Below are positions 1-64,000 of a DNA stretch of 64,000 bases, piece after piece. The DNA comes from Fundidesulfovibrio magnetotacticus. GTDB taxonomy: Bacteria > Desulfobacterota > Desulfovibrionia > Desulfovibrionales > Desulfovibrionaceae. The notes under the pieces were generated by a model. It made no database searches and was not told where the DNA came from. It was given only the letters and a program-made list of their open reading frames with translations. The stretch lies in the NCBI RefSeq assembly GCF_013019105.1, contig NZ_BLTE01000007.1, positions 1 to 64,000 on the forward strand. The letters run 5' to 3'. Position numbers and translations under genes: made by a program. Each line of letters begins with the position of its first letter. Position 1 is the stretch's first letter.

Positions 1-146
1 TGCTGGTCACTCTGACGGCCAAGGCCCATCACATCACCTCCAACCTCTCGATGGCTGGATTCTCGGTCACCTTGCGGAGTTTTTCAACACGCTGTTAAAA
101 GACCAAACTATCGTCAGCGAGCATTGCCGACGGACAAATTAATGCC

Positions 147-1331
147 TTACGGAGAAAACAATAATTCTGCCACGCCGCCATCCACGCCCGAAACAATCCA
201 CATCAAATCATGAGCCACGAACGCCTTGCGGTATCGTTCATCTCCAGTTGGCTTGAGAATCCCGGCATGCACCAGCTTGTCCACATTGGCCTTGGCGGCG
301 GGATACCCCACGCCGAGAAGCCTCTGTGCGGCAGGGATGGTCAGCACAGGATGATCGAACAAGGCCTCCATCAGGCGTACGCTCGTCGCGGAGGCCTTAC
401 GGGCTTGCAAGGTCTCCAGCCAGCCAGCCCTGAGGTCCTGTAGCCTTCTGGCCCTCAGGACGGCGTCCTGGGCCTGCACGGCCACACCGCGAAGGAAGAA
501 CTGAAGCCAGTCCCGCCAAGAACCAGAGGTGCTCACGGCCATGAGGTGGTCATAGTATTGCGCGCGACGCGCCTCGAAGTAGACGCTCAGATTGAGCAGG
601 GGATGGGGCAGGACGCCCCAGGACGCCAGCAGCAGCGTCATCAGCAGGCGACCCATGCGACCGTTACCGTCCAGGAAAGGGTGTATGGCCTCGAACTGGT
701 AATGAACGAGCGCCAGCCGGACCAACGGGGGAAGGTCCGCCGGAACGTGGAGATACCGTTCCAACTGGTCCAAAGCCTCCAGCATTTCCGGGACAGGGGG
801 CGGAACGTAGCGCGCGCCGACCGGGGTGTCCCCGGGCGCACCGATCCAGTTCTGGGAACGCCTGAATTCTCCCGGAGTGGCCTGCCCGCCCCTGACGCTC
901 TCCATGAGTCTCGCGTGAACCTCGCGCATCAGCCTCAGGCTTACCGGCAAGCTCTGAAGCCGCTCCAATCCGTATTCCAGGGCCAGGACGTAGTTGAACA
1001 CCTCCTGGGCGTCGGCGTCGCCAGGCCGCTGCCCGGCTTCAAACTCGTACAGCCCTGCCAGATCGGTGCGGGTTCCCTCGATGCGCGAGGACAGCACGGC
1101 CTCCTGACGCACGAACGGATTGACGAAGAGCCTGATGTTACTGAGCGTCCTACCCAGACCCGCCAGTTCGCCGATCGCCCTGTCCGCAGCGGAGAGCGTC
1201 AGCACGAGAGGGGTGTCCAGGTTCAGCACGGGCGGCAGCGGGGCAGGCACGAACGCATGAAAGGCGGCCTCGGAGTGACCGACCTTCATCAGCCTGCCCG
1301 CAGCCGCGTCGCTGAAGTCGTCAGGGTTCAT
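147..1331 (-). CDS. Fic family protein (probable AMP-transferase), class II
   Basis: 394 aa. The core motif HPFLDGNGRMGR starts at residue 217 and matches the Fic consensus HPFx(D/E)GNGRxxR; its His is the catalytic base in Fic enzymes, which usually transfer AMP from ATP to a protein hydroxyl. An upstream SSRIEG (81-86) fits the autoinhibitory (S/T)xxxE(G/N) motif, placing it in class II, where the inhibitory helix is in the same chain. The C-terminus (about 330-375) looks like a small winged helix. The ATG lies inside the last codons of the integrase gene (11-bp overlap), so the two are probably co-translated cargo of an integrated element. The target is unknown. Family call is solid; substrate is not known. 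Confidence 0.9.
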   Translation of the reverse strand: MNPDDFSDAAAGRLMKVGHSEAAFHAFVPAPLPPVLNLDTPLVLTLSAADRAIGELAGLGRTLSNIRLFVNPFVRQEAVLSSRIEGTRTDLAGLYEFEAGQRPGDADAQEVFNYVLALEYGLERLQSLPVSLRLMREVHARLMESVRGGQATPGEFRRSQNWIGAPGDTPVGARYVPPPVPEMLEALDQLERYLHVPADLPPLVRLALVHYQFEAIHPFLDGNGRMGRLLMTLLLASWGVLPHPLLNLSVYFEARRAQYYDHLMAVSTSGSWRDWLQFFLRGVAVQAQDAVLRARRLQDLRAGWLETLQARKASATSVRLMEALFDHPVLTIPAAQRLLGVGYPAAKANVDKLVHAGILKPTGDERYRKAFVAHDLMWIVSGVDGGVAELLFSP

Positions 1332-2574
1332 AATGTGCCTCTTGCCGTTGCCCGCCGAGGTTGACCACCTGCCCCACCTTATCCCTTTTCAGCCCGGCCT
1401 CCAAGACCCGCACGGCCCGGCGCAGGGTGTCCGGGGCCAGGTGCGAATACCTCTCCGTCATCGCCAGGGTCCCGTGCCCCATGAGTTCCTTGACCGTGTA
1501 GAGATCCACGCCCTGCTCAACCAGCCACGAGGCGTAGGTGTGACGCAGGCTGTGGAACACCAGCTTCTGGCGACGGTCGGTGATGCCATCGTTCATCCCG
1601 AGGGAATCCGCCACGATCTGGAAGACGTTGGAAACTTCCACGCGTTTCTTCCCGTTGCGGTCCGGGAAGACCAGGCCATGGGCGTCCATGCGCTCGGCAG
1701 CCCGTGCCTGGATCATTACGGCCACGTCCCCGGTCATGAACGCGATGCGGTTCTTCCCGCTCTTGGTGTCGCGCAGGGTGAGCAAACGGCGTTCAAGGTC
1801 CACGTCCATCCAGGTGAGGGCAAAGATTTCACCGGCCCTCATGCCCGTGTGAAGGCTCAGAAGCGCCATGTCGCAGAGGTCCTGGCTGCGCTCGCGCAGA
1901 GCCTCCAGGAGACGAACAGCCTCGGCGCGGGTGAGGAAGCGCAGACGCCGGTTGTCGGAGGTGGGCTTCTTCACCAGCCTGACGGGATTCTCGCCCTCAT
2001 GGAGGCCGTGTCGCCGGGCGAAGTTGAACACCTGGCGTACAGTGCCCAGTACGTAATTGGTGGTCTTGGGCGACTTGCCAGCGTCGAGCATCCGCTTCTT
2101 CAAGCGCTCCAGGTCGAACGGGGCGATGTCTCTGAGGGGCTTGTCCCCGAACACGGGTTCGATCCAGTTGCGCAGGAAGCCCTCCTCCTTGTCGCAGGAG
2201 GCCTTGGACTTGTTCAGACGCTCGGCGGGGAGGTAGGTGTCCCGGAAGACCTGTGCAAAGGTCACGTTGGCCTGGGCCTGCCGGGCCTGCTCTTCTTCCT
2301 GAGCGCGACGTGCGGCATTCGCCTGGGCACGCTTCTCTGCAAGGGACACAGCCCCCTCACCGGTTCTGTGCGCCTCTTTCAGTTTGGCGAGTTCCTGCAA
2401 CGCCCTAGAGGCCGTCCACCCCTGAGAAGCCCATCCAAGCCCCTCCTCACGGCGTCTGCCCTCCACGCGGTAGCGAATGGCGTAATACTGGTCCGGCTTG
2501 ACCCCGTGCCTCCGGGTTGGATGCTCCCGATACCTGATGCCCTCGTGCTTCGTCTGGTGCCATGTGTATGCCAT
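1321..2574 (-). CDS. Tyrosine-type site-specific integrase
   Basis: 417 aa from the ATG at 2574, chosen because GGAGG lies 4 nt upstream on the minus strand; a longer reading to 2607 has no better site. An N-terminal DUF4102-like/SAM-like arm-binding region is followed by the catalytic domain with Arg in TGMRAGE (about 246), HxxR in HSLRHTYAS (341/344), His in LMGHGT (367) and the nucleophile Tyr in MTERYSH (376). These are the full phage-integrase catalytic set, so the protein is probably active. It sits 150 bp from a truncated tRNA-Asn copy, as expected for an integrase that targets a tRNA 3' end, and its start faces that attachment site. It overlaps the Fic gene. Confidence 0.93.
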   Translation of the reverse strand: MAYTWHQTKHEGIRYREHPTRRHGVKPDQYYAIRYRVEGRRREEGLGWASQGWTASRALQELAKLKEAHRTGEGAVSLAEKRAQANAARRAQEEEQARQAQANVTFAQVFRDTYLPAERLNKSKASCDKEEGFLRNWIEPVFGDKPLRDIAPFDLERLKKRMLDAGKSPKTTNYVLGTVRQVFNFARRHGLHEGENPVRLVKKPTSDNRRLRFLTRAEAVRLLEALRERSQDLCDMALLSLHTGMRAGEIFALTWMDVDLERRLLTLRDTKSGKNRIAFMTGDVAVMIQARAAERMDAHGLVFPDRNGKKRVEVSNVFQIVADSLGMNDGITDRRQKLVFHSLRHTYASWLVEQGVDLYTVKELMGHGTLAMTERYSHLAPDTLRRAVRVLEAGLKRDKVGQVVNLGGQRQEAHYEP

Positions 2575-2721
2575 TGCGCCTCCAGTTGTCCCCCGCCTGT
2601 CCCCCACTTACAGCTGAAAGCAGATGAAATCAAGTGAGCGAAACGAGCAATGGCAACAAATAATATCCTGCAATATCGGCATGTTCATGACGAACCATGA
2701 AGCCATGTGAATGACTAAAAA

Positions 2722-2771
2722 AGTGGCTGTTAACCACTAGGTTGGGTGTTCGAGTCACCCCCGAGGAGCCA
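2722..2771 (+). pseudogene. 3' fragment of tRNA-Asn(GUU): attachment site of the integrated element
   Basis: The sequence folds as the 3' half of a tRNA: a 5-bp anticodon stem around loop CTGTTAA (anticodon GTT, 2729-2731), variable loop, T arm with loop TTCGAGT (2749-2755), acceptor strand CCGAGGA, discriminator G and encoded CCA (2769-2771). The preceding 40 nt do not supply the D arm or the 5' acceptor strand, so this is a partial copy. That is what integration into a tRNA 3' end leaves at the distal junction. The intact gene should lie beyond the left edge of the window. Confidence 0.85.
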
Positions 2772-2781
2772 CGCAATACAT

Positions 2782-2812
2782 AGGGTTCCGGATGAAAGTC
2801 CGGAACCCTTTT
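2782..2812 (+). terminator. Rho-independent terminator, probably the original tRNA-Asn terminator
   Basis: GGGTTCCGGA (2783-2792) pairs perfectly with TCCGGAACCC (2799-2808) around a 6-nt loop and is followed by TTTT (2809-2812). It directly follows the tRNA fragment, so it marks the first host DNA after the element. Confidence 0.88.
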
Positions 2813-3187
2813 GCGTTGGGGGCCTTTTCTCTCCCCACACTCTCCCCACTTTTCGTTCCCTTCCTCCCTGGTGTGAGCGGTCACACAACCTTGGGAACCT
2901 GATCACACAACCTTAGAATCGTCGCGCACCTGGGGAATGGGCGGGTAGAACGCGCAAAACAGTTTGAGAAATCCTTCAGCTTGGTTTGAGAAGCCCCGGT
3001 GAACGATTCACCTGGTGTCCCTGTGTGCGAGATTTGCGCTTCACGGGGGGGGCCGCCCTTCCTTTCGGGCAGGAGGATCGGCTTGGGGCGTTGCCTGCCA
3101 GGAAGGTCGGGAGGCTCTTCACCTGCGTGTTGAAATACTCCACGAAGTGACCGAGGACCCAGCTACCGAGGGACGCGAGGTGAAGCG
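2813..3187. other. Gap without a gene; holds a short direct repeat
   Basis: I see no convincing coding sequence. The only structured element is a pair of 12-bp direct repeats at 2881-2914, listed separately. The small reading frames here show no family resemblance. Confidence 0.5.
2881..2914. repeat. Two 12-bp direct repeats (TCACACAACCTT) 22 bp apart
   Basis: TCACACAACCTT occurs at 2881-2892 and again at 2903-2914. A 22-bp period is about two helical turns, so both copies face the same side of the DNA. This could be an operator or recombination accessory site next to the attachment site. No third copy was seen nearby. Confidence 0.45.
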
Positions 3188-3960
3188 ATGGGTCATGGCC
3201 GTCAGGACGAGCAGCGGGGGAAGATATATCTGGCCTGGGCTGAGGTTCCCAGGTCAGGTGGGCACGCCTTTTACGACCGTCTCCAGCAGATTTTGCGCAA
3301 GTCCGGCTTCGACGCCTTCGCCGAAAAGCCGTGAACGCCTTTTTACTCCGACAAGGGCCCCCCCACGATTCCGCCCGGACGGCATTTTCGGGTGCACCTT
3401 GTGTTCACCCGGGCACTCAAGGTCTTGGGCAACGAGGGCCTTGTCCTTGGCGGATGGATCGGCTTGAACGCCTCGGCCATGGAAACCAACGCCGCGCTCA
3501 AGACCATCGTGCGCCGGGACACGGGCGAGAACTACCGGCAGATGCTCGGGCGCATGGTCAAGGAGAGAGGCATCGAGTCCGCGACGGATGAAGACCTGTC
3601 GCGGATGGACCGCAAGCGCAATGGTCTGAACTCCTGGCGTGGCGACCATGAAGCCCGGCGCGCCGGGTACAACGCCCGCGCCCGGATATCGTCCGGGGTT
3701 GGCAAGGCTCTGGGAAGATCGTGAACGAAACACCTGGAGCGCAGCTTCGAGCACACCCTGGACCGCTCCGGCGGGATGCGCCGGGTTTGGCTCCGGGGCC
3801 GGGAGAACATCCAGAGACGCTGCCTGCTCCACGTGGCGGGCTTCAATCGCGGCTTGCTGATGCGGATCAAGACCGGCAGCGGCACCCCGAGGGGCTGGGC
3901 CGACGCATGGTTTGCGGTTGTTTGGCCTGAAATACCCGGGTTTATCGGCCCTTTGGGCCA
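3188..3960 (+). pseudogene. Degenerate DDE transposase (IS1182/IS5-like)
   Basis: Pieces of one transposase can be read in order. An N-terminal part includes KIYLAWAEVP and RKSGFDAF and ends at an in-frame TGA at 3332-3334. Reading past it gives PFYSDKG and IPPGRHFRVHL, then an apparent internal deletion, then NAALKTIVRRDTGENY and DLSRMDRKRNG. After a frameshift comes the C-terminal part with LERSFEHTLD, RRVWLRGRENIQRR and GTPRG. These match the order of motifs in DDE transposases of the IS1182/IS5 type. With a stop, a deletion and a frameshift it cannot be functional. I could not find terminal inverted repeats. Confidence 0.75.
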
Positions 3961-4119
3961 TCGTTTTGGTTGCCGAGGGCGAATTGCAGCAGGTTATCCC
4001 GGTCGCGTGAGGTCCGACGGTCATTAGCCGGAAACGACCTTTTCACCGCGCTGACAAGGGCATCACCGAAACGCGACACCACAACCAAGGAATGCGCCTG
4101 AGGCGCCGAGCCCCCGGCG

Positions 4120-4959
4120 TTACTTCATGGAATCGCTGAAGAGGAGGGTGGCGTAGCCCCTCTGCTCATCCTTGTGGCAGGCAATGGACTGGCACTGGAC
4201 CGTGAAGCGCCTGCCCCCCAACGTGGCCTGAAGGGTGGTCACGGGTGCTGGCTTAGCGGCTGAGGGCGAGGACGCCAGAGGGAGAGGCCCTGTCAGCGCG
4301 ATCCCGATTTCACTACAGGATCTCCCGATGGCCTCGTGAGTCTGGCAACCGCTCAGGTGTGCAAAGGCGGCGTTGGCGTCCAGGACCAGTTCGCCGCCCA
4401 CTTCAACCAGAAGCATGGGGGAGGAGATGCTGTTGAAAATGCTTTTATACAGGCAGACCTGATGGTGAAGCTCTTTTTCAATGCTTACTTCTCTGGCCAT
4501 GGCCTCATCAAGCTGTGTTGAACGAGTTTTTGCAAGAGTCTCGAGAAAGTCACGGTACTCCCTGTTGGACCTTTCGACAATGCATCTCTCGATATTTCTC
4601 TCAATGACGATCTTCAACAATTCATCACTTTCGATTGGCTTGTTAATGAAATCACGCGCACCAAGACGGATTGCTCCGAGTGCATCCTTGAGCGAACCGA
4701 CACCAGAAATCACGACAATCGGAACATCTGGATACTTGTCTCGTGCTGCGTTTATGAATGAATATCCGTCCATGATCGGCATAATCAGGTCAACAACAAC
4801 AAGATCAGTGTCGGGATGCTCTTTGAGCTGATGCAGTCCCTCCAGGCCATTCTCCGCCATCACGACAGAATAGCCAAAATCAGTCAACGTACTGGCGAGA
4901 AATTCGCGAAACAGCTTGTTGTCGTCGATCAGAACGATTTTGTATGTATTGCTGTCCAT
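4120..4959 (-). CDS. Response regulator with receiver and PAS-like domains
   Basis: 279 aa. Receiver domain at 1-125: acidic pair in VLIDDN, phospho-acceptor Asp in LVVVDLIMP, conserved Lys in FINKPI. A helical linker (about 130-180) leads to a PAS-like domain (KSIFNSISSPMLLVE, LDANAAFAHLSG). There is no DNA-binding or enzymatic output domain, so it probably passes a signal to a partner. I chose the ATG at 4959 (AGG 4 nt upstream), which puts the receiver at the N-terminus; an upstream start at 5025 would add 22 unconserved residues. It faces away from the PEP-CTERM gene at 5569, and no kinase is adjacent. Confidence 0.85.
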   Translation of the reverse strand: MDSNTYKIVLIDDNKLFREFLASTLTDFGYSVVMAENGLEGLHQLKEHPDTDLVVVDLIMPIMDGYSFINAARDKYPDVPIVVISGVGSLKDALGAIRLGARDFINKPIESDELLKIVIERNIERCIVERSNREYRDFLETLAKTRSTQLDEAMAREVSIEKELHHQVCLYKSIFNSISSPMLLVEVGGELVLDANAAFAHLSGCQTHEAIGRSCSEIGIALTGPLPLASSPSAAKPAPVTTLQATLGGRRFTVQCQSIACHKDEQRGYATLLFSDSMK

Positions 4960-5297
4960 GACACCTGATCTTATCAATCCAGAGTTGTCGTCGGCACTCC
5001 AGAACGTTCTCAACCATCCATCCATCTGGCGCGGGCCACGAGGGAGGTGAGCCGGTTGGCGAGCGTCATCCTTTCTAGCGATTATCTCCTTGCAGTCTTT
5101 ATGTTCCTATGTCAAGCGCAACGCCCTCCCTACCATCGCAATACGGTTTGCCGCTACGCCCTGCGTAGACCTCCACGAAGAAACGCGAACTGCCTCGCCC
5201 CCGGGTCGGGAACGGCAAGGCCCTTTCCCCGGGAATCGCGGCTCGCACCGCTTCACCACGCCGTCACGGGACTCGACGAGAGCCTCCTGGTCGAATT
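4960..5297. other. Upstream region of the response regulator; no gene seen
   Basis: No reading frame here resembles a known protein. The segment must carry the promoter of the minus-strand response regulator, but I could not identify a convincing -35/-10 pair. The right part leads into the regulatory elements of the first PEP-CTERM gene. Confidence 0.4.
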
Positions 5298-5313
5298 GTC
5301 GGTGGAGTTTACG
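5298..5313 (+). promoter_or_regulatory. Candidate PrsR-binding box upstream of PEP-CTERM gene 1
   Basis: GTCGGTGGAGTTTACG begins 77 bp upstream of the first base of the -24 element at 5375. It matches the box at 40581-40596 (GTCGGAAAAGTTTACG) at 13 of 16 positions. Shared sequence at shared spacing in front of two PEP-CTERM genes suggests an enhancer site for a sigma54 activator. Assigning it to PrsR is inference. Confidence 0.55.
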
Positions 5314-5374
5314 AATTGCTCCCCAGAAAGGGACTAGCACGCCCCAACCATCAAACATACCACACTATTTTTCA

Positions 5375-5390
5375 CGGCACTTCTTTTGCT
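5375..5390 (+). promoter_or_regulatory. Sigma54 (-24/-12) promoter of PEP-CTERM gene 1
   Basis: CGGCAC-N5-TTGCT matches the consensus TGGCAC-N5-TTGCW at all but the first base. The leader to the ATG at 5569 would be about 165 nt and contains the hairpin GGTGTGC/GCACACC (5422-5443). Confidence 0.65.
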
Positions 5391-5568
5391 AACGTTGAAC
5401 ACGAACCCGGGGACGGGCGGAGGTGTGCGGCACATGGCACACCCCCTAGGCGATTGAGCCCCACTGGTCTCTCTGACGCGGGAACCAGGATGAAAGTTTC
5501 AGAATCAGGGCATTGGCGCAGCGAAAGACATGCGGCCCAATGGCTCTCAAACCACGAACGAGGCCATC

Positions 5569-6393
5569 ATGATCAGCATGCGGACGATAAGATTCATACT
5601 GAGCATTGCCATCGCCACCATCGCAGTTCCATTATCTGGGCTGAACAATCATGCCTCGGCATACCCAATCGACATAACGATCCCTGCCCCCGAAGCATAC
5701 TACTACGAGCTAAACTCCAACGAGCTGCAGTCGTCCTATTTCAATTCAGAAACATTTGAAAAATTTAAATCTGCCACCTACCAAGGAGGCACAGCAACTT
5801 CAAATATCACGATGTCACTGCAGCCAATGCCAGCACTGAGCATGGTTACAACTGGTAATAATTTTCAAGCAACACAGTGGGGCGACGTTTCTGGGCTCAC
5901 ATACTACTTCGCCGTTCTTTCAAATTCTTCAGCAATGGCTGCCATCAACATATCTTACAATGCAAGCATTGATGCATCAGGAAGCGTCTTTGGATCTGTA
6001 GCATCATTGCGGCTTGGCATTGGAGAAGTTGATACAATTTACACGACCGACACGATCATTAACAGCATCTCGCTTTCGGCAAACGGGCCACACTACAGCA
6101 CTGGACCCAGCGTCTACGAAACGAACATCAACACAAACACCCTGTACCACATCACCCTGGCGGAATCTGCCATGCACGGAGCAGGCGACTCCCACTCCAA
6201 CATAGTGATAGATCCAACCATCTCCATCGCCAACGACCCCAACAATCCCAACGACTTGATACTCGTCAATCACCCGACTGTGGGCAACTCCCCGCCCACC
6301 GCCACGCCAGAACCCGGCACGATGCTCCTCATGGGCCTCGGCGCGGCAGGCGCGGCCCTCTTGCGCCAACGCAGGAAGACACTGGTCGACTAG
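5569..6393 (+). CDS. PEP-CTERM sorting domain protein 1
   Basis: 274 aa from the ATG at 5569 (GAGG 7 nt upstream). A Sec-type signal peptide (about 5-30, cleavage near HASA-YP) is followed by a Ser/Thr/Asn-rich body with no recognised domain. The C-terminus has the tripartite PEP-CTERM signal: ATPEPGT, a hydrophobic stretch with MLLMGLGAAGAALL, and basic RQRRK. Such proteins are exported and processed by an exosortase, here most likely the XrtA at 18.5 kb. A -24/-12 promoter and candidate activator box lie upstream and a strong terminator downstream, so it appears monocistronic. The body's function is unknown. Confidence 0.9.
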   Translation: MISMRTIRFILSIAIATIAVPLSGLNNHASAYPIDITIPAPEAYYYELNSNELQSSYFNSETFEKFKSATYQGGTATSNITMSLQPMPALSMVTTGNNFQATQWGDVSGLTYYFAVLSNSSAMAAINISYNASIDASGSVFGSVASLRLGIGEVDTIYTTDTIINSISLSANGPHYSTGPSVYETNINTNTLYHITLAESAMHGAGDSHSNIVIDPTISIANDPNNPNDLILVNHPTVGNSPPTATPEPGTMLLMGLGAAGAALLRQRRKTLVD

Positions 6394-6424
6394 CTCCCCC
6401 CAATTTGCATCCAGCGACCGCCCG

Positions 6425-6457
6425 GCCCGGCCACCTCATCAGGCGGCCGGGCTTTCT
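6425..6457 (+). terminator. Terminator after PEP-CTERM gene 1
   Basis: GCCCGGCC (6425-6432) pairs with GGCCGGGC (6445-6452) around a 12-nt loop, followed by TTTCT. It lies 32 bp after the stop codon. Confidence 0.75.
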
Positions 6458-6795
6458 CGTTCCGCGCCGTCCTCCCACGCTGCCTGACAGGCACCATGCA
6501 GTAAGACGTGCGAACTCCTGCATCACTCCCGGTGGACACCCTGCTGCGGAGGCGGATGCCCCCGCTGTGCGTTGCCATCAGTTAAGCGCCTGACAACCTT
6601 GGCCTTGCATGCGTGGCTTCCCGCCGCTTCCGCGAACAACCATCCCAGGGACTGCGGCTCCGATGCCTCCGCTTGCGTGTCAGGGAATCCGACAACACCG
6701 CTTTGTCTTTACACCTCCCGAACCTGCGCCGCCCCTCATGGGACGCCATTCCAGGCAGATAGCGCTGGACAGATTTTTGCATATCGCCGGAGGCA
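6458..6795. other. Gap upstream of the GGDEF-PilZ gene; no gene seen
   Basis: No small reading frame here shows protein-like composition or family motifs. A promoter for the downstream gene is expected, but I could not name one with confidence. Confidence 0.4.
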
Positions 6796-7989
6796 ATGGT
6801 CCTCTACCCACACCAAGACCAAGCGGCCAGGCAGCCCGTGCCCCCCTTGACCACGCAGGCATCCCCTAAAACACGGGACCATGGCGGCAAGGGGCCATCC
6901 GAGGCTACTCCGCCTGCCCCACACGACGCGCCCGAGCAGCCTTACTCCAGCGCCCTGCTCCAGCTCACAAGGACGCACTTCCCCGAACCAGAGGCTGCAG
7001 CACTCTGGAACACAATCGTCAGCCACAAACTACACCTCGAATCTATCCTGCAGCGAAGCATCGCATTTGAGACTGCCGCATGCGACTACCTCTTGAGCAT
7101 TAGCAACAAATACGAAACAATCAAACTTCTGCCTGAAGACACTGTCGTGGACATGGAGAACAGAATCATCCGCGACGATTTGACAGGGCTCTACAACAGA
7201 AGATTTTTCAACAGCGAGATTTCCGTTGAAATCGACAGATACTCGAGGCACAAAGCACCTCTATCATTATTATTCATTGACATCGATCACTTCAAGGTAT
7301 TCAATGATACATATGGTCACTCTGCCGGAGACGAGGCCATCCATTCCATTGCCAGAGCACTCAGTTCTAACGCAAGGGCGTATGACAGGGTCGTACGCTA
7401 CGGCGGTGAAGAATTCGCCGTCATTCTTCCTCAGACAAACCGTGTCCACGCAGCTCTGTTTGCAGAAAGGATGCGCCGAGCTGTCGAGAATACGCAGATT
7501 GCGTACAATGGCGTTTTGCTGGGCAAGTTGACCATCAGCATAGGCGTTGCTGAATATCCAAGAGATTCTCTCAACCTCGACGAGTTGATCCAATGTGCCG
7601 ATAAAGCACTCTACATGGCCAAGAAGGACAGGAACAAGGTAGCCTCATATTGGGACCCGCAGAGAAGATATCCCAGGGTCCCCTCGGATTTCCTTACGTC
7701 CATCTGGGACGACGACAACGGCGCACCGGCCCTGGGCAAGGCGAAGAACATCAGCACCGGCGGCATGTTGTGCGAAACCAGTCATAGGCTTTCAACGTCC
7801 TCGAGGATCAAACTGTCCATCGACAACCCCCGCTTCAACCTCAAATTTACTGTAGGTGCGAAGGTTGAGCGGGTCCATGAGATCGGCAACGGTCTGTTCC
7901 ATGTCGGCCTGTCGTTCATTCTCAGCCAGGAAGATGTCGAGTCACAATTGATCGACCTTGTGGCAGGGTTGTCCAGCACCAGCCATTAG
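6796..7989 (+). CDS. Diguanylate cyclase with C-terminal PilZ domain (GGDEF-PilZ)
   Basis: 397 aa. Residues 1-115 show no known sensor domain. GGDEF domain at about 120-285: DDLTGLYNRRFF, FIDIDHFKVFNDTYGH and the active-site GGEEF (203-207). An RxxD inhibitory site (RAYD, 194-197) lies exactly five residues before GGEEF, so product inhibition by c-di-GMP is expected. The C-terminus is PilZ-like: RRYPR (290-294) fits RxxxR and NISTGG fits (D/N)xSxxG, the two c-di-GMP contacts. It should both make and bind c-di-GMP. GGAGG precedes the ATG with only 2 nt spacing, so the start is less certain. No membrane segment is seen. Confidence 0.92.
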   Translation: MVLYPHQDQAARQPVPPLTTQASPKTRDHGGKGPSEATPPAPHDAPEQPYSSALLQLTRTHFPEPEAAALWNTIVSHKLHLESILQRSIAFETAACDYLLSISNKYETIKLLPEDTVVDMENRIIRDDLTGLYNRRFFNSEISVEIDRYSRHKAPLSLLFIDIDHFKVFNDTYGHSAGDEAIHSIARALSSNARAYDRVVRYGGEEFAVILPQTNRVHAALFAERMRRAVENTQIAYNGVLLGKLTISIGVAEYPRDSLNLDELIQCADKALYMAKKDRNKVASYWDPQRRYPRVPSDFLTSIWDDDNGAPALGKAKNISTGGMLCETSHRLSTSSRIKLSIDNPRFNLKFTVGAKVERVHEIGNGLFHVGLSFILSQEDVESQLIDLVAGLSSTSH

Positions 7990-8604
7990 CGGGATGCCAA
8001 GACCAACACATATTGCATGATTTGGGCGATATCCGCAGGTGAGCATTGCCGGACCATGCTCACAATCGAGTGGTTACTTTCCGCTTCCCGCAGTTCCTCC
8101 CCCCTTCCCCGGGGAATATTGCCGCCGCTCCCCCTCGAGCCCTGCTTCGAAAGCCTCCCGTTGATTCAAGGCAACTCCATGAAGGATTTACTCCTGCGAA
8201 CCCATGATTGCCGCAAATCCCCCGTGGAATGCGAGCTACTCCCGCTTGTTAGAATCGTATGGATCGGAATCAGTCCTAACTCCTTCCGCAAAAATCTTGT
8301 TTTCCCGGACTTGCCGCACTGGAGTAGGGTTTCACTACCAGTTTTGTGGACGAACTCGAACATCCATAACGAATCCTTGTCAAACTGCCTTCAAGCCGAG
8401 GTAGGGATACAGGTAGGGCAGCCGGAGGCCTGAATCCAGCTGCGGACAGCCACTGCACGTGATTTCAGCATCTTACGCAAATCTGATTTTACAAGACAGT
8501 CTGTGAAAACAAGACCCCCAAGAAACACCGGACTTTCGGGCCTCAGCACTTCAAACCACACATAACACACCAAAATCATACAGCATTCCCACATCCTGAA
8601 GACT
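7990..8604. other. 600-bp gap before the XrtA locus; no gene seen
   Basis: The longest frame (8017-8433, plus) has no recognisable motif, irregular composition and no ribosome site. No tRNA or known RNA fold was evident. The right end leads into a sigma54-like element at 8605. Confidence 0.45.
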
Positions 8605-8620
8605 AGGCACGATATTCGCT
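8605..8620 (+). promoter_or_regulatory. Possible sigma54 promoter of prsT
   Basis: AGGCAC-N5-TCGCT keeps the invariant GG and GC at the correct 12-bp phasing, with mismatches at the first base and one -12 base. The ATG of prsT is 70 bp downstream. No copy of the upstream activator box was found at the expected distance, so this is weaker than the PEP-CTERM promoters. Confidence 0.4.
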
Positions 8621-8689
8621 CTAAGGGATCGTCGTTTCGGCCCTCGTCCTCTCTCCCACAGCTTGTCCGGTGTGAAAGGAGCATCGCAA

Positions 8690-11257
8690 ATGGTCTTGAA
8701 GGTGTTCGGCCTTCTGGTGGTCTGCTTATGCATCCTAACAGGATGCCAAGGTAAATCGCGCGAGGAGTTGATGCTCCAGGCACAGGAGCTCGTCCAGCAG
8801 GGCAACCCCAAGGGGGCGATGGTCATCTACAAGAACATCCTGGAGAAGAACCCCAGGAACCTCCCGGCCACCCTCGCCTTGGCTGAAGCAAACCTTCTCG
8901 CCGGCAATCCGCAGCAGGCTGAGGCCGAACTCAAGAGCGTCCTGGCCGACCCAGCCGGAAGCCGCGAGATACCCGTGGTGTTGGCCAAGATCCGCATGGC
9001 GCAAGGCAAGCCGGCAGACTCACTCGACATCCTCAATCCGCTCCTGAACGTCTCCCCGGCGTCCGCCGCGGCCCTGGAGGCGGCAGGCAACGCCTCTTTG
9101 ATGCTGGGCGACATCAAGGAGGCTCAGGGCTTCTACGTCAGCGCCCTGGCCCTTGAACCCGGACGTCCGCTCGCGCGGCTCGGCCTGGCCGAAAGCCACC
9201 TCCATAACCGGCAGCCCCAGCTGGCCCGGCAGGAGCTGGACACCCTGCTGGCCGCCGCCCCCAAGAACAAGAGCGCCCTGCTCCTGCTGGCCCAGCTCCA
9301 GGCCTTGGACAACGACGAGGACGGCGCCATCGCCACCTACGGCCTCATCGTGAATCACTTCCCCGACGATGCCCAGGCCGCCTACCGCGAGGCCTTCCTG
9401 AGGCTGGCGAGGCGAAACGACGTGGCCCGCGCCGAAGAAACCGCCGCCCGTTTGATCCAGGGCAGCCCCAAGGCGCCCGAGGGCTACAAACTCAAGGGTC
9501 TGGCCTTCCTGGCCAAGAACGAGCCCTCCCTGGCCATCGAACCTCTGCTCACGGCCCTCAAGATCCGCCCCGACATCGACACCAACCTTTTCCTCGCGCA
9601 GGCCTACACAAGCACCGGCAATCTTGAGACCGCCGTGAGCCACCTTCAGACGGCCCTGACGCGCAATCCCGACCTGGACGGACCACGCCGGATGCTGGCC
9701 TCCATCTACCTGAAGCAGAACCGCCTGGACGAGGCCATCGCCGAAACCCAAAAAATCTTCGCGGTCAAACCCTCCGACGAGGCCGGACAACGCATTCTCG
9801 CCGAAGCCCTCATCGCCAAGCGCGACCTCGACAAAGGTCTGCGGATCATCACCGGCCTTGTGGATAAGGGCGACGCCTCCTCGGCGGACTACCTGCGTAA
9901 GGGGATGATCCTGGCCATCAAGGGCCAGGACGCTGCGGCGGAAGCGGACCTGCGCAAGGCGGTGCAACTCGGGGCCGGGGTGCTGGAACCGAAGATCTAC
10001 CTGGCCGCCTTCCTTGCCAGCAAAAACCGCATGGACGAAGCCGTGGACATCCTGGGGAGCGACATGGGCGAAGGGCCGGTCGCCGCCCTGGCCTGCAACG
10101 CCATGGCCAAGCTCCGGCTGAATCAGGGAAAGCTCGATCAGGCGTCGGAACTGCTGGACAAGGCCAGGACCCTCGCCCCCTCCGTGCTCACGACCTACTA
10201 CAACCAGGCCGCCCTCGCCACCGCGGCGGGCAAGATGGATCGCGCAACCGCCGCGTTCGAGGCCGCCCTGGCCGTCAAGCCGGACGACCTGCGCGCCCTG
10301 CTGGGCGCGGCGGCCTGCCGCGAAGCCCTCGGGGACATGGCCAAGGCCCAGGAACACCTGGAGCGCGCGGCCAAAAGCAAGGACCCAAGAGCCACAATGC
10401 AACTGGCCGACTTCTTCGTCCGCCGCAAGGACATCCCCAAAGCCCTCGCCATCCTGGACACGAACCTGGACGCTTCGCCCAAGTCCATTCCCCTCTGGTT
10501 GCTCAAGGCGCGCCTCCACGCCTCGACGGGAGACGACGCTAACGCCACGAACGCCCTGAACCGCGTTGAAACCATCAACCAGCGCGTCGGGCTGCTTGAG
10601 AAGGCCAAATTCGCCATGTCCCGCAAAGACCCGGCCAAGGCCGTCCAACTCGCCGAGCGGCTCAGGGACATGAACACGAACTCGGGCGACTACGCCCTGC
10701 CTCTGGCCGAAATCCAGGAACTGGCCGGGCAGACGCCCGCAGCCAAGACCACCCTGGAGAACGCCCAGAAGACCGACCCGAAGAACCCCAGGGTCTTGAG
10801 CGCCCTGGCCAAACTTGAAGCCCGCCAGGGCAACCTGGACAAGTCCTTGGCCCTCATGGATCAGGCCATCGACGCAGGGTTTGATCCCGCCAACGGGCAT
10901 GCCCTCAAGGGCGCCATCATGCACCAGGCCGGGGACAAGGCCAAGGCCGCCAAGGAATACGAAACCGCCCTTCGCTACCAGGAGCGCCTGACGCTGGCGA
11001 TGAACAACCTGGCCATGATCTACGCCGAGGAAGGACAAAACGGCGCCAAGGCGCTCGAACTCGCGTTGCGGGCCTATTCGCAGGAGCCCGACAGCGCCTC
11101 CGTGCTGGATACCCTGGGATACGTGCTGCTGAAGAACGGCAAACCCCGTGAAGCCATCACCGCATTGCAGCGCGCCGAAACACTCGGACCCGGCAATGCG
11201 GACATCAGCAAGCACCTCACTCTGGCCCGTGAACTCGCGGGGGAAAACAACCAGTAG
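8690..11257 (+). CDS. prsT: XrtA system TPR-repeat lipoprotein PrsT
   Basis: 855 aa from the ATG at 8690 (AAAGGAG 8 nt upstream); a TTG at 8663 is in frame but less likely. A lipoprotein signal with lipobox LTGC predicts a lipidated Cys near residue 19. The rest is tandem tetratricopeptide repeats with typical spacing of Ala/Leu/Gly/Pro positions, up to near the C-terminus. Length, lipobox and repeat content match PrsT, the TPR protein that accompanies PEP-CTERM/exosortase loci and probably acts as a periplasmic scaffold for polysaccharide or protein export. It heads the core gene run. Identification rests on architecture and context. Confidence 0.85.
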   Translation: MVLKVFGLLVVCLCILTGCQGKSREELMLQAQELVQQGNPKGAMVIYKNILEKNPRNLPATLALAEANLLAGNPQQAEAELKSVLADPAGSREIPVVLAKIRMAQGKPADSLDILNPLLNVSPASAAALEAAGNASLMLGDIKEAQGFYVSALALEPGRPLARLGLAESHLHNRQPQLARQELDTLLAAAPKNKSALLLLAQLQALDNDEDGAIATYGLIVNHFPDDAQAAYREAFLRLARRNDVARAEETAARLIQGSPKAPEGYKLKGLAFLAKNEPSLAIEPLLTALKIRPDIDTNLFLAQAYTSTGNLETAVSHLQTALTRNPDLDGPRRMLASIYLKQNRLDEAIAETQKIFAVKPSDEAGQRILAEALIAKRDLDKGLRIITGLVDKGDASSADYLRKGMILAIKGQDAAAEADLRKAVQLGAGVLEPKIYLAAFLASKNRMDEAVDILGSDMGEGPVAALACNAMAKLRLNQGKLDQASELLDKARTLAPSVLTTYYNQAALATAAGKMDRATAAFEAALAVKPDDLRALLGAAACREALGDMAKAQEHLERAAKSKDPRATMQLADFFVRRKDIPKALAILDTNLDASPKSIPLWLLKARLHASTGDDANATNALNRVETINQRVGLLEKAKFAMSRKDPAKAVQLAERLRDMNTNSGDYALPLAEIQELAGQTPAAKTTLENAQKTDPKNPRVLSALAKLEARQGNLDKSLALMDQAIDAGFDPANGHALKGAIMHQAGDKAKAAKEYETALRYQERLTLAMNNLAMIYAEEGQNGAKALELALRAYSQEPDSASVLDTLGYVLLKNGKPREAITALQRAETLGPGNADISKHLTLARELAGENNQ

Positions 11258-11291
11258 TCTGACCAGCATCCCGGTTTGCCCGGGGTGGCAC

Positions 11292-12686
11292 ATGGGGCGA
11301 AACATGATGGAAGAACATGGGATTCAAAGAGGTTACGGCAAGCTTGCCCTGTCGCAATGCGCTCTCGACGTACTCGCCGCGGTCATGGCGCTGCAGATCA
11401 CCCTCCTGCTTTCCCCAATGATGGCAAAGGTGCACAACTTCTTTCTCCTGCCGGCGGACGACACGCTGCACTTCATCGTCATCGCGGCGTTTCCATCCAT
11501 CATCCTGGGGATCATCATCGCCTATGCGGCCCGCAAGAAGGGTCTGGCCATCCATCTGGTGAAGACCATGCTCTCCGTTCTTGCTTCGTTCATCATCTTC
11601 CTGGCCCTGGAGGAGGTCAACATCCCCCACCGGCTGAGCTCCGTCGAGATCACCCTCGGGGTGGCCCTGTTCGCCACGCTGAGCCTGGGCCGCGAACTCT
11701 TTTGCGCACTGAGAAGCTGGGCCTCGGACGGCACGTGCAGGGTGCTTCTGGTGGGCAACGGCCAACTTGCCTTCCAGATCGAGGAGCTGATCAGATCCAT
11801 GTCCGGCAAGTTCCAACTCGTCGGCAAGGTGCACTACCCCGGGCCGGACAACGCGGCCAAGGCCGAGGACGCCCAGGACATCTTCGAGACCGCCAAACGC
11901 CTGGACGCCAACAAGGTGGTCATCTCGCTCACGGAACGCCGGGGCGTCTTCCCTCTCCAGGAGATGCTCAACTGCAAGCTCTCGGGCATCGAGGTCCTGG
12001 ACTCCCCGTCGCTCTATGAACGTCTGACCGGCAAGCTGCTCATCGAGAACATCACCCCAAGTTGGTTCATCTTCTGCCACGGTTTTCGGGTCACGCCGGG
12101 TCTGCGTCTCGTGAAGCGCGCCATCGACATCGCGCTCTCCTCCCTGGGCTTGCTGTGCTTCGCCCCCTTCGGGTTGCTGGTGGCCCTGGCCATCAGGCTC
12201 GACTCCCCCGGCCCGGTGTTCTTTCGCCAAGTCCGCGTGGGCGAGGGCGACCAGCTCTTCAGCCTGATCAAGTTCCGCTCCATGCGCCAGGACGCGGAAA
12301 AGCTGTCCGGAGCGGTGTGGGCGCAGAAGAACGACAACCGGGTCACCCGCCTGGGCAAGTTCCTGCGCAAGTCGCGCATCGACGAAATTCCCCAGCTGAT
12401 CAACGTGCTCAGGGGCGAGATGAGCCTCGTCGGGCCGCGTCCGGAAAGGCCGGAGTTCGTGCGCACCCTCAAGGAGCGCATCCCCTACTATTCGGAACGC
12501 CACTTCGTGAAACCTGGCGTATCGGGCTGGGCCCAGGTCCGCTATCCCTACGGGGCCTCCGTGGAGGACGCCGTGGAGAAGCTTCGCTACGACCTCTACT
12601 ACATCAAGAACATCTCCATCCTGCTCGACTTCAAAATCATCCTGAAGACCGTGGCCGTGATGCTCTTCTGCCGGGGGGGGCGCTAG
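11292..12686 (+). CDS. Polyprenyl-phosphate sugar phosphotransferase (priming glycosyltransferase)
   Basis: About 464 aa from the ATG at 11292; ATGs at 11304 and 11307 are alternatives. Four to five N-terminal membrane helices (about 15-130), then a Rossmann-like domain (RVLLVGNGQLAFQ onward), then a bacterial sugar transferase domain from about 280: KRAIDIALSSLGLL helix, LIKFRSM, RKSRIDEIPQLINVLRGEM and SLVGPRPERPEF, including the conserved DE and PRP residues. This architecture transfers sugar-1-phosphate to undecaprenyl phosphate to start repeat-unit synthesis at the inner membrane. It is the member typical of PEP-CTERM-associated EPS loci and lies between prsT and the export genes. Confidence 0.9.
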   Translation: MGRNMMEEHGIQRGYGKLALSQCALDVLAAVMALQITLLLSPMMAKVHNFFLLPADDTLHFIVIAAFPSIILGIIIAYAARKKGLAIHLVKTMLSVLASFIIFLALEEVNIPHRLSSVEITLGVALFATLSLGRELFCALRSWASDGTCRVLLVGNGQLAFQIEELIRSMSGKFQLVGKVHYPGPDNAAKAEDAQDIFETAKRLDANKVVISLTERRGVFPLQEMLNCKLSGIEVLDSPSLYERLTGKLLIENITPSWFIFCHGFRVTPGLRLVKRAIDIALSSLGLLCFAPFGLLVALAIRLDSPGPVFFRQVRVGEGDQLFSLIKFRSMRQDAEKLSGAVWAQKNDNRVTRLGKFLRKSRIDEIPQLINVLRGEMSLVGPRPERPEFVRTLKERIPYYSERHFVKPGVSGWAQVRYPYGASVEDAVEKLRYDLYYIKNISILLDFKIILKTVAVMLFCRGGR

Positions 12687-12779
12687 CATGCCTGCCCCGG
12701 CCCCATCCATCGATCCCATGATCCTCGGGGCGGACTTTCCTTGCATCGTCCGCTCCGGCTTACCCGGAGGAAGCAAGGC

Positions 12780-13577
12780 GTGAAGAAATCCCTCGTGCTT
12801 TTCATCGTGCTGATCCTTGCCCAGGCGGCACTGGCCCTCGACTACGCCATCGTTGCCGGCGACAAGCTGGCCGTCACGGTGCAGGGGGAGCAGGAGCTGA
12901 GCCTCCCCGTCACCGTGCGCCCGGACGGCAAGATCACCTATCCCCACGCCGGGGATATCCAGGCCGCGGGGCTGACCCCCCTCCAACTTGCCGACAGCCT
13001 GGCGCAGCGACTCAAGACCTATGTACGCAAGCCCGTGGTCATGGTGAGCGTTGTGGAAGGCAAGAACGACAAGGTCTACGTGGTGGGAGGCGGCGTGAAA
13101 CCCACGTTCTTCGAGATTTCAACCCACAAGACCCTGCTTCAGGTGCTGGCCAGCATCGAGGATATGTCCCTGGCGGACCTGAACGAGGCTTCGCTGGTGC
13201 GCGAGAACGTGGCGGTGCTCAAGGGGTTCAGGGAACTCTATGAGGAAGGCAACATCGCCAAGAACCAGGAGCTCCAGGCTGGAGACGTGATCATACTTCC
13301 CGTGCTCAAGGACCGCTTCGTCTATGTGTCCGGCGCGGTGAACAAGCCCAAAATCCTGTCGTTCCGGGAGGGCATGACCGTTCTTGACGCCATCATGGAG
13401 GCGGAAGGCTTCACCAAGTACGCCAGTCAGAACAGCACCAAGGTGATCAGGCGCGGCGACGGCAAAGAAGTGGTTCTGAAAGTGAAGGCCAAACACCTTC
13501 TGGAGAACGGGGACTCCTCCCAGAACATTCTCCTGCGTCGCGGAGACATGGTCATCGTCGAGGAAGGCCTCTTCTAA
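12780..13577 (+). CDS. Polysaccharide export protein (Wza/SLBB type), XrtA-associated
   Basis: 265 aa from a GTG at 12780, chosen because GGAGG lies 9 nt upstream and a signal peptide follows at once (KKSLVLFIVLILAQAALA). The N-terminal polysaccharide biosynthesis/export domain has DYAIVAGDKLAVTVQGEQEL and VRPDGKITYP; SLBB-like domains follow (VYVVGGGVKPTFFE; VYVSGAVNKPKI). No lipobox Cys is seen, unlike classical Wza. It should form the periplasmic/outer-membrane channel for the secreted polymer. It lies 19 bp before the chain-length gene, as in other XrtA loci. Confidence 0.88.
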   Translation: MKKSLVLFIVLILAQAALALDYAIVAGDKLAVTVQGEQELSLPVTVRPDGKITYPHAGDIQAAGLTPLQLADSLAQRLKTYVRKPVVMVSVVEGKNDKVYVVGGGVKPTFFEISTHKTLLQVLASIEDMSLADLNEASLVRENVAVLKGFRELYEEGNIAKNQELQAGDVIILPVLKDRFVYVSGAVNKPKILSFREGMTVLDAIMEAEGFTKYASQNSTKVIRRGDGKEVVLKVKAKHLLENGDSSQNILLRRGDMVIVEEGLF

Positions 13578-13595
13578 TCCTTCCGGGAGAACAGC

Positions 13596-15089
13596 GTGTC
13601 CAACAGCCTGCACGAATACCACTATTACATCGGCCTCATCCTTGGCAGGAAGCGCCTGCTTCTTGCTGTAGCAGCCATCGTGATGACCGCCGGAGTGATC
13701 GTCGCCTACTCATTGCCGAAAACATACGAGGCCAGCAGCACCGTATTCCTGGAGCAGAACGTCATCACTGACCTGGTGAAAGGCATTGCAGTAACACCAT
13801 CTGTTGACGCAAAACTCAAGATGCTGTCCGTTGCCCTGCTCAGCCGCACCATGATGCTCAAGGTCATCACCGAGCTAAACAAGGACATGGCCTACGCCCA
13901 CGAAAGACATGTCGAAGAGTACCTGCAACAGCTCACAAGCCGCACAAAAATCTCCTTCCAGGAAAAGCAGGGCGTGTTCCGAATAACCCTTCGCGACGTA
14001 AACCCGGTGTTCGCCAAGGATTTCGTGAACACCATCACCCGCAAGTACATCGACGAGAACACCTCCTCCAAACGCGAGGAGTCCCTGGACGCCACCAAGT
14101 TCCTGGCGGAACAGATCGAGATCTTCAAACGCAGGATCGACACGGCCGAGGACGCCATCAGCCGCTACAAGAGCGAAAAGGGCTACCTGCTCTCCACGGA
14201 CGACATCTTCCTGCGCGGCGAAATCGCCACCGGGGAAAAAAAGCTGGAAGAGATCGCCATCAAGCGCGCCGAACTGGAGGCCAAGCTCCGGATCATCAAG
14301 GAGCGCGGCCCGGAGCCCGGCAAACTGGCCGAAGCCGAGGCCCACCTGTCGGACATGCTCGCGCGCTACACCGAAGAACATCCCAAGGTGGCCAGGGCCA
14401 GGGCGGAGGTTGCCCGGCTGCGCTACGGGCGGGGCGACGAAGCGGGACGCCGCAGTTCCCTGGCCGCGCAGGACGCAGTGCACATGCTGGAGATAGAGAT
14501 CGAAGCCCTCAAGAGCATGCAGGAGCACCAACAGAAGCTGCTCGCCGACAACAAGAACAACCTGCGCGAGATGCCCAGCGTGAAGGCCGAATTGGCGGAA
14601 CTGGTACGCAAGAAGGAGAACGAGAGCGTGGTCTACCAGCAACTCGTCTCCCGGTACGGCCAGTCCGAGGTCTCCAAGCAGATGGAACTGCAGGACAAGT
14701 CCATCACGTTCCGCATCCTGGATCCGGCCGTGCTCCCCCAGAACCCCGTGAGCCCCAACAGGCTGCTCATCATCCTTGCCTCCATGGGGGGCGGCATCGT
14801 CGCCGGGGCAGGCCTGATCATCCTGATGGACCTGATCCGGGGGGGGGTCAAGGGCGTTTCGGAGCTCAAGGAACTCGCCATACCTGTTCTCGCGGTGGTC
14901 CCAAACGTTCAGGATATGGAGGCGGAGCGCGTGGTCCGGCGCAAGGATCGCCTGATCATGACGCTCGCCGCCGGATATTTTGCGCTCATCCTGGTCCTGG
15001 CCGTGTCGGACACAATGCATCTAGGCGCTCGGAGCGAGGTGATCACGAATTACCTCGTCGCCTCCGTGAACAAATTCATCAGCAACTGA
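13596..15089 (+). CDS. Polysaccharide chain-length determinant (Wzz-like), XrtA-associated
   Basis: 497 aa, GTG start with GGGAG upstream. Wzz topology: N-terminal membrane helix (about 22-42), a long periplasmic region rich in coiled coil (about 150-340, many Glu/Lys/Arg heptads), a Pro-rich PQNPVSPNR motif before the second membrane helix (about 388-408) and a further hydrophobic segment near 450-470. It regulates polymer length and couples to the tyrosine kinase encoded 18 bp downstream, which here is a separate protein. Confidence 0.9.
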   Translation: MSNSLHEYHYYIGLILGRKRLLLAVAAIVMTAGVIVAYSLPKTYEASSTVFLEQNVITDLVKGIAVTPSVDAKLKMLSVALLSRTMMLKVITELNKDMAYAHERHVEEYLQQLTSRTKISFQEKQGVFRITLRDVNPVFAKDFVNTITRKYIDENTSSKREESLDATKFLAEQIEIFKRRIDTAEDAISRYKSEKGYLLSTDDIFLRGEIATGEKKLEEIAIKRAELEAKLRIIKERGPEPGKLAEAEAHLSDMLARYTEEHPKVARARAEVARLRYGRGDEAGRRSSLAAQDAVHMLEIEIEALKSMQEHQQKLLADNKNNLREMPSVKAELAELVRKKENESVVYQQLVSRYGQSEVSKQMELQDKSITFRILDPAVLPQNPVSPNRLLIILASMGGGIVAGAGLIILMDLIRGGVKGVSELKELAIPVLAVVPNVQDMEAERVVRRKDRLIMTLAAGYFALILVLAVSDTMHLGARSEVITNYLVASVNKFISN

Positions 15090-15107
15090 CGGGTCGAGGG
15101 CCACAGC

Positions 15108-15923
15108 ATGAGCAGGATCGAAGAAGCGTTGAACAAGGCGGCCCTGCGTCATCCGGGCCAGGTCGCGGCCGTCGCGCCGACGCCCCCGCCCCCGAATCCC
15201 GCGGGAGAGGCGGTGGAAATCCGTCCCGTGGAACACATGCTCTTCACCTACACCTCGCCCAACTCGCTGATCGCCGAGGAATACCGCAAGCTCAAGGAAT
15301 GCATCATCCGCGAGTCCAAACGGGAGGGCTTCAACAACGTCCTGCTGGTGACGAGCGTCAATCCCAGGGAAGGCAAGAGCGTCACCACCCTGAACCTGGC
15401 CATCAGCCTGGCCCAGGAATACGACTACACCGTCCTCGTTGTGGACGCGGACCTGAGGGCCCCCTCCTGCCACAAGTATCTGGGCATTGAAGCCACGGTG
15501 GGCCTCACGGACTGCCTGGAAGGGCGGGCCGAATGCTCCGACGTGCTTATCCGCTCAAGCGTGGGCCGCCTCGTGCTGCTTCCGGCCGGGCGCAGGGCCG
15601 AAAACCCCGTGGAGCTGCTCTCCTCCAACAGGATGCGCCAGCTCCTCCAGGAGCTCAAGCACCGCTATCCCGACCGCTTCATCCTTATCGATTCACCGCC
15701 CGCGAAGCTCTTCGCCGAGACGCGCTTCCTGGCCGGCATCGCCGACTCCACGCTGCTCGTGGTGCGTGAGGGAGGCACTTCCCTGCAAGACGTCGAGGAA
15801 ACCGTCCTGGCCCTGGACCAGAGGGTGATGGGCATCGTCTACAACGGAGCCAAGGACCTCCCCTTCCGCGACATGTCCCAACACTACTATTATTACGCCC
15901 AGTCCGACGAGGCGGCACGATGA
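15108..15923 (+). CDS. Bacterial tyrosine autokinase (CpsD/Wzc kinase domain), XrtA-associated
   Basis: 271 aa. BY-kinase P-loop fold with Walker A NPREGKSVTT (about 86-95), Walker A' LVVDADLRAPSC and Walker B ILIDSPP. The C-terminus ends in a tyrosine cluster (HYYYYAQSDEAAR), the usual autophosphorylation tail. It controls assembly by cycling between phosphorylated and free states with the chain-length protein. The stop overlaps the ATPase start (ATGA), implying coupled translation. Confidence 0.92.
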   Translation: MSRIEEALNKAALRHPGQVAAVAPTPPPPNPAGEAVEIRPVEHMLFTYTSPNSLIAEEYRKLKECIIRESKREGFNNVLLVTSVNPREGKSVTTLNLAISLAQEYDYTVLVVDADLRAPSCHKYLGIEATVGLTDCLEGRAECSDVLIRSSVGRLVLLPAGRRAENPVELLSSNRMRQLLQELKHRYPDRFILIDSPPAKLFAETRFLAGIADSTLLVVREGGTSLQDVEETVLALDQRVMGIVYNGAKDLPFRDMSQHYYYYAQSDEAAR

Positions 15924-17272
15924 ACCGTTCCCCCGGTTCTCCCGGCGGCCGCGACAGCAACGTTTACGGGGCGTTTTTCGGGTTCGACCGCAAACCCTTC
16001 GAACTGGTCCCCAATCCATCCATGCTGTTCATGAGCGCGGGGCACAAGAAGGCCTTCAACTACCTGAGCTACGGCATCCGCCAGCAAAGCGGATTCATCC
16101 TGCTCACCGGAGAAGTGGGGGCGGGAAAGACCACCCTCGTGCGGGGACTCATCAAGAGCCAGCTCTCCGACGTGGTGCTGGCCAAGGTGTTCAACACCAA
16201 GGTCCACGCCCGACAACTGCTGGAAATGATCCTGGAGGACTTCGGGGTCCATCCGGCGGGCAAGGACAAGCCGTCCCTGCTGCGCGACCTCAACGATTTC
16301 CTCATCGAGCAGTATTCCAGGGGCCGCCAGTGCGTGCTCATCGTGGACGAGGCCCAGAACCTGAACCGGGAACTGCTTGAAGAAGTCCGGCTGCTCTCGA
16401 ACCTGGAAAGCGACAGCCAGAAGCTCCTGCGCATCATCCTTGTGGGGCAGCCGGAGCTCAAACAGCTGCTCGCCTCGCCGGAACTCCTCCAACTGCGCCA
16501 GCGCATCCAGGTGAGCTGCCATATCCATCCGCTGCAACCGACCGAAGTGGGACACTACATCGGGCACAGGCTCGAAGCGGCGGGCAACAAGAACGCGGCG
16601 GACTTCAAACCGGGCTCGCTGGAGGCCATCGGGACCTACACTCGCGGCGTCCCGAGGCTTATCAACATACTCTGCGACTACCTCTTCCTGGACGCCTTCG
16701 CCAACGAGACCCGGGAGATCACCGCCGAGGCAGTCCACGAGGTGGCAAAGGACCTGGACTTCGACAACCAGTACTGGAATCACCCCACCGTCCCGCCGGC
16801 CCTGGAGGAGCCCCAGCAGCGCCAGCACGCCCACCTGGCCTCCGCCAAAATGACCTCGCTGCTCAAGAACCTCAACGGCAGGCTGCGGTCCATCGAGGAA
16901 GCGCTTCCGCGGCTGGAACAGGCCAGCCAGCCCGTGCCCCCGCCGGACATGAGCGATGTTCTGGGCAAGCTGAGCGGGCTGCAGGAAACCTTGAACTCCC
17001 GTTTGGACGAGATGTGGAACGCCGTGGGGAGGCTCTCCCGCGAGGTGCACGACATCTCGGAGCGCATGGAGCCCTCGGCCGTCTGTGCTCCACTGCCCTC
17101 CCCGGAGGACACGGCGCGGCGGGAACACGAGCGGGAGGACCTCACGCCACTCGAAGCCCCCCTGGTCCAGCCGCCACACCCCGCGGAACATCCCAGGCTC
17201 GCGCTCGACGACAACGCGCCCCGCCCCGCCAAGGGGGGCTGGATGCGCAGATTTCTTCTGAAGGCGTCATGA
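15920..17272 (+). CDS. XrtA/PEP-CTERM-associated ATPase (GspA/ExeA-like)
   Basis: 450 aa. Starts with the family signature YGAFFGFDRKPFELVPNP. AAA domain with Walker A LTGEVGAGKTTLVRG (about 54-68), Walker B CVLIVDEAQNL and sensor region ILVGQPEL. Residues 300-400 hold helical, coiled-coil-like segments, then a Pro-rich tail. This fits the ExeA-like ATPase found in exosortase EPS loci; by analogy it may help assemble or energise export through the envelope. It has no predicted membrane helix and overlaps both neighbouring genes by 4 bp. Confidence 0.9.
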   Translation: MNRSPGSPGGRDSNVYGAFFGFDRKPFELVPNPSMLFMSAGHKKAFNYLSYGIRQQSGFILLTGEVGAGKTTLVRGLIKSQLSDVVLAKVFNTKVHARQLLEMILEDFGVHPAGKDKPSLLRDLNDFLIEQYSRGRQCVLIVDEAQNLNRELLEEVRLLSNLESDSQKLLRIILVGQPELKQLLASPELLQLRQRIQVSCHIHPLQPTEVGHYIGHRLEAAGNKNAADFKPGSLEAIGTYTRGVPRLINILCDYLFLDAFANETREITAEAVHEVAKDLDFDNQYWNHPTVPPALEEPQQRQHAHLASAKMTSLLKNLNGRLRSIEEALPRLEQASQPVPPPDMSDVLGKLSGLQETLNSRLDEMWNAVGRLSREVHDISERMEPSAVCAPLPSPEDTARREHEREDLTPLEAPLVQPPHPAEHPRLALDDNAPRPAKGGWMRRFLLKAS

Positions 17273-18495
17273 AAAGCTCCTTCCCGCTCCTGCTGCTCGC
17301 CTCCTTGATGGCCTGTTCGTTCATCATGCCTCCGGATGCGCTTTGCTCCACGCTGAAGCATGAATTGAGGCTTGGCGCCGGGGAGGAATACAACAGCAAC
17401 GTCAACGAGAAGCCCAAGGCGCAGCATGACTTTTCCAGCGTCATCTCTGCTGTCGGTTCCGCCAATCTTGAGTCCACATATCTTACTGCCAGCGCCAAGA
17501 TCGACGGAACCTACAACATCTACGCCCTGGGCAATCGCGCGGACGAATTCAAGGGCACGGCCCAGGTGAAGGGGACGGGAAACATCATCAAGGAATTCCT
17601 GTTCCTGGAGGGCGAAGGCCAGTTCCAGCAGGTGTTCAGCAACCTCGCGCGCGGCGAGACCAACCCCACCGACTCCACACGCAACCAGGTAAATCAGAAC
17701 ACCGTCACGGGAAGGATCTATGTCACGCCCAGGCTGACGGACCGGCTCTCGCTGAAGGCGGGGTTCCAGTACACAGCCATCATCTACAACCAGCCGGAGC
17801 GGAACAAGCAGGGCTGCAACGTCTTCGCCCTGTCCAACTACGAGTTGACCCCCAATCTGAGCCTGATCCTCGAAGGAGACGGCGGCAGGCAGGACTCCCA
17901 GACCGGCTGGTTCGAACGCGTGGTCCTTGGCGGGGGCTTCCTCTGGACCTACAGCCAGGACGGAAGCATCCAGATCAAGGTCGGGCCCAGGTTCACGCGC
18001 TACGACCAGGGCGACTTCACCACCGACATCTACTGGGACGCCAGGCTGGTCCATTCCTTCAAGAAGCTCCAGCTTACGGCGGACACCAGTTCGAAATATG
18101 TGGAGAACCCCTCGTCGCGCTACACGTCCCGGCAGAACTCCGCAGGCGCTTCCTTGGCCTGGACGGAGGATCGCCTCACCCTCCAGGCCAAGGCCAGCTA
18201 TTCGACTCTGAGCGGGAAGGGGACCCAAAACTCCGAACAGGTCTCCCTTGGGCTCTCGGCTTCCTACGAGCTCACCCCGAGGTTGAAACTGAAGGCCTCC
18301 GGAACGCGCGAACTCAGCACGACGGACAGCGGATCCCTGACGCGCTGGTACGCCGACCTCTCGGGGACCTACGATTTGGGACACGACTTTTCCCTGGAAG
18401 GCTACTGCAAGTTCAAGTTTTCCGATTCTTCCGCCAGCAGCAGCAACAACTACACCGTGAACATCGTCGGCCTGCGCCTGAAAAAGCAATTCTGA
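17269..18495 (+). CDS. PEP-CTERM system-associated outer-membrane beta-barrel protein
   Basis: 408 aa from the ATG at 17269, overlapping the ATPase stop. The signal peptide (about 1-25, after PPDALC-ST) precedes alternating polar/hydrophobic strands rich in Tyr, Ser and Gly, ending in LRLKKQF with the terminal Phe typical of outer-membrane beta-barrels. Size, position and motifs such as EEYNSNV near the mature N-terminus fit the beta-barrel protein family of PEP-CTERM loci. It may be the outer-membrane pore for the polysaccharide. Function is inferred from context. Confidence 0.8.
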   Translation: MKSSFPLLLLASLMACSFIMPPDALCSTLKHELRLGAGEEYNSNVNEKPKAQHDFSSVISAVGSANLESTYLTASAKIDGTYNIYALGNRADEFKGTAQVKGTGNIIKEFLFLEGEGQFQQVFSNLARGETNPTDSTRNQVNQNTVTGRIYVTPRLTDRLSLKAGFQYTAIIYNQPERNKQGCNVFALSNYELTPNLSLILEGDGGRQDSQTGWFERVVLGGGFLWTYSQDGSIQIKVGPRFTRYDQGDFTTDIYWDARLVHSFKKLQLTADTSSKYVENPSSRYTSRQNSAGASLAWTEDRLTLQAKASYSTLSGKGTQNSEQVSLGLSASYELTPRLKLKASGTRELSTTDSGSLTRWYADLSGTYDLGHDFSLEGYCKFKFSDSSASSSNNYTVNIVGLRLKKQF

Positions 18496-18518
18496 CCGCC
18501 AGAGGCTGGAGTCTGCAC

Positions 18519-19394
18519 ATGGAACATGTCGGGACGATCTCCCGAGGCGAACCGCCCCTTGCCCTGCAGGACGCGCTGCGGCGCTCCTGGCCTTGGCTCC
18601 TGGCGCTTCTCCTGATCCTGGGGTTGGTGTTCCAGGACATCGTGGCCGCCATGGTCCGTGTCTGGGCAGACGACGAGAACAATTCCCACGGGTTTCTCGT
18701 CCCCCTGGTAAGCCTTTACCTCATCGCCACCCGGCGGGACCGGCTGGCCACGGCCCAGGTGACCCCCTGCGCCTGGGGGCTGTGGATTTCGGTCCTGGGG
18801 GTGGTGATGCTCCTGGCCGGATGGGTCTCCACGGAGTTCTTCACCATGCGCGCATCCCTGGTGGTGATCCTCTACGGCACCGTGCTCTACTGGTACGGCT
18901 GGGAGGTCATGCGCCTGCTGGGCGGCCCCCTGCTCTACCTGCTGCTCATGATCCCCGTCCCGGCGGTGGTCTACGACGCCCTGGCCATGCCGCTCAGGGG
19001 GTTCGTCACGATGGTCTCGGTGTGGATCATGAAGAGCCTGGGCGTTCTCGTCCTGCGGGAGGGGAACGTGATGCTCTTTCCCAACATCACCCTGGAGGTC
19101 GTCAACGCCTGCAGCGGGCTGCGCTCCCTGACCTCCCTGCTCGCCCTGGCGGTGGCTTTCGCCCTGCTTTTCCAGAAGTCAGCCGTGACCCGCTGGATTC
19201 TGGCCCTGCTCGCCCTGCCCATCGCCGTGATCACCAACATCGGACGCGTGGTGGCGACAGGGGTGCTCTCGCAATATTTCGGAGCAGCGGCCGCCGAGGG
19301 CTTCTTCCATGAATTCGCTGGCATGGTGATCTTCATCACGGCGCTGGCGCTGCTCTTCGCCGCGCATCTCGTCCTGAGGAGGTTCGACTCGTGA
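18519..19394 (+). CDS. xrtA: Exosortase (XrtA/EpsH type)
   Basis: 291 aa polytopic membrane protein with about eight helices. The three exosortase signature sites are in order: Cys in VVNACSGLRSL (about 198), Arg in VITNIGRVVAT (about 243) and His in FFHEFAGM (about 266). Exosortases are membrane cysteine transpeptidase-like enzymes that recognise PEP-CTERM tails; three substrates are encoded in this window. The length is short because the EpsI domain, fused in some systems, is a separate overlapping gene. Confidence 0.93.
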   Translation: MEHVGTISRGEPPLALQDALRRSWPWLLALLLILGLVFQDIVAAMVRVWADDENNSHGFLVPLVSLYLIATRRDRLATAQVTPCAWGLWISVLGVVMLLAGWVSTEFFTMRASLVVILYGTVLYWYGWEVMRLLGGPLLYLLLMIPVPAVVYDALAMPLRGFVTMVSVWIMKSLGVLVLREGNVMLFPNITLEVVNACSGLRSLTSLLALAVAFALLFQKSAVTRWILALLALPIAVITNIGRVVATGVLSQYFGAAAAEGFFHEFAGMVIFITALALLFAAHLVLRRFDS

Positions 19395-20029
19395 TGCGCA
19401 TCCATCGCTACGTCCTGTCCATCCTGCTGGTGGGGGCGGCCGGCCTCTTCATGGGACTGCACACCACCGTGCCGACCTACCTCCCCGTTCCGTTGGAGGA
19501 CTTCCCCGCTTCCCTGGCGCAGTGGCGTCTTGCCCGCGAGGAAACGTTCTCTCCGGAGCTGCTCAAGGTCCTGCGGCCGACCGACTACCTCTACAGGGTC
19601 TACACGACGAACAACGGGGACGCCGTGCACCTCTACATCGGCTACCACGACGGAACCCGCAACGCCGGGCAGATCCACTCCCCCAAGAACTGCCTGCCGG
19701 GCGGCGGCTGGTACGAGGTCTCGTCCCGCAAGACCTCCCTGCCACTTCCGGACGGATCGAGCATCCCCCTGGTGGAGGCCGTCTACAAACACGGCGAGAC
19801 CACGGAGGTCATGCTCTACTGGTTCGAGGCAGGCGGAGTCGAGGTGACCAACGAATACGCCTTCAAGCTCAAGGAGGTGGAGAACTCCATCTTCCGCGGC
19901 AGACGGGACGCGGCGTTCGTGCGCATCGGGGTGACCACCAGGGGCGACTCCCTGGACGCCGCCTTCCAGCAGGCGAGGCGCTTCCTCGGGGATGCATGGC
20001 AGAGCCTCAGGTGGCACCTACCCTCCTGA
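19391..20029 (+). CDS. epsI: EpsI family protein (exosortase-associated)
   Basis: 212 aa. One N-terminal membrane anchor (about 7-25), then a periplasmic domain with the EpsI hallmarks: YLYRVYTTNNGDAVHLYIGYHDG, the HSPKNCLPGGGW motif and MLYWFEAGG. Start is GTG at 19391 or ATG at 19394, overlapping the exosortase stop. EpsI partners exosortases and is sometimes fused to them; its exact reaction is not established, but the CLPGGGW Cys suggests catalysis. Confidence 0.9.
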   Translation: MMRIHRYVLSILLVGAAGLFMGLHTTVPTYLPVPLEDFPASLAQWRLAREETFSPELLKVLRPTDYLYRVYTTNNGDAVHLYIGYHDGTRNAGQIHSPKNCLPGGGWYEVSSRKTSLPLPDGSSIPLVEAVYKHGETTEVMLYWFEAGGVEVTNEYAFKLKEVENSIFRGRRDAAFVRIGVTTRGDSLDAAFQQARRFLGDAWQSLRWHLPS

Positions 20030-20051
20030 CGGACAAGCGAGAGCACGCAGC

Positions 20052-22124
20052 ATGATCCAGACAACCATCCTCGTCCTGAGCGTGCTCGCTTCCGCGGCCC
20101 TGGCGCTGCGGATGTTCTTCCTGCGCGGCAACGCCCCGGGGCTGCGGACAGGGGTAGCGGCCCTCTTGCTCTGCGCGGCCCTCGAGGCCCTGGACAGCAT
20201 GCTCCTGGCACAGGCGTCAGCGTCCCTCCGCCTGGCCCAGGCCTCCATGACGCTGGGCGGACTGGCGGCGCTCGCCTGGCTGATCTTCTGCCTGGACTTC
20301 TCCCGGAGCGAGCAGCACTGCGCCCGCAACACCCCCCTCAAACGCTGGGCCTTGCTGGCCATGCTCCTCTACGGCGCCCTGCTTCTGCTTCCCCCGGATG
20401 CGGTGTTCGACATGGACCAGGCGTGGGACCGCCACCGCAGCCACCTGAGCTGGCTCGGGTTCTCGTTCGAGGCCGGGACCTTGTCCGTGCTGATCGTGGG
20501 CATGTTCCAACTGGAATCGACCCTTGCGGGCGCGGTCCACGGCAAGCGCTGGCAGATCAAGTATTTCATCGTGGGCGTGATCTCCATCCTGGCGTCCCAG
20601 GCGTTCATCATCAGCCTGGGCCTGCTCTACAGGTCCCTGGACTACTCACTGATCCCCGCCAGGCAACTGGGGCTCTTGTCCGGAGTCGGGCTCATCTGGC
20701 ACTCCCTGCGGCGCAAGGGCCAGGACGTCTCCATCTCCATGACCTGTCGCCAGGCCCAGCGCTCCATCGTCCTGTTCGCCGCCGGCGTCTATCTTCTCGG
20801 GCTCGGCTGCATCGGGCTCGCGATGCAGTTCCTGGGCGGGGGCATAGACCGCATCTTCCTGCTGGCCATCGGCGGCGCATCCGGGGTGTGCCTGATCGTC
20901 GTACTGATCTCCGAGTCGTTCCGACGCAAGGCGTTGCAGATCTTCCGGGAATATTTCCCCGCGGACAAATACGATTACCGGGCCCAATGGCTGGCGTTCA
21001 CGCGGCGGCTTACCGCGTCCAACAGCCGGGAGAGCCTCTACCGTGCGGTCCTGCTCGGCTTCTGCGACACCTTCGGCATGGGAGGGGGAATCCTCTGGCT
21101 TCGCGAGGCGGACACGGGCGAATTCTCCCCCGAGGGGCTGCTGGAGCTCGACGCTCCATCCTGGCGTCTCGCCTCGGGAGATGGCGTGTGCGCCACGCTG
21201 GACGCCCGGAAAAAGCCCCTGGATCTGCGCCTCGACGGCCCCGGCAACGCCGACCCCCTGGCGGCGGGACTCTCCGAACTCAAGGCGGCCTTCGCCGTCC
21301 CCGTGTTCCTGGGCGATTCCCTGGACGGCGTGATCATGCTCTGCCGACAGATCAACAAGGGCGAGTCCTGGGACAGGGAGGACTTCGACCTCATGGAGGC
21401 CCTGGCCAACCAGGCCCAGGCCTCCATCCACAACTTGCGCCTGGCCGACCAGCTCGCCAAGGCCAGGGACATGGAGGTGATGGGCAAGGTCTCCACGTTC
21501 ATCGCCCACGACCTGAAGAATCTCGTCTACACCCTTTCTTTGATCCTGGAAAACGCCAAGCGCTACATCGGCAACGAGGAATTCCAGAAGGACATGCTGG
21601 GCAGCCTGGACAACACCGTGAGCCGCATGCACCGCCTCATCGCGCAGATCAAGCAGCTCCCCACCCGCGAGACCATGCGCTTCGCCCGCGTGGACCTGGC
21701 CGAACTGGCGCGCGATTCGATCAAACAGCTGCCCCTGGGCAACGTGCGCTTCGCGGGGGAGAGCACTCCGGCCACCGTGGACCCGACACAGATGCGCAAG
21801 GTCATCGCCAACCTCGTGATCAACGCCGTCGAAGCGAGCCCCGAAGCCTCTGAAGTTCTCATCGAGACGGGGTGCAACGGCGGTCCGTATCTCGCCGTTA
21901 CGGACAACGGCGTGGGCATGAGCGAGGAGTTCATCCGCAACGAGCTTTACGAACCCTTCAAAACCAGCAAGCCCAAGGGAATGGGGATCGGTTTGTACCA
22001 GAGCAAGCACATCGTGGAGGCCCATGGCGGCCGCATCGACGTTCTGAGCGCACCAGGACAGGGCGCCCGATTCACCGTGCGTTTTCCCGACGTCACGTCC
22101 ATGCCCCAGGCGGACGCGGCATGA
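20052..22124 (+). CDS. prsK: XrtA system sensor histidine kinase PrsK
   Basis: 690 aa from the ATG at 20052. An N-terminal block of about eight to nine membrane helices (1-300) is followed by a GAF domain (about 330-455), a dimerisation/phospho-acceptor helix with FIAHDLKNLVYTLSL (His near 485) and HATPase_c motifs NLVINAVEAS, VTDNGVGM and GMGIGLYQSKHIVEAHGG. Length and domain order match PrsK, the kinase encoded in most XrtA loci. The signal is unknown. The stop overlaps prsR, so the pair is translated together. Confidence 0.92.
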   Translation: MIQTTILVLSVLASAALALRMFFLRGNAPGLRTGVAALLLCAALEALDSMLLAQASASLRLAQASMTLGGLAALAWLIFCLDFSRSEQHCARNTPLKRWALLAMLLYGALLLLPPDAVFDMDQAWDRHRSHLSWLGFSFEAGTLSVLIVGMFQLESTLAGAVHGKRWQIKYFIVGVISILASQAFIISLGLLYRSLDYSLIPARQLGLLSGVGLIWHSLRRKGQDVSISMTCRQAQRSIVLFAAGVYLLGLGCIGLAMQFLGGGIDRIFLLAIGGASGVCLIVVLISESFRRKALQIFREYFPADKYDYRAQWLAFTRRLTASNSRESLYRAVLLGFCDTFGMGGGILWLREADTGEFSPEGLLELDAPSWRLASGDGVCATLDARKKPLDLRLDGPGNADPLAAGLSELKAAFAVPVFLGDSLDGVIMLCRQINKGESWDREDFDLMEALANQAQASIHNLRLADQLAKARDMEVMGKVSTFIAHDLKNLVYTLSLILENAKRYIGNEEFQKDMLGSLDNTVSRMHRLIAQIKQLPTRETMRFARVDLAELARDSIKQLPLGNVRFAGESTPATVDPTQMRKVIANLVINAVEASPEASEVLIETGCNGGPYLAVTDNGVGMSEEFIRNELYEPFKTSKPKGMGIGLYQSKHIVEAHGGRIDVLSAPGQGARFTVRFPDVTSMPQADAA

Positions 22125-23494
22125 AACAGAAACTGCTCATCGTCGACGACAACGAGGACATCCGCCAGCAGCTCAAGTGGGGACTCTCCTCGGAGCCATA
22201 CGAACTCAGCTTCGCCAAGAACGCCGAGGAAGCCCTTGCCGCGTTCCAGGCACACTCCCCCCAAGTGGTGACCCTGGACCTGGGCCTGCCTCCCAACACG
22301 GAAGACTCCACCCAGGGGTTCCATTGCCTGGAGAGCATGCGGGCCAGGAACAACGCCGCCCGGATCATCGTGATCACAGGCTTCGATTCCAGGGACTACG
22401 CCCGCCGGGCGGTGGAGATGGGCGCGCACGATTTCTTCCTCAAGCCCATCAACCTCGACGAGCTCAAGGTCATGGTGCGCAGAGCCTTCCAGCTTCACGA
22501 GTTGCGCCAGGACAACGCTGACCAGTCGGCCCAGGCCAGCGACGCGGGGCAGGAGGGCATCATCGGACGGTCGCCCGCCATCAGAGACCTTCTGGCGCAA
22601 ATCCGCCGCGTGGCTCAGTCCGACGTGCCCGTGCTCATCCAGGGGGAATCCGGCACCGGAAAGGAACTGGCGGCCAGGGCCCTGCACGCCCTTTCCTCGC
22701 GCGCGCGGGGCCCCATGGTCTCGATCAACTGCGGGGCGCTGCCGGAGAACCTCATCGAATCGGAATTTTTCGGCCACGAGCGGGGCGCTTTCACGGGCGC
22801 GGTGGCCACGGTCCAGGGCAAGGTGGAGTTCGCCCACCGGGGCGTCCTGTTCCTGGACGAGATCGGCGAACTCCCCGTGAACCTCCAGGTGAAGCTCCTG
22901 CGCTTCCTCCAGGAGCAAGTCTTCCAGCGTGTGGGCGGACGCAAGAGCATCCAGGTGGATGTGCGCGTCCTCGCCGCCACCAACGTGGACATCCAGACGG
23001 CCATGAAGTCCGGGGCTTTCCGGGAGGACCTCTTCTACCGCATCGGGGTGGTCACGCTGAAGCTCCCCCCCCTGAGGCAGCGCGGGGACGACGTGGTGCT
23101 GCTGGCGGAGCATTTCCTGGCGAAGCATTCGAGAGAACTGGCGAAACAGTTGCGCGGCTTCACCGGGGAGGCCCTGGAGCGGCTCAAGGCGCACTCCTGG
23201 CCGGGAAACGTCCGCGAGCTGGAAAACCGCGTGCGCCGGGCCATGGTGATGGCCCCGGGCGCCTTCATCACCGCGGAGGATCTGGAACTTCAATCACTGG
23301 AGGCGCCGCGTACGACGGAACCGGGCACCCCGGGCGGCACGACCCTGAAAGAAGCCCGGAGCATCCTGGAGAAGCGCCTCGTGGAGGATGCGCTCAAGCG
23401 CAGCGGCGGGAACATCCTGAAGGCCTCTGAGGCCCTGGGGATCAGCAGGCCGACGATGTATGACCTGCTGAGGAAGCACAGCATCGAGACATGA
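22121..23494 (+). CDS. prsR: XrtA system sigma54-dependent response regulator PrsR
   Basis: 457 aa. Receiver (1-120) with acidic LIVDDN, phospho-acceptor in VVTLDLGLP and Lys in FFLKPI. AAA+ sigma54-interaction domain with Walker A GESGTGKE, the sigma54 contact loop GAFTGA, Walker B GVLFLDEIGELP and WPGNVRELEN. C-terminal Fis-type helix-turn-helix: GGNILKASEALGISRPTMYDLLRK. The 457-aa length is usual for PrsR. Phosphorylated by PrsK, it should bind upstream sites and drive sigma54 promoters; candidates lie before the PEP-CTERM genes here. Confidence 0.94.
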   Translation: MKQKLLIVDDNEDIRQQLKWGLSSEPYELSFAKNAEEALAAFQAHSPQVVTLDLGLPPNTEDSTQGFHCLESMRARNNAARIIVITGFDSRDYARRAVEMGAHDFFLKPINLDELKVMVRRAFQLHELRQDNADQSAQASDAGQEGIIGRSPAIRDLLAQIRRVAQSDVPVLIQGESGTGKELAARALHALSSRARGPMVSINCGALPENLIESEFFGHERGAFTGAVATVQGKVEFAHRGVLFLDEIGELPVNLQVKLLRFLQEQVFQRVGGRKSIQVDVRVLAATNVDIQTAMKSGAFREDLFYRIGVVTLKLPPLRQRGDDVVLLAEHFLAKHSRELAKQLRGFTGEALERLKAHSWPGNVRELENRVRRAMVMAPGAFITAEDLELQSLEAPRTTEPGTPGGTTLKEARSILEKRLVEDALKRSGGNILKASEALGISRPTMYDLLRKHSIET

Positions 23495-23536
23495 CGCTTA
23501 CGACAACGAGAGGATGAGATACGAAACGTACGCGCG

Positions 23537-24379
23537 TCAAATGCGACGCCTGATCGTCAGAACGCCACGACAAGCATTACGCGCAGCACCTTCAACACAA
23601 CTCGCAACGTACCTTACGGCATACGAAAAAACAACAGACACACAAAACGACACCAGGAACGCCTGAACATATCCAAAATGCAGCACCTTACAAAACAACA
23701 GCAAGACACCTCCGTGAACAAGGAAAAACTCATAGGACACGCCCTGTGCCTCATTGAAAACAACGCCAAAGCCACGGAACAAGTTAAACACAGGCCCACT
23801 TACGCTAACCATGACACCAACAACATCAAACTTCCTGAAAGCAACACTCACAAGCATCCCGACATTATAAGAAACAAAAAGATACGCAGGCACATTCAGG
23901 GACAAAAAGATGAACAACGAGACAACAGCAAAAACGGCCCTCGTCAAAACACTTGCAAATTTTACAACTACATACGTGTAAACATAAAAAACAACGATCA
24001 CCGAAACAAACCATGTAACAACATACAACCTGTGGCTCAGGAAAAAGTTCCCCCCCAACAACAAGACAACACTCTCAAACAGGCCGACATCCTTATAACT
24101 AAAGACATGATTAAACAAGAGAACAGCAGGCGTCACAATCCAATACGGTATGAATATACGCTTCAGCCGCCTAACAAGCCATTCATTCGCACCAACATTG
24201 GCCGCCACGGCATAATAGCCCGACACAAACATGAATACGATAAACGCATAATCGACAAGCCCGAAATTACTCAAACCATAAAGACTATTACAGTGGAAAA
24301 CAAAAATATAGATTGTCGCCAGAACCCTGAACAACGCACTACATGTCGACACCAATTCGCCGACGGCTATCTTATACAT
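23537..24379 (-). CDS. Membrane acyltransferase 3 family protein (first of three)
   Basis: 280 aa with about eight to nine membrane helices. Acyltransferase-3 features: FVFHCNSLYG with the conserved His in helix 1, FMFVSGYYA, RRLKRIFIPYW, and FFLVHGGVLL near the C-terminus. These enzymes O-acylate sugars, commonly during exopolysaccharide or O-antigen synthesis. It is the only minus-strand gene within the polysaccharide run, is AT-rich relative to prsR next door, and is convergent with prsR (42 bp), suggesting later insertion. Acyl donor and acceptor are unknown. Confidence 0.82.
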   Translation of the reverse strand: MYKIAVGELVSTCSALFRVLATIYIFVFHCNSLYGLSNFGLVDYAFIVFMFVSGYYAVAANVGANEWLVRRLKRIFIPYWIVTPAVLLFNHVFSYKDVGLFESVVLLLGGNFFLSHRLYVVTWFVSVIVVFYVYTYVVVKFASVLTRAVFAVVSLFIFLSLNVPAYLFVSYNVGMLVSVAFRKFDVVGVMVSVSGPVFNLFRGFGVVFNEAQGVSYEFFLVHGGVLLLFCKVLHFGYVQAFLVSFCVSVVFSYAVRYVASCVEGAARNACRGVLTIRRRI

Positions 24380-24592
24380 TGTACAGTATCATTGTCGTTA
24401 AAAGTGTCATATGGACTTTCGCTACCCCCCACAGCCCTCATTGTCAAGCGCCGCAGCGACCATACCGGCCATGACAAATAGCAACTTATTGCACATGCTC
24501 CAAAGAACTGGCTCCATCATGCTTGACGGCAACAAAACAAGCATGCCTACCGGCGACACCCATCAAGCAGATGCCGACAAAGGTGGTGAGCC

Positions 24593-25960
24593 ATGACCCC
24601 AAAAAATCACACTGGATACGCACCGGACCACCGCTCCAACAGTCGCGCAAGCCGAGAAACCAACTTCCAGCATGAACGCATGGCCGACCTGATAGTTCGA
24701 AGCATCAACGGCGTACCCGTGCCCCGGAAAGAAGGATGGACCAAGGGCGGATGGGTCATCTTTCTGATATCCTTCTTTCTCCTTGGACGGGTACAGGAGT
24801 CCATTCAATTTCTTTGGCCATTGCGACTCACCCTGTTGTCCTGTCTACTGGCGGCATCCCTTATCATCACAAACGGTGGCTTCAAACAAATTCGGCTAGG
24901 AAAACTGTTCCACTCCAAGACATTCAAATACTACTTCTTCATCATCATCATATCAGGCATCGGCATACCATTCAGCATATACAACAGCAATTCCCTTGCT
25001 TATTTCATCGAAATATTCCTGCAAATCAACGCCATCTACATTCTCGGACTCAACTCGACTGTCGACTCATTCGCTGACCTGAACCCTGTCGTTTCAGCTG
25101 TCATTACATCAATGGCCTGCCTATCACTAATAATTATCTTCATGCCTCGCTACATAGACGGACGCGCAACAGCTATATACACGTACGACCCCAACGACTT
25201 CTCGCTACTCATGACAATCATTGCAGCATTCCTATACCCAGGAAGGCATCACTTCACATCTCTGCAACGCTTAATGACGTATACGAGCGTCATAATGGCA
25301 TTTGTCTCAGTTTATCTTTCTCAATCTCGCGGAGGATTTGCTGCGCTATTCGCCGCGATAATGGCAGAATCGTTGTTTCACGGCAAGAAATCCTTTGTGA
25401 CACGCCTACTTGTATTTTTCGTGCTTGCAGTCTTTGTCGTTTTTCCAAACGCAGACAATCTTGGCAGACTCGGCACAATTACGGACGTTCAAAATGACTA
25501 CAACACTAATAGCAGCAGTGGAAGAATTGCGATCTGGGAGCGCGGCCTAAACATGATCATCGAACATCCTGTGCTGGGCGTCGGCCTCAAAACATTCCGC
25601 TATGCGGAAGGAGCCTCCCACGAAGGAGGCAAGTGGAGCGAGGCCCACAACAGCTTCATCGAGATCGGCGCTGAATTGGGCGTGCCGGGACTTCTCGCCT
25701 TCCTTGGCATGCTGCTCTCCGCGTTCCGGCTGGCTAGGCCCGTTTCCCCAGAGGACTGGATCGGAAGGGGCATCCGATTATCCCTGGTCGCCTTTGTGGT
25801 GGGCGGGATGTTTTTGTCCTGGGCATACCACTTCGTCCTTTACTTCTTCCTTGGCATTGCCATGATGCGCGAACGTTTACTCTTCGAGGGCGTCCCCATC
25901 ACTTGGCGCACCACCCCCCCCCTAAAGTCCGAGAAACGAACGCCCCAGGAGCGGCCATGA
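24593..25960 (+). CDS. O-antigen ligase/polymerase family membrane protein (WaaL/Wzy-like)
   Basis: 455 aa with about 11 membrane helices. The Wzy_C/ligase region has the conserved VYLSQSRGGF helix followed by a large extracytoplasmic loop (about 285-370) with GLNMIIEHPVLGVGLKTF and WSEAHNSFIEIGAELG, whose Arg and His are typical of the family. It either polymerises repeat units or ligates polymer to an acceptor; with the chain-length protein in the locus, a polymerase role is likely. A Shine-Dalgarno AAGGTGG precedes the ATG. The 5' half is AT-rich. Confidence 0.85.
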   Translation: MTPKNHTGYAPDHRSNSRASRETNFQHERMADLIVRSINGVPVPRKEGWTKGGWVIFLISFFLLGRVQESIQFLWPLRLTLLSCLLAASLIITNGGFKQIRLGKLFHSKTFKYYFFIIIISGIGIPFSIYNSNSLAYFIEIFLQINAIYILGLNSTVDSFADLNPVVSAVITSMACLSLIIIFMPRYIDGRATAIYTYDPNDFSLLMTIIAAFLYPGRHHFTSLQRLMTYTSVIMAFVSVYLSQSRGGFAALFAAIMAESLFHGKKSFVTRLLVFFVLAVFVVFPNADNLGRLGTITDVQNDYNTNSSSGRIAIWERGLNMIIEHPVLGVGLKTFRYAEGASHEGGKWSEAHNSFIEIGAELGVPGLLAFLGMLLSAFRLARPVSPEDWIGRGIRLSLVAFVVGGMFLSWAYHFVLYFFLGIAMMRERLLFEGVPITWRTTPPLKSEKRTPQERP

Positions 25961-27165
25961 CTGCAAACCAAGGGGAGTTCAAGGCGCATGTGGTCCACCT
26001 AAGCTTCTCTGGAGATTTCGGAGGGCGCGAAAAGGCTGCCTCCTGGCTGTGCCGAGCCATGCGCCAGGAGGGCGTGTTCAGCATGCTGTACATTGTGGTG
26101 GAGACACGCAACGGATCCAAGCGCAATTCGAACCTGTTTAACGCCTTGGGGGACACTGTTAGTTTGTGCCGTTTTTTTCAAACACATAAGCGCTTTTCAT
26201 TTTCCCTCGTTAGCCAGCTATATGAAGCCTTGCTTGAATATGATGCGTCCATTTTGCATTGTCATTGCTACAAATCGCTGTTCTATGCCTTGTTATTGAA
26301 GTTTACAGGTCGCTTCTCCGGACCGGTTGTATACACCCTCCACGGCATCGAACTCCCTTTCGGCTTCGGAGCGACGCTCATCAAGGCTTTCCAGCGCATC
26401 GGGCTCCACTTTGCTGACGGGGTGGTGGGCTGCTCCCGGGAAGTGCTTGAGCGTACGCTGCCCAAACGCAAGTCCAGGCCGCACATGGTCATCGTGAATG
26501 CCATTGATGTGCCTCTGGGCGGCTTCGAGTCTGCCCGGGAGGGCCACACCGACGCCCGGACCTCGCTGGCGCGGACGCTCGGGTTCGACCAAACCCGCCC
26601 CTTGGTTATCAACATCGGCAGACTCTGCCCGCAAAAAAATTTTCACCTGTTCCTTCAACTTATTAAATGTTTGTCTGGGATGAAATATGAGGGCCCGGAG
26701 GCAATGTTCCTCATCGCAGGCGAGGGACCGCTACGGGCTGAACTCGAGGCGGAAACCGACCGTCTAGACATCCGCAACAACGTACACTTCGCAGGCTTCG
26801 TGACGGACATGGACAGGCTCTACCGTGCGGCCGATCTCCTTATCCAAACCTCGACATGGGAAGGAACGCCCATGTGCCTTCTTGAGGCGCGAGCCCATGG
26901 ATTACCCGTGATCGCCCCGGCCGTAGGAGGCAACGTGGACGTCGTGCGTGACGGCCTGGACGGGACGCTCTACCCCGTGAACGATCTCGCAGCACTAACT
27001 CGGGCGAGCGTCTCCTACCTGTGCGACCAGAACTTGCGCGAGGAGCACGGCCGCATGGCATTCGAACACACACGCCACGCCTTCGATCCCGGCCGATGGG
27101 CGAGGCGACACTTCAGTTTCTATCATCAGTTACGCCCTACTTTCAGGCTCAAGGAGCAGGGATGA
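25957..27165 (+). CDS. Glycosyltransferase family 4
   Basis: 402 aa; ATG at 25957 overlaps the previous stop, with AGGAG 6 nt upstream. GT-B fold: N-terminal HLSFSGDFGGREKAASWL and YTLHGIELPFGFG, C-terminal donor-binding domain with NIGRLCPQKNFHLFL, LIAGEGPLRAELEAE, VHFAGFVTDMDRLYRAADLLIQ and the E-x7-E motif in WEGTPMCLLEARAHG. It transfers a sugar from an activated donor during repeat-unit assembly on the cytoplasmic face. Confidence 0.9.
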   Translation: MTANQGEFKAHVVHLSFSGDFGGREKAASWLCRAMRQEGVFSMLYIVVETRNGSKRNSNLFNALGDTVSLCRFFQTHKRFSFSLVSQLYEALLEYDASILHCHCYKSLFYALLLKFTGRFSGPVVYTLHGIELPFGFGATLIKAFQRIGLHFADGVVGCSREVLERTLPKRKSRPHMVIVNAIDVPLGGFESAREGHTDARTSLARTLGFDQTRPLVINIGRLCPQKNFHLFLQLIKCLSGMKYEGPEAMFLIAGEGPLRAELEAETDRLDIRNNVHFAGFVTDMDRLYRAADLLIQTSTWEGTPMCLLEARAHGLPVIAPAVGGNVDVVRDGLDGTLYPVNDLAALTRASVSYLCDQNLREEHGRMAFEHTRHAFDPGRWARRHFSFYHQLRPTFRLKEQG

Positions 27166-28322
27166 CGATGCGATCCCTGCTCGTACTCGATCAATGGGCA
27201 AGCCCGGACGCCACTGTAGGCACCAGCAAAAACTGGCTTTACGAAGGGCTAGGTCGGCGATTCAAAATGCGCTTGCTCAACGCCGACGGCGCCAATGTGC
27301 AGACCTCCAGGCGACTTTCCAGCCTTTCACGGGCGCTGCTGACCAACCCTTTGCATTGGAGGGAAGCCTACCACCACGAATTGGAATGGGAATCCAAAAG
27401 GCCAGCCTCCTTTCAAAAACGCACAACCCGCTTCCAACGCGCCTTGAACCGGCTCAACGGTCCTGTCGACGCCGTGCTTCAGATCGGCTGCCTGTTCGGC
27501 CCAGTGTGCAGGACGGACGCATTGCACGCATCCTACCACGACCAGACGGTAGCAATGGTGGAGCGTGGTTGGCGAGCTTGGCTTCCGCCTGAATTCCATC
27601 ACATGAGGGATCGCTGGATGGAACTTGAGCGCAACGCCCTGGAATCACGCGACCTGATCCTGACATATAGTGAGGCGGCCAAACGTTCCATGATACATGA
27701 CTATGGAATAGACGAGTGCAAGGTGCACGTCGCCCCCACTGCCTGCAAGATCGTCTACCCCGAGGAAGCGGCGGCGCGGTCTCCCAGACCTGGCCGCATA
27801 GTCTTTGCCAGCACTGATTTTCTTCGCAAGGGCGGAGACATCGTCTTGAAGGGCTTCCAGATCATGCGCCGCTCCAAGCCGGAATTGGAACTCGTACTGG
27901 TGGGGGGGGCGGTCAACGTCTCATTGCCCGAAGGCGCAAGGAATCTCGGGATGGTCCCCCACGAGTCGCTGGTCAAACTGTTTCTCAACAGTTCATTGAT
28001 CCTACATCCGGCCAGACACGATGCCTTCCCCAATGTCCTCAAGGAAGCGATTGCCTGCGGATTGCCAGCTGTGGCCTCGGACTCGGCCGGAATCCCCGAG
28101 ATCATCCATCACGGCAGGACCGGCATTGTATTGAATCAACCAACTCCCGAGTCCCTTGCTGACGCTTCCCTGGAACTCCTTACCGACACTGATCGACTTG
28201 ATGGCATGCGCGAGGCATGCATAAAGGACAGGGAACTCTTCCATCCTGATTCTTGCGTTGAACGCATCTGCTCAATCCTAGATCGCTCGCTAGACGTTCG
28301 CAGTAAGGACATATCAATATGA
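27162..28322 (+). CDS. Glycosyltransferase family 4-like
   Basis: 386 aa; ATG at 27162 with AAGGAG 5 nt upstream, overlapping the previous stop. The N-terminal half is divergent. The C-terminal GT1/GT4 domain is clear: GRIVFASTDFLRKGGDIVLKG, LVLVGGAVNVSLP, HPARHDAFPNVLKEAIACGLPAVAS with the EAxxxGxP donor motif, and AGIPEIIHHGRTG. It is part of the coupled glycosyltransferase run. Confidence 0.85.
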   Translation: MTMRSLLVLDQWASPDATVGTSKNWLYEGLGRRFKMRLLNADGANVQTSRRLSSLSRALLTNPLHWREAYHHELEWESKRPASFQKRTTRFQRALNRLNGPVDAVLQIGCLFGPVCRTDALHASYHDQTVAMVERGWRAWLPPEFHHMRDRWMELERNALESRDLILTYSEAAKRSMIHDYGIDECKVHVAPTACKIVYPEEAAARSPRPGRIVFASTDFLRKGGDIVLKGFQIMRRSKPELELVLVGGAVNVSLPEGARNLGMVPHESLVKLFLNSSLILHPARHDAFPNVLKEAIACGLPAVASDSAGIPEIIHHGRTGIVLNQPTPESLADASLELLTDTDRLDGMREACIKDRELFHPDSCVERICSILDRSLDVRSKDISI

Positions 28323-29560
28323 AACGGCAAAAAGCTCTTTATGTTACAGCTAGACCTCCATATCCTCTAGATACTGGCGCAAAAATACGTTCTTGGCACG
28401 TACTAGCAGGCCTAGCTCAACGATACAACATAAGCATACTTACATACAGTGATCCAATCATTAAAAATGAATGGCTTGATGCTGTCCGCGACATAGGAGT
28501 AACAAGTGTCGTCCAGGTTGAAAATCATGCACTAAACAATCCCGTCTCGCCAAGCCTGTTCCTTCGTGCATCCATCCGAGGCCTGCCCGCCACAGCTCTG
28601 AAGTATACAACACGTGAGTTTACCAGGAAATACCACGAGATGCTGTCCAAGGAGCCGATCCTAGCTCACATCGAGAACATGCAGATTGCCGACATACTGC
28701 ATCCAAGACATGGCCAGCGTCGAAGTACGCTACTGACAATGAACTCTCACAATGTGGAATGCCAGATCGCAGAACGCCTTCGGGATGTGCAGACCTCACT
28801 GCCACGCAAAGTCGCTCTCACCGTAAACGCGTACACCATGCGCCGCTTTGAAGCTCAGGCCTACAGTTTGTGCGACCTTGTCCTTTCTGTATCACGCGAA
28901 GACGCAGACATTATAACGATGATGACTACCGGCAAAGCCAATACCGCAGTGATCGAAAACGGAGTTGACGAGACATATTACACCCAGGGCCGACCGGAGG
29001 ACGTCAATCCCGACGACCTAGTGTTTGTCGGATCCATGGACTGGCTCCCCAATGCTGATGGAATGGAGTGGTTCGTGCAGTGTGTTTTTCCAATGATCAA
29101 AACTGCGCGTACCCAGAGTAGGCTGCATATCGTTGGACGTAACCCTATGCCCTCTGTAAAGCGACTGCATGCCCCCGAAAGAGGCGTATACGTCACGGGA
29201 ACCGTTTCTGACGTTCGGCCGTATCTGCGAAGCAGCTCTGTTGTGGTCGTACCGCTCAGGTTTGGAGGCGGCACTCGGCTAAAAATACTGGAAGCTTTCT
29301 CCATGGGCAAAGCCGTACTTTCAACGACGCTTGGCTGCGAAGGCATTTCTTGTGAAGACGGGAAACACTTGCTCATCAGAGACACACCAGAAAGCATGGC
29401 TGCAGCATGCCTAAAACTTATGAACAACAGAGACATTCGAGAATCACTTGGCGCGAAAGCAAAGACTTTGGCGTCAACAAACTACGCATGGCCAGCCATA
29501 ATAAACAAAATGAACAACGCCCTGGACATATTGCAACAACAAAACAAGCGCAACATGTGA
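28319..29560 (+). CDS. Glycosyltransferase family 4, resembling PEP-CTERM-associated sugar transferases
   Basis: 413 aa. The N-terminus LYVTARPPYPLDTGAKIRSW has the PPYPLDxGxKxR pattern of the exosortase-associated sugar transferase (stp1-like) group. The donor half has NGVDETYY, VFVGSMDWLPNADGMEWF, VSDVRPYLRSSSVVVVPL and GGGTRLKILEAFSMGKAVLST. It overlaps the previous gene by 4 bp. Base composition is AT-richer than its upstream neighbours, so it may have a separate origin. Linkage and sugar cannot be told from sequence. Confidence 0.85.
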   Translation: MKRQKALYVTARPPYPLDTGAKIRSWHVLAGLAQRYNISILTYSDPIIKNEWLDAVRDIGVTSVVQVENHALNNPVSPSLFLRASIRGLPATALKYTTREFTRKYHEMLSKEPILAHIENMQIADILHPRHGQRRSTLLTMNSHNVECQIAERLRDVQTSLPRKVALTVNAYTMRRFEAQAYSLCDLVLSVSREDADIITMMTTGKANTAVIENGVDETYYTQGRPEDVNPDDLVFVGSMDWLPNADGMEWFVQCVFPMIKTARTQSRLHIVGRNPMPSVKRLHAPERGVYVTGTVSDVRPYLRSSSVVVVPLRFGGGTRLKILEAFSMGKAVLSTTLGCEGISCEDGKHLLIRDTPESMAAACLKLMNNRDIRESLGAKAKTLASTNYAWPAIINKMNNALDILQQQNKRNM

Positions 29561-29691
29561 ATTCTATGGCAAGATTTATACAAGAACACCAAGCAATCAA
29601 TGCACCTGACAATCAGCCGTGGCACGATATACGACCAATTCAAACAGCAACTGAACACAAAACGCGAGCAACTCACAGAGGAAACCACACA

Positions 29692-30441
29692 ATGAACACC
29701 TACAACATAATGTTTCACGACGTTGTGGACGCCTACACAAGAAGCGGCTTCCAAAACAAGGCCGCACATCCATACAAACACTCAACCCAACAATTCGAGC
29801 AATACCTGCACACGCTTACCTCTCTAAACATCAAAGCATGCACCATAAACGATCTTGACCCAGCAAGCCCTGAGAACAGAATGCTATTTACCTTTGACGA
29901 CGGAGGGCTTTCATTCCTGCATGCAGCAGACTTTCTCGAACGCTTTGAAATTAGAGGCCATTTTTTCATTACCACGAATCGAATCGGTGCACCGTACTTT
30001 ATAGACAAATCCGGCATCCGGAATCTCTTGGCAAGGGGACATATTATAGGCTCGCACTCCCACACTCATCCACATCCATTCTGTAGACTGACTGCTGAGC
30101 GACAGAAAGACGAGTTCATGACCAGCAAGCACATCCTCGAAGACATTACTGGCGAACGATGCATTACGGGATCCATACCGGGAGGCGACATTGACAGTTC
30201 AACATATGTGAACATTGCAAACCTCGGCTACGACTACATTTTTACTTCTGAAATAACTACGAAGCAGATTGATGTCGAGGGCACATCATACCTTGGAAGA
30301 ATATGTCCGAAAAGCCACGTTGCTGCCAGCAAGCTGCCAGGCATGCTAAGTAACAAAGGGCTTGTACAGCTTGCAATGTTGCGAAAATTTAAATGTATTA
30401 TCAAGTCGTTGCTGAGCATCGCACCTGCGCACAAAGCTTAA
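29692..30441 (+). CDS. Polysaccharide deacetylase (CE4-like)
   Basis: 249 aa from the ATG at 29692 (AGAGGA 9 nt upstream), which puts the family start YNIMFHDV at the N-terminus. NodB-homology motifs: motif 1 FTFDDGG with the catalytic and metal-binding Asp pair, motif 2 GSHSHTHPHP with the metal-binding His residues. Motif 3 is less clear (GSIPGGD). It probably removes acetyl groups from an amino sugar of the polymer. No signal peptide is visible. The gene is AT-rich and has an upstream gap of 130 bp. Confidence 0.85.
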   Translation: MNTYNIMFHDVVDAYTRSGFQNKAAHPYKHSTQQFEQYLHTLTSLNIKACTINDLDPASPENRMLFTFDDGGLSFLHAADFLERFEIRGHFFITTNRIGAPYFIDKSGIRNLLARGHIIGSHSHTHPHPFCRLTAERQKDEFMTSKHILEDITGERCITGSIPGGDIDSSTYVNIANLGYDYIFTSEITTKQIDVEGTSYLGRICPKSHVAASKLPGMLSNKGLVQLAMLRKFKCIIKSLLSIAPAHKA

Positions 30442-31087
30442 TGCGCGAAACATAGCAACGCCAACACAACGTAACAGCGCGTACATTCTCGACAAACGAT
30501 CGCAAGTCTTACACTAAGACTAATCGGTTTGCACGAGGCCGCAGCCAGTCCAATGTGACCACAATAATTTACAGCCATGAAATACAACACGACTTCTCAA
30601 TCGCCTTGCCAAACCAAATATTATGTTCAAATCTTAACTGTTGCTAAGTCTGGACAATCTACAACAGTATCATCTCTTACCATGTCACGTGACGAATTCT
30701 CTCGACTTTCACCCATAGAACAAAGTGAAGCACAAACCACCACGAAGAGGCGGCCAAACAGCACCCCCCCCCGGCCTGGGCCACGGGCTATATCGGGGCC
30801 CGCTTCCATAACATTGTCAACCGTGATTCTCGCCACCGTTTCATACAAAACACCACCTGCGCCCTAAATGATACATTCCGACTTCCACGTGGCATTGCGA
30901 TCCAGCGAAGGAATGAGAGAAGGACGACTCGAAGAGTTGAACTGAAGCGCAACATATGGACATTAATTTTTTTACCGTAGATCTGGGACGCAGAATTGCC
31001 AGCACGGCATTCGCTGACCTTCCGTCACCACGCAATGAATGCTACTACGGGTCTTACTCAACAATATAACTTCGAGACAGCACCCTC
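30442..31087. other. 650-bp AT-rich gap; no recognisable gene
   Basis: Short frames exist on both strands (30577-30867 plus, 30627-30848 minus), but none has a ribosome site, family motif or consistent composition. It may be the scar of a lost polysaccharide gene; that is a guess. Confidence 0.4.
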
Positions 31088-32050
31088 ATGACAAGCCAGA
31101 GATACCCTCACCTCGACCTGTTACGGGCAACTTCTATCTTCTATATTGTAATGATATGGCATTTTGACAATTATTTACCGATTCACATTTTCGACACAAC
31201 GCCTTTCGAGATTACAACATACACACTCCTTGCTTTATTTATGTACATATCAGGATTCCTATTGTCTGCACGGAATACAATCTCAAACTTCAATGACTTT
31301 TTATTGTTTTACCAAAAAAGATTCATTCGAATATACCCTCTTTTTATTCTTGCACTAACATTGTTCTATTTAACGGGAATGATCGACGCCAATGTTTTTT
31401 TTCACGCAGCCACCTTAACCAGCATCATTACAAATGATCAGCCAATTACTCTCTGGTTTATCACCTGCATCATTGCGTATTATTTAATATTCCCAGTTAT
31501 CATATATAGATATTCTTTTGCGCATTGCACGATATCTGCAGCATTTGCAATCATAATTCTCGTCACGATAAGCAAACTCAACAGTGCATTGGTTGACAAG
31601 AGAGCCATAGTTTATCTCATTCCATTCACATTCGGAATAATATCAAATCGCTCAGCTATGGTTCGCAAATATACTGCGAAATACTCTGTTGTCGTGCCCC
31701 TTTTCGTAGCAGGAATTTTGGCGACCTGTGTTGGCTACAATTGTGGAACTGAAAGTATTTCTCGCGCATCCAGCACAGCTGCAATCCCTTTGATAATCTT
31801 ACTGTCGAGCAAGATTTACGCGCAAAACTGCATAATTACAGCTGTTTCATATGCTTCTTACTGCATGTACTTGTACCACAGAGTGATATTCATGTATGTT
31901 GTCGAAGTAATCCCGATACACAACCCTGCGCTTAACATTTTCATGCTATTTGTCGTCGGCTTCATATCTATCTTTGCAATCTCGTATGCAATTCAATATA
32001 CTTACGACTCGCTTGTTGATTTGACCAGAAAGAAAAGGAACGTCTCATGA
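31088..32050 (+). CDS. Membrane acyltransferase 3 family protein (second of three)
   Basis: 320 aa with about ten membrane helices. Begins YPHLDLLRATSIFYIVMIWHF with the family's LDxLRxxAI and His motif; FMYISGFLLS and QKRFIRIYPLFIL match the conserved second and third helices. Strongly AT-rich and rich in Ile/Phe/Tyr. Its end overlaps the GT2 start by 4 bp. It probably O-acylates a sugar of the repeat unit. Confidence 0.85.
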   Translation: MTSQRYPHLDLLRATSIFYIVMIWHFDNYLPIHIFDTTPFEITTYTLLALFMYISGFLLSARNTISNFNDFLLFYQKRFIRIYPLFILALTLFYLTGMIDANVFFHAATLTSIITNDQPITLWFITCIIAYYLIFPVIIYRYSFAHCTISAAFAIIILVTISKLNSALVDKRAIVYLIPFTFGIISNRSAMVRKYTAKYSVVVPLFVAGILATCVGYNCGTESISRASSTAAIPLIILLSSKIYAQNCIITAVSYASYCMYLYHRVIFMYVVEVIPIHNPALNIFMLFVVGFISIFAISYAIQYTYDSLVDLTRKKRNVS

Positions 32051-33201
32051 CTTTGGCCTTCATTCTCTCAACCGCTTTGCTATTTCACACTTTAGCTGGG
32101 TACCCTTTGCTCATGCTGGCCATGGCTAGGCTGCGCCCGCGGTCCGTGCGCAAGGACGATTTCGCTCGATCGTTCTCGGTGGTCCTCTGCGCACGCGACG
32201 AGGGAGAACGCCTCGTCTTGCGCCTGGAGAATCTGCTTAACATGGACTACCCTCCGGACCTGATGGAGATCGTAGTGGTATCGGATGGCTCCACCGACAC
32301 CACAGACGATGTCGTTCGGTCGTTCGCGCAACAACGGGTACGACTGATCCGATTGGAACGCCCCCTTGGCAAGGCGGCTGCTTTGAACGCCGGGGTCGCG
32401 GCGTCCTCCTACCCACTTCTCTTGTTGTGCGACGCAAGGCAGAGCTTCGGCACTGATGTGGCACGAAGGCTCATGGCCCACTTCGCGGACCCGGACGTGG
32501 GCGCGGTGTCTGGCAGGCTCTGCTTACGTCCCGCCAGTCAGACTGCGGCGGCCTCCGGGGTTGGATCCTACTGGAACTATGAAGTCATGCTGCGCGACTC
32601 CGAGGCGGCAAGCGGCTCGGTGGTGGGGGTCACCGGGGCCATTTACGCCATGCGCAGAGAGCTTTGGACCCCCTTGCCTCCCGGAACCATCTTGGACGAC
32701 GTGCTCGCGCCCATGCGGGTGGTCCTGGCCGGAAAACGCGTGGTCTACGACACCGACGCCCTTGCTGTGGACTCCAAGCCCGTGCACGACGCTGGCGAAC
32801 TGACCCGCAAGGTGCGTACCCTTCTGGGCAACCTCCAACTCATACAGTTGGCTCCAGAACTCCTTTCGCCCTGGCGCAACCCCATCTGGTTCCGCTTCGT
32901 CTCCCACAAGATGGCCCGCCTGTTCCTCCCGGCCATGCTCGCGGGATGCTTGGTGACGAGTCTGGCCGCAGGAGGCTGGCTCGCTGTTCTGGGCGTCGCG
33001 CAACTGGCCTTCTGGATTGCGGCCATCGCCGCCTGGCGTTTCGGCTGGCAGGGATTCCCCTGGCGGGCCATGGCTGGCCTGCTCCTGCTCAACGCGGCCG
33101 TCGTCCGGGCCTGGATGCTCTGGATCAGAGGACGCTACGACGTCTGGGACAAGGCATCCTCGCACGATGCAAACGCGCGCGGTCAAGGGACTCGGCCATG
33201 A
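32047..33201 (+). CDS. Membrane-bound glycosyltransferase family 2
   Basis: 384 aa. An N-terminal membrane helix (1-22) is followed by a GT-A domain: SVVLCARDEGERL, EIVVVSDGSTDTTDDVV, LGKAAALNAGV, DARQSF as the DxD-like site, GAVSGRL, and TILDDVLAPMRV in the acceptor region. Two to three C-terminal membrane helices (about 295-370) suggest a processive or lipid-linked transferase. GC content rises sharply relative to the overlapping upstream acyltransferase, a visible junction. Confidence 0.88.
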   Translation: MTLAFILSTALLFHTLAGYPLLMLAMARLRPRSVRKDDFARSFSVVLCARDEGERLVLRLENLLNMDYPPDLMEIVVVSDGSTDTTDDVVRSFAQQRVRLIRLERPLGKAAALNAGVAASSYPLLLLCDARQSFGTDVARRLMAHFADPDVGAVSGRLCLRPASQTAAASGVGSYWNYEVMLRDSEAASGSVVGVTGAIYAMRRELWTPLPPGTILDDVLAPMRVVLAGKRVVYDTDALAVDSKPVHDAGELTRKVRTLLGNLQLIQLAPELLSPWRNPIWFRFVSHKMARLFLPAMLAGCLVTSLAAGGWLAVLGVAQLAFWIAAIAAWRFGWQGFPWRAMAGLLLLNAAVVRAWMLWIRGRYDVWDKASSHDANARGQGTRP

Positions 33202-34319
33202 AGATCCTCCATGTCTTGGATTCCCTGCGCGTTGGGGGATCGGAATCCCTGTCTGCCACTCTTGCTGGAGCCTTCCGGGAGCGCGGGGTGGACGGTCTGG
33301 TCTGCGGGTTGGGTCAGGACGGCCCCCTGCGGGACAGGCTGGCGCGCGCGAATGTCCAATGCATGAGCCTGCGCAAGGCCTCCGGGGTCCGCCCGGATCT
33401 CATGGCCAGGCTCACCTGGCTCATGCTCGCAAGGCGTTGCGATGCGGTGATCACCCATCATTTCCGGCAACTCGTCCATGCCGTTCCAGGGGCTGCCGTG
33501 CTCAGGCGCCGTCTCGTCCACGTGGAGCACGACCACCATTCCCATGAGAACCAGCCGCACATCCTGGCTCACTTCGGACGCATCGCGCCATTGGTGAGCA
33601 GGTTTGTTTTCGTGTCCGATGCTGTCCGCGACTGGTTTGTGGAACGCGCGCCGCAAATTGCTCACAAGGCGGTTGTCATCACCAACGGCGTGGACACCGA
33701 CCGTTTCGTTCGGGACCAGGGTGAGCGCATGCGCGTTCGGGCCCTGGTCGGCGCGGGGCAGGACGACTTCGTGGTGGGAACTTGCGCCAGGCTCGAACCT
33801 GTCAAGGATCTTGAACTGCTCCTGCGAGGATTCGCCCAGATGAAGCAGCATCCCAACATCCGACGATCAAAATTGGTGCTCGTCGGCGACGGCAGCCTTC
33901 GGACGTCGCTGGAGGCAACGGCGGCAGCGTTTGGAGTAGTCCAGGATGTACACTTCACAGGCATGGTTGACGACGTGCCCGCATGGCTGAGCGGATTCGA
34001 CGCCTATGCCATGACATCCGTCAACGAGGGGCTCCCGCTCTCAGTCATGGAGGCCATGAGTTGTTCTCTGCCCGTAGTGGCCACGGACGTGGGGTCCCTG
34101 TCCCGCGTGGTGGACGATCGGGTGGGATTTTTGCTTCAAACACGCCGTCCCGACGAACTGGCGGACCGACTTGTCGCCTTGGCAGGCGACCCTGGCCTGT
34201 CCCAGAACCTGGGGCTGGCCGCCAGGGGCCGCGCGGAGCTGGAATATTCCATCGAGACCATGGTCCAAGCCTATCTGCTGGCCCTCGGTCTTCAGCAACC
34301 AGGCGGGGATTCAATATGA
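33198..34319 (+). CDS. Glycosyltransferase family 4
   Basis: 373 aa. N-terminus MKILHVLDSLRVGGSE is the classic GT4 acceptor-domain start. The donor domain has NGVDTDRFV, VVGTCARLEPVKDLELLL, LVLVGDGSLRTSLEA, VHFTGMVDDVPAWLSGFD and the E-x7-E site in NEGLPLSVMEAMSCSLPVVATDVG. It resembles the second class of PEP-CTERM-associated sugar transferases, but I cannot separate this from generic GT4. It overlaps both neighbours by 4 bp. Confidence 0.88.
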   Translation: MKILHVLDSLRVGGSESLSATLAGAFRERGVDGLVCGLGQDGPLRDRLARANVQCMSLRKASGVRPDLMARLTWLMLARRCDAVITHHFRQLVHAVPGAAVLRRRLVHVEHDHHSHENQPHILAHFGRIAPLVSRFVFVSDAVRDWFVERAPQIAHKAVVITNGVDTDRFVRDQGERMRVRALVGAGQDDFVVGTCARLEPVKDLELLLRGFAQMKQHPNIRRSKLVLVGDGSLRTSLEATAAAFGVVQDVHFTGMVDDVPAWLSGFDAYAMTSVNEGLPLSVMEAMSCSLPVVATDVGSLSRVVDDRVGFLLQTRRPDELADRLVALAGDPGLSQNLGLAARGRAELEYSIETMVQAYLLALGLQQPGGDSI

Positions 34320-35488
34320 TCAAGGTGCTCTTTGTGATGCCCATTACCTACAATGCGCACCTGCCGCACTTCAGGTCGAGGTTTGAACTTCTCTCCGTAC
34401 AGATGGAGAGCCATGTTCTCTTCACGGGTGATCCGACCATGGACGGTCAACGTTTCAAGGGAACTGTGCTCCACGCCCAACCGCCACAGGATGGCTCCAG
34501 CATCTTTGGCAAACTGCTATCCACTGCCCGCATGATATACAAAGGTTGGAGGATCGCCCGGCAGGAGAAAATCAATGCTGTCCTTGCCTATGACCCTTTG
34601 AAACTCGGCATCGTTGCCACGGCCATCAAGCTGCTGACCGGTTGCAAGTCGGTCATCGAAATAAACGGCCACGTGAAAAACGCTGCCGACGCGGAATCAA
34701 ACGACGGCAATGTGAAGAAATCAAGAAGAGTCCTCTTCAACATGGCATCAACAATCACACTTTGCCTGGCAGATGCTGTCAAGATTCTCAACAAAGAACA
34801 ATACGACGAATGGGAACACATACTCAGGCGCAAGCCCTGTTTCATATTTCACGACTTTGTCCCCACCTCTTTATTCTCACCTGGCGACAGAGACGAAGGG
34901 TACATCCTGTGCGTCGGGTATCCGTTCCGTCGCAAGGGCGTTGACATCCTGCTGGAAGCCTATGATGCCGTCCGCCGGGAATTCCCCGGCATGCGCCTTG
35001 TGGTCATGGGCCACTGCCGGGAGCCGGAACGCAGCCGCTGGCAGGCCAGATTTGATGCCGTTCCAGGCGCCGAGTTGCGTAAACCGGTGGACTACGACCA
35101 GATGCTGGACGTGATGCGCGGCTGCACGGTTCTCACGCAACCTTCGCGCTCAGAGGCCATGGGCAGAGTGCTCATCGAGGCCATGGCATGCGGGAAACCA
35201 GTGATAGGGACAAGCGTGGGAGGCATCCCCGACGTGTTGGGACACGGCGAGGCCGGCCTGCTGGTCCGCCCGGAAGACCCGGCGGATCTTGCCGACAAAC
35301 TGCGTCTGATCCTGAGCGATCAGTCGTTGCGCGACCGCCTGGGCGAGGCCGCCCAGGCGAGATGCCGAACGGTGCTATCGGAAGAAAGCTATGTCCGGTC
35401 CAGCCAGGCGCTCTTCCAGGCGCTGAAAAGAAAATCCCCGGCACCCGCAGCGACCGGCATCGTGTATACAATTTATTCTGGAGAGTAA
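34316..35488 (+). CDS. Glycosyltransferase family 4
   Basis: 390 aa. The N-terminal domain is divergent (LFVMPITYNAHLPHFRSR). The C-terminal domain has LCVGYPFRRKGVDILLEAYD, LVVMGHCREPER, VLTQPSRSEAMGRVLIEAMACGKPVIGTSVGGIPDVL and RPEDPADLADKL. It probably adds a sugar to the lipid-linked repeat unit. The middle (34.6-34.9 kb) is AT-richer than the ends. Confidence 0.87.
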   Translation: MIKVLFVMPITYNAHLPHFRSRFELLSVQMESHVLFTGDPTMDGQRFKGTVLHAQPPQDGSSIFGKLLSTARMIYKGWRIARQEKINAVLAYDPLKLGIVATAIKLLTGCKSVIEINGHVKNAADAESNDGNVKKSRRVLFNMASTITLCLADAVKILNKEQYDEWEHILRRKPCFIFHDFVPTSLFSPGDRDEGYILCVGYPFRRKGVDILLEAYDAVRREFPGMRLVVMGHCREPERSRWQARFDAVPGAELRKPVDYDQMLDVMRGCTVLTQPSRSEAMGRVLIEAMACGKPVIGTSVGGIPDVLGHGEAGLLVRPEDPADLADKLRLILSDQSLRDRLGEAAQARCRTVLSEESYVRSSQALFQALKRKSPAPAATGIVYTIYSGE

Positions 35489-35494
35489 TTGCCA

Positions 35495-36949
35495 ATGGCT
35501 CGTATGAGCATCGCGAAGAGCATCGCCTGGATGGGATGCACCAGCGCCCTAGGACAAGTGGTCACATGGAGCGTCACCATACTCGTCGCGAGGCTTCTCA
35601 CCCCGGAGGACTATGGCTTAGTGGCATTGTCCGGCCTCTTCACCGTGTTCGCACAGTCAGTGAGCGAGCTTGGGGTGGGCGCGGCTGTCATCCAGCGGGA
35701 AAGCGTTACGGAACACCAGATTCGCTCACTGTATGGCCTCTCCCTGCTCACGGGCGTCGTCATGACCCTGATCGGCTACCTGGCTGGCCCTGTCCTGGCC
35801 TGGATATTTTCCGACGAACGCTTGAGCAACCTAGTGGCCTTCCAAAGTCTGATCTTCATCGTCGCCGCCATGAAGTCCATGCAGCGCAACGTCCTGGTCC
35901 GTGAAACACGTTTCGACCTGATCGCCAAGGTGGAAACCATCTCTCGCATAGGCACCTCTTGTTGCACATTGGCAATGGCCGCGACGGGATTCGGCTACTG
36001 GGCGTTGGCTGCGCAGTGGCTCTTAATTGAGTTCTTCCAATTCATAATGTTCAGCAGGATTGAACGCATCAGGCCAACGCTCCTAATCAGATATTCGGAA
36101 ATCCGCGACATCCTTTACTTCGGAATCGGGATCATGGTCAGGTCCATTTTTTTCCAACTCTACGCCCTCGTCGACACGGCGATCCTGGGCAAGCTTGCCA
36201 CCAAGGATTTTCTCGGAGCATACGGCTTCGCCAAACAGTTGACCAACATGCCTTTCGAGAAAATCGTCAGGATCGTGAACCAGGTTCTCTATCCGTATCT
36301 CGCGCGCAACCAGGGGGACATTTCAGCCTTGCGTGAATTGACGCTCAAGGCTGCGGAACACCAAGCACTGGTTATCGCGCCGTTCTACTACATACTGTTC
36401 TTTTGCGCTGACGAAACAGTCAGCATTTTATTAGGGCCTAACTGGTCACAAGCCGTATTTCCGTTGAAGATATTTTGTGTTGCATGCCTGTTCAGGCTTG
36501 CAGAAAGTTACAATATAAATTGCATGACAGCAATGGGCATGATCTATGAACAGATACGTTACATGCTGACGTTAATTATTGTCCTAAGCGTAAGCATTAC
36601 GCTGATCGCAGCGACAGCTGGCCCAAGATACTCTCTGTTTATATGGATAACTGCGTACCCTCTTCTCAGCCTCGGATTCAGCAAAGCTCTTCTCGCAAGG
36701 CTCGGAATCAGCTTTGCCCAAGTAATAAGTCGGCTGCGAAGGATCGCAATGATACACATAGCTCTAATCACAGTAATGATCTTAGCCAGCAGCCATCAGT
36801 ACAGCGATAATTTTATGGCGCTAGCCTTCAAATGCGGGGCAGGCGTGGGGTTTTATATAGTTGCCAACATGCTATTCAACATGGAATGTCTCCGCAAACT
36901 AGTCAACAACATCTTTCCAAACTCGTCCTCTAATAGACAGGCAGCGTGA
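35495..36949 (+). CDS. Polysaccharide flippase (Wzx-like, MOP superfamily)
   Basis: 484 aa with about 12 to 14 membrane helices; ATG at 35495 with GGAGAG about 10 nt upstream. The N-terminus AWMGCTSALGQVVTWSVTILVARLLTPEDYGLVAL is the usual first-helix signature (ARLLxPxDYG) of polysaccharide flippases; GAAVIQRESVTEHQIRSLY follows the pattern of the WzxC/TuaB group. It should move lipid-linked repeats across the inner membrane, completing a Wzx/Wzy-type pathway. The 3' third is AT-rich. Confidence 0.88.
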   Translation: MARMSIAKSIAWMGCTSALGQVVTWSVTILVARLLTPEDYGLVALSGLFTVFAQSVSELGVGAAVIQRESVTEHQIRSLYGLSLLTGVVMTLIGYLAGPVLAWIFSDERLSNLVAFQSLIFIVAAMKSMQRNVLVRETRFDLIAKVETISRIGTSCCTLAMAATGFGYWALAAQWLLIEFFQFIMFSRIERIRPTLLIRYSEIRDILYFGIGIMVRSIFFQLYALVDTAILGKLATKDFLGAYGFAKQLTNMPFEKIVRIVNQVLYPYLARNQGDISALRELTLKAAEHQALVIAPFYYILFFCADETVSILLGPNWSQAVFPLKIFCVACLFRLAESYNINCMTAMGMIYEQIRYMLTLIIVLSVSITLIAATAGPRYSLFIWITAYPLLSLGFSKALLARLGISFAQVISRLRRIAMIHIALITVMILASSHQYSDNFMALAFKCGAGVGFYIVANMLFNMECLRKLVNNIFPNSSSNRQAA

Positions 36950-37052
36950 CACGCCTGCGTCGACAGGACATCACACTTCTCAAAAGCGCGGCAATATCTA
37001 AATAAACTACAGCAATCAGACAACGATTCGATGCAGATCAAAGGAGCTGACC

Positions 37053-38009
37053 ATGTCCGGGCCTTCCTCCACTAGTGCACCTCAAAATGTCGCCATCCAC
37101 GTTTTGCGCTCGCTTGCGATTCTGCTCATCGTAAATTCGCACATGACGCCACTGTATCCAGACGGGCGTTTCGCTGTTGGAGGACACCTTGGCAACTCCA
37201 TCTTCTTTTTCGCATCCGGATTCGGACTGCTGCTTAGTTATATCAACAGGCCACTAGCCCCGATTGATTGGTACAGAAGGAGGTTCCTCAGGCTATTTGT
37301 TCCAGCGATACTGTTTTTCATTATCGCCAACCCTGCAAACCCTCAGAAACTGCTCTATGATATTTGGCAGAACATGATCCCGCACTCCCTTGAACAATCC
37401 ACACGATTTCTCCCCAACCTCATTGTCCTCTACCTCCTGTTCCCCCTTGTGGTAGGCAGAAACAGCTTCCGGCTTGCCCTGCTCGCCATTGCACTCATCG
37501 CACCCGCCGCGCTTGTTCTAGGCAGCAACAACTACTCTCTAGCGACAAACCCCTCTAGCGACATCCTCTACTGTTTCAATGCGCTTTGCATGTTTCTATT
37601 TGGTATTATTGCAGGTCAACATTACTCATCGTCCCGCAACGAGGGGAAATCGATCCCATGGCTCACCATCTTCATTACCTCCATGACACTCCATACGGCC
37701 ATCGTACACTTCATTCCTTCTGTAAGAATGATCAATTTTTATGTAAACATTTCCACGATGACCTCGCTCTTCTTTGTCGCCGGAAGGATTAACGACATGA
37801 GCATCTTCACACGAAACGCTAAATTTTTTGCATACATTGCATCGCTGTCACTCGCTGTCTACATACTTCACTTTGAACTCATCAAGCCAACACTGCAATA
37901 TATCGGTAAATCATTCGCAACAGTTCCTTTGTTCATGGCGGCTTCCATCATTGTTGCGATACCAGCAACATTACTTTCCAAGAAATTTATGCATATTTCA
38001 AGAATTTAA
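37053..38009 (+). CDS. Membrane acyltransferase 3 family protein (third of three)
   Basis: 318 aa with about ten membrane helices. IHVLRSLAILLIVNSHM supplies the RxxA and His of helix 1; FFFASGFGLLLSY and YRRRFLRLFVPAILFF match the following conserved segments; AVYILHFELIKP fits the C-terminal motif. An AAGGAG ribosome site lies upstream. Likely polymer O-acylation. Confidence 0.86.
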   Translation: MSGPSSTSAPQNVAIHVLRSLAILLIVNSHMTPLYPDGRFAVGGHLGNSIFFFASGFGLLLSYINRPLAPIDWYRRRFLRLFVPAILFFIIANPANPQKLLYDIWQNMIPHSLEQSTRFLPNLIVLYLLFPLVVGRNSFRLALLAIALIAPAALVLGSNNYSLATNPSSDILYCFNALCMFLFGIIAGQHYSSSRNEGKSIPWLTIFITSMTLHTAIVHFIPSVRMINFYVNISTMTSLFFVAGRINDMSIFTRNAKFFAYIASLSLAVYILHFELIKPTLQYIGKSFATVPLFMAASIIVAIPATLLSKKFMHISRI

Positions 38010-38071
38010 GCGCACTGTACAACAGACACACAAACAGGCTATGAAACATGTAGCGACAACGGCAGGATAAC

Positions 38072-40513
38072 ATGAGCGCAGTATCACTGACACGATTGAT
38101 TATCATTGTTGCATCCATTGTCTGCTTGAGTAACGAGTGCACCGCAGCATCCACCGAGCAACAAAAAACCTGCGAGCTGTCATTGCCCTTCGCCGCCAAC
38201 GTTGCGCCAGATCAAGAATGGTACACGCTGGGGACGACACCACTTCGCCTGACCATCCCGAAGTTCACACTTCCGGGTAACAAGCCTCGTGTGGAATCCG
38301 CCAGTCTTTTGCTGTACTACCGCTACGAACCCGACTGGACCGACGTGTCCCTCAAGCTGGTGGTCGAGGGTCTCGACGGATCCCCGATGGTCTCCACACC
38401 ATGGTATGGCGCCAACCACCCCCAAAAGACCCCGCACGGTCGCTGGTACGAGTTCCCCTTGCCCAGGGAGACCGTCGAGGCCTGGGCCACCGGGAAAGGA
38501 TCCCCCGGAGCTCTGGTGCGTCGAGAATATGTTGGCGGTGGGCGCAACCCCAACCACCCCCTGGTATTCGGCAGCCCCAATGGGAGCGAGAGCGTTCGCC
38601 CGGTCCTCAAGCTCCGGTGCTCATTTTCGGGCGTTGCAGCTCCAACCCCTCCCGAATGGTCCATGCAGCCCCCACCAAACCCGGTTAAGGACAAGGTGCT
38701 GCTCACGTGGGAGCACAAGGCCCCCCACGACTTCAACCAAGGCGCCCAGGTTTCCTACCAGATCGAGACGTCGCAGGACCGGTCCAACTGGGTACCTTTG
38801 GCGCAATTGCCCGGCGACAAGCGGAAGGCTTTTCTCCCCATGGATGGAGTCCGGCCTGGGGGCCAAGTCCACATAAGGATCCGAGCAGTCAACGATCTCG
38901 GCGCCGCCAGCCCCTGGGTGCAAACGGACAAGCCCTATGTCCAGGCCGCGCCGGAGGAGTCGGCTCTCGAGGCTTATTTCGAGTCCCCCCTGCGCAAGAT
39001 CATGCGTTTCGACCTGCCCCAAAGGCCCTCCTCTCCGCCGACATTCTTTGCCGCGCGGGGCGAGTCCGAGCTGATCCAGCTTGTGCTCACCGGAGCGGCA
39101 ACCCTAGACGACCTCCGCGTGACAATTTCCCCCCTTCAGGGGCCCGGTGGATCGGCCATCGCGGACGACAACGTCTGCATCTACCGTCAGGAGTATATCA
39201 ACCTCACCAAACCTTCCAAAAACGTCGGAAGGATCGGCTGGTGGCCTGACGCTTTGGTTCCTCTCCGAGACGCATATTTCGGTGAATCTCGTGCAAAGCG
39301 ACCAATGGTCAAGAATGGCGGGGAGAATGAATCGTTCTGGATTGAGATCGACGTCCCGTCAAATCAGACACCTGGTACGTATCGAGGAACCGTCCGTGTT
39401 GACAGTGGAAGCGTGCTGCAGAAGGAGATCCCGCTGGCGTTTACTGTCCGAAACTTCACCATACCAGTTCAACAGACGCTACGGACATCATTCGGCTGCG
39501 ACCCGACATACCTTGGCAAGAACTACAATATATACACCAAGGAAGCATCCAAGCACCGCATCTCACTATATGGCGGATATTTCACAATCACTGGGGTCTA
39601 TGACGTCAACTCTGACACGTGCAGCATCAATGCGAAGCAGGCTGAACAGTATTACGAATCGGCTATGACTGGAAAGGGCATGCCGCATGGACGTTCCTTC
39701 GACTCCATCAACGTCTCCGGCAAGCCGGATGTGAACTCCGATCAAGCCTGGGTGGCCTATTGGCGCGCGGTGCAGGCCTACCTTGAAAGCAAAGGCTGGT
39801 TGGACAGAACCTATGTTTACGTGTGGGACGAACCCCGCGACAGCGACATTCCCGAGCTGGCCCGGAGAGCACGGCTGATCAAGGCCGGAGCCCCGAAACT
39901 GCGCACCCTGGTCACCACGGAATGCCGCCCGGAGTTACGCGGACTGATCGACATCTGGTGCCCCGTGATCAACTTCTACGACAGCAAGGACAAGCACGGC
40001 GGCGAGGAACTTTACCGGTCGCGACAGAAGTCGGGGGAGCAGGTGTGGTGGTATACCTCCATGATGTCGGAGGAGACCAAAAGCCTGCCCAGCTACTTCA
40101 TCGACGCCAGCGCCGTCTCGCCGCGTGTCGTCGGATGGCTCACCTGGCAACGCGGTGTGCAGGGAGTGCTTTACTACCACATGGCTTTAGCCTGGAAGAA
40201 CCGCCCGTGGGAAAACCAGTTCGCATTCGACGCCAACGGGGACGGTACGCTCTGGTATCCGGGGACGCCGGACGTCATCGGAGGGACCAAAGAGATTCCC
40301 GTGCCTTCCATCAGGCTCAAGGCGATTCGAGACGGGTTTGAGGATTTCGAATACCTCGCCCTTCTGGAAAAGCTGGGCGGCCGGTCCGAGGCGGAAAGCA
40401 TCTGCGCACAGGTCGGAAACGGTCCCTTCGCTTGGCGGGACGACCCGGATGCCATGGCCAAAGCCCGCGCACTCCTGGCGGACGCCATCGAGCGGCGCGT
40501 CGGCGGGCAGTAA
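38072..40513 (+). CDS. Secreted glycoside hydrolase, GH123-like (DUF4091) with accessory domains
   Basis: 813 aa. Signal peptide (about 1-28, after ECTAA). Residues 30-190 form a jelly-roll/CBM-like domain resembling DNRLRE modules (SASLLLYYRYEPDWTDV). Residues 195-290 are fibronectin-III-like. The remainder is the DUF4091/GH123-type region: TPGTYRGTVRVDSG (beta sandwich), then YVYVWDEPRD with an Asp-Glu pair near 584-586, the position of the substrate-assisted catalytic pair in GH123, then WYTSMMSEE, YHMALAWKNRPWENQ and RLKAIRDGFEDFEYLALLE. GH123 enzymes act on beta-N-acetylgalactosaminides. In an EPS locus it may trim or release polymer containing an N-acetylhexosamine. Confidence 0.82.
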   Translation: MSAVSLTRLIIIVASIVCLSNECTAASTEQQKTCELSLPFAANVAPDQEWYTLGTTPLRLTIPKFTLPGNKPRVESASLLLYYRYEPDWTDVSLKLVVEGLDGSPMVSTPWYGANHPQKTPHGRWYEFPLPRETVEAWATGKGSPGALVRREYVGGGRNPNHPLVFGSPNGSESVRPVLKLRCSFSGVAAPTPPEWSMQPPPNPVKDKVLLTWEHKAPHDFNQGAQVSYQIETSQDRSNWVPLAQLPGDKRKAFLPMDGVRPGGQVHIRIRAVNDLGAASPWVQTDKPYVQAAPEESALEAYFESPLRKIMRFDLPQRPSSPPTFFAARGESELIQLVLTGAATLDDLRVTISPLQGPGGSAIADDNVCIYRQEYINLTKPSKNVGRIGWWPDALVPLRDAYFGESRAKRPMVKNGGENESFWIEIDVPSNQTPGTYRGTVRVDSGSVLQKEIPLAFTVRNFTIPVQQTLRTSFGCDPTYLGKNYNIYTKEASKHRISLYGGYFTITGVYDVNSDTCSINAKQAEQYYESAMTGKGMPHGRSFDSINVSGKPDVNSDQAWVAYWRAVQAYLESKGWLDRTYVYVWDEPRDSDIPELARRARLIKAGAPKLRTLVTTECRPELRGLIDIWCPVINFYDSKDKHGGEELYRSRQKSGEQVWWYTSMMSEETKSLPSYFIDASAVSPRVVGWLTWQRGVQGVLYYHMALAWKNRPWENQFAFDANGDGTLWYPGTPDVIGGTKEIPVPSIRLKAIRDGFEDFEYLALLEKLGGRSEAESICAQVGNGPFAWRDDPDAMAKARALLADAIERRVGGQ

Positions 40514-40580
40514 CCACATACTCCTGCCGCACCCCGCTACCCAGCCCTCGAGCCGCTTGTTAAGTTTCTTGGAATTCGCG

Positions 40581-40601
40581 GTCGGAAAAGTTTACGCCGA
40601 C
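40581..40601 (+). promoter_or_regulatory. Candidate PrsR-binding box upstream of PEP-CTERM gene 2
   Basis: GTCGGAAAAGTTTACG (40581-40596) plus CCGAC (40597-40601) forms an inverted repeat GTCGG-N11-CCGAC. The first 16 bases match the box at 5298-5313 in 13 positions. It begins 76 bp before the -24 element, against 77 bp in the other gene. Confidence 0.6.
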
Positions 40602-40656
40602 AGACCAGTTCGACCAGCCTTGACGAATTAGTCAATAATTACAAGCAACAACAAGA

Positions 40657-40672
40657 TGGCATTACACTTGCT
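40657..40672 (+). promoter_or_regulatory. Sigma54 (-24/-12) promoter of PEP-CTERM gene 2
   Basis: TGGCAT-N5-TTGCT is an essentially perfect match to the sigma54 consensus (TGGCAY, five bases, TTGCW). The start codon is at 40701, giving a leader of about 18 nt that is mostly ribosome-binding site. Confidence 0.85.
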
Positions 40673-40700
40673 GTACACGGTGAACAGGAGGACAGTAACC

Positions 40701-41606
40701 ATGAAAAAAATCAGGCTGATCATTGCGATTGTCGCGCTCATGTCTTTCGGTGGTGCTTTGCACGCGAATGCAACCCCGGCGTGGCCTACGCTGAGCGAAG
40801 GCGTTAACTCGCTCACCATGAACGGATGGGAATCGGGTTACCCGAATTCCTGGCCGCAGCTCAACAACCTGTATGGCACCATTTTCGCTGGCGTTCTCAA
40901 CGTCTCGCAAATGTACAGCGAAAATGGTTCCACCTCGGTCCAGACCTACAACAACCTCAACGCCGGGGCCGGATACCTCACCGGCGTGTTCATGGCCCAG
41001 GTGACGAATATCTCCTTGGCCAGCAACGGCGACGCCATCCTCACCCTGGGCGCTGTCGACTACACCTCCGGCCAGTTCGCGTCCCTGTCCAATGCATTCA
41101 AGGACGCCTTCGGCTCCTACGACGCCCAGAACGACACCTGGACCAAGGACAACGCTTCGGAAGTGCTCAAGATGTACTGGTCCACCGACCTCGCTTCCGT
41201 CCCCACCCAGACCTACTCCTCGACCAACGTGAACAACATCGTCAGCGGCGACCTCTGGTCCTCGTTCCAGCTCGGCAGCGCCGACGACTTCTCCGTGAAC
41301 ATCCTCAGCCAGTACGTCGGCGGCACCGTCCCGCAGGGCAACTACTTCGGCACCATGGACTTCAGCCTCTCCCCGACCGCCGGCCTGGCCGTGCAGACCC
41401 TGCTGGGCAACACCGGCGGCTGGCAGGCCGCGCAGGCCAGCGCCACCGGCCTGGGCCTGACCCGCACCCGTCAGACGGGCGACTACCAGGTGGCCATCGG
41501 CGACCGCGCCGAGATCTACGCCACCCCCGAACCCGCCACCATGATCGCCATGGGCTCCGGCCTCCTGGGCCTCTTCGGCCTGCGCCGCCGCGCCAGAAAG
41601 AACTAG
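40701..41606 (+). CDS. PEP-CTERM sorting domain protein 2
   Basis: 301 aa from the ATG at 40701 with AGGAGG 9 nt upstream. Signal peptide 1-24 (MKKIRLIIAIVALMSFGGAL, cleavage near ANA). The mature part is rich in Asn/Ser/Thr/Gly with a predicted beta fold and no known domain. The C-terminus has ATPEPATM, a hydrophobic helix ending GLFGLRRRARKN. A strong sigma54 promoter and terminator frame it as a single-gene unit, suggesting abundant, regulated expression of an exosortase substrate. Confidence 0.93.
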   Translation: MKKIRLIIAIVALMSFGGALHANATPAWPTLSEGVNSLTMNGWESGYPNSWPQLNNLYGTIFAGVLNVSQMYSENGSTSVQTYNNLNAGAGYLTGVFMAQVTNISLASNGDAILTLGAVDYTSGQFASLSNAFKDAFGSYDAQNDTWTKDNASEVLKMYWSTDLASVPTQTYSSTNVNNIVSGDLWSSFQLGSADDFSVNILSQYVGGTVPQGNYFGTMDFSLSPTAGLAVQTLLGNTGGWQAAQASATGLGLTRTRQTGDYQVAIGDRAEIYATPEPATMIAMGSGLLGLFGLRRRARKN

Positions 41607-41621
41607 AGTTCCCTTGCAGGC

Positions 41622-41660
41622 AAAGGCGGGGAAGCCGGTCTTCCCCGCCTTTCCTTTTTG
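41622..41660 (+). terminator. Strong terminator after PEP-CTERM gene 2
   Basis: A 12-bp perfect stem (AAAGGCGGGGAA, 41622-41633, pairing with 41641-41652) around a 7-nt loop is followed by CCTTTTT. It ends 13 bp before the next start codon. Confidence 0.85.
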
Positions 41661-41673
41661 ATCTGGAGGCACC

Positions 41674-42933
41674 TTGCGCATCCTCTGCATCCCATACTCC
41701 CACACCTTTTCGCACCTGGCCCGGCCACTGGCCGTGGCCCTGGAACTGCGCCGCCGGGGGCACGAGGTGCACTTCGCTGGGGAAAGCCCCAAGCTGCGAC
41801 ACGTGTCCGAGGCAGGATTCCAGGCCCACCCCCTGTTCGAGCCCGATCCCAAGGCTCTTTTCGACCGCATCCGGGAAGGAACGCTGCGCTTCGTCACCAC
41901 CAAAGAATTGAACCGGATGATCGAGGCGGACCTTGAACTGGCCGGCCGCCTGCGTCCGGACGTGGTCCTCACCGACGGGCGCTTTTCAGCGGCCATTTCC
42001 ATGCAACTGGGCGGACACAGGCATGCCGCCATCGTGAACGTTTCATCCTGCGAATACCGGGCGCTCCCCTATGTTCCCTTGTTCGAGGGGGTTCCGGAGC
42101 GTCTTGCGCCGCAGGGCTCCCTGGTCCGGCGCGTCCTGAACCGGGTGAACTTGGCCGTGGAGATGACGGTGTTCGACACGGCCATGGGCGACTTCTCAAG
42201 GCTTTCCAGACGACACTCGCTGCGCAAGAGAGTCACGGCCACCAACTGCCTGACCGGGGCAGACATGACGCTGCTGGCCGACATCCCAGAATATTTCCCC
42301 ACACGCACCCTCCCGGCCGACACCCGCTACGTCGGCCCCCTGGGTTGGGAACTCCCCCAGGGCCGACCCGACTGGTGGCCCCTGCCCAGGCGCGACGGCC
42401 CCATGATCTACATGACCATGGGCACCACGGGTATTCCGGAATTCTTTCAGCGCGTGACGGACGTTTTCGAGGCGGAGGGATGGAACGCGGTGATCACCAC
42501 GGGCGGACAGACCCGGGATGTGGCCTCGCCAAGCCGCTTCATCCGGATCGAGGAATTCGTTGATGGGGAGTTGGTCATCGTGGAGAGCGACGTGGTGGTC
42601 TGCCACGGGGGCAACGGAAGCGTCTACCAGGCCCTGCGCCTGGGCAAGCCCATCGTGGGCATTCCCACCATCCCGGACCAGAAGTTCAACATGCGCCGCG
42701 TCCAGGCCCTGGGGGCGGGGCTCACCGTAACGCCGGAGGCCTTCCTGCGCTCCCCCGCGTCCCTCAAACAGGCCGTGGAGCGCGTCCTGGAGGATGCGGC
42801 GTACACCTCCGCGGCGCGACGCCTGGGGCAGATCATCCAGACCCGCGACGCCCCTCGCGCATGTGCCGAGGCCTTAGAGTCCCTGGGGGCTGGGGGACCG
42901 CCCCCACTGCGCGCCTGGCAGACCGTTAAATAA
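41674..42933 (+). CDS. GT1-like glycosyltransferase (MGT/UGT type)
   Basis: 419 aa from a TTG start at 41674, supported by GGAGG 5 nt upstream and by the family start RILCIPYSHTFSHLARPLAVALELRRRGHEV directly after it. The C-terminal donor site has IYMTMGTTG and VVCHGGNGSVYQALRLGKPIVGIP, the HGGxG-x-xxEAL-type signature of UGT-like enzymes. Such enzymes glycosylate lipids or small molecules more often than EPS repeats. The gene begins right after a strong terminator, so it depends on read-through or on a promoter I cannot see. Confidence 0.87.
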   Translation: MRILCIPYSHTFSHLARPLAVALELRRRGHEVHFAGESPKLRHVSEAGFQAHPLFEPDPKALFDRIREGTLRFVTTKELNRMIEADLELAGRLRPDVVLTDGRFSAAISMQLGGHRHAAIVNVSSCEYRALPYVPLFEGVPERLAPQGSLVRRVLNRVNLAVEMTVFDTAMGDFSRLSRRHSLRKRVTATNCLTGADMTLLADIPEYFPTRTLPADTRYVGPLGWELPQGRPDWWPLPRRDGPMIYMTMGTTGIPEFFQRVTDVFEAEGWNAVITTGGQTRDVASPSRFIRIEEFVDGELVIVESDVVVCHGGNGSVYQALRLGKPIVGIPTIPDQKFNMRRVQALGAGLTVTPEAFLRSPASLKQAVERVLEDAAYTSAARRLGQIIQTRDAPRACAEALESLGAGGPPPLRAWQTVK

Positions 42934-42943
42934 GTCGATTCTT

Positions 42944-43069
42944 GCAGCCTGCTCAAACAACTCGCTGGCAAGGCGCGGGGAAAAAGCCAAGCCCGAAGCG
43001 TATTTCCCATACGTGAGGGTTTGGCTTTTCCCCTGCAACGCAGCCAGCGAAGATTTTTCAAGAGGCTGC
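42944..43069. repeat. 126-bp long inverted repeat between convergent genes
   Basis: The two halves pair almost end to end: an outer GCAGCCT/AGGCTGC, an arm CGCTGGC/GCCAGCG, and an inner arm GGGGAAAAAGCCAAGCCC (42978-42995) facing GGGTTTGGCTTTTCCCC (43017-43033). A short loop around 43000-43012 separates them. It can act as a bidirectional terminator for the GT1 gene and the opposing ThiF gene, but it is longer than needed and may be a repetitive extragenic or MITE-like element. Confidence 0.75.
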
Positions 43070-45084
43070 TAGGGCTCGCGCAGTCTTCTGGGGGTGCCTT
43101 GGCTGATGGGCCGCGCATGCCCTGCCCGGAAGAGCATCACCGGCCAGCAGGCAGCTCCGAGCTCCGGAAAGAGCTTCTCGAACCCTTGCCAAACCTTTTC
43201 CAGGAGGGTCCGGTGCGCCTTACTGAAGGCATCCGGACCCTCCAGACGCCAGCGCAGCCAGAAGAGGGTGATGGCCGTCATGGGCTGAAGAGCAAGGCCC
43301 AGGCGGGTGGCCATGAGCCAGACGCGCTCCATCCCCATGCCGCCCTTCAGGAACCCCTCCACGTCGGCCTGCTCCGCGCACAAAAGCCCCGCGAGAGGGC
43401 TCGACAGCATGCCGAGGCGCGAATGCAGCGCAACCAGCCTGCCGAGACCTACGGTGTTGGCGACACGCATGGCCCACCAGGGACGCGTCAACCGCAGGAA
43501 GGCCTCGCCCGCCGCGCCGGCATGGAGGTTCTTGAGCGGCAGGCCGTCGTCATGCCCGGCCCCGTCGGGAGGTGTGAAGCGGGTCATGGAGGTGAAGTGC
43601 TCGTGCAGGTCGCGACGCTCCACCCGGATGCGGTCCGCAAGATAGACAAGACCAGCAAGCTCCCGGAGTCTCTTGGGATCATGCACGACGATCAGGCGGG
43701 AGGGCTCCGCCGACTCCACGAGACGCTTAACGCTGTAGGAGTCCACGGAGCGTCGGAAATACGGACGTCGATTGGTGCAGCGCGTCCAAACCGTTTCGCT
43801 AAGCACATCAGGGACAGCAACTGAGGGCTCAAGACGTATTTCCGCCATGCAATCCCTGTCGGCAGGATCGGGCAAGAGCTCAAACAAGGCCCTGAGGCCT
43901 GTATCCGGGGCTGAGCTAACCACATTCTGGACGGCTGCGCCACAGGCTATGACGGACGCCAACTGCCGGAAGTTGAAGAAACTACCGTCGCGGGATGGAT
44001 CGAGCCGGATGCTCAGGCCATTCTCCGTACGTTGGATGCGCCACGGCTGGCAGTTGTCGCCGGAGGGCGCCTGGCGAGCCGCCTGCTCCAGCCAGCCCAG
44101 TTGGTCGGGAGTCGGAGCCTGGCCCGCCGTGACGCCGACCGGTGTGGAGGGCACGCCGCGCGTCGCCTCGGACATGCCTGCCAGGAGAACGTTACGGACG
44201 TACCAAAGCTTGAGACGCTGGCTTGCCGAGGCGTTGCCCCGGCGCGGACGGGACCATTTGGACCGGCCCGTGGCAAGATCAACCTGCAGCGACCATGGGG
44301 CAGTTTTGAGCCCGGGACGCCCCCCTAGGAGCCGTACCGTTTCCGTGGCTGCCAAGGCTGCGCAGAGGAGGCAGGCAACCGCAAGCGACGGGCCCCGCCC
44401 CCTGGCCAGATCGACCTTCGCCGGATCGATCTGCCCCAGATGCAGCCCGGAAGGCGCCAGCCCGACCGCGAAGCGCAGCAGGCGTTCGCGCTCGGAAAGC
44501 CCCGGTCGGTTGTCGAAGTAGTCATCGAAGGTCATGGAGTCCGGAGCGAAGACCAGAAGCGACGCAGTATAACCCAGGGGGGCGGCCGTAACAACCGGGA
44601 TGCCCATTTCACGCGCCCTGTTGAAGAGCATCCTGCGGATGTTGAAGGCGCTGAAGTCCAGACCGTCCACGACAACGTTCACACCGGAGAGGAATTCGTC
44701 CAGATTGTCCGGGGTCAGCCCGTCGTGAAACGATGTCAGCGACGCACGGGGGTTGATCTGACGGATCTCCTCGACCATGGAGGACAGCTTGCTTTCGCCC
44801 AGATGGCGCACCGTGGCCCCGAATTGGCGGTTGAAATTCGCCAGTTCGTAGGCGTCCGGATCGGCCAAGTGAAAGCTCCCCACGCCAAGTCTGGCCAGAG
44901 TCATGCAGTGAAGCCCGCCGACGCCCCCCAGGCCGGGCACGGCCACTCGTGACAGGAAAAGTTTCTCCTGCTCCTGCGGGGTGAGAATGCCCAGGTTGCG
45001 GGAGAAGGCCGCCTCCATGAAAGCCCGGGCCTCGACGTCGAACAGTGACGACGCGACGGGGGGATCCTGTCCTTTGGTGGTCAT
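43069..45084 (-). CDS. ThiF (E1-like)/nitroreductase fusion protein
   Basis: 671 aa from the ATG at 45084, which overlaps the upstream stop (ATGA); an in-frame start at 45138 would add 18 residues. Residues about 30-300 are ThiF/E1-like: nucleotide loop VAVPGLGGVGG (about 47-57), DPDAYELANFNRQF with the family's Asp and NRQ, and VVDGLDFSAFNIR. I see no CxxC zinc pair. Residues about 330-670 are nitroreductase-like, opening with the FMN-site signature ARQAPSGDNCQPWRI. Fusions of this type (for example the mycobacterial Rv1355c family) have no settled function. By family chemistry the first half could adenylate a carboxylate and the second do flavin-dependent redox. It is translationally coupled to the N-acyl amino acid synthase. 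Confidence 0.85.
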   Translation of the reverse strand: MTTKGQDPPVASSLFDVEARAFMEAAFSRNLGILTPQEQEKLFLSRVAVPGLGGVGGLHCMTLARLGVGSFHLADPDAYELANFNRQFGATVRHLGESKLSSMVEEIRQINPRASLTSFHDGLTPDNLDEFLSGVNVVVDGLDFSAFNIRRMLFNRAREMGIPVVTAAPLGYTASLLVFAPDSMTFDDYFDNRPGLSERERLLRFAVGLAPSGLHLGQIDPAKVDLARGRGPSLAVACLLCAALAATETVRLLGGRPGLKTAPWSLQVDLATGRSKWSRPRRGNASASQRLKLWYVRNVLLAGMSEATRGVPSTPVGVTAGQAPTPDQLGWLEQAARQAPSGDNCQPWRIQRTENGLSIRLDPSRDGSFFNFRQLASVIACGAAVQNVVSSAPDTGLRALFELLPDPADRDCMAEIRLEPSVAVPDVLSETVWTRCTNRRPYFRRSVDSYSVKRLVESAEPSRLIVVHDPKRLRELAGLVYLADRIRVERRDLHEHFTSMTRFTPPDGAGHDDGLPLKNLHAGAAGEAFLRLTRPWWAMRVANTVGLGRLVALHSRLGMLSSPLAGLLCAEQADVEGFLKGGMGMERVWLMATRLGLALQPMTAITLFWLRWRLEGPDAFSKAHRTLLEKVWQGFEKLFPELGAACWPVMLFRAGHARPISQGTPRRLREP

Positions 45085-46022
45085 GATACAGGAGGGGGCG
45101 TTTGTGAGATGACGCAGCCGTATGTTTGCTTCAGCCATGCCAGTTGCCCAGGCGACAGCGCGTGGAGAACAAACGGATTTGAATGCAAGAGATGACGCAT
45201 TATGTCGTTGTCCAGAGAGTAATCTTTTTCAGAACTTTCGCCATCAACTTCATGACCTCCTGGACGCGCGTTGACCTTTACGAAGAATGCGTGAAGGTTC
45301 GTATCAAAGTCATTGTCATGATAGGCTTTGAAAAGTGCAGATTCGATATCGCGCATGTCGGCGCGAAGTGCGACAGCCGGAGCGTCCACCTTTCCGTAAT
45401 GCTTCGCCTCTCCAAATTCCTCAAACAGGAAAATTGACTTGTAGAATCTTACGTGCTTCGGGTTGACCATGATGCAGAGATCGTCAGCCCCCGTGGATAA
45501 GGCATAGGTGAAAATTGCCTTGGCCAGAAAGACGACAATGTTTTGCCACCGCCTGTGCGGTGATGTTGCCAAGGACCCGACCTCTATGATTTTACGACCC
45601 TGTGCACGAAGCGAGTCAAGTTCATCTTTGTAAAGCTCATCCATTGGAAGACCAAACTGCGGAGTATCTGGTATGTAGCTCATGGTCGATATGACCGTCA
45701 GATATGTCTTGAATACAAACACACATGTTTTCGGAAGGAGATGGTGGATGCCAAAGTGCATCCCGGACGTCAATGGAGACCGCAGGTAGCCTGAAGCGAC
45801 ATAGACATCATGGAGCACCCCGAAGGCCTGGGAATATTCCTCCATGGTCTCGGCGATCTTGATGCTCGGCCGATCGAGCGATTCAAGCTTGGCGTCGAGC
45901 AATGCGGAACGGCGGATACGTATGGTACGGCGACGATCCGCTCCAGAGGTGGAGCCGTCGTCCTGGGCGATTGGCGGAGGCAGTGGCGAGCCCGATGAGT
46001 TTGACAATGAAATATGTTGCAT
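45081..46022 (-). CDS. FeeM-type N-acyl amino acid synthase (PEP-CTERM/exosortase-associated acyltransferase)
   Basis: 313 aa from the ATG at 46022 (GGGAG 6 nt upstream); a GTG at 46049 is in frame but lacks a good site. After a Ser/Pro-rich N-terminus comes a GNAT-fold acyltransferase: IAETMEEYSQAFGVLHDVYV, LPKTCVFVFKTYLTVISTMSYIPD, IIEVGSLATSPHRR and DLCIMVNPKHVRFYKSIFLFEEFGE. These match the FeeM/NasP family, which uses acyl-ACP to N-acylate an amino acid and is known to be linked with PEP-CTERM/exosortase genomes. The gene is 60 bp after the sigma54 regulator. Amino-acid and chain-length preference cannot be read from sequence. Confidence 0.86.
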   Translation of the reverse strand: MQHISLSNSSGSPLPPPIAQDDGSTSGADRRRTIRIRRSALLDAKLESLDRPSIKIAETMEEYSQAFGVLHDVYVASGYLRSPLTSGMHFGIHHLLPKTCVFVFKTYLTVISTMSYIPDTPQFGLPMDELYKDELDSLRAQGRKIIEVGSLATSPHRRWQNIVVFLAKAIFTYALSTGADDLCIMVNPKHVRFYKSIFLFEEFGEAKHYGKVDAPAVALRADMRDIESALFKAYHDNDFDTNLHAFFVKVNARPGGHEVDGESSEKDYSLDNDIMRHLLHSNPFVLHALSPGQLAWLKQTYGCVISQTPPPVS

Positions 46023-46082
46023 GCAATGCTCCCAGGCAGAATGGGTCACTCATGCAAATTGCTTACCAGAAGTTGTTCAAAT

Positions 46083-47504
46083 TCAGTGCGCCTCACTCTT
46101 CGTCAGATTGTATCTCTTATAAAATTCATAAAGTCTGGCCCTGGAGAGGTTGGTGATCTTCATGGCCTCCGCCAGATTGCCGCCGCTGAGTTCATACACT
46201 TCCTTGAAATAATGCTGCTCCATCGACTCCAGCACTTCGTTCCGGTATTTTTTGTACGTCGGCAACGACGACCTGGTAACCAACCCGCCTGTTATTCTCT
46301 TCAAGTCACCAGATGACTGCATGTCATTATTATGCAAAGAATGCTTTGCCACGCGAACACGAATGTAGTGAGGAATATGCTCAGGATATACAACAGGACT
46401 GAAATGAGCCAGCACCACAACAGAGTCGAGAACATTCTCCAACTCACGCACATTTCCTGGCCAATCGTGACATTTCATTGTCTCTAAAAAACAATCCGAG
46501 AATGACTTCTCTGAAATACGATTTTTCTTGCACGACTTTTTCAGAAGATGCTTGATCAACAGCGGAAGATCTTCCAGTCGACTTCTCAACGGCGGCAGAT
46601 TGACCTTGAGCGATTGGATTCTGTACAAAAGATCTGAACGGAAAAGGCCATCCTTAACCATCTGAGAAAGATCTTTGTTAGTCGCTGCAACGAGCCTGAA
46701 ATCACTCTCCACTTCGCGCTTTGCTCCTACAGGCCTGAACCTTCGCTCCTGGAGCACCCGGAGAAACTTTTTCTGCAATTCCAGGGGAAGCTCGGAGACC
46801 TCATCAAGAAAAAGCGTCCCCCCATGCGCTCGCATAACGAGACCCTCATTCTGCATGTCAGCCCCGGTGAAGGCCCCCTTGGAATAGCCGAACAGGATCG
46901 ATTCGACGAGGGTGTCAGGCAGCGAGGCGCAGTCGACCACGATGAGGCTCTTCGAGGAGCGCGTGCTGATGCCATGGATCGCGCGCGCGATGAGCTCCTT
47001 GCCAGTGCCCGTCTCCCCCTGGATGAGCACGGAAACATCACTGTGTCTGGCCTTTGCCACCGTATTGAGACAGTTGCGCATGAGCGTGCACTCGCCGACG
47101 ATGTTGAACCGTTCGCCGAGCTCGGCCCCGATGGGCTCGTCTTTGACCACAAGCTGGTCCAGACGCCCCAACAAGCTGGTCAGGAAACCCGTGGCTTCGT
47201 TGCGGGGGATATAATCCAGGGCCCCTTCGCGCAGGGAGAATTCCAACTCGGAAAAGTCGGGTTTGTCGACAACGACCAGAACCTTGGGGGGGGAACGGAA
47301 CTCACGGATCCGGTTGAAGAGCTGATCGACGGGGACACCGTCGTTTTTATAGTAGACAAGCAGGTCCGTTTTGGCTTCCTGCCCGTCCTCCACCAGATCG
47401 CTAGACCGCTTGGCGGAGCAGACGGAATGAGGTACCCCCTTGGAAATCTCTAAAATTTCGTTAAGGATATCACGTCCCTTTTCAAGAACAATAATATTGG
47501 CCAT
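46083..47504 (-). CDS. Sigma54-dependent activator with degenerate receiver domain
   Basis: 473 aa from the ATG at 47504. Residues 1-125 have receiver topology (ANIIVLEKGRDI; PPKVLVVVDKPDFSELEFSLREGALDYIPR), but the phospho-acceptor strand reads TDLLVYYKNDG, without Asp at the expected site, and the first acidic pair is missing. The AAA+ domain is intact: GETGTGKE, GAFTGA, GGTLFLDEVSELP, WPGNVRELEN. The C-terminal Fis-type helix-turn-helix is LSGGNLAEAMKITNLSRARLYEFYKR. It can thus drive sigma54 promoters but is probably not controlled by phosphorylation. It heads the synthase operon. Confidence 0.9.
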   Translation of the reverse strand: MANIIVLEKGRDILNEILEISKGVPHSVCSAKRSSDLVEDGQEAKTDLLVYYKNDGVPVDQLFNRIREFRSPPKVLVVVDKPDFSELEFSLREGALDYIPRNEATGFLTSLLGRLDQLVVKDEPIGAELGERFNIVGECTLMRNCLNTVAKARHSDVSVLIQGETGTGKELIARAIHGISTRSSKSLIVVDCASLPDTLVESILFGYSKGAFTGADMQNEGLVMRAHGGTLFLDEVSELPLELQKKFLRVLQERRFRPVGAKREVESDFRLVAATNKDLSQMVKDGLFRSDLLYRIQSLKVNLPPLRSRLEDLPLLIKHLLKKSCKKNRISEKSFSDCFLETMKCHDWPGNVRELENVLDSVVVLAHFSPVVYPEHIPHYIRVRVAKHSLHNNDMQSSGDLKRITGGLVTRSSLPTYKKYRNEVLESMEQHYFKEVYELSGGNLAEAMKITNLSRARLYEFYKRYNLTKSEAH

Positions 47505-47558
47505 TCTGCCCGCCACTCCAGACGCCTTCAGTATACAAAGGGGAACATGGTACGAACA

Positions 47559-47615
47559 GACGCCAAACGGCTAATGCAAACCAAGCATTGTTTAAGGGAG
47601 CCCCTTGTTGGCGTC
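47559..47615 (-). promoter_or_regulatory. Structured leader or operator upstream of the sigma54 activator
   Basis: GACGCCAA (47559-47566) and TTGGCGTC (47608-47615) form a perfect 8-bp outer stem. Inside are two hairpins: AATGC/GCATT (47573-47589, 7-nt loop) and AAGGG/CCCTT (47594-47606, 3-nt loop). The result is a three-way-junction shape about 55 nt upstream of the start codon. It matches no riboswitch class I recognise; it could be a leader RNA or a protein-binding inverted repeat. Confidence 0.4.
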
Positions 47616-47665
47616 AATACTCGTAACACGAAAATGCAGGGCGGGGAGGGGTGCCGTCTCGGGAT

Positions 47666-48193
47666 TCAAAAGCCGAAATGAACCTGAAGCGTGTTTGCCA
47701 ACACTGCCGGGAGCTTAACAAACGAAGCACCTACAGACACCGCAAGACTTGTTGTCACATGGACGGGCCTACACAACACCTTGAAAATATTCGTAAGTGA
47801 CGGCACACTAAAAATAACAACAAACGGTGTTCCACTACGCAGATTATCCACTATCACAGACGAGTCGCAGCTGATGACCATCCCGAGGCCACCAACAGAA
47901 ATGTCACGTATCTTCACGGCCTTATATTGTGTCTCATTGTGCGGCATAGAAATCTCCATCACTCCGTTTATCGATACATCAACACGCTTCTCCCTCCTTT
48001 TATCGAATCCGTTTTCATGGAAACGTGCATCGCTCGTGCAATTCAAGAATTTTGTCAAAACATCATCCAACAGTGCGTCCTGCGTTTCTCCAGCGAGACT
48101 GGCTTTTTCACGGAATCTGTCAGCCAAACCGACTGGAATATCAAAACAAACTGTTGTCGTGCCCCCCCTTGATACTGTCAATTGCTGATGCAT
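47666..48193 (-). CDS. PilZ domain protein with RHH-like N-terminus
   Basis: 175 aa from the ATG at 48193 (GAGAG 9 nt upstream); an ATG at 48226 is possible but has no ribosome site. Residues about 8-50 (TTVCFDIPVGLADRF ... ALLDDVLTKFL) follow the strand-helix-helix pattern of ribbon-helix-helix DNA-binding domains. The PilZ domain (about 62-170) has RREKR for RxxxR and RDISVGG for (D/N)xSxxG, both c-di-GMP contacts. It lies upstream of, and on the same strand as, the sigma54 activator, so it may be a c-di-GMP-responsive regulator of that unit. The PilZ call is firm; the RHH call is by pattern only. Confidence 0.82.
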   Translation of the reverse strand: MHQQLTVSRGGTTTVCFDIPVGLADRFREKASLAGETQDALLDDVLTKFLNCTSDARFHENGFDKRREKRVDVSINGVMEISMPHNETQYKAVKIRDISVGGLGMVISCDSSVIVDNLRSGTPFVVIFSVPSLTNIFKVLCRPVHVTTSLAVSVGASFVKLPAVLANTLQVHFGF

Positions 48194-48500
48194 CACTGTA
48201 TGCTCTCTTTCCTTGTCTGTTGTCATATTTCAAATACATTACAAAATATATGCCAAGACAGCCGTCCTCTCCAGGATTGGAAACTGCACTCTGGACGTGC
48301 CGAAACGGCCTTTTCGGATGAATCCAACGGGCAGAATGTAAACAAACGCAACACATGTCGGATGTTCTTCCAGAAGGGACCGGCACGGTGATGCGGGGCC
48401 GGGCATGCTATGGCCAGGACTTGGGACGCGCGGAGAGGTCAGGAGTGGATCGGCCTTGGGCTCCGCCAAGCCGGAGATCACGACAGGGAAACGCCGGGAA

Positions 48501-49280
48501 TTAGAAAACCGTCGCCCCGATCACGTGGACAACGTCCCGGAGGGGGTGGGCTTCGGGCCTGGGAGCATAGCTCCATTCCCAGCGCTCCTGGGGCGCGGGG
48601 GAAGCCACGCCGTGCAGAGGATCCGACATCATGGTCTCGTTGTCGGCAACCCCGAGCCACGCAAGCTCCGTGAGCAGACAGCGAACCCCCGGACGGCTTT
48701 CAAGCCAGTCGAGGTGGGCCTGCATGGCATTGCGCGCGAAAGCTTCCAACTCCCCTTCCGAATGGCGGCCGGCGGTCCAAAGGCGCTCCATGGGCAGCAG
48801 GGGAAGCCGTGCAAGAGCATTGGCGGAAATCGTGATGTCCGGGCTCACCCCGGGAAGCGGGTCGACGGGGACGAATCGGTTCGGGAGTCGCACCCCGGAT
48901 TTCAGGGACTCCAGCACTGCGGAAAGCGAGCCGGTAAGGTCCGCATGGAGAAGGCGCACGTTGCCAAGCCGCGCGGCCCTGCGCCGGACCTCCAGAGGAT
49001 GGGCGACATCGACGAGCACGACGTTGACGAACAAGCGGGAAAGCTCTTCCAGCGGAACATCGAGACACCACCCCGACCCCGCCACCACGGCGACGCCATG
49101 CCCGGCGGCCGATCGGGCGGACCGAAGGATAAAAGCGCGGCAGGCTTCGAGATGACCCCGCCAGGCCTCGGCGTTGCGCGTCCAGATTCCCCGGTAACGG
49201 GCGGCATCCCGCGCGTACCCCAGGGGTTTCGCTTGGTCGAGCACGGAGGCCGAAAGGGCCCAGTACCATTCTTGGAGCAT
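48501..49280 (-). CDS. Putative SAM-dependent methyltransferase-like protein
   Basis: 259 aa from the ATG at 49280; a TTG at 49328 is in frame. A Rossmann-like core is visible: GVAVVAGSGWCLDVPLEEL resembles motif I of class I methyltransferases, VNVVLVDVAHP supplies the acidic end of strand 2, and NVRLLHADL resembles the motif-II region. DITISANALARLPLLP could be the strand-4 segment. I cannot name a substrate. No signal peptide or membrane helix is seen. It stands alone downstream of PEP-CTERM gene 3 on the same strand, with a terminator between. Confidence 0.55.
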   Translation of the reverse strand: MLQEWYWALSASVLDQAKPLGYARDAARYRGIWTRNAEAWRGHLEACRAFILRSARSAAGHGVAVVAGSGWCLDVPLEELSRLFVNVVLVDVAHPLEVRRRAARLGNVRLLHADLTGSLSAVLESLKSGVRLPNRFVPVDPLPGVSPDITISANALARLPLLPMERLWTAGRHSEGELEAFARNAMQAHLDWLESRPGVRCLLTELAWLGVADNETMMSDPLHGVASPAPQERWEWSYAPRPEAHPLRDVVHVIGATVF

Positions 49281-49400
49281 TGCTTGTCTGCTTGTACGTG
49301 TTTGAGCAGGTACATCATCCTGTAACAACGCTTCAAGCGGTTCGTCTAGTGGGGGGGGGCGATCGGGGCCGCAGGAATCATTCGGATCGGGGCCAGAAAC

Positions 49401-49431
49401 GACAAAGCCCGGCGGCCGAACACCGCCGGGC
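49401..49431 (-). terminator. Terminator after PEP-CTERM gene 3
   Basis: GCCCGGCGG (49407-49415) pairs with CCGCCGGGC (49423-49431) around a 7-nt loop. On the minus strand the stem is followed by TTTGT. It lies 36 bp past the stop codon. Confidence 0.75.
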
Positions 49432-49466
49432 CTGTAAGGATACCCGACATGAATTGAAACGATCCC

Positions 49467-50348
49467 TTACACTTCTTCCTTACTGCGGGCCCGCCTGCGC
49501 AGGAAGGAGATTCCCAGCGCGCCGGCGCCCATAAGGAGCATGGAGGCGGGTTCCGGGTTGGGAATGGGCGCCCGCTCGTAGAAGACGTCGTTGGCGCAGC
49601 TCACCGCGAAGCCTACAGTCATGGAATGATGACCTTGCAGCTCGATGCCGCCGCCGGAAAGGGTCCAGGTGGCCCAGAAGTCGGTGCTGGTCGTATTCAC
49701 AGCCACGCTGGTGGGCCAGGTGACCGTCGCGGTGATGCCGGTGGGGTCGCCGGGATCTTTGGCCTGCACGGGGTGGTTCTTGCGCCAGTCCCAGCCGCCG
49801 AGGTTGTATTCGTAGACCGTGGACATGTTGTAGTTGGCGGCCCACGTCGCCGTGTTGCCATACTCCAGCCCCGCACCGTCGGCTTTGTACACCGTCCACT
49901 GCGAGTCGACCACATCGTTCTTCACCGCGTCCATGGCCGCCTTTTGCTGAGCCGACGACGCTGTCGCCGTTCCGCCCGGGCGAACGAGCGAATCGGGGTT
50001 GTGGATGATGTAGTCCCAGTCCGTGTCGTTGTCGATGTTGATGAAGATGTCTCCGGGCTTCAACTTGTCGGAGTTCCACGAACTGCGCGACTGCTGCGTC
50101 GGAAGGAAGAAGTCGACGGAGACAGCGGTTAGGTGCGTTCCGTTGAAAGTGAATCCAATCTGTTTGATGTCCGGAATGCCTATGACATCCCCGGGGATGG
50201 CCCCGTATTTGGTCCCGTATGTCGTGACATAGGTCGAGGAGTTGTATCCGTCCCAGTTCAGGTTTGTGTCCTGGGTATACTCAGGAGCCGCCAGGGCGGA
50301 CCCGCTGAAGAAGACTGACAACGCCAAGATCAGTGTGAACGGCTTCAT
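49467..50348 (-). CDS. PEP-CTERM sorting domain protein 3
   Basis: 293 aa; AAAGGAG lies 7 nt before the ATG. Signal peptide 1-20 (MKPFTLILALSVFFSGSALA). The body has aromatic/Gly-rich beta segments (FINIDNDTDWDYIIHNPDSL, WTLSGGG, TVGFAVSCANDVFYE) resembling other PEP-CTERM surface proteins but no known enzyme. The C-terminal signal is NPEPASMLLMGAG, a hydrophobic stretch and FLRRRARSKEEV. It is predicted to be exported and processed by the exosortase. A sigma54 promoter lies upstream and a terminator downstream. Confidence 0.92.
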   Translation of the reverse strand: MKPFTLILALSVFFSGSALAAPEYTQDTNLNWDGYNSSTYVTTYGTKYGAIPGDVIGIPDIKQIGFTFNGTHLTAVSVDFFLPTQQSRSSWNSDKLKPGDIFINIDNDTDWDYIIHNPDSLVRPGGTATASSAQQKAAMDAVKNDVVDSQWTVYKADGAGLEYGNTATWAANYNMSTVYEYNLGGWDWRKNHPVQAKDPGDPTGITATVTWPTSVAVNTTSTDFWATWTLSGGGIELQGHHSMTVGFAVSCANDVFYERAPIPNPEPASMLLMGAGALGISFLRRRARSKEEV

Positions 50349-50373
50349 GGTGATCTCCTTTCAAAGGTCCTAA

Positions 50374-50389
50374 AGCATGAATCGTGCCA
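50374..50389 (-). promoter_or_regulatory. Sigma54 (-24/-12) promoter of PEP-CTERM gene 3
   Basis: On the minus strand TGGCAC-N5-ATGCT matches the consensus except for one -12 base. The distance from the element to the start codon (25 bp) nearly equals that of PEP-CTERM gene 2 (28 bp). I did not find the shared activator box at the expected upstream position. Confidence 0.7.
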
Positions 50390-50510
50390 CGACGGCCTGC
50401 CAGGCCCGTGCGAGAGGACACGGATCATGGAGTGCAATTTGCTTGGTCAGCCTGGCCCGGCACGGAGGATCAAACCCGAACACAAGCCACCCAAGCCCGG
50501 AGGATACGGC

Positions 50511-51539
50511 GTGACCCAATTCCGAAATCTTGTCTTCAAAGGCGGCGGGGTGAAGGGTGTCGCGTACATCGGAGCGTTGGAGGCCCTTGAGCAGTACGGG
50601 GTCATCCCGGACATCCGCAGGGTTTGCGGCACGTCCTCGGGGGCGCTCGTGGCCGCGCACATAGCCCTGGGCGGCCGGGCCGAACAACTCGGGCGGCTGC
50701 TGGACAGCGGCTTCCTTCGCGGACTTCTGGACAAGACGTTCTGGCCTGGCCAGCCCCTGCCCCACCTGCTCACCGATTACGGCTGGTTCCAGGGCAAGCG
50801 CCTCAGCCTTTGGCTCAAGCGGCACATGGAGAGCCTTTCGGGCGATCCCGGAATCACCTTCGGACAGCTTGAGGGACTTGCGGGCCGCAGCGGCGCTGCC
50901 TGCAAGCATCTGGCCGTCATCGCGACCAACGTGACACTCCAATGCGCGCACATCTTCAGCGCCTCGACAACGCCGGAACTGCCCATCTGGAAGGCGCTCC
51001 AGGCCTCCATGAGCATCCCTTTCCTGTTCAGCGTCGCCCGGCTCGACGGCGAGGGCCCCTACGTGGACGGCGGCCTCACTTGGAACTACCCGCTGAATTT
51101 CTACGACGAGGCGCGGTGGCTCTCGCAGGAGGACGACGCGAGGCTCTTCGCCCTGGTCGACCACCCCTCCTCCAGAAACGCCAGCCGGTTCTATAACAAG
51201 GAAACCCTTGGGCTCATGGTGGAGACCCGGACGCGAGACGCCGGCGTCGCGCCCGATGATTCGGGCTTCCGGCGCGGCATCGAATCCTTCCCTGCCTACA
51301 TCAAAGCCATGATCGGACTGATGACCGACTCCAGTTCCGGGAATTTCCTCAACCTCTCCGACTGGCAGCGAACCGTCTTCATCGAAGCGGACGGTGTGCG
51401 CGCAACGGATTTCAACCTGCCGCAGGAGTCCATCGCGAGTCTGCAGGAGTCCGGCCGACGGTCGGTCCACGCCTACATGCAATGGTTCCTCGACCAGAGC
51501 AACCGCCCGCTGAATCGCGTTGAGGAGTCCACGGCCTAA
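50511..51539 (+). CDS. Patatin-like phospholipase
   Basis: 342 aa from a GTG at 50511, chosen because GGAGG lies 7 nt upstream and the family start FRNLVFKGGGVKGVAYIGAL follows directly; an ATG at 50427 would add an unconserved 28-residue Pro-rich segment. Oxyanion loop GGGVKG (11-16), nucleophile elbow GTSSG (about 41-45) and catalytic Asp in YVDGG (about 187-189) form the Ser-Asp dyad. No signal peptide is seen, so it is a cytoplasmic or peripheral lipase acting on phospholipid or acyl ester. It is divergent from PEP-CTERM gene 3. Confidence 0.9.
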   Translation: MTQFRNLVFKGGGVKGVAYIGALEALEQYGVIPDIRRVCGTSSGALVAAHIALGGRAEQLGRLLDSGFLRGLLDKTFWPGQPLPHLLTDYGWFQGKRLSLWLKRHMESLSGDPGITFGQLEGLAGRSGAACKHLAVIATNVTLQCAHIFSASTTPELPIWKALQASMSIPFLFSVARLDGEGPYVDGGLTWNYPLNFYDEARWLSQEDDARLFALVDHPSSRNASRFYNKETLGLMVETRTRDAGVAPDDSGFRRGIESFPAYIKAMIGLMTDSSSGNFLNLSDWQRTVFIEADGVRATDFNLPQESIASLQESGRRSVHAYMQWFLDQSNRPLNRVEESTA

Positions 51540-51714
51540 GGGGGCGTGACGCAAGCCGTCGGCCGGTCACGGAAGACCGAGGCGTCGGCGGACGCAAGGT
51601 CCCCTGTCCGCTGCCGGTTTGCCTTGCCGCCGGGTTCGGGTTATGCTTGCGGCGCGACGGTTTTTCGCGGGCCTGGAGCCCGGGCCGCCCGCGACCACGA
51701 ACACGGCGGCTGCA

Positions 51715-53022
51715 ATGGACACCACGCTCTCTCTGGAAATCCCCCCGGACCCTGGCTACGCCCGCGTCCTGACCACCGCCGCCGAGGCCCTGGCCCGGTC
51801 GCGCGCGATGGCCCCCCGCGAGCAGATGCGCTTCCAGCTGGCCGTCGAGGAATTCTTCCTCTACCTGGCCAAGACCCTGCCGGACCACGGCCCGGTCCGC
51901 GTGGCCCTCACGGGCAGCTCCTACCAGACCCGCGCATCCATCCGCTTCCGGGCCGAGGGGCTCTGCCTGGGCGCGCTCAACGCCTGCCGCCCCCCCGCCC
52001 CCTCGGGCGCGGGGGACGACGGCGAGCCTCTGAGCCTGATCCTCGCCGGGCGCGTGGCCGACCGTTTCCGCCTGGAAAGCGAGGGCGACGGCTCCTTCGT
52101 CCTGCACGCCGAGGTGGACAAGGCCTATCCGGCCATGGACTCCCCCATGGGATGCGTACCGGTGCGCCCGCCCTACCGCGTCCGCGCGGAGGCCGATGCG
52201 GGCCTGCTCCTTCGCGCCGCCGCCCTGGCCTACGCCCGCTACCCCGCCCGCCACTGCCCCGCCAGCTTCCGCACGCCCGGAAAATTCGCGGACATGAGCC
52301 TGGAGGGCCGTTTCCAGAGCGTCATGGCCCTGGACGGGGCGTCCCACCCGGCGGGGCTTTTGTGCTGGACCCGCTCCGGCGGGAGGGGCCTGGCCTTTTC
52401 CGGTCCGTTCGTCTTCGCCCCGCCGGGGGACGGGCCACAGGTGGCCCGGATGCTGGCGGACGCCTTCCTCTCGGCCGTGGCCCGCGAGAAGGCGGACATC
52501 GTCTTCAGCGAACGGGCCACGCAGGACGTGCCACCGGGCTACTTCGAGCCCCTGGGGGAACTCGTTTTCCTCGGCCCCGAGGGCGCGGCGCGCCAACCCG
52601 TGCTCTACCGCCACCTGCGCGAGGACGCAGGCGAGGCGGTCTGGGCGGACCCGGAATCGGCGGACTTCCTGCGCAAGGCCTACGACCGCCTGGCCATGTG
52701 CCGCGACATCCTCCCCGCCCGATCCCCCGAAGCCTGGGAGCGCGAGCGCTCGCTCTTCTCGGTGAACCTGGACAAGAACAAGGGGCTGGCGACGCTCACC
52801 CCCCTGCTGGACGGGGCCAACGTGCCCGAAAACCTCCGCGCCCACGCCAGGGCCCTTGCGGACAAGGGCGCGGCGAACATCCTGCTCTATCTCGACCTCT
52901 CCCGCGCCTGGGAGGCCGCTCTGGCAGGCCCCGCCGCCCGGGCCGGATTCCGCCCGAGGCTCGTGCTCCCCTTCGCGGGCCGCTCGGACCTCCTGGTGCT
53001 CCAGCATGAGCCGGATCGCTGA
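51715..53022 (+). CDS. HATPase (anti-sigma-like)/GNAT-like two-domain protein
   Basis: 435 aa from the ATG at 51715; longer in-frame starts are poorly supported. Residues 1-140 resemble serine-kinase-type HATPase (RsbW-like) domains: MRFQLAVEEFFLYLAK fits the N-box helix, but the G-boxes are weak. The C-terminal 250 residues look like two acetyltransferase-type modules. The last part (GAANILLYLDLSRAW, GFRPRLVLPF) parallels the end of the ACP-GNAT protein at 59224-60510. It is the first gene of a three-gene run and overlaps the aminotransferase by 17 bp. Function is not established. Confidence 0.6.
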   Translation: MDTTLSLEIPPDPGYARVLTTAAEALARSRAMAPREQMRFQLAVEEFFLYLAKTLPDHGPVRVALTGSSYQTRASIRFRAEGLCLGALNACRPPAPSGAGDDGEPLSLILAGRVADRFRLESEGDGSFVLHAEVDKAYPAMDSPMGCVPVRPPYRVRAEADAGLLLRAAALAYARYPARHCPASFRTPGKFADMSLEGRFQSVMALDGASHPAGLLCWTRSGGRGLAFSGPFVFAPPGDGPQVARMLADAFLSAVAREKADIVFSERATQDVPPGYFEPLGELVFLGPEGAARQPVLYRHLREDAGEAVWADPESADFLRKAYDRLAMCRDILPARSPEAWERERSLFSVNLDKNKGLATLTPLLDGANVPENLRAHARALADKGAANILLYLDLSRAWEAALAGPAARAGFRPRLVLPFAGRSDLLVLQHEPDR

Positions 53023-54115
53023 CCTCGCGCCCTCCCACGTCCTGAACTTCGAGAGCTACGTCCCCAGCCGTCCGGACGAGGTTCTCATGCGTCAGTACGG
53101 CGTGGAGCGGCTGCTGCGCCTGAACAACAACGAGAACGCCCTGGGGCCGCCGCCCGCCGCCCGCGAGGCCCTGGCGGCCTTCGAGCCCGGCCGGGGGGCC
53201 GTCTACCCCCAGGGGGACTGCCACTTCCTGCGCGAGGCCCTGGGCCGAAGTTTCGGGAAGGACCCCTCGCGCTTCCTGGTGGGCAACGGCTCCTGCGAGG
53301 TGATCACCTCGGTGATCAAGGCCTTCTGCCAGCCCGGGGACGCCATCGTAACGGCGGACAAAACCTTCGCCGTCTACGAGTGGGTGGCCGCGTTTTCCGG
53401 CATCGAGGCCAGGCTCGTCCCCCTCAGGGACTACGCCTTGGACCCCGGGGCCCTGCTCGCGGCCGTGACGGAAAAGACCAAGATCGTCTTCGTGTGCAAC
53501 CCCAACAACCCCACGGGCTCCTGGTGGAACAAGGCCACCCTGGAGCGCTTCCTGGACGGGGTGGCCGGGCGCGCCGTGGTGGTGCTGGACGAGGCCTACC
53601 GCGAATTCGTGGACTCGCCGGACTTCCCCGACGGCATGGAGGCGCTGGAGCGCCATCCCAACGTGCTCGTGTTCAGGACCTTCTCCAAGATGTACGGTTT
53701 GGCGGCCTTCCGGGTGGGCTACCTGTGCGGCTCGGCCGAGGCCGTGGACATCGTGCGGCGCACGCACCTGGTCTATTCGGTCAACACGCCTGGGCAGCTG
53801 GCCGCACGGGCGGCGGTGGAGCACGGCGCGGAGCACGTGGAGGCCACGCGCGCCCTGGTGGCCCAGGCGCGCGGCCATCTGCGCGGCGTGTTCGACTCCC
53901 TGGGCCTGGAGCACGTCTCGGGCGAGGGCAATTTCATCATGGCCCGCGCCCCCATGCCGGACACCCTGCTCCACCGCCTGCTCATGCGCCAGGGCGTGAT
54001 GGTGCGCACCATGACGGGCTTCCGCTTTCCCAACTGGATCCGGGTCACGCTGGCCGGGGAGGAGGCCATGGAGGCCTTCGCCAAGGCCCTGCGCAAGGCC
54101 CTGGACCGCTCATGA
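53006..54115 (+). CDS. PLP-dependent aminotransferase, class I/II (HisC-like)
   Basis: 369 aa; ATG at 53006. Fold-type I signatures: LNNNENALGPPP (substrate loop typical of HisC-like enzymes), FVCNPNNPTGSWW, VVLDEAYREFVD, and the Schiff-base Lys in FRTFSKMYGLAAFRVGY with the following phosphate-binding Arg. It resembles histidinol-phosphate aminotransferase, but there are no other his genes nearby. In this context, between an HATPase/GNAT-like protein and a transporter, it more likely transaminates an intermediate of a specialised pathway or uses an amino acid such as an aromatic one. The stop overlaps the MFS start. Confidence 0.88.
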   Translation: MSRIADLAPSHVLNFESYVPSRPDEVLMRQYGVERLLRLNNNENALGPPPAAREALAAFEPGRGAVYPQGDCHFLREALGRSFGKDPSRFLVGNGSCEVITSVIKAFCQPGDAIVTADKTFAVYEWVAAFSGIEARLVPLRDYALDPGALLAAVTEKTKIVFVCNPNNPTGSWWNKATLERFLDGVAGRAVVVLDEAYREFVDSPDFPDGMEALERHPNVLVFRTFSKMYGLAAFRVGYLCGSAEAVDIVRRTHLVYSVNTPGQLAARAAVEHGAEHVEATRALVAQARGHLRGVFDSLGLEHVSGEGNFIMARAPMPDTLLHRLLMRQGVMVRTMTGFRFPNWIRVTLAGEEAMEAFAKALRKALDRS

Positions 54116-55326
54116 CCCCTCCTTCGGACGACGGGCCGCAGCGCCTGTTCACCTACGACTTCGCGGTGCTCACCCTGGCGGCGGCCTTCGGCTTCTGCAA
54201 CATCGCCGTGTTCTACGGGCTGGCAAGCTGGCTGGAGCGCCAGGGCGTGGACCCGGCCTGGCGCGGGGCCGTGATCGCGGCCGAGCCCATGGCCGCGCTG
54301 GCGGTCCGGCCCTTCCTGAGCGTGCTCGTCACCGCGCGGCGCGCCCTCCTGCTGGCGCGCCTCTCCCTGGCGGGTCTGGGGCTCGCGCTGCCCTGCTACC
54401 AGTTCGCGCACTCCGTCCCGGAGTTGCTGGCGGTGCGCATCTTCCACGGGCTCTCGTTCGTGTGCCTGGTGAGCGCGGTGATGGCGCTCCTGGCGCGCAC
54501 CGTGCCCCCGAAGCTTTCGGGCCGGGCCTTCGGATACTTCTCGCTGGCGTCGCTGGTGCCCTACGCCCTCATGCCCCCGCTGACCGAATGGCTCCTGCCG
54601 CGCGCGGGGGGCGAGGCCCGGGCCTACGCCTGGACGGCGCTTCTGACCCTGCCCGCCCTGGCGCTCATGGTTCCCCTTGGCAAGCGTCTGGGGCGAAAGG
54701 CCTTCCCACCGGAGGAGCGCCACGGGCCTTCGCGCGCGGAGATCCTGGAGAACCTGGGCAGGCCGCCGGTCCTGCTGCTCCTGGGCGCGAACCTTCTGGC
54801 GTTCGCGGCCACCACCCAGGTGTTCTTCTTCGCCAAGCCCTACGCCCTTTCCTTGGGCCTGGCCGATCCGGGGCTTTTCTTCACCGTGTCCACCGGCGCA
54901 TCCATCGCCGTGCGGGTGCTGGCCGGGCCGTACTACGACAGGCTGCCCCGGCGCACGGCCGCCCTTTCGGCCCTGGCGCTGCTCGGCGCGTGCATTGTCC
55001 TTTTCCCCCTGGCGGCGAGCGCGACGACCTTCCTGGCCCTGGCCGGGGTCTACGGTTCGTGCCTGGGCGTGGCCATGCCCCTGGCCAACGCCGCCATGTT
55101 CCTGGAGTCGCCCGCGCGCCTGCGGGGCATGAACATGAACCTGATGCTCTTCATGATGGACGCGGGGTACGTGCTGGGGCCGCTGGCGGGCGGCGCGCTG
55201 CTGGCCGGTTCCGGGGGCTTCGGGGCGCTGTTCGGCGTGAGCGCTGCCTGCGCGACGGGGGCGGCGCTCCTCTACCTGCCCCTGGCCGCGCGGGAGCTGC
55301 GCGCCGGGGCGGACGCGCCGCACTGA
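54112..55326 (+). CDS. Major facilitator superfamily transporter
   Basis: 404 aa with about 12 membrane helices. FAVLTLAAAFGFCNIAVFYGL begins helix 1; a cytoplasmic loop (about 195-225, basic and acidic) separates the two six-helix halves; VRVLAGPYYDRLPRRTA matches the inter-helix motif A-like pattern in the second half. Overlapping translation with the aminotransferase suggests it exports the product or imports a precursor of the same pathway. Very GC-rich. Confidence 0.85.
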   Translation: MTPPSDDGPQRLFTYDFAVLTLAAAFGFCNIAVFYGLASWLERQGVDPAWRGAVIAAEPMAALAVRPFLSVLVTARRALLLARLSLAGLGLALPCYQFAHSVPELLAVRIFHGLSFVCLVSAVMALLARTVPPKLSGRAFGYFSLASLVPYALMPPLTEWLLPRAGGEARAYAWTALLTLPALALMVPLGKRLGRKAFPPEERHGPSRAEILENLGRPPVLLLLGANLLAFAATTQVFFFAKPYALSLGLADPGLFFTVSTGASIAVRVLAGPYYDRLPRRTAALSALALLGACIVLFPLAASATTFLALAGVYGSCLGVAMPLANAAMFLESPARLRGMNMNLMLFMMDAGYVLGPLAGGALLAGSGGFGALFGVSAACATGAALLYLPLAARELRAGADAPH

Positions 55327-55452
55327 GCCGCAGCCGGCCCGGCTCCCTCGTCCCACCGGCAGCATCCCCCGGGGCCCCCTTCGCGGGCCGTCGCCGCCGA
55401 CCGATCGGAAGACGATCGGATACGTCCGGTCTGTTCAATTCGCCCACCGGCT

Positions 55453-55539
55453 CCGGCCCTGGCCCCCCTGAGCGCGCCGCACGGCGGACCGATTTGAAGA
55501 CGATCCACCGTGCGGCGCGCTCAGGGGGACCAGGACCGG
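55453..55539. repeat. Large inverted repeat, probable bidirectional terminator
   Basis: A perfect 21-bp arm (55464-55484, beginning CCCCCTGAGCGC) pairs with 55508-55528, and pairing continues outward with G-U or single mismatches to 55453 and 55539, giving about 32 bp in all. The 23-nt loop contains one of the GACCGAT...GACGATC units. It lies between convergent genes. Confidence 0.75.
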
Positions 55540-55563
55540 AACCTGCGGCCTTACCGGTGAAGC

Positions 55564-55637
55564 CCGCGAAGCAATTGCGGGTCCAGGGGGGTCACCCCCC
55601 TGGCGGGAGAGTCCAGAGAGGGCAGCGCCCTCTCTGG
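55564..55637. repeat. Chain of three hairpins, composite repeat element
   Basis: Three back-to-back palindromes: CCGC/GCGG (55564-55580), CCAGGGGGG/CCCCCCTGG (55583-55603) and CCAGAGAGGGC/GCCCTCTCTGG (55613-55637). The regular layout, followed by GCCGCCGGAGGC, suggests a mobile or repeated intergenic element rather than a simple terminator. Confidence 0.55.
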
Positions 55638-55651
55638 CCGCCGGAGGCCTC

Positions 55652-56476
55652 CTAAAGGGCCAGGCGCAGCAGGAGGTTCCCCGCCACAGCGCGACGGTAT
55701 TCGGCCGAGGCGCGCAGGTCGTCGATAGGCGCGATCTCTTCGCGCAGGGTCTCGGCGGCGTCCAGGAGCGTTTCCCGGTCCAGGTGTCGTCCGGTGAGCA
55801 GGGCTTCGGCCCGGGGGCAGCGCACGGCCGTGGGGGCCACGCTGCCCAGGGCCAGGCGAGCCTGCGTCACCCTGCCCTCCCCGTCCAGGCGTATGGTCGC
55901 CGCGAGGCTGACCACCGCGATGGCCAGGGCCTTGCGCCGTCCCACCTTCTCGAAGTGCTGGATTTCCCCGGGCTCAGGCAGGCGCACGAGGGCCGCCGAG
56001 ACGATCTCCCCGGGCGAGAGGGCCGTGCGGCCAGGCCCCAGCAGGAACCCGGACAGGGGGACCAGCCGGACGCCCCGGCGGGATGTCAGCTCCACCTGGG
56101 CGTCCAGGACGGCGAGCGGCGGGAGGGCGTCCCCGGCGGGCGAGGCCGTGGCGAGGTTGCCCCCCAGGGTGCCCATGTTGCGGACGAGCGGCGAGCCCAG
56201 CTCGGAGAGCGCCCGGGCCAGCACGGGCAGCCGCACGGCCGCCAGGGGATGGCGCAGGAGCCGGGCGTGGGTTTCGCACGCGCCCAGGCGCAGCAGGCCC
56301 CCCTCCTCGCGCACGCCCTGCAGGCAGGCGATGCGCTCCAGGCAGGCGATGCGCTCCGGGCGTGCCGGGGCGCGGCGCGCCAGGAGGTCGGTGCCTCCGG
56401 CCATGGCCGTGTAGCCGTCCTCCAGCAGGGGCCAGAGTTCCTCCAGGGAGCGCGGAGAGCGCACGTCGGGGGTCAC
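55652..56476 (-). CDS. Molybdenum hydroxylase FAD-binding subunit (XdhB/CoxM-like)
   Basis: 274 aa from a GTG at 56476 that overlaps the previous stop (GTGA). FAD-binding motifs of the xanthine dehydrogenase medium subunit: YTAMAGGTDLLAR (residues about 19-31, AGGTxL loop) and SPLVRNMGTLGGNLATASPAGD with the IRNxGTxGGN signature. The C-terminal CO-dehydrogenase flavoprotein domain follows. No extra [4Fe-4S] loop like that of 4-hydroxybenzoyl-CoA reductase is seen. It passes electrons from the Fe-S subunit to its acceptor. Confidence 0.92.
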   Translation of the reverse strand: MTPDVRSPRSLEELWPLLEDGYTAMAGGTDLLARRAPARPERIACLERIACLQGVREEGGLLRLGACETHARLLRHPLAAVRLPVLARALSELGSPLVRNMGTLGGNLATASPAGDALPPLAVLDAQVELTSRRGVRLVPLSGFLLGPGRTALSPGEIVSAALVRLPEPGEIQHFEKVGRRKALAIAVVSLAATIRLDGEGRVTQARLALGSVAPTAVRCPRAEALLTGRHLDRETLLDAAETLREEIAPIDDLRASAEYRRAVAGNLLLRLAL

Positions 56477-56958
56477 GGCTTCTCTCCACGCAGGGTCCGG
56501 GCGGCGTCCAGCACGGCGTCCACGACCTTCACGTAGCCGGTGCAGCGGCAGAGGTTGCCCGAGAGAGCCCGGCGGGCCTCGTCCCGGTCCGGCGCGGGGT
56601 CGCGCGCGAGCAGTTCCGAGGCCGCGATGGTCATGCCCGGGGTGCAGTAGCCGCACTGCACGGCCCCGGCGGCGGCGAACGCGGCCTGGACGGGGTGCGG
56701 ATTCTCCAGCGTCCCCAGCCCCTCTGCCGTGACCACCTCGCGCCCCTCCAACTGGGCGGCCAGCATCAGGCAGGAGAGCCGGGCCTCGCCGTCCACCAGC
56801 ACGGCGCAGGCCCCGCACTCGCCCGAGCCACAGCCCTCCTTGGCGGCGGTGAGGCCCAGGTCCTCGCGCAGGAGGTCCAGGACGCGCCTGCCGGGGGCGG
56901 CCTCCAGGCGCACGGGCGCGCCGTTCAGGGTGAACTCCAGGGTGACGGTCGCGCTCAT
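56473..56958 (-). CDS. Molybdenum hydroxylase [2Fe-2S] subunit (XdhC/CoxS-like)
   Basis: 161 aa, the usual length for the small subunit; ATG at 56958 with GGGAGG 6 nt upstream. The plant-type [2Fe-2S] site is CGSGECGACAVLVDGEARLSC (Cys near 42, 47, 50 and 62). The second site has CGYCTPGM and NLCRCTGY (Cys near 101, 104, 136 and 138). Both clusters are complete. It overlaps the Mo-subunit stop (ATGA) and the FAD-subunit start. Confidence 0.94.
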   Translation of the reverse strand: MSATVTLEFTLNGAPVRLEAAPGRRVLDLLREDLGLTAAKEGCGSGECGACAVLVDGEARLSCLMLAAQLEGREVVTAEGLGTLENPHPVQAAFAAAGAVQCGYCTPGMTIAASELLARDPAPDRDEARRALSGNLCRCTGYVKVVDAVLDAARTLRGEKP

Positions 56959-59216
56959 CGTGCGCCTCCCATGGCCGCGAGCACCTCTTCGGGGGTGACG
57001 GGCAGACGGCGCGCGTCCAGGCCCACCGCGTCCTCCAGGGCCTGGGCCGCGGCGGGCCCCGGGCCGTGCACGCCCACCTCGCCCATGCCCTTGAGCCCGT
57101 GCGGGCCGCTGGGCTCGTGGCCCTCCACGCTGAGAGACTCCAGATCGGGCAGGTCGAGGGCGGTGGGGATCAGGTAGCGGTCCAGACCGTCGGCGCGGAT
57201 GAGCCCTTCTTGAACGGCTAGGTCCTCGAAGAGGGCGAAGCCGACGCCCTGGGCCGACGCGCCCTGCACCTGGCGCTCCACGCCCTGGGCGTCGAACACG
57301 CGGCCGCACTCCACGGCCGTGACGCAGCGCGCAAGCTCCACCTGACCGGTGAGCTCGTCGGCCTCCACGGCGCACACGCACGCGGCGTGGGAATAAAAAC
57401 GGTGCGGGAAGCCCAGGCGGAACTCCCGGCCGGTGTCGGGCGGGCTCTCCACCACGGGCGAGACGAACTGGTCGACGCAGATGCGGTCGTCGCGCTGGAG
57501 CATGGAGGCGATCAGGGCCAGGGGCACGCTGCGGCCGCCGGTCGGGTCCGTGACGGCCCCGGGCGCCAGGACCAGGCGGTGCGGTTCGTCGGCCAGCAGG
57601 AAGAGGGCGGCGCGGGCCTGGAGCTTCTCGCGCATGGCCGCGCAGGCCTTGAGGAGCGCGTTGCCGTAGACGTAGGTGGTGCGGCTGGCCGAGGAGGACC
57701 CGGCGGGCAGGCACAGGCGCGTGTCGGGCCGGACCACCTCGAAGGCGGAGGGCGGCTGGTCCAAGGCCTGGGCGGCCATGCGCGCGAAGGCCAGGGAGTT
57801 GCCCTGGCCCATGTCCGGCACGGAGTTGTAGATGCGGAAGGTCCCGGCCCGCGTGAGTTCCAGCTTGGCGGCGGCCGCGTCGGGCAGGCCCCGGCCGTAG
57901 CCCATGGCGTTGCACGAGGCCGCGATGCCCACGCCCCGGCGCTTGAAGGCCGGGGCCTGCGCCTTCCAGGCCTCCCGGTCCTTCCAGACGGGATGGTCCA
58001 TCACGGCCTCCAGGCACTCGGCCGCCCCCGTGGGGGACTCCATCGCCACGCCCGCGCAGTTCAGCTCGCCCGGGCGCAGGGCGTTCCTCAGGCGGAGGGC
58101 GGCCGGGTCCATGCCCAGGCGCGCGGCCAGCAGGTCCAGGGTCCGCTCCAGGGCGAAGCTGGCCTGGGCCACGCCGAAGCCCCGGAAGGCCCCGCCCACG
58201 GGGTTGTTGGTGTAGGCGCAGAAGCCCTCCACGCGTGTGTGCGGAACGGCGTAAGGCCCGCCCGCGTGCTCCATGGCCAGGGCCATGATTTCCACGGCCA
58301 GGTGGGCGTAGGGGCCGGAATCGAAATGCATGACGCACTCCAGGGCCTTGAGCGCCCCGGTTCGCGAGGCCCCCAGGCGCACCCGGATGCGCGCGGCGTG
58401 GCGCTTGTACCCGGCCAGAAAGGTCTCCTCGCGGTTCCAGCACATGCGCACCCAGCGCCCGCCGCCGTGCAGCGCGGCCAGGGCAAGCAGGCACTGCACC
58501 GTGGCCCCGTCCTTGCCGCCGAAGCCGCCACCCAGGGAGGGGGCGCGCACGCGCACCTTCATGGGGTCCAGGCCCAGGGCGTGGCCGATCTCGAAGCGGT
58601 CGCGGAAGGGGGCCTGGGTGGAAACCACCATCTCGATGCCGCCGTTGCGGGTGCGCCGGGCCGCGCCGTTGGGCGGCTCCAGAAAGGCATGCTCCTGCAT
58701 GGGGGTCTCGAAGACGCCCTCCGCCACCGCATGGCACTGCGCAAAGGCCCCCGGGGCGTCGCCCTTCTCCACCAGGGCATGGGCCAGGAGGTTGCCGCCC
58801 TCCCGGCCGGGATGGACCAGGGGTGCGCCCGGAGCGAGGGCCTCTTCGGCATCGAAGACGCCTGGCAGGGGGTCGAACTCCACGCGGATGCGTTCCAGGG
58901 CATGGGCCAGGGCCTGCCTGTCCACGGCCAGCACCAGGGCCACGGCGTCCCCGGCGTGTCGCACGGCGTCCACGGCCAGCACGGGATGGTCCTTGTGCAC
59001 GATGCCCTGGCGGTTGGTCCCGGGCACGTCGGCCCCGGTGAGCACGGCCAGCACGCCCGGCACGGCGCGGGCCTCGCCCGTGTGCACGGTCCTGATTCCG
59101 GCGTGCGCAACGCCCGCGCGTTTGGCTCCGGCCCAGAGGCAGTCCGGCGGGAGGAAATCCGTGGCGAAGCGCTCCGCGCCCACGGCCTTGGAGAGGGTGT
59201 CCGGCAGGTGCGTCAC
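56955..59216 (-). CDS. Molybdenum hydroxylase large subunit (XdhA/CoxL-like)
   Basis: About 753 aa from a GTG at 59216 (GAGG 6 nt upstream); a GTG at 59237 is also in frame. Aldehyde oxidase/xanthine dehydrogenase a/b hammerhead domain (about 10-115), then the molybdopterin-binding domains with PSLGGGFGGKDGATVQ, VGGAFRGFGVAQASF and the active-site region ending GPHGLKGMGEVGVHGPGPA, where GxGE carries the catalytic Glu. It hydroxylates or dehydrogenates an aromatic, N-heterocyclic or aldehyde substrate using water. The order Mo, Fe-S, FAD with overlaps is a complete enzyme. Substrate is unknown. Confidence 0.92.
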   Translation of the reverse strand: MTHLPDTLSKAVGAERFATDFLPPDCLWAGAKRAGVAHAGIRTVHTGEARAVPGVLAVLTGADVPGTNRQGIVHKDHPVLAVDAVRHAGDAVALVLAVDRQALAHALERIRVEFDPLPGVFDAEEALAPGAPLVHPGREGGNLLAHALVEKGDAPGAFAQCHAVAEGVFETPMQEHAFLEPPNGAARRTRNGGIEMVVSTQAPFRDRFEIGHALGLDPMKVRVRAPSLGGGFGGKDGATVQCLLALAALHGGGRWVRMCWNREETFLAGYKRHAARIRVRLGASRTGALKALECVMHFDSGPYAHLAVEIMALAMEHAGGPYAVPHTRVEGFCAYTNNPVGGAFRGFGVAQASFALERTLDLLAARLGMDPAALRLRNALRPGELNCAGVAMESPTGAAECLEAVMDHPVWKDREAWKAQAPAFKRRGVGIAASCNAMGYGRGLPDAAAAKLELTRAGTFRIYNSVPDMGQGNSLAFARMAAQALDQPPSAFEVVRPDTRLCLPAGSSSASRTTYVYGNALLKACAAMREKLQARAALFLLADEPHRLVLAPGAVTDPTGGRSVPLALIASMLQRDDRICVDQFVSPVVESPPDTGREFRLGFPHRFYSHAACVCAVEADELTGQVELARCVTAVECGRVFDAQGVERQVQGASAQGVGFALFEDLAVQEGLIRADGLDRYLIPTALDLPDLESLSVEGHEPSGPHGLKGMGEVGVHGPGPAAAQALEDAVGLDARRLPVTPEEVLAAMGGAR

Positions 59217-59223
59217 GGCGGCC

Positions 59224-60510
59224 TCAGAGGGTGGCACAGGCGCGGGCGTGGTCCGCCCGGATGTGTCCGAGGATGGCCCTGGCCCTGTCCGAATGGAGGT
59301 TGATGGCCTCGAACTCGGGCTCCACGTAGAGCTTCTGCATGAGGATGGCGTCCGGGCCGAACCAGATGGGGATGAGCCCGCCCAGGAAGAAGCCGCGCTC
59401 CCGCAGGGCCTCCACCGCGAAGGCCGCGCCGGGCTCGCCCGCGTTCACGTACACCTGGAGCACGGCCAGGCCCCTCTGGACCGCCTCCCGGTCCAGAAGC
59501 GCGGCGATGTCCGGGAAATCGGCCCCCACGGCGAGCGCCTGCGCCCGCTCCACCTGGGCGAAATCGAAGGATCGGCGCTCCAGTGAGGTCCGGGCGGCGA
59601 GGGGCTGGTCCGCCGGGCTCCAGCGGATGGCGCGCTCCAGGCGGAAGCCCTCCAGGATCAGCTCCAGGGCGGGGCGGCAGCATTCCGGCAGGTGCAGGGG
59701 CATGGAGCGGTCGCGGTCCACGCGCGCGCCCAGGAGGCAGCTCACGCGGCGCGCGCCCGCGCCCTCCTTCTCGTAGGCCCCGGCGGGCATGAGGGCCACC
59801 TCCAGGCCGCACTCGGAGTAGCCCCATTTGTCCACGAGCTTCTGGGTGACGGTGTGCGTGCACACGGCCTCCCCGAAAAAGCCCTGGGCCTGGGTCATGG
59901 TGTGCGAGAGGCGATCCATCTCCCGGATGATCCGGGCGGCCATGCGCGTCTCGCGGTATTCGGGGGCCACCATCACCTGCCCGAACTCGAAGAGCGCCTT
60001 GTTGGGCGGAGAGCTTTGATAGAAGGCCCCCTGCCCCGCCACGGAGCCGTCGTCCAGGCGGGCCACCACCGTGAGCAGGGCTCCCTCGGCGTTGAGTTGC
60101 TCGATGCGCTCGGGGACGTAGTAGTCCTCCACGGGGTAGCGGTCGCCGTAGACGGAGTAGAAAAGCTGGGCCACGCCCCGGCCGTCGCCGGGACGCAGGG
60201 GGCCGACCTCGTAGTCGCGGCCGGGGTTCACCGTCTTCCAGTCCCGGCGGATGCGGCCGATGGGGCTCTCTCCCCGCACGCGCTCACGGATGTAGGCCGC
60301 AAAATCGTCCAGGGTGCGCAGCGAGAGGGAGTCGCGCTCGTCGATGGACAGGCCGTAGCGGCTCTCCACGGCCAGGGAGAAGGCCGGATAGTCCAGGGAA
60401 TCCACCCCCTGACGCAACAGCGGCGCTTCGGAGCGCACGGCCCCGGCCACGGCCCGGTCCACCCCCGCCTCCATGAGCAGTTCGCGCAGTTCCTGGATCA
60501 GCTGTTCCAC
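59224..60510 (-). CDS. Acyl carrier protein fused to a GNAT-type acyltransferase
   Basis: 428 aa from a GTG at 60510 (AGGAGG 4 nt upstream). Residues 1-85 are an ACP: VEQLIQELRELLMEAG helix 1 and GVDSLDYPAFSLAVE with the phosphopantetheine Ser in D-S-L (about 38). Residues about 100-250 are a GNAT domain: YEVGPLRPGDGRGVAQLFYSVYG, VARLDDGSVAGQGAF, GQVMVAPEYRETRMAARII. The last 150 residues (RGLAVLQVYVNAGEPG, GFFLGGLIPIWFGPDAILMQKL) parallel the end of the protein at 51715-53022. The carrier is placed between the acyl-AMP ligase and the Mo hydroxylase, suggesting a tethered substrate. Confidence 0.82.
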   Translation of the reverse strand: MEQLIQELRELLMEAGVDRAVAGAVRSEAPLLRQGVDSLDYPAFSLAVESRYGLSIDERDSLSLRTLDDFAAYIRERVRGESPIGRIRRDWKTVNPGRDYEVGPLRPGDGRGVAQLFYSVYGDRYPVEDYYVPERIEQLNAEGALLTVVARLDDGSVAGQGAFYQSSPPNKALFEFGQVMVAPEYRETRMAARIIREMDRLSHTMTQAQGFFGEAVCTHTVTQKLVDKWGYSECGLEVALMPAGAYEKEGAGARRVSCLLGARVDRDRSMPLHLPECCRPALELILEGFRLERAIRWSPADQPLAARTSLERRSFDFAQVERAQALAVGADFPDIAALLDREAVQRGLAVLQVYVNAGEPGAAFAVEALRERGFFLGGLIPIWFGPDAILMQKLYVEPEFEAINLHSDRARAILGHIRADHARACATL

Positions 60511-60530
60511 AAAACCTCCTGCGGGACGCC

Positions 60531-62018
60531 TCAGCCCTGGCGCAGCACGAAGCGCCGCACCTTGCCGGTGGACGTCCTGGGCAGCTCGGACACGCACTCG
60601 AAGCGCGCCGGGCACATGTGTTGGGGCAGGCGCTCCAGGAGGAACCGCCGCCATTCCAGATCCAGAGCCTTGCCGGGGACCGCGCCCGGGGCCGGCACCA
60701 CGAAGGCGCAGACCACTTCCGCGCCCGCCGCGCGCCGCGCCGCCACCGCGCACTCGGCCACGGCGGGATGGCGCAGAAGCTCCTCCTCCACCCGCACCGG
60801 CGACACCCACTGGCCGCCGGACTTGAGCATGTCGTCGCTGCGGCCCCGGTGCGAGAAAAAGCCTCCCTCCTCCACGAACACGTCCCCGGTGCGCAGCCAG
60901 CCGCCGGGAAGCATGGCCTCGCGGGTCTTGTCGGGCCGGTTCCAGTAGCCCCGGCAGAGGCCCTCGCCCCGGATGAGCAGGTGGCCCTCGCTGCCCGGGG
61001 GCGCGTCGCCGCCCTCGTCGTCCACGAGGCGCACCTCGAAGCCCGGCACGGGCTGCCCGGCGCTGCCCGCCCGGGAGCGCCCCTTGCGGTTGGAGACGAA
61101 GACGTTGAAGGCCTCGGTGGAGCCGATGCCATCCAGGATCTCCCGCCCGGCGAGCCGCAGCCACTCCTCGTGCAGAAGCGGCGGCAGGGCCTCGCCCGCG
61201 CTGTAGCAGAGCGCCGGGACGAACGGCTTCATGGCGGGCTCGTAGACCCGAAGCATGGCGTTGTAGAGCGTGGGCACGCCGAAGAAGGCCGTGGGCCGGT
61301 GGAGGGCCATCAGGTCGAAGGCGTCGCCCGGGCCGGGCTTGCCGGGGAAGAGCGCCGTGGCCGCACCGGCCGCCAGGGGCAGCGCCAGGCTGGCCAGCAG
61401 GCCGTAGGCGAAGAAGAGCTTGCTGGAGGAGAACACCACGTCCGAAGGCCCCAGTTCCAGCACCCGGCCCCAGGTCCTGTGCGGGACGAGCAGGTTCTCC
61501 TGGGCGTGGGGCACGCCCTTGGGGTTTCCGGTGGAGCCGGAGCTGTAGAGCATGAAGCCGGGATGGGCCGGATCAGCCGGGCGAGGGGCGAAGCCCTCGG
61601 GGGCTTCGTCCAAGTCCGGCGGCCCCAGATCGCCGCAGGTCACGGCGGGGCGGTCCGGTCCGGCCGCCTCCAGGGAGGGGTGGCCCGGCACGGTGAGCAG
61701 GAGCCGCGCGCCGCTGTCTTCCAGCAGGAAGGCGTAGTCCGAGGGTTTGAGCGTGGTGTTCACCGGCACGGGGCAGGCTCCGGCGAGCATGGCTCCCAGG
61801 AAGGCGCAGACGAAGGCCGGGGTGTCGGGCAGAACGAGCAGGACGCGCTCGCCGGGCCGCACGCCCCGGGCGTCGAGGTAGGAGGCGAAGCGCAGGGAGC
61901 GCTCTTTCAGCGCGCCGTACGTGAGGTTCGAGCCGCCGAAGAGGTACGCGGTGCGTTCGGCCCCCAGGGAGTGCCCCAGTTCCAGCAGGTCCCAGGCCGC
62001 GTTGCGTCCTTCCATCAT
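60531..62018 (-). CDS. Acyl/aryl-AMP ligase (benzoate-CoA ligase-like)
   Basis: 495 aa from the ATG at 62018 (AAGGAGG 5 nt upstream). ANL-superfamily motifs: A3 YSSGSTGNPKGVPH, A5 GIGSTEAFNVF, A7 WLRTGDVFVEEGG, A8 HRGRSDDMLKSGGQWVSPVRVEEEL, and A10 PRTSTGKVRRF with the catalytic Lys. Sequence style (SSKLFFAYGL, SGGQWVSPVEVE) is close to benzoate-CoA ligases, so an aromatic acid is a likely substrate. It ends 21 bp before the ACP-GNAT gene and may load that carrier instead of CoA. Confidence 0.9.
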   Translation of the reverse strand: MMEGRNAAWDLLELGHSLGAERTAYLFGGSNLTYGALKERSLRFASYLDARGVRPGERVLLVLPDTPAFVCAFLGAMLAGACPVPVNTTLKPSDYAFLLEDSGARLLLTVPGHPSLEAAGPDRPAVTCGDLGPPDLDEAPEGFAPRPADPAHPGFMLYSSGSTGNPKGVPHAQENLLVPHRTWGRVLELGPSDVVFSSSKLFFAYGLLASLALPLAAGAATALFPGKPGPGDAFDLMALHRPTAFFGVPTLYNAMLRVYEPAMKPFVPALCYSAGEALPPLLHEEWLRLAGREILDGIGSTEAFNVFVSNRKGRSRAGSAGQPVPGFEVRLVDDEGGDAPPGSEGHLLIRGEGLCRGYWNRPDKTREAMLPGGWLRTGDVFVEEGGFFSHRGRSDDMLKSGGQWVSPVRVEEELLRHPAVAECAVAARRAAGAEVVCAFVVPAPGAVPGKALDLEWRRFLLERLPQHMCPARFECVSELPRTSTGKVRRFVLRQG

Positions 62019-62176
62019 GCGCGCCTCCTTGGCGGCGTCAGCGGAGGCTTCGCGCGGACCGGAGCCCGTCCGGCATCGCGTGGCGCCCCTGGCATCGGTC
62101 AAAGGTAGATTGTTCCTCCCGGCGCGTCAAACAAGCCAGGAAAGATTCCCCTCTCTCGCGCTCCTCCCCCCAGGAG

Positions 62177-63313
62177 CTACTGGAGCAGGGCCGGGGCGGG
62201 CGGGACGCTCGACAGGTCCTGCGGCTTGTCGCCGGTCATCACCAGCACGGAGGCCGTGACCCCGGCGCGCAGGAGCACGCCCTCCTCCAGGCGCAGCAGG
62301 CGCACGCGCACGGGGATGCGCTGGGCCAGGCGGATCCACTCGAAGGTGGGGCTCACGGTGGGCAGCAGGTCCTGCCCGGTGCTGCCGTCCTTCTGGAAGA
62401 TGCCCCAGCCGATGCTCTCCACCACGCCCTGCAGGGGCTTGTCGGGGTAGCTCATGAGGGTCACCACGGCGGGGTGTCCGGGCTGGATGCGCCCCACCTG
62501 GGTTTCCATGAAGTAGCCCGAAATCCAGAAGCTGGAGGCGTCCACCAGGGCCAGTGCGGGCTGGTTGGCCACGGCCTGGCTGCCCAGGCGCAGGTTCAGA
62601 TTGGTCACGTAGCCGTCCACGGAGGCCTGCTGGCGCGTGAACTCCAGGTTGAGCCGGGCGTCCTCCAGGGCGGCGCGGGCGGCGCGCAGCTGGGGGTTGT
62701 CCTCGCCCAGGGGGCCTCGCGCGGTCACGGAGCGGTCCAGTTCGGCGTCGGCCTGGCGCTTGGCCGCAGTCGCCAGGCGCAGGGCGGACTGGGCCTGCTG
62801 GCGGCGGGCCTGCACGGTGTCGTGGGTCTCCTTGGACTGGTCGTAGGCCTGCACCGGGATGGTGGCCTCGGCCACCAGGGTGGAGGCGCGCCCCAGGTTC
62901 TTGCGCGCCAGCAGGAGCTGGGCCTCGAAGTCCGCGATGCCCGATTCGGCCTGCTTCACCCGCGATTCGGCCTGGCGCACGGCCTCCTCGGCGGCGCGCA
63001 CCTGATGGTCCAGGGCCGCGAGGTTCTGCAGGGTCAGGTCCAGGTTGGCCTGGGCCTCCTTGAGTTTGGATTCGAAGGTGCGCGGGTCGATCTCGAAGAG
63101 CAGGTCCCCGGCCGCCACGCGCTGGTTGTCCACCACGGGAAGGCGCACGATGGGGCCCGACACGCGCGGCGACACCAGCACCACGTTGGCCCGCACCTGG
63201 CCGTCGCGGGTCCACGGGTTGACCAGGTACTGCCGGTACTTGAGGCCCAGGGCCAGCACGGCCAGCAGGACCACGGCAAGGGTTACGGCGGTTTTGCGGC
63301 GTTCGAAGCGCAT
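62177..63313 (-). CDS. HlyD-family efflux adaptor (AaeA/EmrA-like)
   Basis: 378 aa. N-terminal membrane anchor (about 8-25), then the adaptor core: VRANVVLVSPRVSGPIVRLPV (first lipoyl half), a long coiled-coil hairpin (about 85-185), and DGYVTNLNLRLGSQAV with SFWISGYFMETQVGRIQPGHPA (second lipoyl half and beta barrel). In AaeXAB-type pumps this links the FUSC inner-membrane protein to the outer membrane and exports aromatic carboxylic acids. It is 4 bp after the small DUF1656 gene. Confidence 0.9.
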   Translation of the reverse strand: MRFERRKTAVTLAVVLLAVLALGLKYRQYLVNPWTRDGQVRANVVLVSPRVSGPIVRLPVVDNQRVAAGDLLFEIDPRTFESKLKEAQANLDLTLQNLAALDHQVRAAEEAVRQAESRVKQAESGIADFEAQLLLARKNLGRASTLVAEATIPVQAYDQSKETHDTVQARRQQAQSALRLATAAKRQADAELDRSVTARGPLGEDNPQLRAARAALEDARLNLEFTRQQASVDGYVTNLNLRLGSQAVANQPALALVDASSFWISGYFMETQVGRIQPGHPAVVTLMSYPDKPLQGVVESIGWGIFQKDGSTGQDLLPTVSPTFEWIRLAQRIPVRVRLLRLEEGVLLRAGVTASVLVMTGDKPQDLSSVPPAPALLQ

Positions 63314-63317
63314 GGCG

Positions 63318-63530
63318 TCAGCTGGGCAGGACGAAGGTCCCGAAGAGGCAGGCGAGGATGGCGCTCACGGCCAGGAACGCCAGGGCCGGGTTGGTGAAGT
63401 AGCGGCTCAGGCGCAGGGCGTTGAGCCGCCAGGCCAGCAGGCACGTGGCCAGCACCCCCAGGGCCGAGGCCAGGAAGAAGGGCGGGAAGTAGATCCCGAA
63501 GAGGTCGATCTCGTGGGGCACGCTGAACAT
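63318..63530 (-). CDS. DUF1656 small membrane protein (AaeX-like)
   Basis: 70 aa from the ATG at 63530 (GGAGG 4 nt upstream). Starts FSVPHEIDLFGIYFPPFF, the family signature (E-I-D-xx-G-x-Y-xPP), followed by two membrane helices. Always found with HlyD-type adaptors and FUSC pumps; exact role unknown. Confidence 0.9.
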   Translation of the reverse strand: MFSVPHEIDLFGIYFPPFFLASALGVLATCLLAWRLNALRLSRYFTNPALAFLAVSAILACLFGTFVLPS

Positions 63531-63604
63531 CGGGCCTCCTGCTCCGGTTTGCCGCGTCTCGCTCCTGTTGTGAAAGACATGGCGTCCTTTATCAAGGCGA
63601 ATCA

Positions 63605-64000
63605 TCAGAAGCGCGTCTGGGCCAGCGCTTCCACGTCCAGCCGGGGGTGCAGCCCGTCCAGGGCCAGGGCGTGGCGCAGCACCGTGGAGACGCACTGGCC
63701 GAAGCAGAGGAGAAGGCGCTCGGAGTCGGGGTCGGCGGCGGCGTGCCGCGCGGCGCGCGCCTCCAGGTCCGCCAGGGCCTGATCGGCCTCGCCCGCCGCG
63801 AGGGCCGCCGGGGCGCCGGGACCGGCGGCCACGGCCACGCCGGGGCCTGGTCCAGGACCGGAACCGCCGGGGCCTTGACCGGGTCCGGAGCCGGGCGCGG
63901 GGGCGGGGCCGGTCCCGGAGGCGGGACCCGGCGCGGCGGCGGAACCCGCCCCGCCTGCCCGCGCGCCCACGGCCTCCAGCACCGCGCGCACCCGCTCCAT
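63605..64000 (-). CDS. C-terminal part of a FUSC-like efflux membrane protein (cut by window edge)
   Basis: 131 residues are visible and the frame runs off the right edge. It has a Gly/Pro/Ala-rich low-complexity linker (about 16-70) followed by a helical tail ending FGQCVSTVLRHALALDGLHPRLDVEALAQTRF. The assignment rests mainly on position: FUSC, DUF1656 and HlyD genes in this order form aromatic-acid efflux systems. The linker is unusual for the family. Confidence 0.5.
   Translation of the reverse strand: MERVRAVLEAVGARAGGAGSAAAPGPASGTGPAPAPGSGPGQGPGGSGPGPGPGVAVAAGPGAPAALAAGEADQALADLEARAARHAAADPDSERLLLCFGQCVSTVLRHALALDGLHPRLDVEALAQTRF

Follow-up and report, generated by a model that had tools for sequence, protein, structure and literature searches.

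OxzAB, TyzACB and TrzAS are characterised N-acyl oxazolone (azlactone) synthases whose domain set is the one described here, and in which the ThiF domain uses ATP to cyclise an N-acyl amino acid, a nitroreductase-type flavin oxidase desaturates the product derived from it, and the characterised oxidase steps use O2 (PMC10404671, PMC12856293). OxzAB, a Pseudoalteromonas rubra system, was the subject of de Rond et al. 2021 (summarised in PMC10404671, PMC12856293). The mycobacterial systems are TrzAS, i.e. Rv1356c-Rv1355c, and TyzACB, i.e. Rv2336, Rv2338c and Rv2337c (PMC10404671, PMC12856293). The authors of the mycobacterial work, who point out that trzAS lies beside c-di-GMP genes, regard the physiological role of oxazolones as a major open question (PMC12856293).

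In this work, we analysed a window of 64,000 nucleotides from Fundidesulfovibrio magnetotacticus (contig NZ_BLTE01000007.1, positions 1 to 64,000). A sequence-only reading had proposed four same-strand genes coding for a PilZ protein, a sigma54 activator, a FeeM-type synthase and a ThiF-nitroreductase fusion; ORF and Pfam analysis of the window recovered all four on the minus strand, with the predicted domains (Table 1). At the likely starts, the 60-bp gap between the activator gene and feeM and the 4-bp overlap (ATGA) between the end of feeM and the start of the fusion gene were both as described. The conserved block is larger than these four genes, however, as it includes a fifth, methyltransferase-like gene upstream. 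Ribosome sites are GGGAG for feeM and AAGGAAAG for the PilZ gene, and neither Rfam matches nor tRNAs were found in the window.

Table 1. Position of the probable oxazolone-type locus and of associated features in the window
Feature	Position	Strand	Remarks
ThiF-nitroreductase fusion (OxzB/TrzS-like cyclase + flavin-dependent oxidase)	43069-45084	-	likely start; longest ORF from 45138
ThiF half of fusion	about 44209-45003	-	
Oxidase half of fusion	about 43078-44127	-	
FeeM-type N-acyl amino acid synthase (OxzA/TyzA/TrzA-like)	45081-46022	-	longest ORF 45081-46049, GTG 46049
Sigma54-type -24/-12 element TGGTAAGCAATTTGCA	46053-46068	-	ends 30-31 nt ahead of feeM ATG
Sigma54 enhancer-binding protein	46083-47504	-	degenerate receiver-like N-terminus, AAA+ with GAFTGA, Fis-like HTH
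PilZ protein, RxxxR + DxSxxG motifs, predicted ribbon-helix-helix (RHH) N-terminus	47666-48193	-	longest ORF to 48226
Methyltransferase-like Rossmann protein, without Pfam family	48501-49280	-	conserved upstream neighbour of PilZ in genus
PEP-CTERM protein	49467-50348	-	
Strongest sigma54-type site in window, TGGCACGATTCATGCT	50374-50389	-	25 nt ahead of PEP-CTERM gene
UGT/MGT-like glycosyltransferase, convergent neighbour	41674-42933	+	also kept in one congener, G006
Exosortase domain	18612-19367	+	generic exosortase model passed; XrtA/XrtW cut-offs missed

The synthase matches Pfam FeeM (PF21926; 6e-46, 156.6 bits against a cut-off of 27), i.e. it is an N-acyltransferase of the FeeM/AHL-synthase fold, and its best match among solved structures is FeeM itself (2g0b, 1.1e-16). 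In the fusion protein, Pfam ThiF (2.5e-43) and Nitroreductase (1.9e-6, above gathering) were both detected. The closest E1-like relative of the ThiF half among solved structures is TcdA, the tRNA threonylcarbamoyladenosine dehydratase, which activates the carboxylate of an N-substituted amino acid for cyclisation; TcdA differs in acting on tRNA and in lacking an oxidase domain. The oxidase half is an Acg-type flavin-dependent oxidase (FDO) that matches Acg among solved structures (2ymv, 8.9e-8) and also the Acg family and Rv1355c family models of NCBIfam. Across 19 aligned homologues, the E1 residues R47, G69/G71-G72/G74, D93, R104, K117, D158 and D161 are invariant, so that the ATP-binding residues on which the sequence-only reading depended are intact. 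The flavin-site motifs APSGDNxQPW, DRxR and QP are likewise invariant, as are R503/R505 and Q618 of the oxidase half, spaced nearly as TrzS R540/Q651; equivalence to TrzS D217/R540/Q651 was drawn from motifs and spacing rather than from an alignment with TrzS.

The fusion is homologous to the NCBIfam families PRK14851 (740 bits, cut-off 1170), PRK14852 (542, cut-off 1337) and PRK07877 (240, cut-off 476), scoring below the cut-offs of these models, which are stringent and leave the reaction itself undefined. FeeM accompanies the fusion in 13/13 fusion-bearing genomes, and on Nitratidesulfovibrio vulgaris plasmids FeeM-ThiF-NTR forms a single 989-aa chain beside XrtA-system genes. The proposed pairing of synthase and fusion is well founded, and carboxylate activation followed by cyclisation and oxidation was right in kind, matching the published architecture. 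As judged from its sequence, the locus very likely belongs to the OxzAB-type N-acyl oxazolone synthase class. The claim of a new pathway was rejected, since the same domain architecture has been published as OxzAB/TyzACB/TrzAS (PMC10404671, PMC12856293) and one NCBIfam model, PRK14852, already describes FeeM-ThiF-NTR as a single chain: the pathway chemistry is already known, and the new part is the regulatory wiring.

The PilZ protein scores just under gathering with Pfam PilZ (3.5e-4), and its AlphaFold2 barrel matches the c-di-GMP-bound PilZ domains of YcgR, Alg44 and BcsA (Foldseek, E from 1.9e-6). Residues R77, R81, S110 and G113 of the RxxxR and (D/N)xSxxG motifs are invariant in 10 PilZ proteins. 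The RHH-like N-terminus that had been proposed was upheld in part: the AlphaFold2 model contains a beta-alpha-alpha unit (E24-29, H32-45, H49-65; pLDDT 71-77) and weak RHH sequence matches were found in PilZ homologues (Pfam NikA-like, 0.0057; RHH_7, 0.0063), but Pfam gave no RHH match for the protein of the window itself. Arc and AvtR were among the top PDB matches for this N-terminus, but with E of 0.15-0.9, and in the Foldseek search of the protein PilZ matches dominated, with no direct support for RHH alone. We give slightly less than even chances to this PilZ protein acting as a DNA-binding transcription factor. CdbA is an RHH c-di-GMP receptor and MrkH a PilZ transcription factor; c-di-GMP-responsive DNA binding is predicted here too, with PilZ and a predicted RHH domain in a single chain, which would be an unusual architecture for such a regulator.

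The activator matches Pfam Sigma54_activat (9e-64). The acidic residues of its receiver are replaced in this genus and intact in genome G026, and on sequence grounds the receiver appears incapable of phosphorylation. Its identification as PrsR (PEP-CTERM-box response regulator, TIGR02915) was rejected (281 bits against a cut-off of 502.6, phosphoacceptor receiver not intact). A sigma54-type element precedes feeM in 4/4 genomes of the genus checked, at the same position in the three others; the window's site scores 10.9 of 18.8 bits, below the 12.5 of congeners. As sigma54 sites scoring above 11 were no more frequent genome-wide than in shuffled sequence, weight was placed only on the position and conservation of the element.

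Congeners share the gene order methyltransferase-like / RHH-PilZ / sigma54 activator / feeM / thiF-ntr, and the order PilZ-FeeM-ThiFNTR also occurs in another genus. Five new close PilZ relatives were found independently by sequence (149 genomes, three genera), all within 6 kb of feeM; as the compared genomes are related, these counts are not independent. A GGDEF (diguanylate cyclase) gene is divergently paired with PilZ in two genera (g21 and g5), against a genome-wide background of one GGDEF gene per 84-171 kb, and no cyclase gene adjoins the window's own PilZ. In sister families, a LolA/DUF1302/MMPL export-like module is added at the locus. An MMPL exporter in the window's own genome was rejected, the exporter of the sister families having no close relative there (best 1.5e-5).

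Exosortase is present in 13/13 fusion-bearing genomes among the 59 relatives surveyed (Fisher p=1.3e-6 by genome and 1.1e-3 by genus, the genomes being related), and lies 12-52 kb from the fusion in 10/10 genomes with both on one contig. The window's protein passed the generic exosortase model (209.6 against 105.6 bits); XrtA was rejected (TIGR03109, 192.2 against 208 bits), so we call it plainly exosortase. The neighbourhood, the sigma54 and c-di-GMP links and the association with exosortase genomes put forward by the sequence-only reading were all borne out. Its placement beside the exosortase locus was loose: the lipid locus borders an EPS/exosortase/PEP-CTERM cluster that spans about 13.6-41.6 kb of the window, but the exosortase itself is 24 kb away.

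By homology to characterised enzymes, FeeM would attach a fatty acyl chain to an amino acid that is probably aromatic. The ThiF half would adenylate the free carboxylate, attack by the amide oxygen closing the oxazol-5-one ring, and the Acg-like flavin oxidase half would introduce the alpha,beta double bond. The adjacent activator would drive expression from the sigma54-type promoter ahead of feeM, with the PilZ protein and its predicted RHH DNA-binding N-terminus supplying the c-di-GMP input. We consider it quite likely that this is an OxzAB-type oxazolone locus under c-di-GMP/sigma54 control and tied to an exosortase/exopolysaccharide cluster; that c-di-GMP controls the pathway in some form is probable in its own right. 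We infer from the genes the identity of the product, the direction of c-di-GMP control, the target of PilZ and the electron acceptor.

Alternatively, the pathway could end in an N-acyl dehydroamino acid with an open chain, comparable to stieleriacines and to thalassotalic or kyonggic acids, with the oxazolone as a short-lived intermediate that is hydrolysed or opened; the methyltransferase-like protein, which is kept in this genus, may then methylate it, and Stieleria clusters also contain a methyltransferase (PMC12479983). Against this, OxzAB/TyzACB/TrzAS products were detected as oxazolones, and these are so easily hydrolysed by acid work-up that little can be concluded where they were not seen (PMC12856293). 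Moreover, the other genera examined yielded no relative of the methyltransferase-like gene in the vicinity of the pathway, and low model confidence (AlphaFold2, 60.6) with Foldseek matches mostly to SAM methyltransferases at E above 0.003 makes its identity only a hint. We thus regard an open-chain product as unlikely. Reduction of the activated carboxylate to an aldehyde or alcohol, or peptide modification as by the E1/nitroreductase pairs of RiPP pathways, agrees with general E1 and nitroreductase chemistry, and reduction was among the alternatives of the sequence-only reading; either is very improbable here, given that neither a precursor peptide nor a leader-binding domain can be seen, that N-acyl amino acids are what the characterised Acg-type FDOs of the ThiF-linked branch desaturate (PMC10404671), and that FeeM is the constant partner of the fusion, or fused to it in N. 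vulgaris.

Another possibility is that PilZ and the sigma54 activator are general regulators of the adjoining exosortase/EPS cluster, and that their genes lie beside the lipid genes by chance. The cluster contains PrsK/PrsR-like regulators and the best sigma54 site precedes the PEP-CTERM gene, but the PilZ relatives are all near feeM, with exosortase tens of kb off; in G026 and G359, 15-37 bp separate PilZ and feeM, and G002, which is without the fusion, retains PilZ-activator-FeeM. We regard this reading, too, as unlikely.

Several points count against the preferred reading of an oxazolone locus under c-di-GMP/sigma54 control: the NCBIfam cut-offs that the fusion misses, the window's PilZ with no cyclase gene next to it, the weaker sigma54 site, the weak RHH similarity, the relatedness of the genomes compared, and the use of O2 by the characterised oxidase steps. 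The genome carries dsrA, which points to a sulfate reducer, and this dsr-bearing lineage is probably anaerobic, which raises the question of the natural oxidant. As a tentative and rather speculative proposal, N-acyl oxazolones of Desulfovibrionaceae might be c-di-GMP-controlled matrix/surface signals, the RHH-PilZ factor and a phosphorylation-independent sigma54 activator turning on both their synthesis and the exosortase/PEP-CTERM biofilm genes; the c-di-GMP connection, shared with mycobacterial trzAS, could then be ancient or convergent, and the oxidase might pass its electrons to something other than bulk O2, or work only at oxic interfaces.

Compared with the known systems, the window locus resembles OxzAB in having a separate acyltransferase gene adjoining a ThiF-nitroreductase fusion gene, and differs in that such loci are linked here, in a lineage bearing dsr genes, with exosortase, PilZ and sigma54 genes and, in two genera, with a diguanylate cyclase gene. 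The 989-aa ThiF family protein of N. vulgaris (PRK14852 architecture) is homologous throughout to FeeM and ThiF-NTR, with XrtA/PEP-CTERM genes and a PilZ relative adjoining, but is a single polypeptide in place of two overlapping genes; its plasmid copy is annotated, and N. vulgaris is a laboratory organism. With TrzAS and TyzACB, the locus shares an acyltransferase, a ThiF cyclase and an FDO, but the fusion reaches 240 bits on the Rv1355c model against a cut-off of 476, and the two papers report no PilZ, sigma54 or exosortase linkage for the mycobacterial systems (PMC10404671, PMC12856293). In M. tuberculosis, c-di-GMP turnover genes independently lie on either side of trzAS (PMC12856293), and tyz adjoins mmpL9 (PMC10404671, PMC12856293). 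The wiring of the window locus suggests a possible purpose for this poorly understood class of cyclic AHL-like oxazolone lipids and a testable role, i.e. that of an AHL-like lipid produced when cells change to life on a surface or in a matrix: the c-di-GMP association of oxazolone-type genes recurs in a distant phylum, with a receptor, a cyclase in two genera, a sigma54-type promoter and exosortase linkage.

The locus is real and conserved, and its enzymology is of a known kind. The sequence-only reading had proposed a new pathway; the locus does not represent one, because the same enzymology has already been described for the characterised N-acyl oxazolone synthases OxzAB, TyzACB and TrzAS. 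All four claimed genes were found on the minus strand of the window with the junctions described for them, i.e. an ATGA overlap between feeM and the ThiF-nitroreductase fusion and a 60-bp gap between the sigma54 activator and feeM. FeeM, the fusion and the exosortase are all single-copy in the genome, whose further ThiF matches are weak paralogues. The genome also carries dsrA, which makes sulfate reduction by the host probable; dsrA and the 43-44% identity to Nitratidesulfovibrio vulgaris plasmid proteins together suggest a member of the Desulfovibrionales.

Features of the locus, with the evidence for each
Feature	Position	Strand	Remarks
ThiF-nitroreductase fusion gene	43069-45084	minus	most likely start; Pfam ThiF 2.5e-43; Nitroreductase above gathering score
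FeeM gene	45081-46022	minus	most likely start; Pfam FeeM 6e-46
-24/-12 element TGGTAAGCAATTTGCA	46068-46053	minus	activator-feeM gap; 10.9 of 18.8 bits (approximate)
Sigma54 enhancer-binding protein (activator) gene	46083-47504	minus	most likely start; Pfam Sigma54_activat 9e-64
PilZ gene	47666-48193	minus	most likely start; Pfam PilZ slightly under gathering
Methyltransferase-like gene	48501-49280		precedes PilZ; no Pfam family; 47-49% identity in congeners

Genome comparison revealed a conserved neighbourhood. The order methyltransferase-like, PilZ, activator, FeeM and fusion is identical in two congeners (G005 and G006), and PilZ, FeeM and fusion are contiguous in a different genus (G026). 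The third congener, G002, keeps the first four genes and carries a FAD_binding_4 oxidase in place of the fusion, suggesting a swapped tailoring of N-acyl amino acids. FeeM without the fusion adjoins such a VAO-type oxidase at L082:7546-10937 (in G002) and L087:8969-11653 (in G015). At locus L035 (G050), the reading frames of the ThiF and nitroreductase halves differ and overlap, through a frameshift or a split gene. A profile built from four of the PilZ proteins and run on 149 genomes of the family retrieved five more close relatives (E up to 1.5e-30; G002, G363, G393, G390 and G359), all within 6 kb of feeM and four of them also beside the fusion.

The NCBIfam model PRK14852 (989 positions) comprises FeeM, ThiF and nitroreductase in one chain; the window FeeM covers positions 5-276 and the fusion covers the part after it. 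Nitratidesulfovibrio vulgaris plasmids encode a single FeeM-ThiF-nitroreductase chain (989 aa on NC_008741.1) alignable to both window proteins, the plasmid proteins being 43-44% identical to those of the window. The divergent 'hypothetical protein' adjoining this synthase is a PilZ relative (6e-11) retaining RxxxR and DxSxxG.

Catalytic residues were assessed on 19 aligned sequences, the homologues being 42-63% identical to the window's. The ATP-binding residues of the E1-like half proved intact, with the arginine finger R47, the GxGGxG loop G69-G74, D93, R104, K117, D158 and D161 all invariant. The oxidase half retained APSGDNxQPW, D502-R503-x-R505 and Q618-P619 in 19/19 sequences; R503/R505 and Q618 are spaced nearly as the functionally tested R540 and Q651 of TrzS, to which we infer that they correspond. 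Among solved structures, the synthase came closest to FeeM 2g0b (1.1e-16), the oxidase half to Acg (8.9e-8) and the ThiF half to TcdA (2.1e-16). TcdA prepares an N-carbamoyl amino acid for ring closure by activating its carboxylate, the type of reaction proposed for the ThiF half.

Regarding c-di-GMP, the PilZ motif residues R77, R81, S110 and G113 are invariant in 10 proteins, and the modelled barrel resembles the c-di-GMP-bound PilZ domains of YcgR, Alg44 and BcsA. Ahead of it, AlphaFold2 models of nine homologues place a strand (24-29) and two helices (32-45 and 49-65; pLDDT 71-77). This N-terminus, which weakly matches NikA-like and CopG-type RHH families (0.006) and has the RHH proteins Arc and AvtR among its top, weak PDB profile matches (E 0.15-0.9), is likely an RHH domain. 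No cyclase gene lies beside PilZ in the window. In three genomes of genus g21 and two of genus g5, PilZ has a divergently oriented GGDEF partner (mostly CBS-PAS-GGDEF) at 24-257 bp, against a GGDEF density of one per 84-171 kb in those genomes for which it was counted. Some other families also have a GGDEF or GGDEF-EAL gene no more than 10 kb away. At L083:6802-7584, L033:14458-15309, L086:10634-11485 and L085:11962-12741, a second GGDEF protein adjoins the full-length cyclase; it is short and divergent and may be a degenerate sensor of c-di-GMP. Four genomes share a conserved TGGCATG-like element, with TTGA/TTGT after it, immediately in front of PilZ (window 48240-48260, minus strand; L024, L025, L082); the -12 GC typical of standard sigma54 promoters is missing from it.

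The activator-feeM gap of G002, G005 and G006 contains the -24/-12 element TGGCATGNTTTTGGCT, at 12.5 bits on an approximate weight matrix of the consensus. Where measured, these elements end 23-36 nt ahead of the feeM ATG, and a score of at least 10.9 bits is expected by chance in a 60-nt gap 0.009 times per genome. In the activator, Walker A, Walker B and GAFTGA are preserved. The acidic residues that the G026 activator still has are missing from its receiver-like N-terminus, so control is likely phosphorylation-independent in this genus. Identification of the window's activator as PrsR was rejected by a curated model. Strong sigma54-type sites also lie 25-29 nt before the two PEP-CTERM genes flanking the locus (40657-40672, plus strand; 50389-50374, minus strand), the latter being the best of the window.

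The link to the exosortase was upheld: among 59 genomes (own and relatives), the fusion occurred in 13, all with both FeeM and exosortase. Fisher tests by genome gave p=1.3e-6 for exosortase and 1.4e-10 for FeeM, these genomes being related and not independent; by genus, p=1.1e-3 for exosortase. Fusion and exosortase were 12-52 kb apart in 10/10 genomes with both on one contig. The accompanying phylum-wide survey gave a match in only 14/247 genomes.

In other families of the order, one or often two feeM copies and the fusion share a block with LolA-like, AMIN/DUF1302 and MMPL genes (L026-L029, L031, L032, L034), an apparent lipid-export module resembling an RND route. G038 (L088) carries this module and feeM without the fusion. 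The MMPL of this block is absent from the window's genome; the predicted lipid may therefore stay cell-associated or take another route.

The value of the locus lies in the repeated, specific coupling of predicted oxazolone synthesis to c-di-GMP reception, sigma54 transcription and an exosortase matrix system. OxzAB of Pseudoalteromonas rubra, TyzACB of M. tuberculosis (PMC10404671) and TrzAS, i.e. Rv1356c-Rv1355c (PMC12856293), have the identical domain set: an acyltransferase acylates the nitrogen of an aromatic amino acid, the ThiF domain closes the ring with ATP and a flavin-dependent oxidase desaturates the product with O2 (PMC10404671, PMC12856293), cyclisation obligatorily preceding desaturation in TrzS (PMC12856293). 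The mycobacterial tyz genes adjoin mmpL9 (PMC10404671), and trzAS was independently reported to be flanked by the c-di-GMP genes rv1354c and rv1357c (PMC12856293). Also of value, whereas these characterised oxidases use O2, their window counterpart sits in a dsr-bearing lineage.
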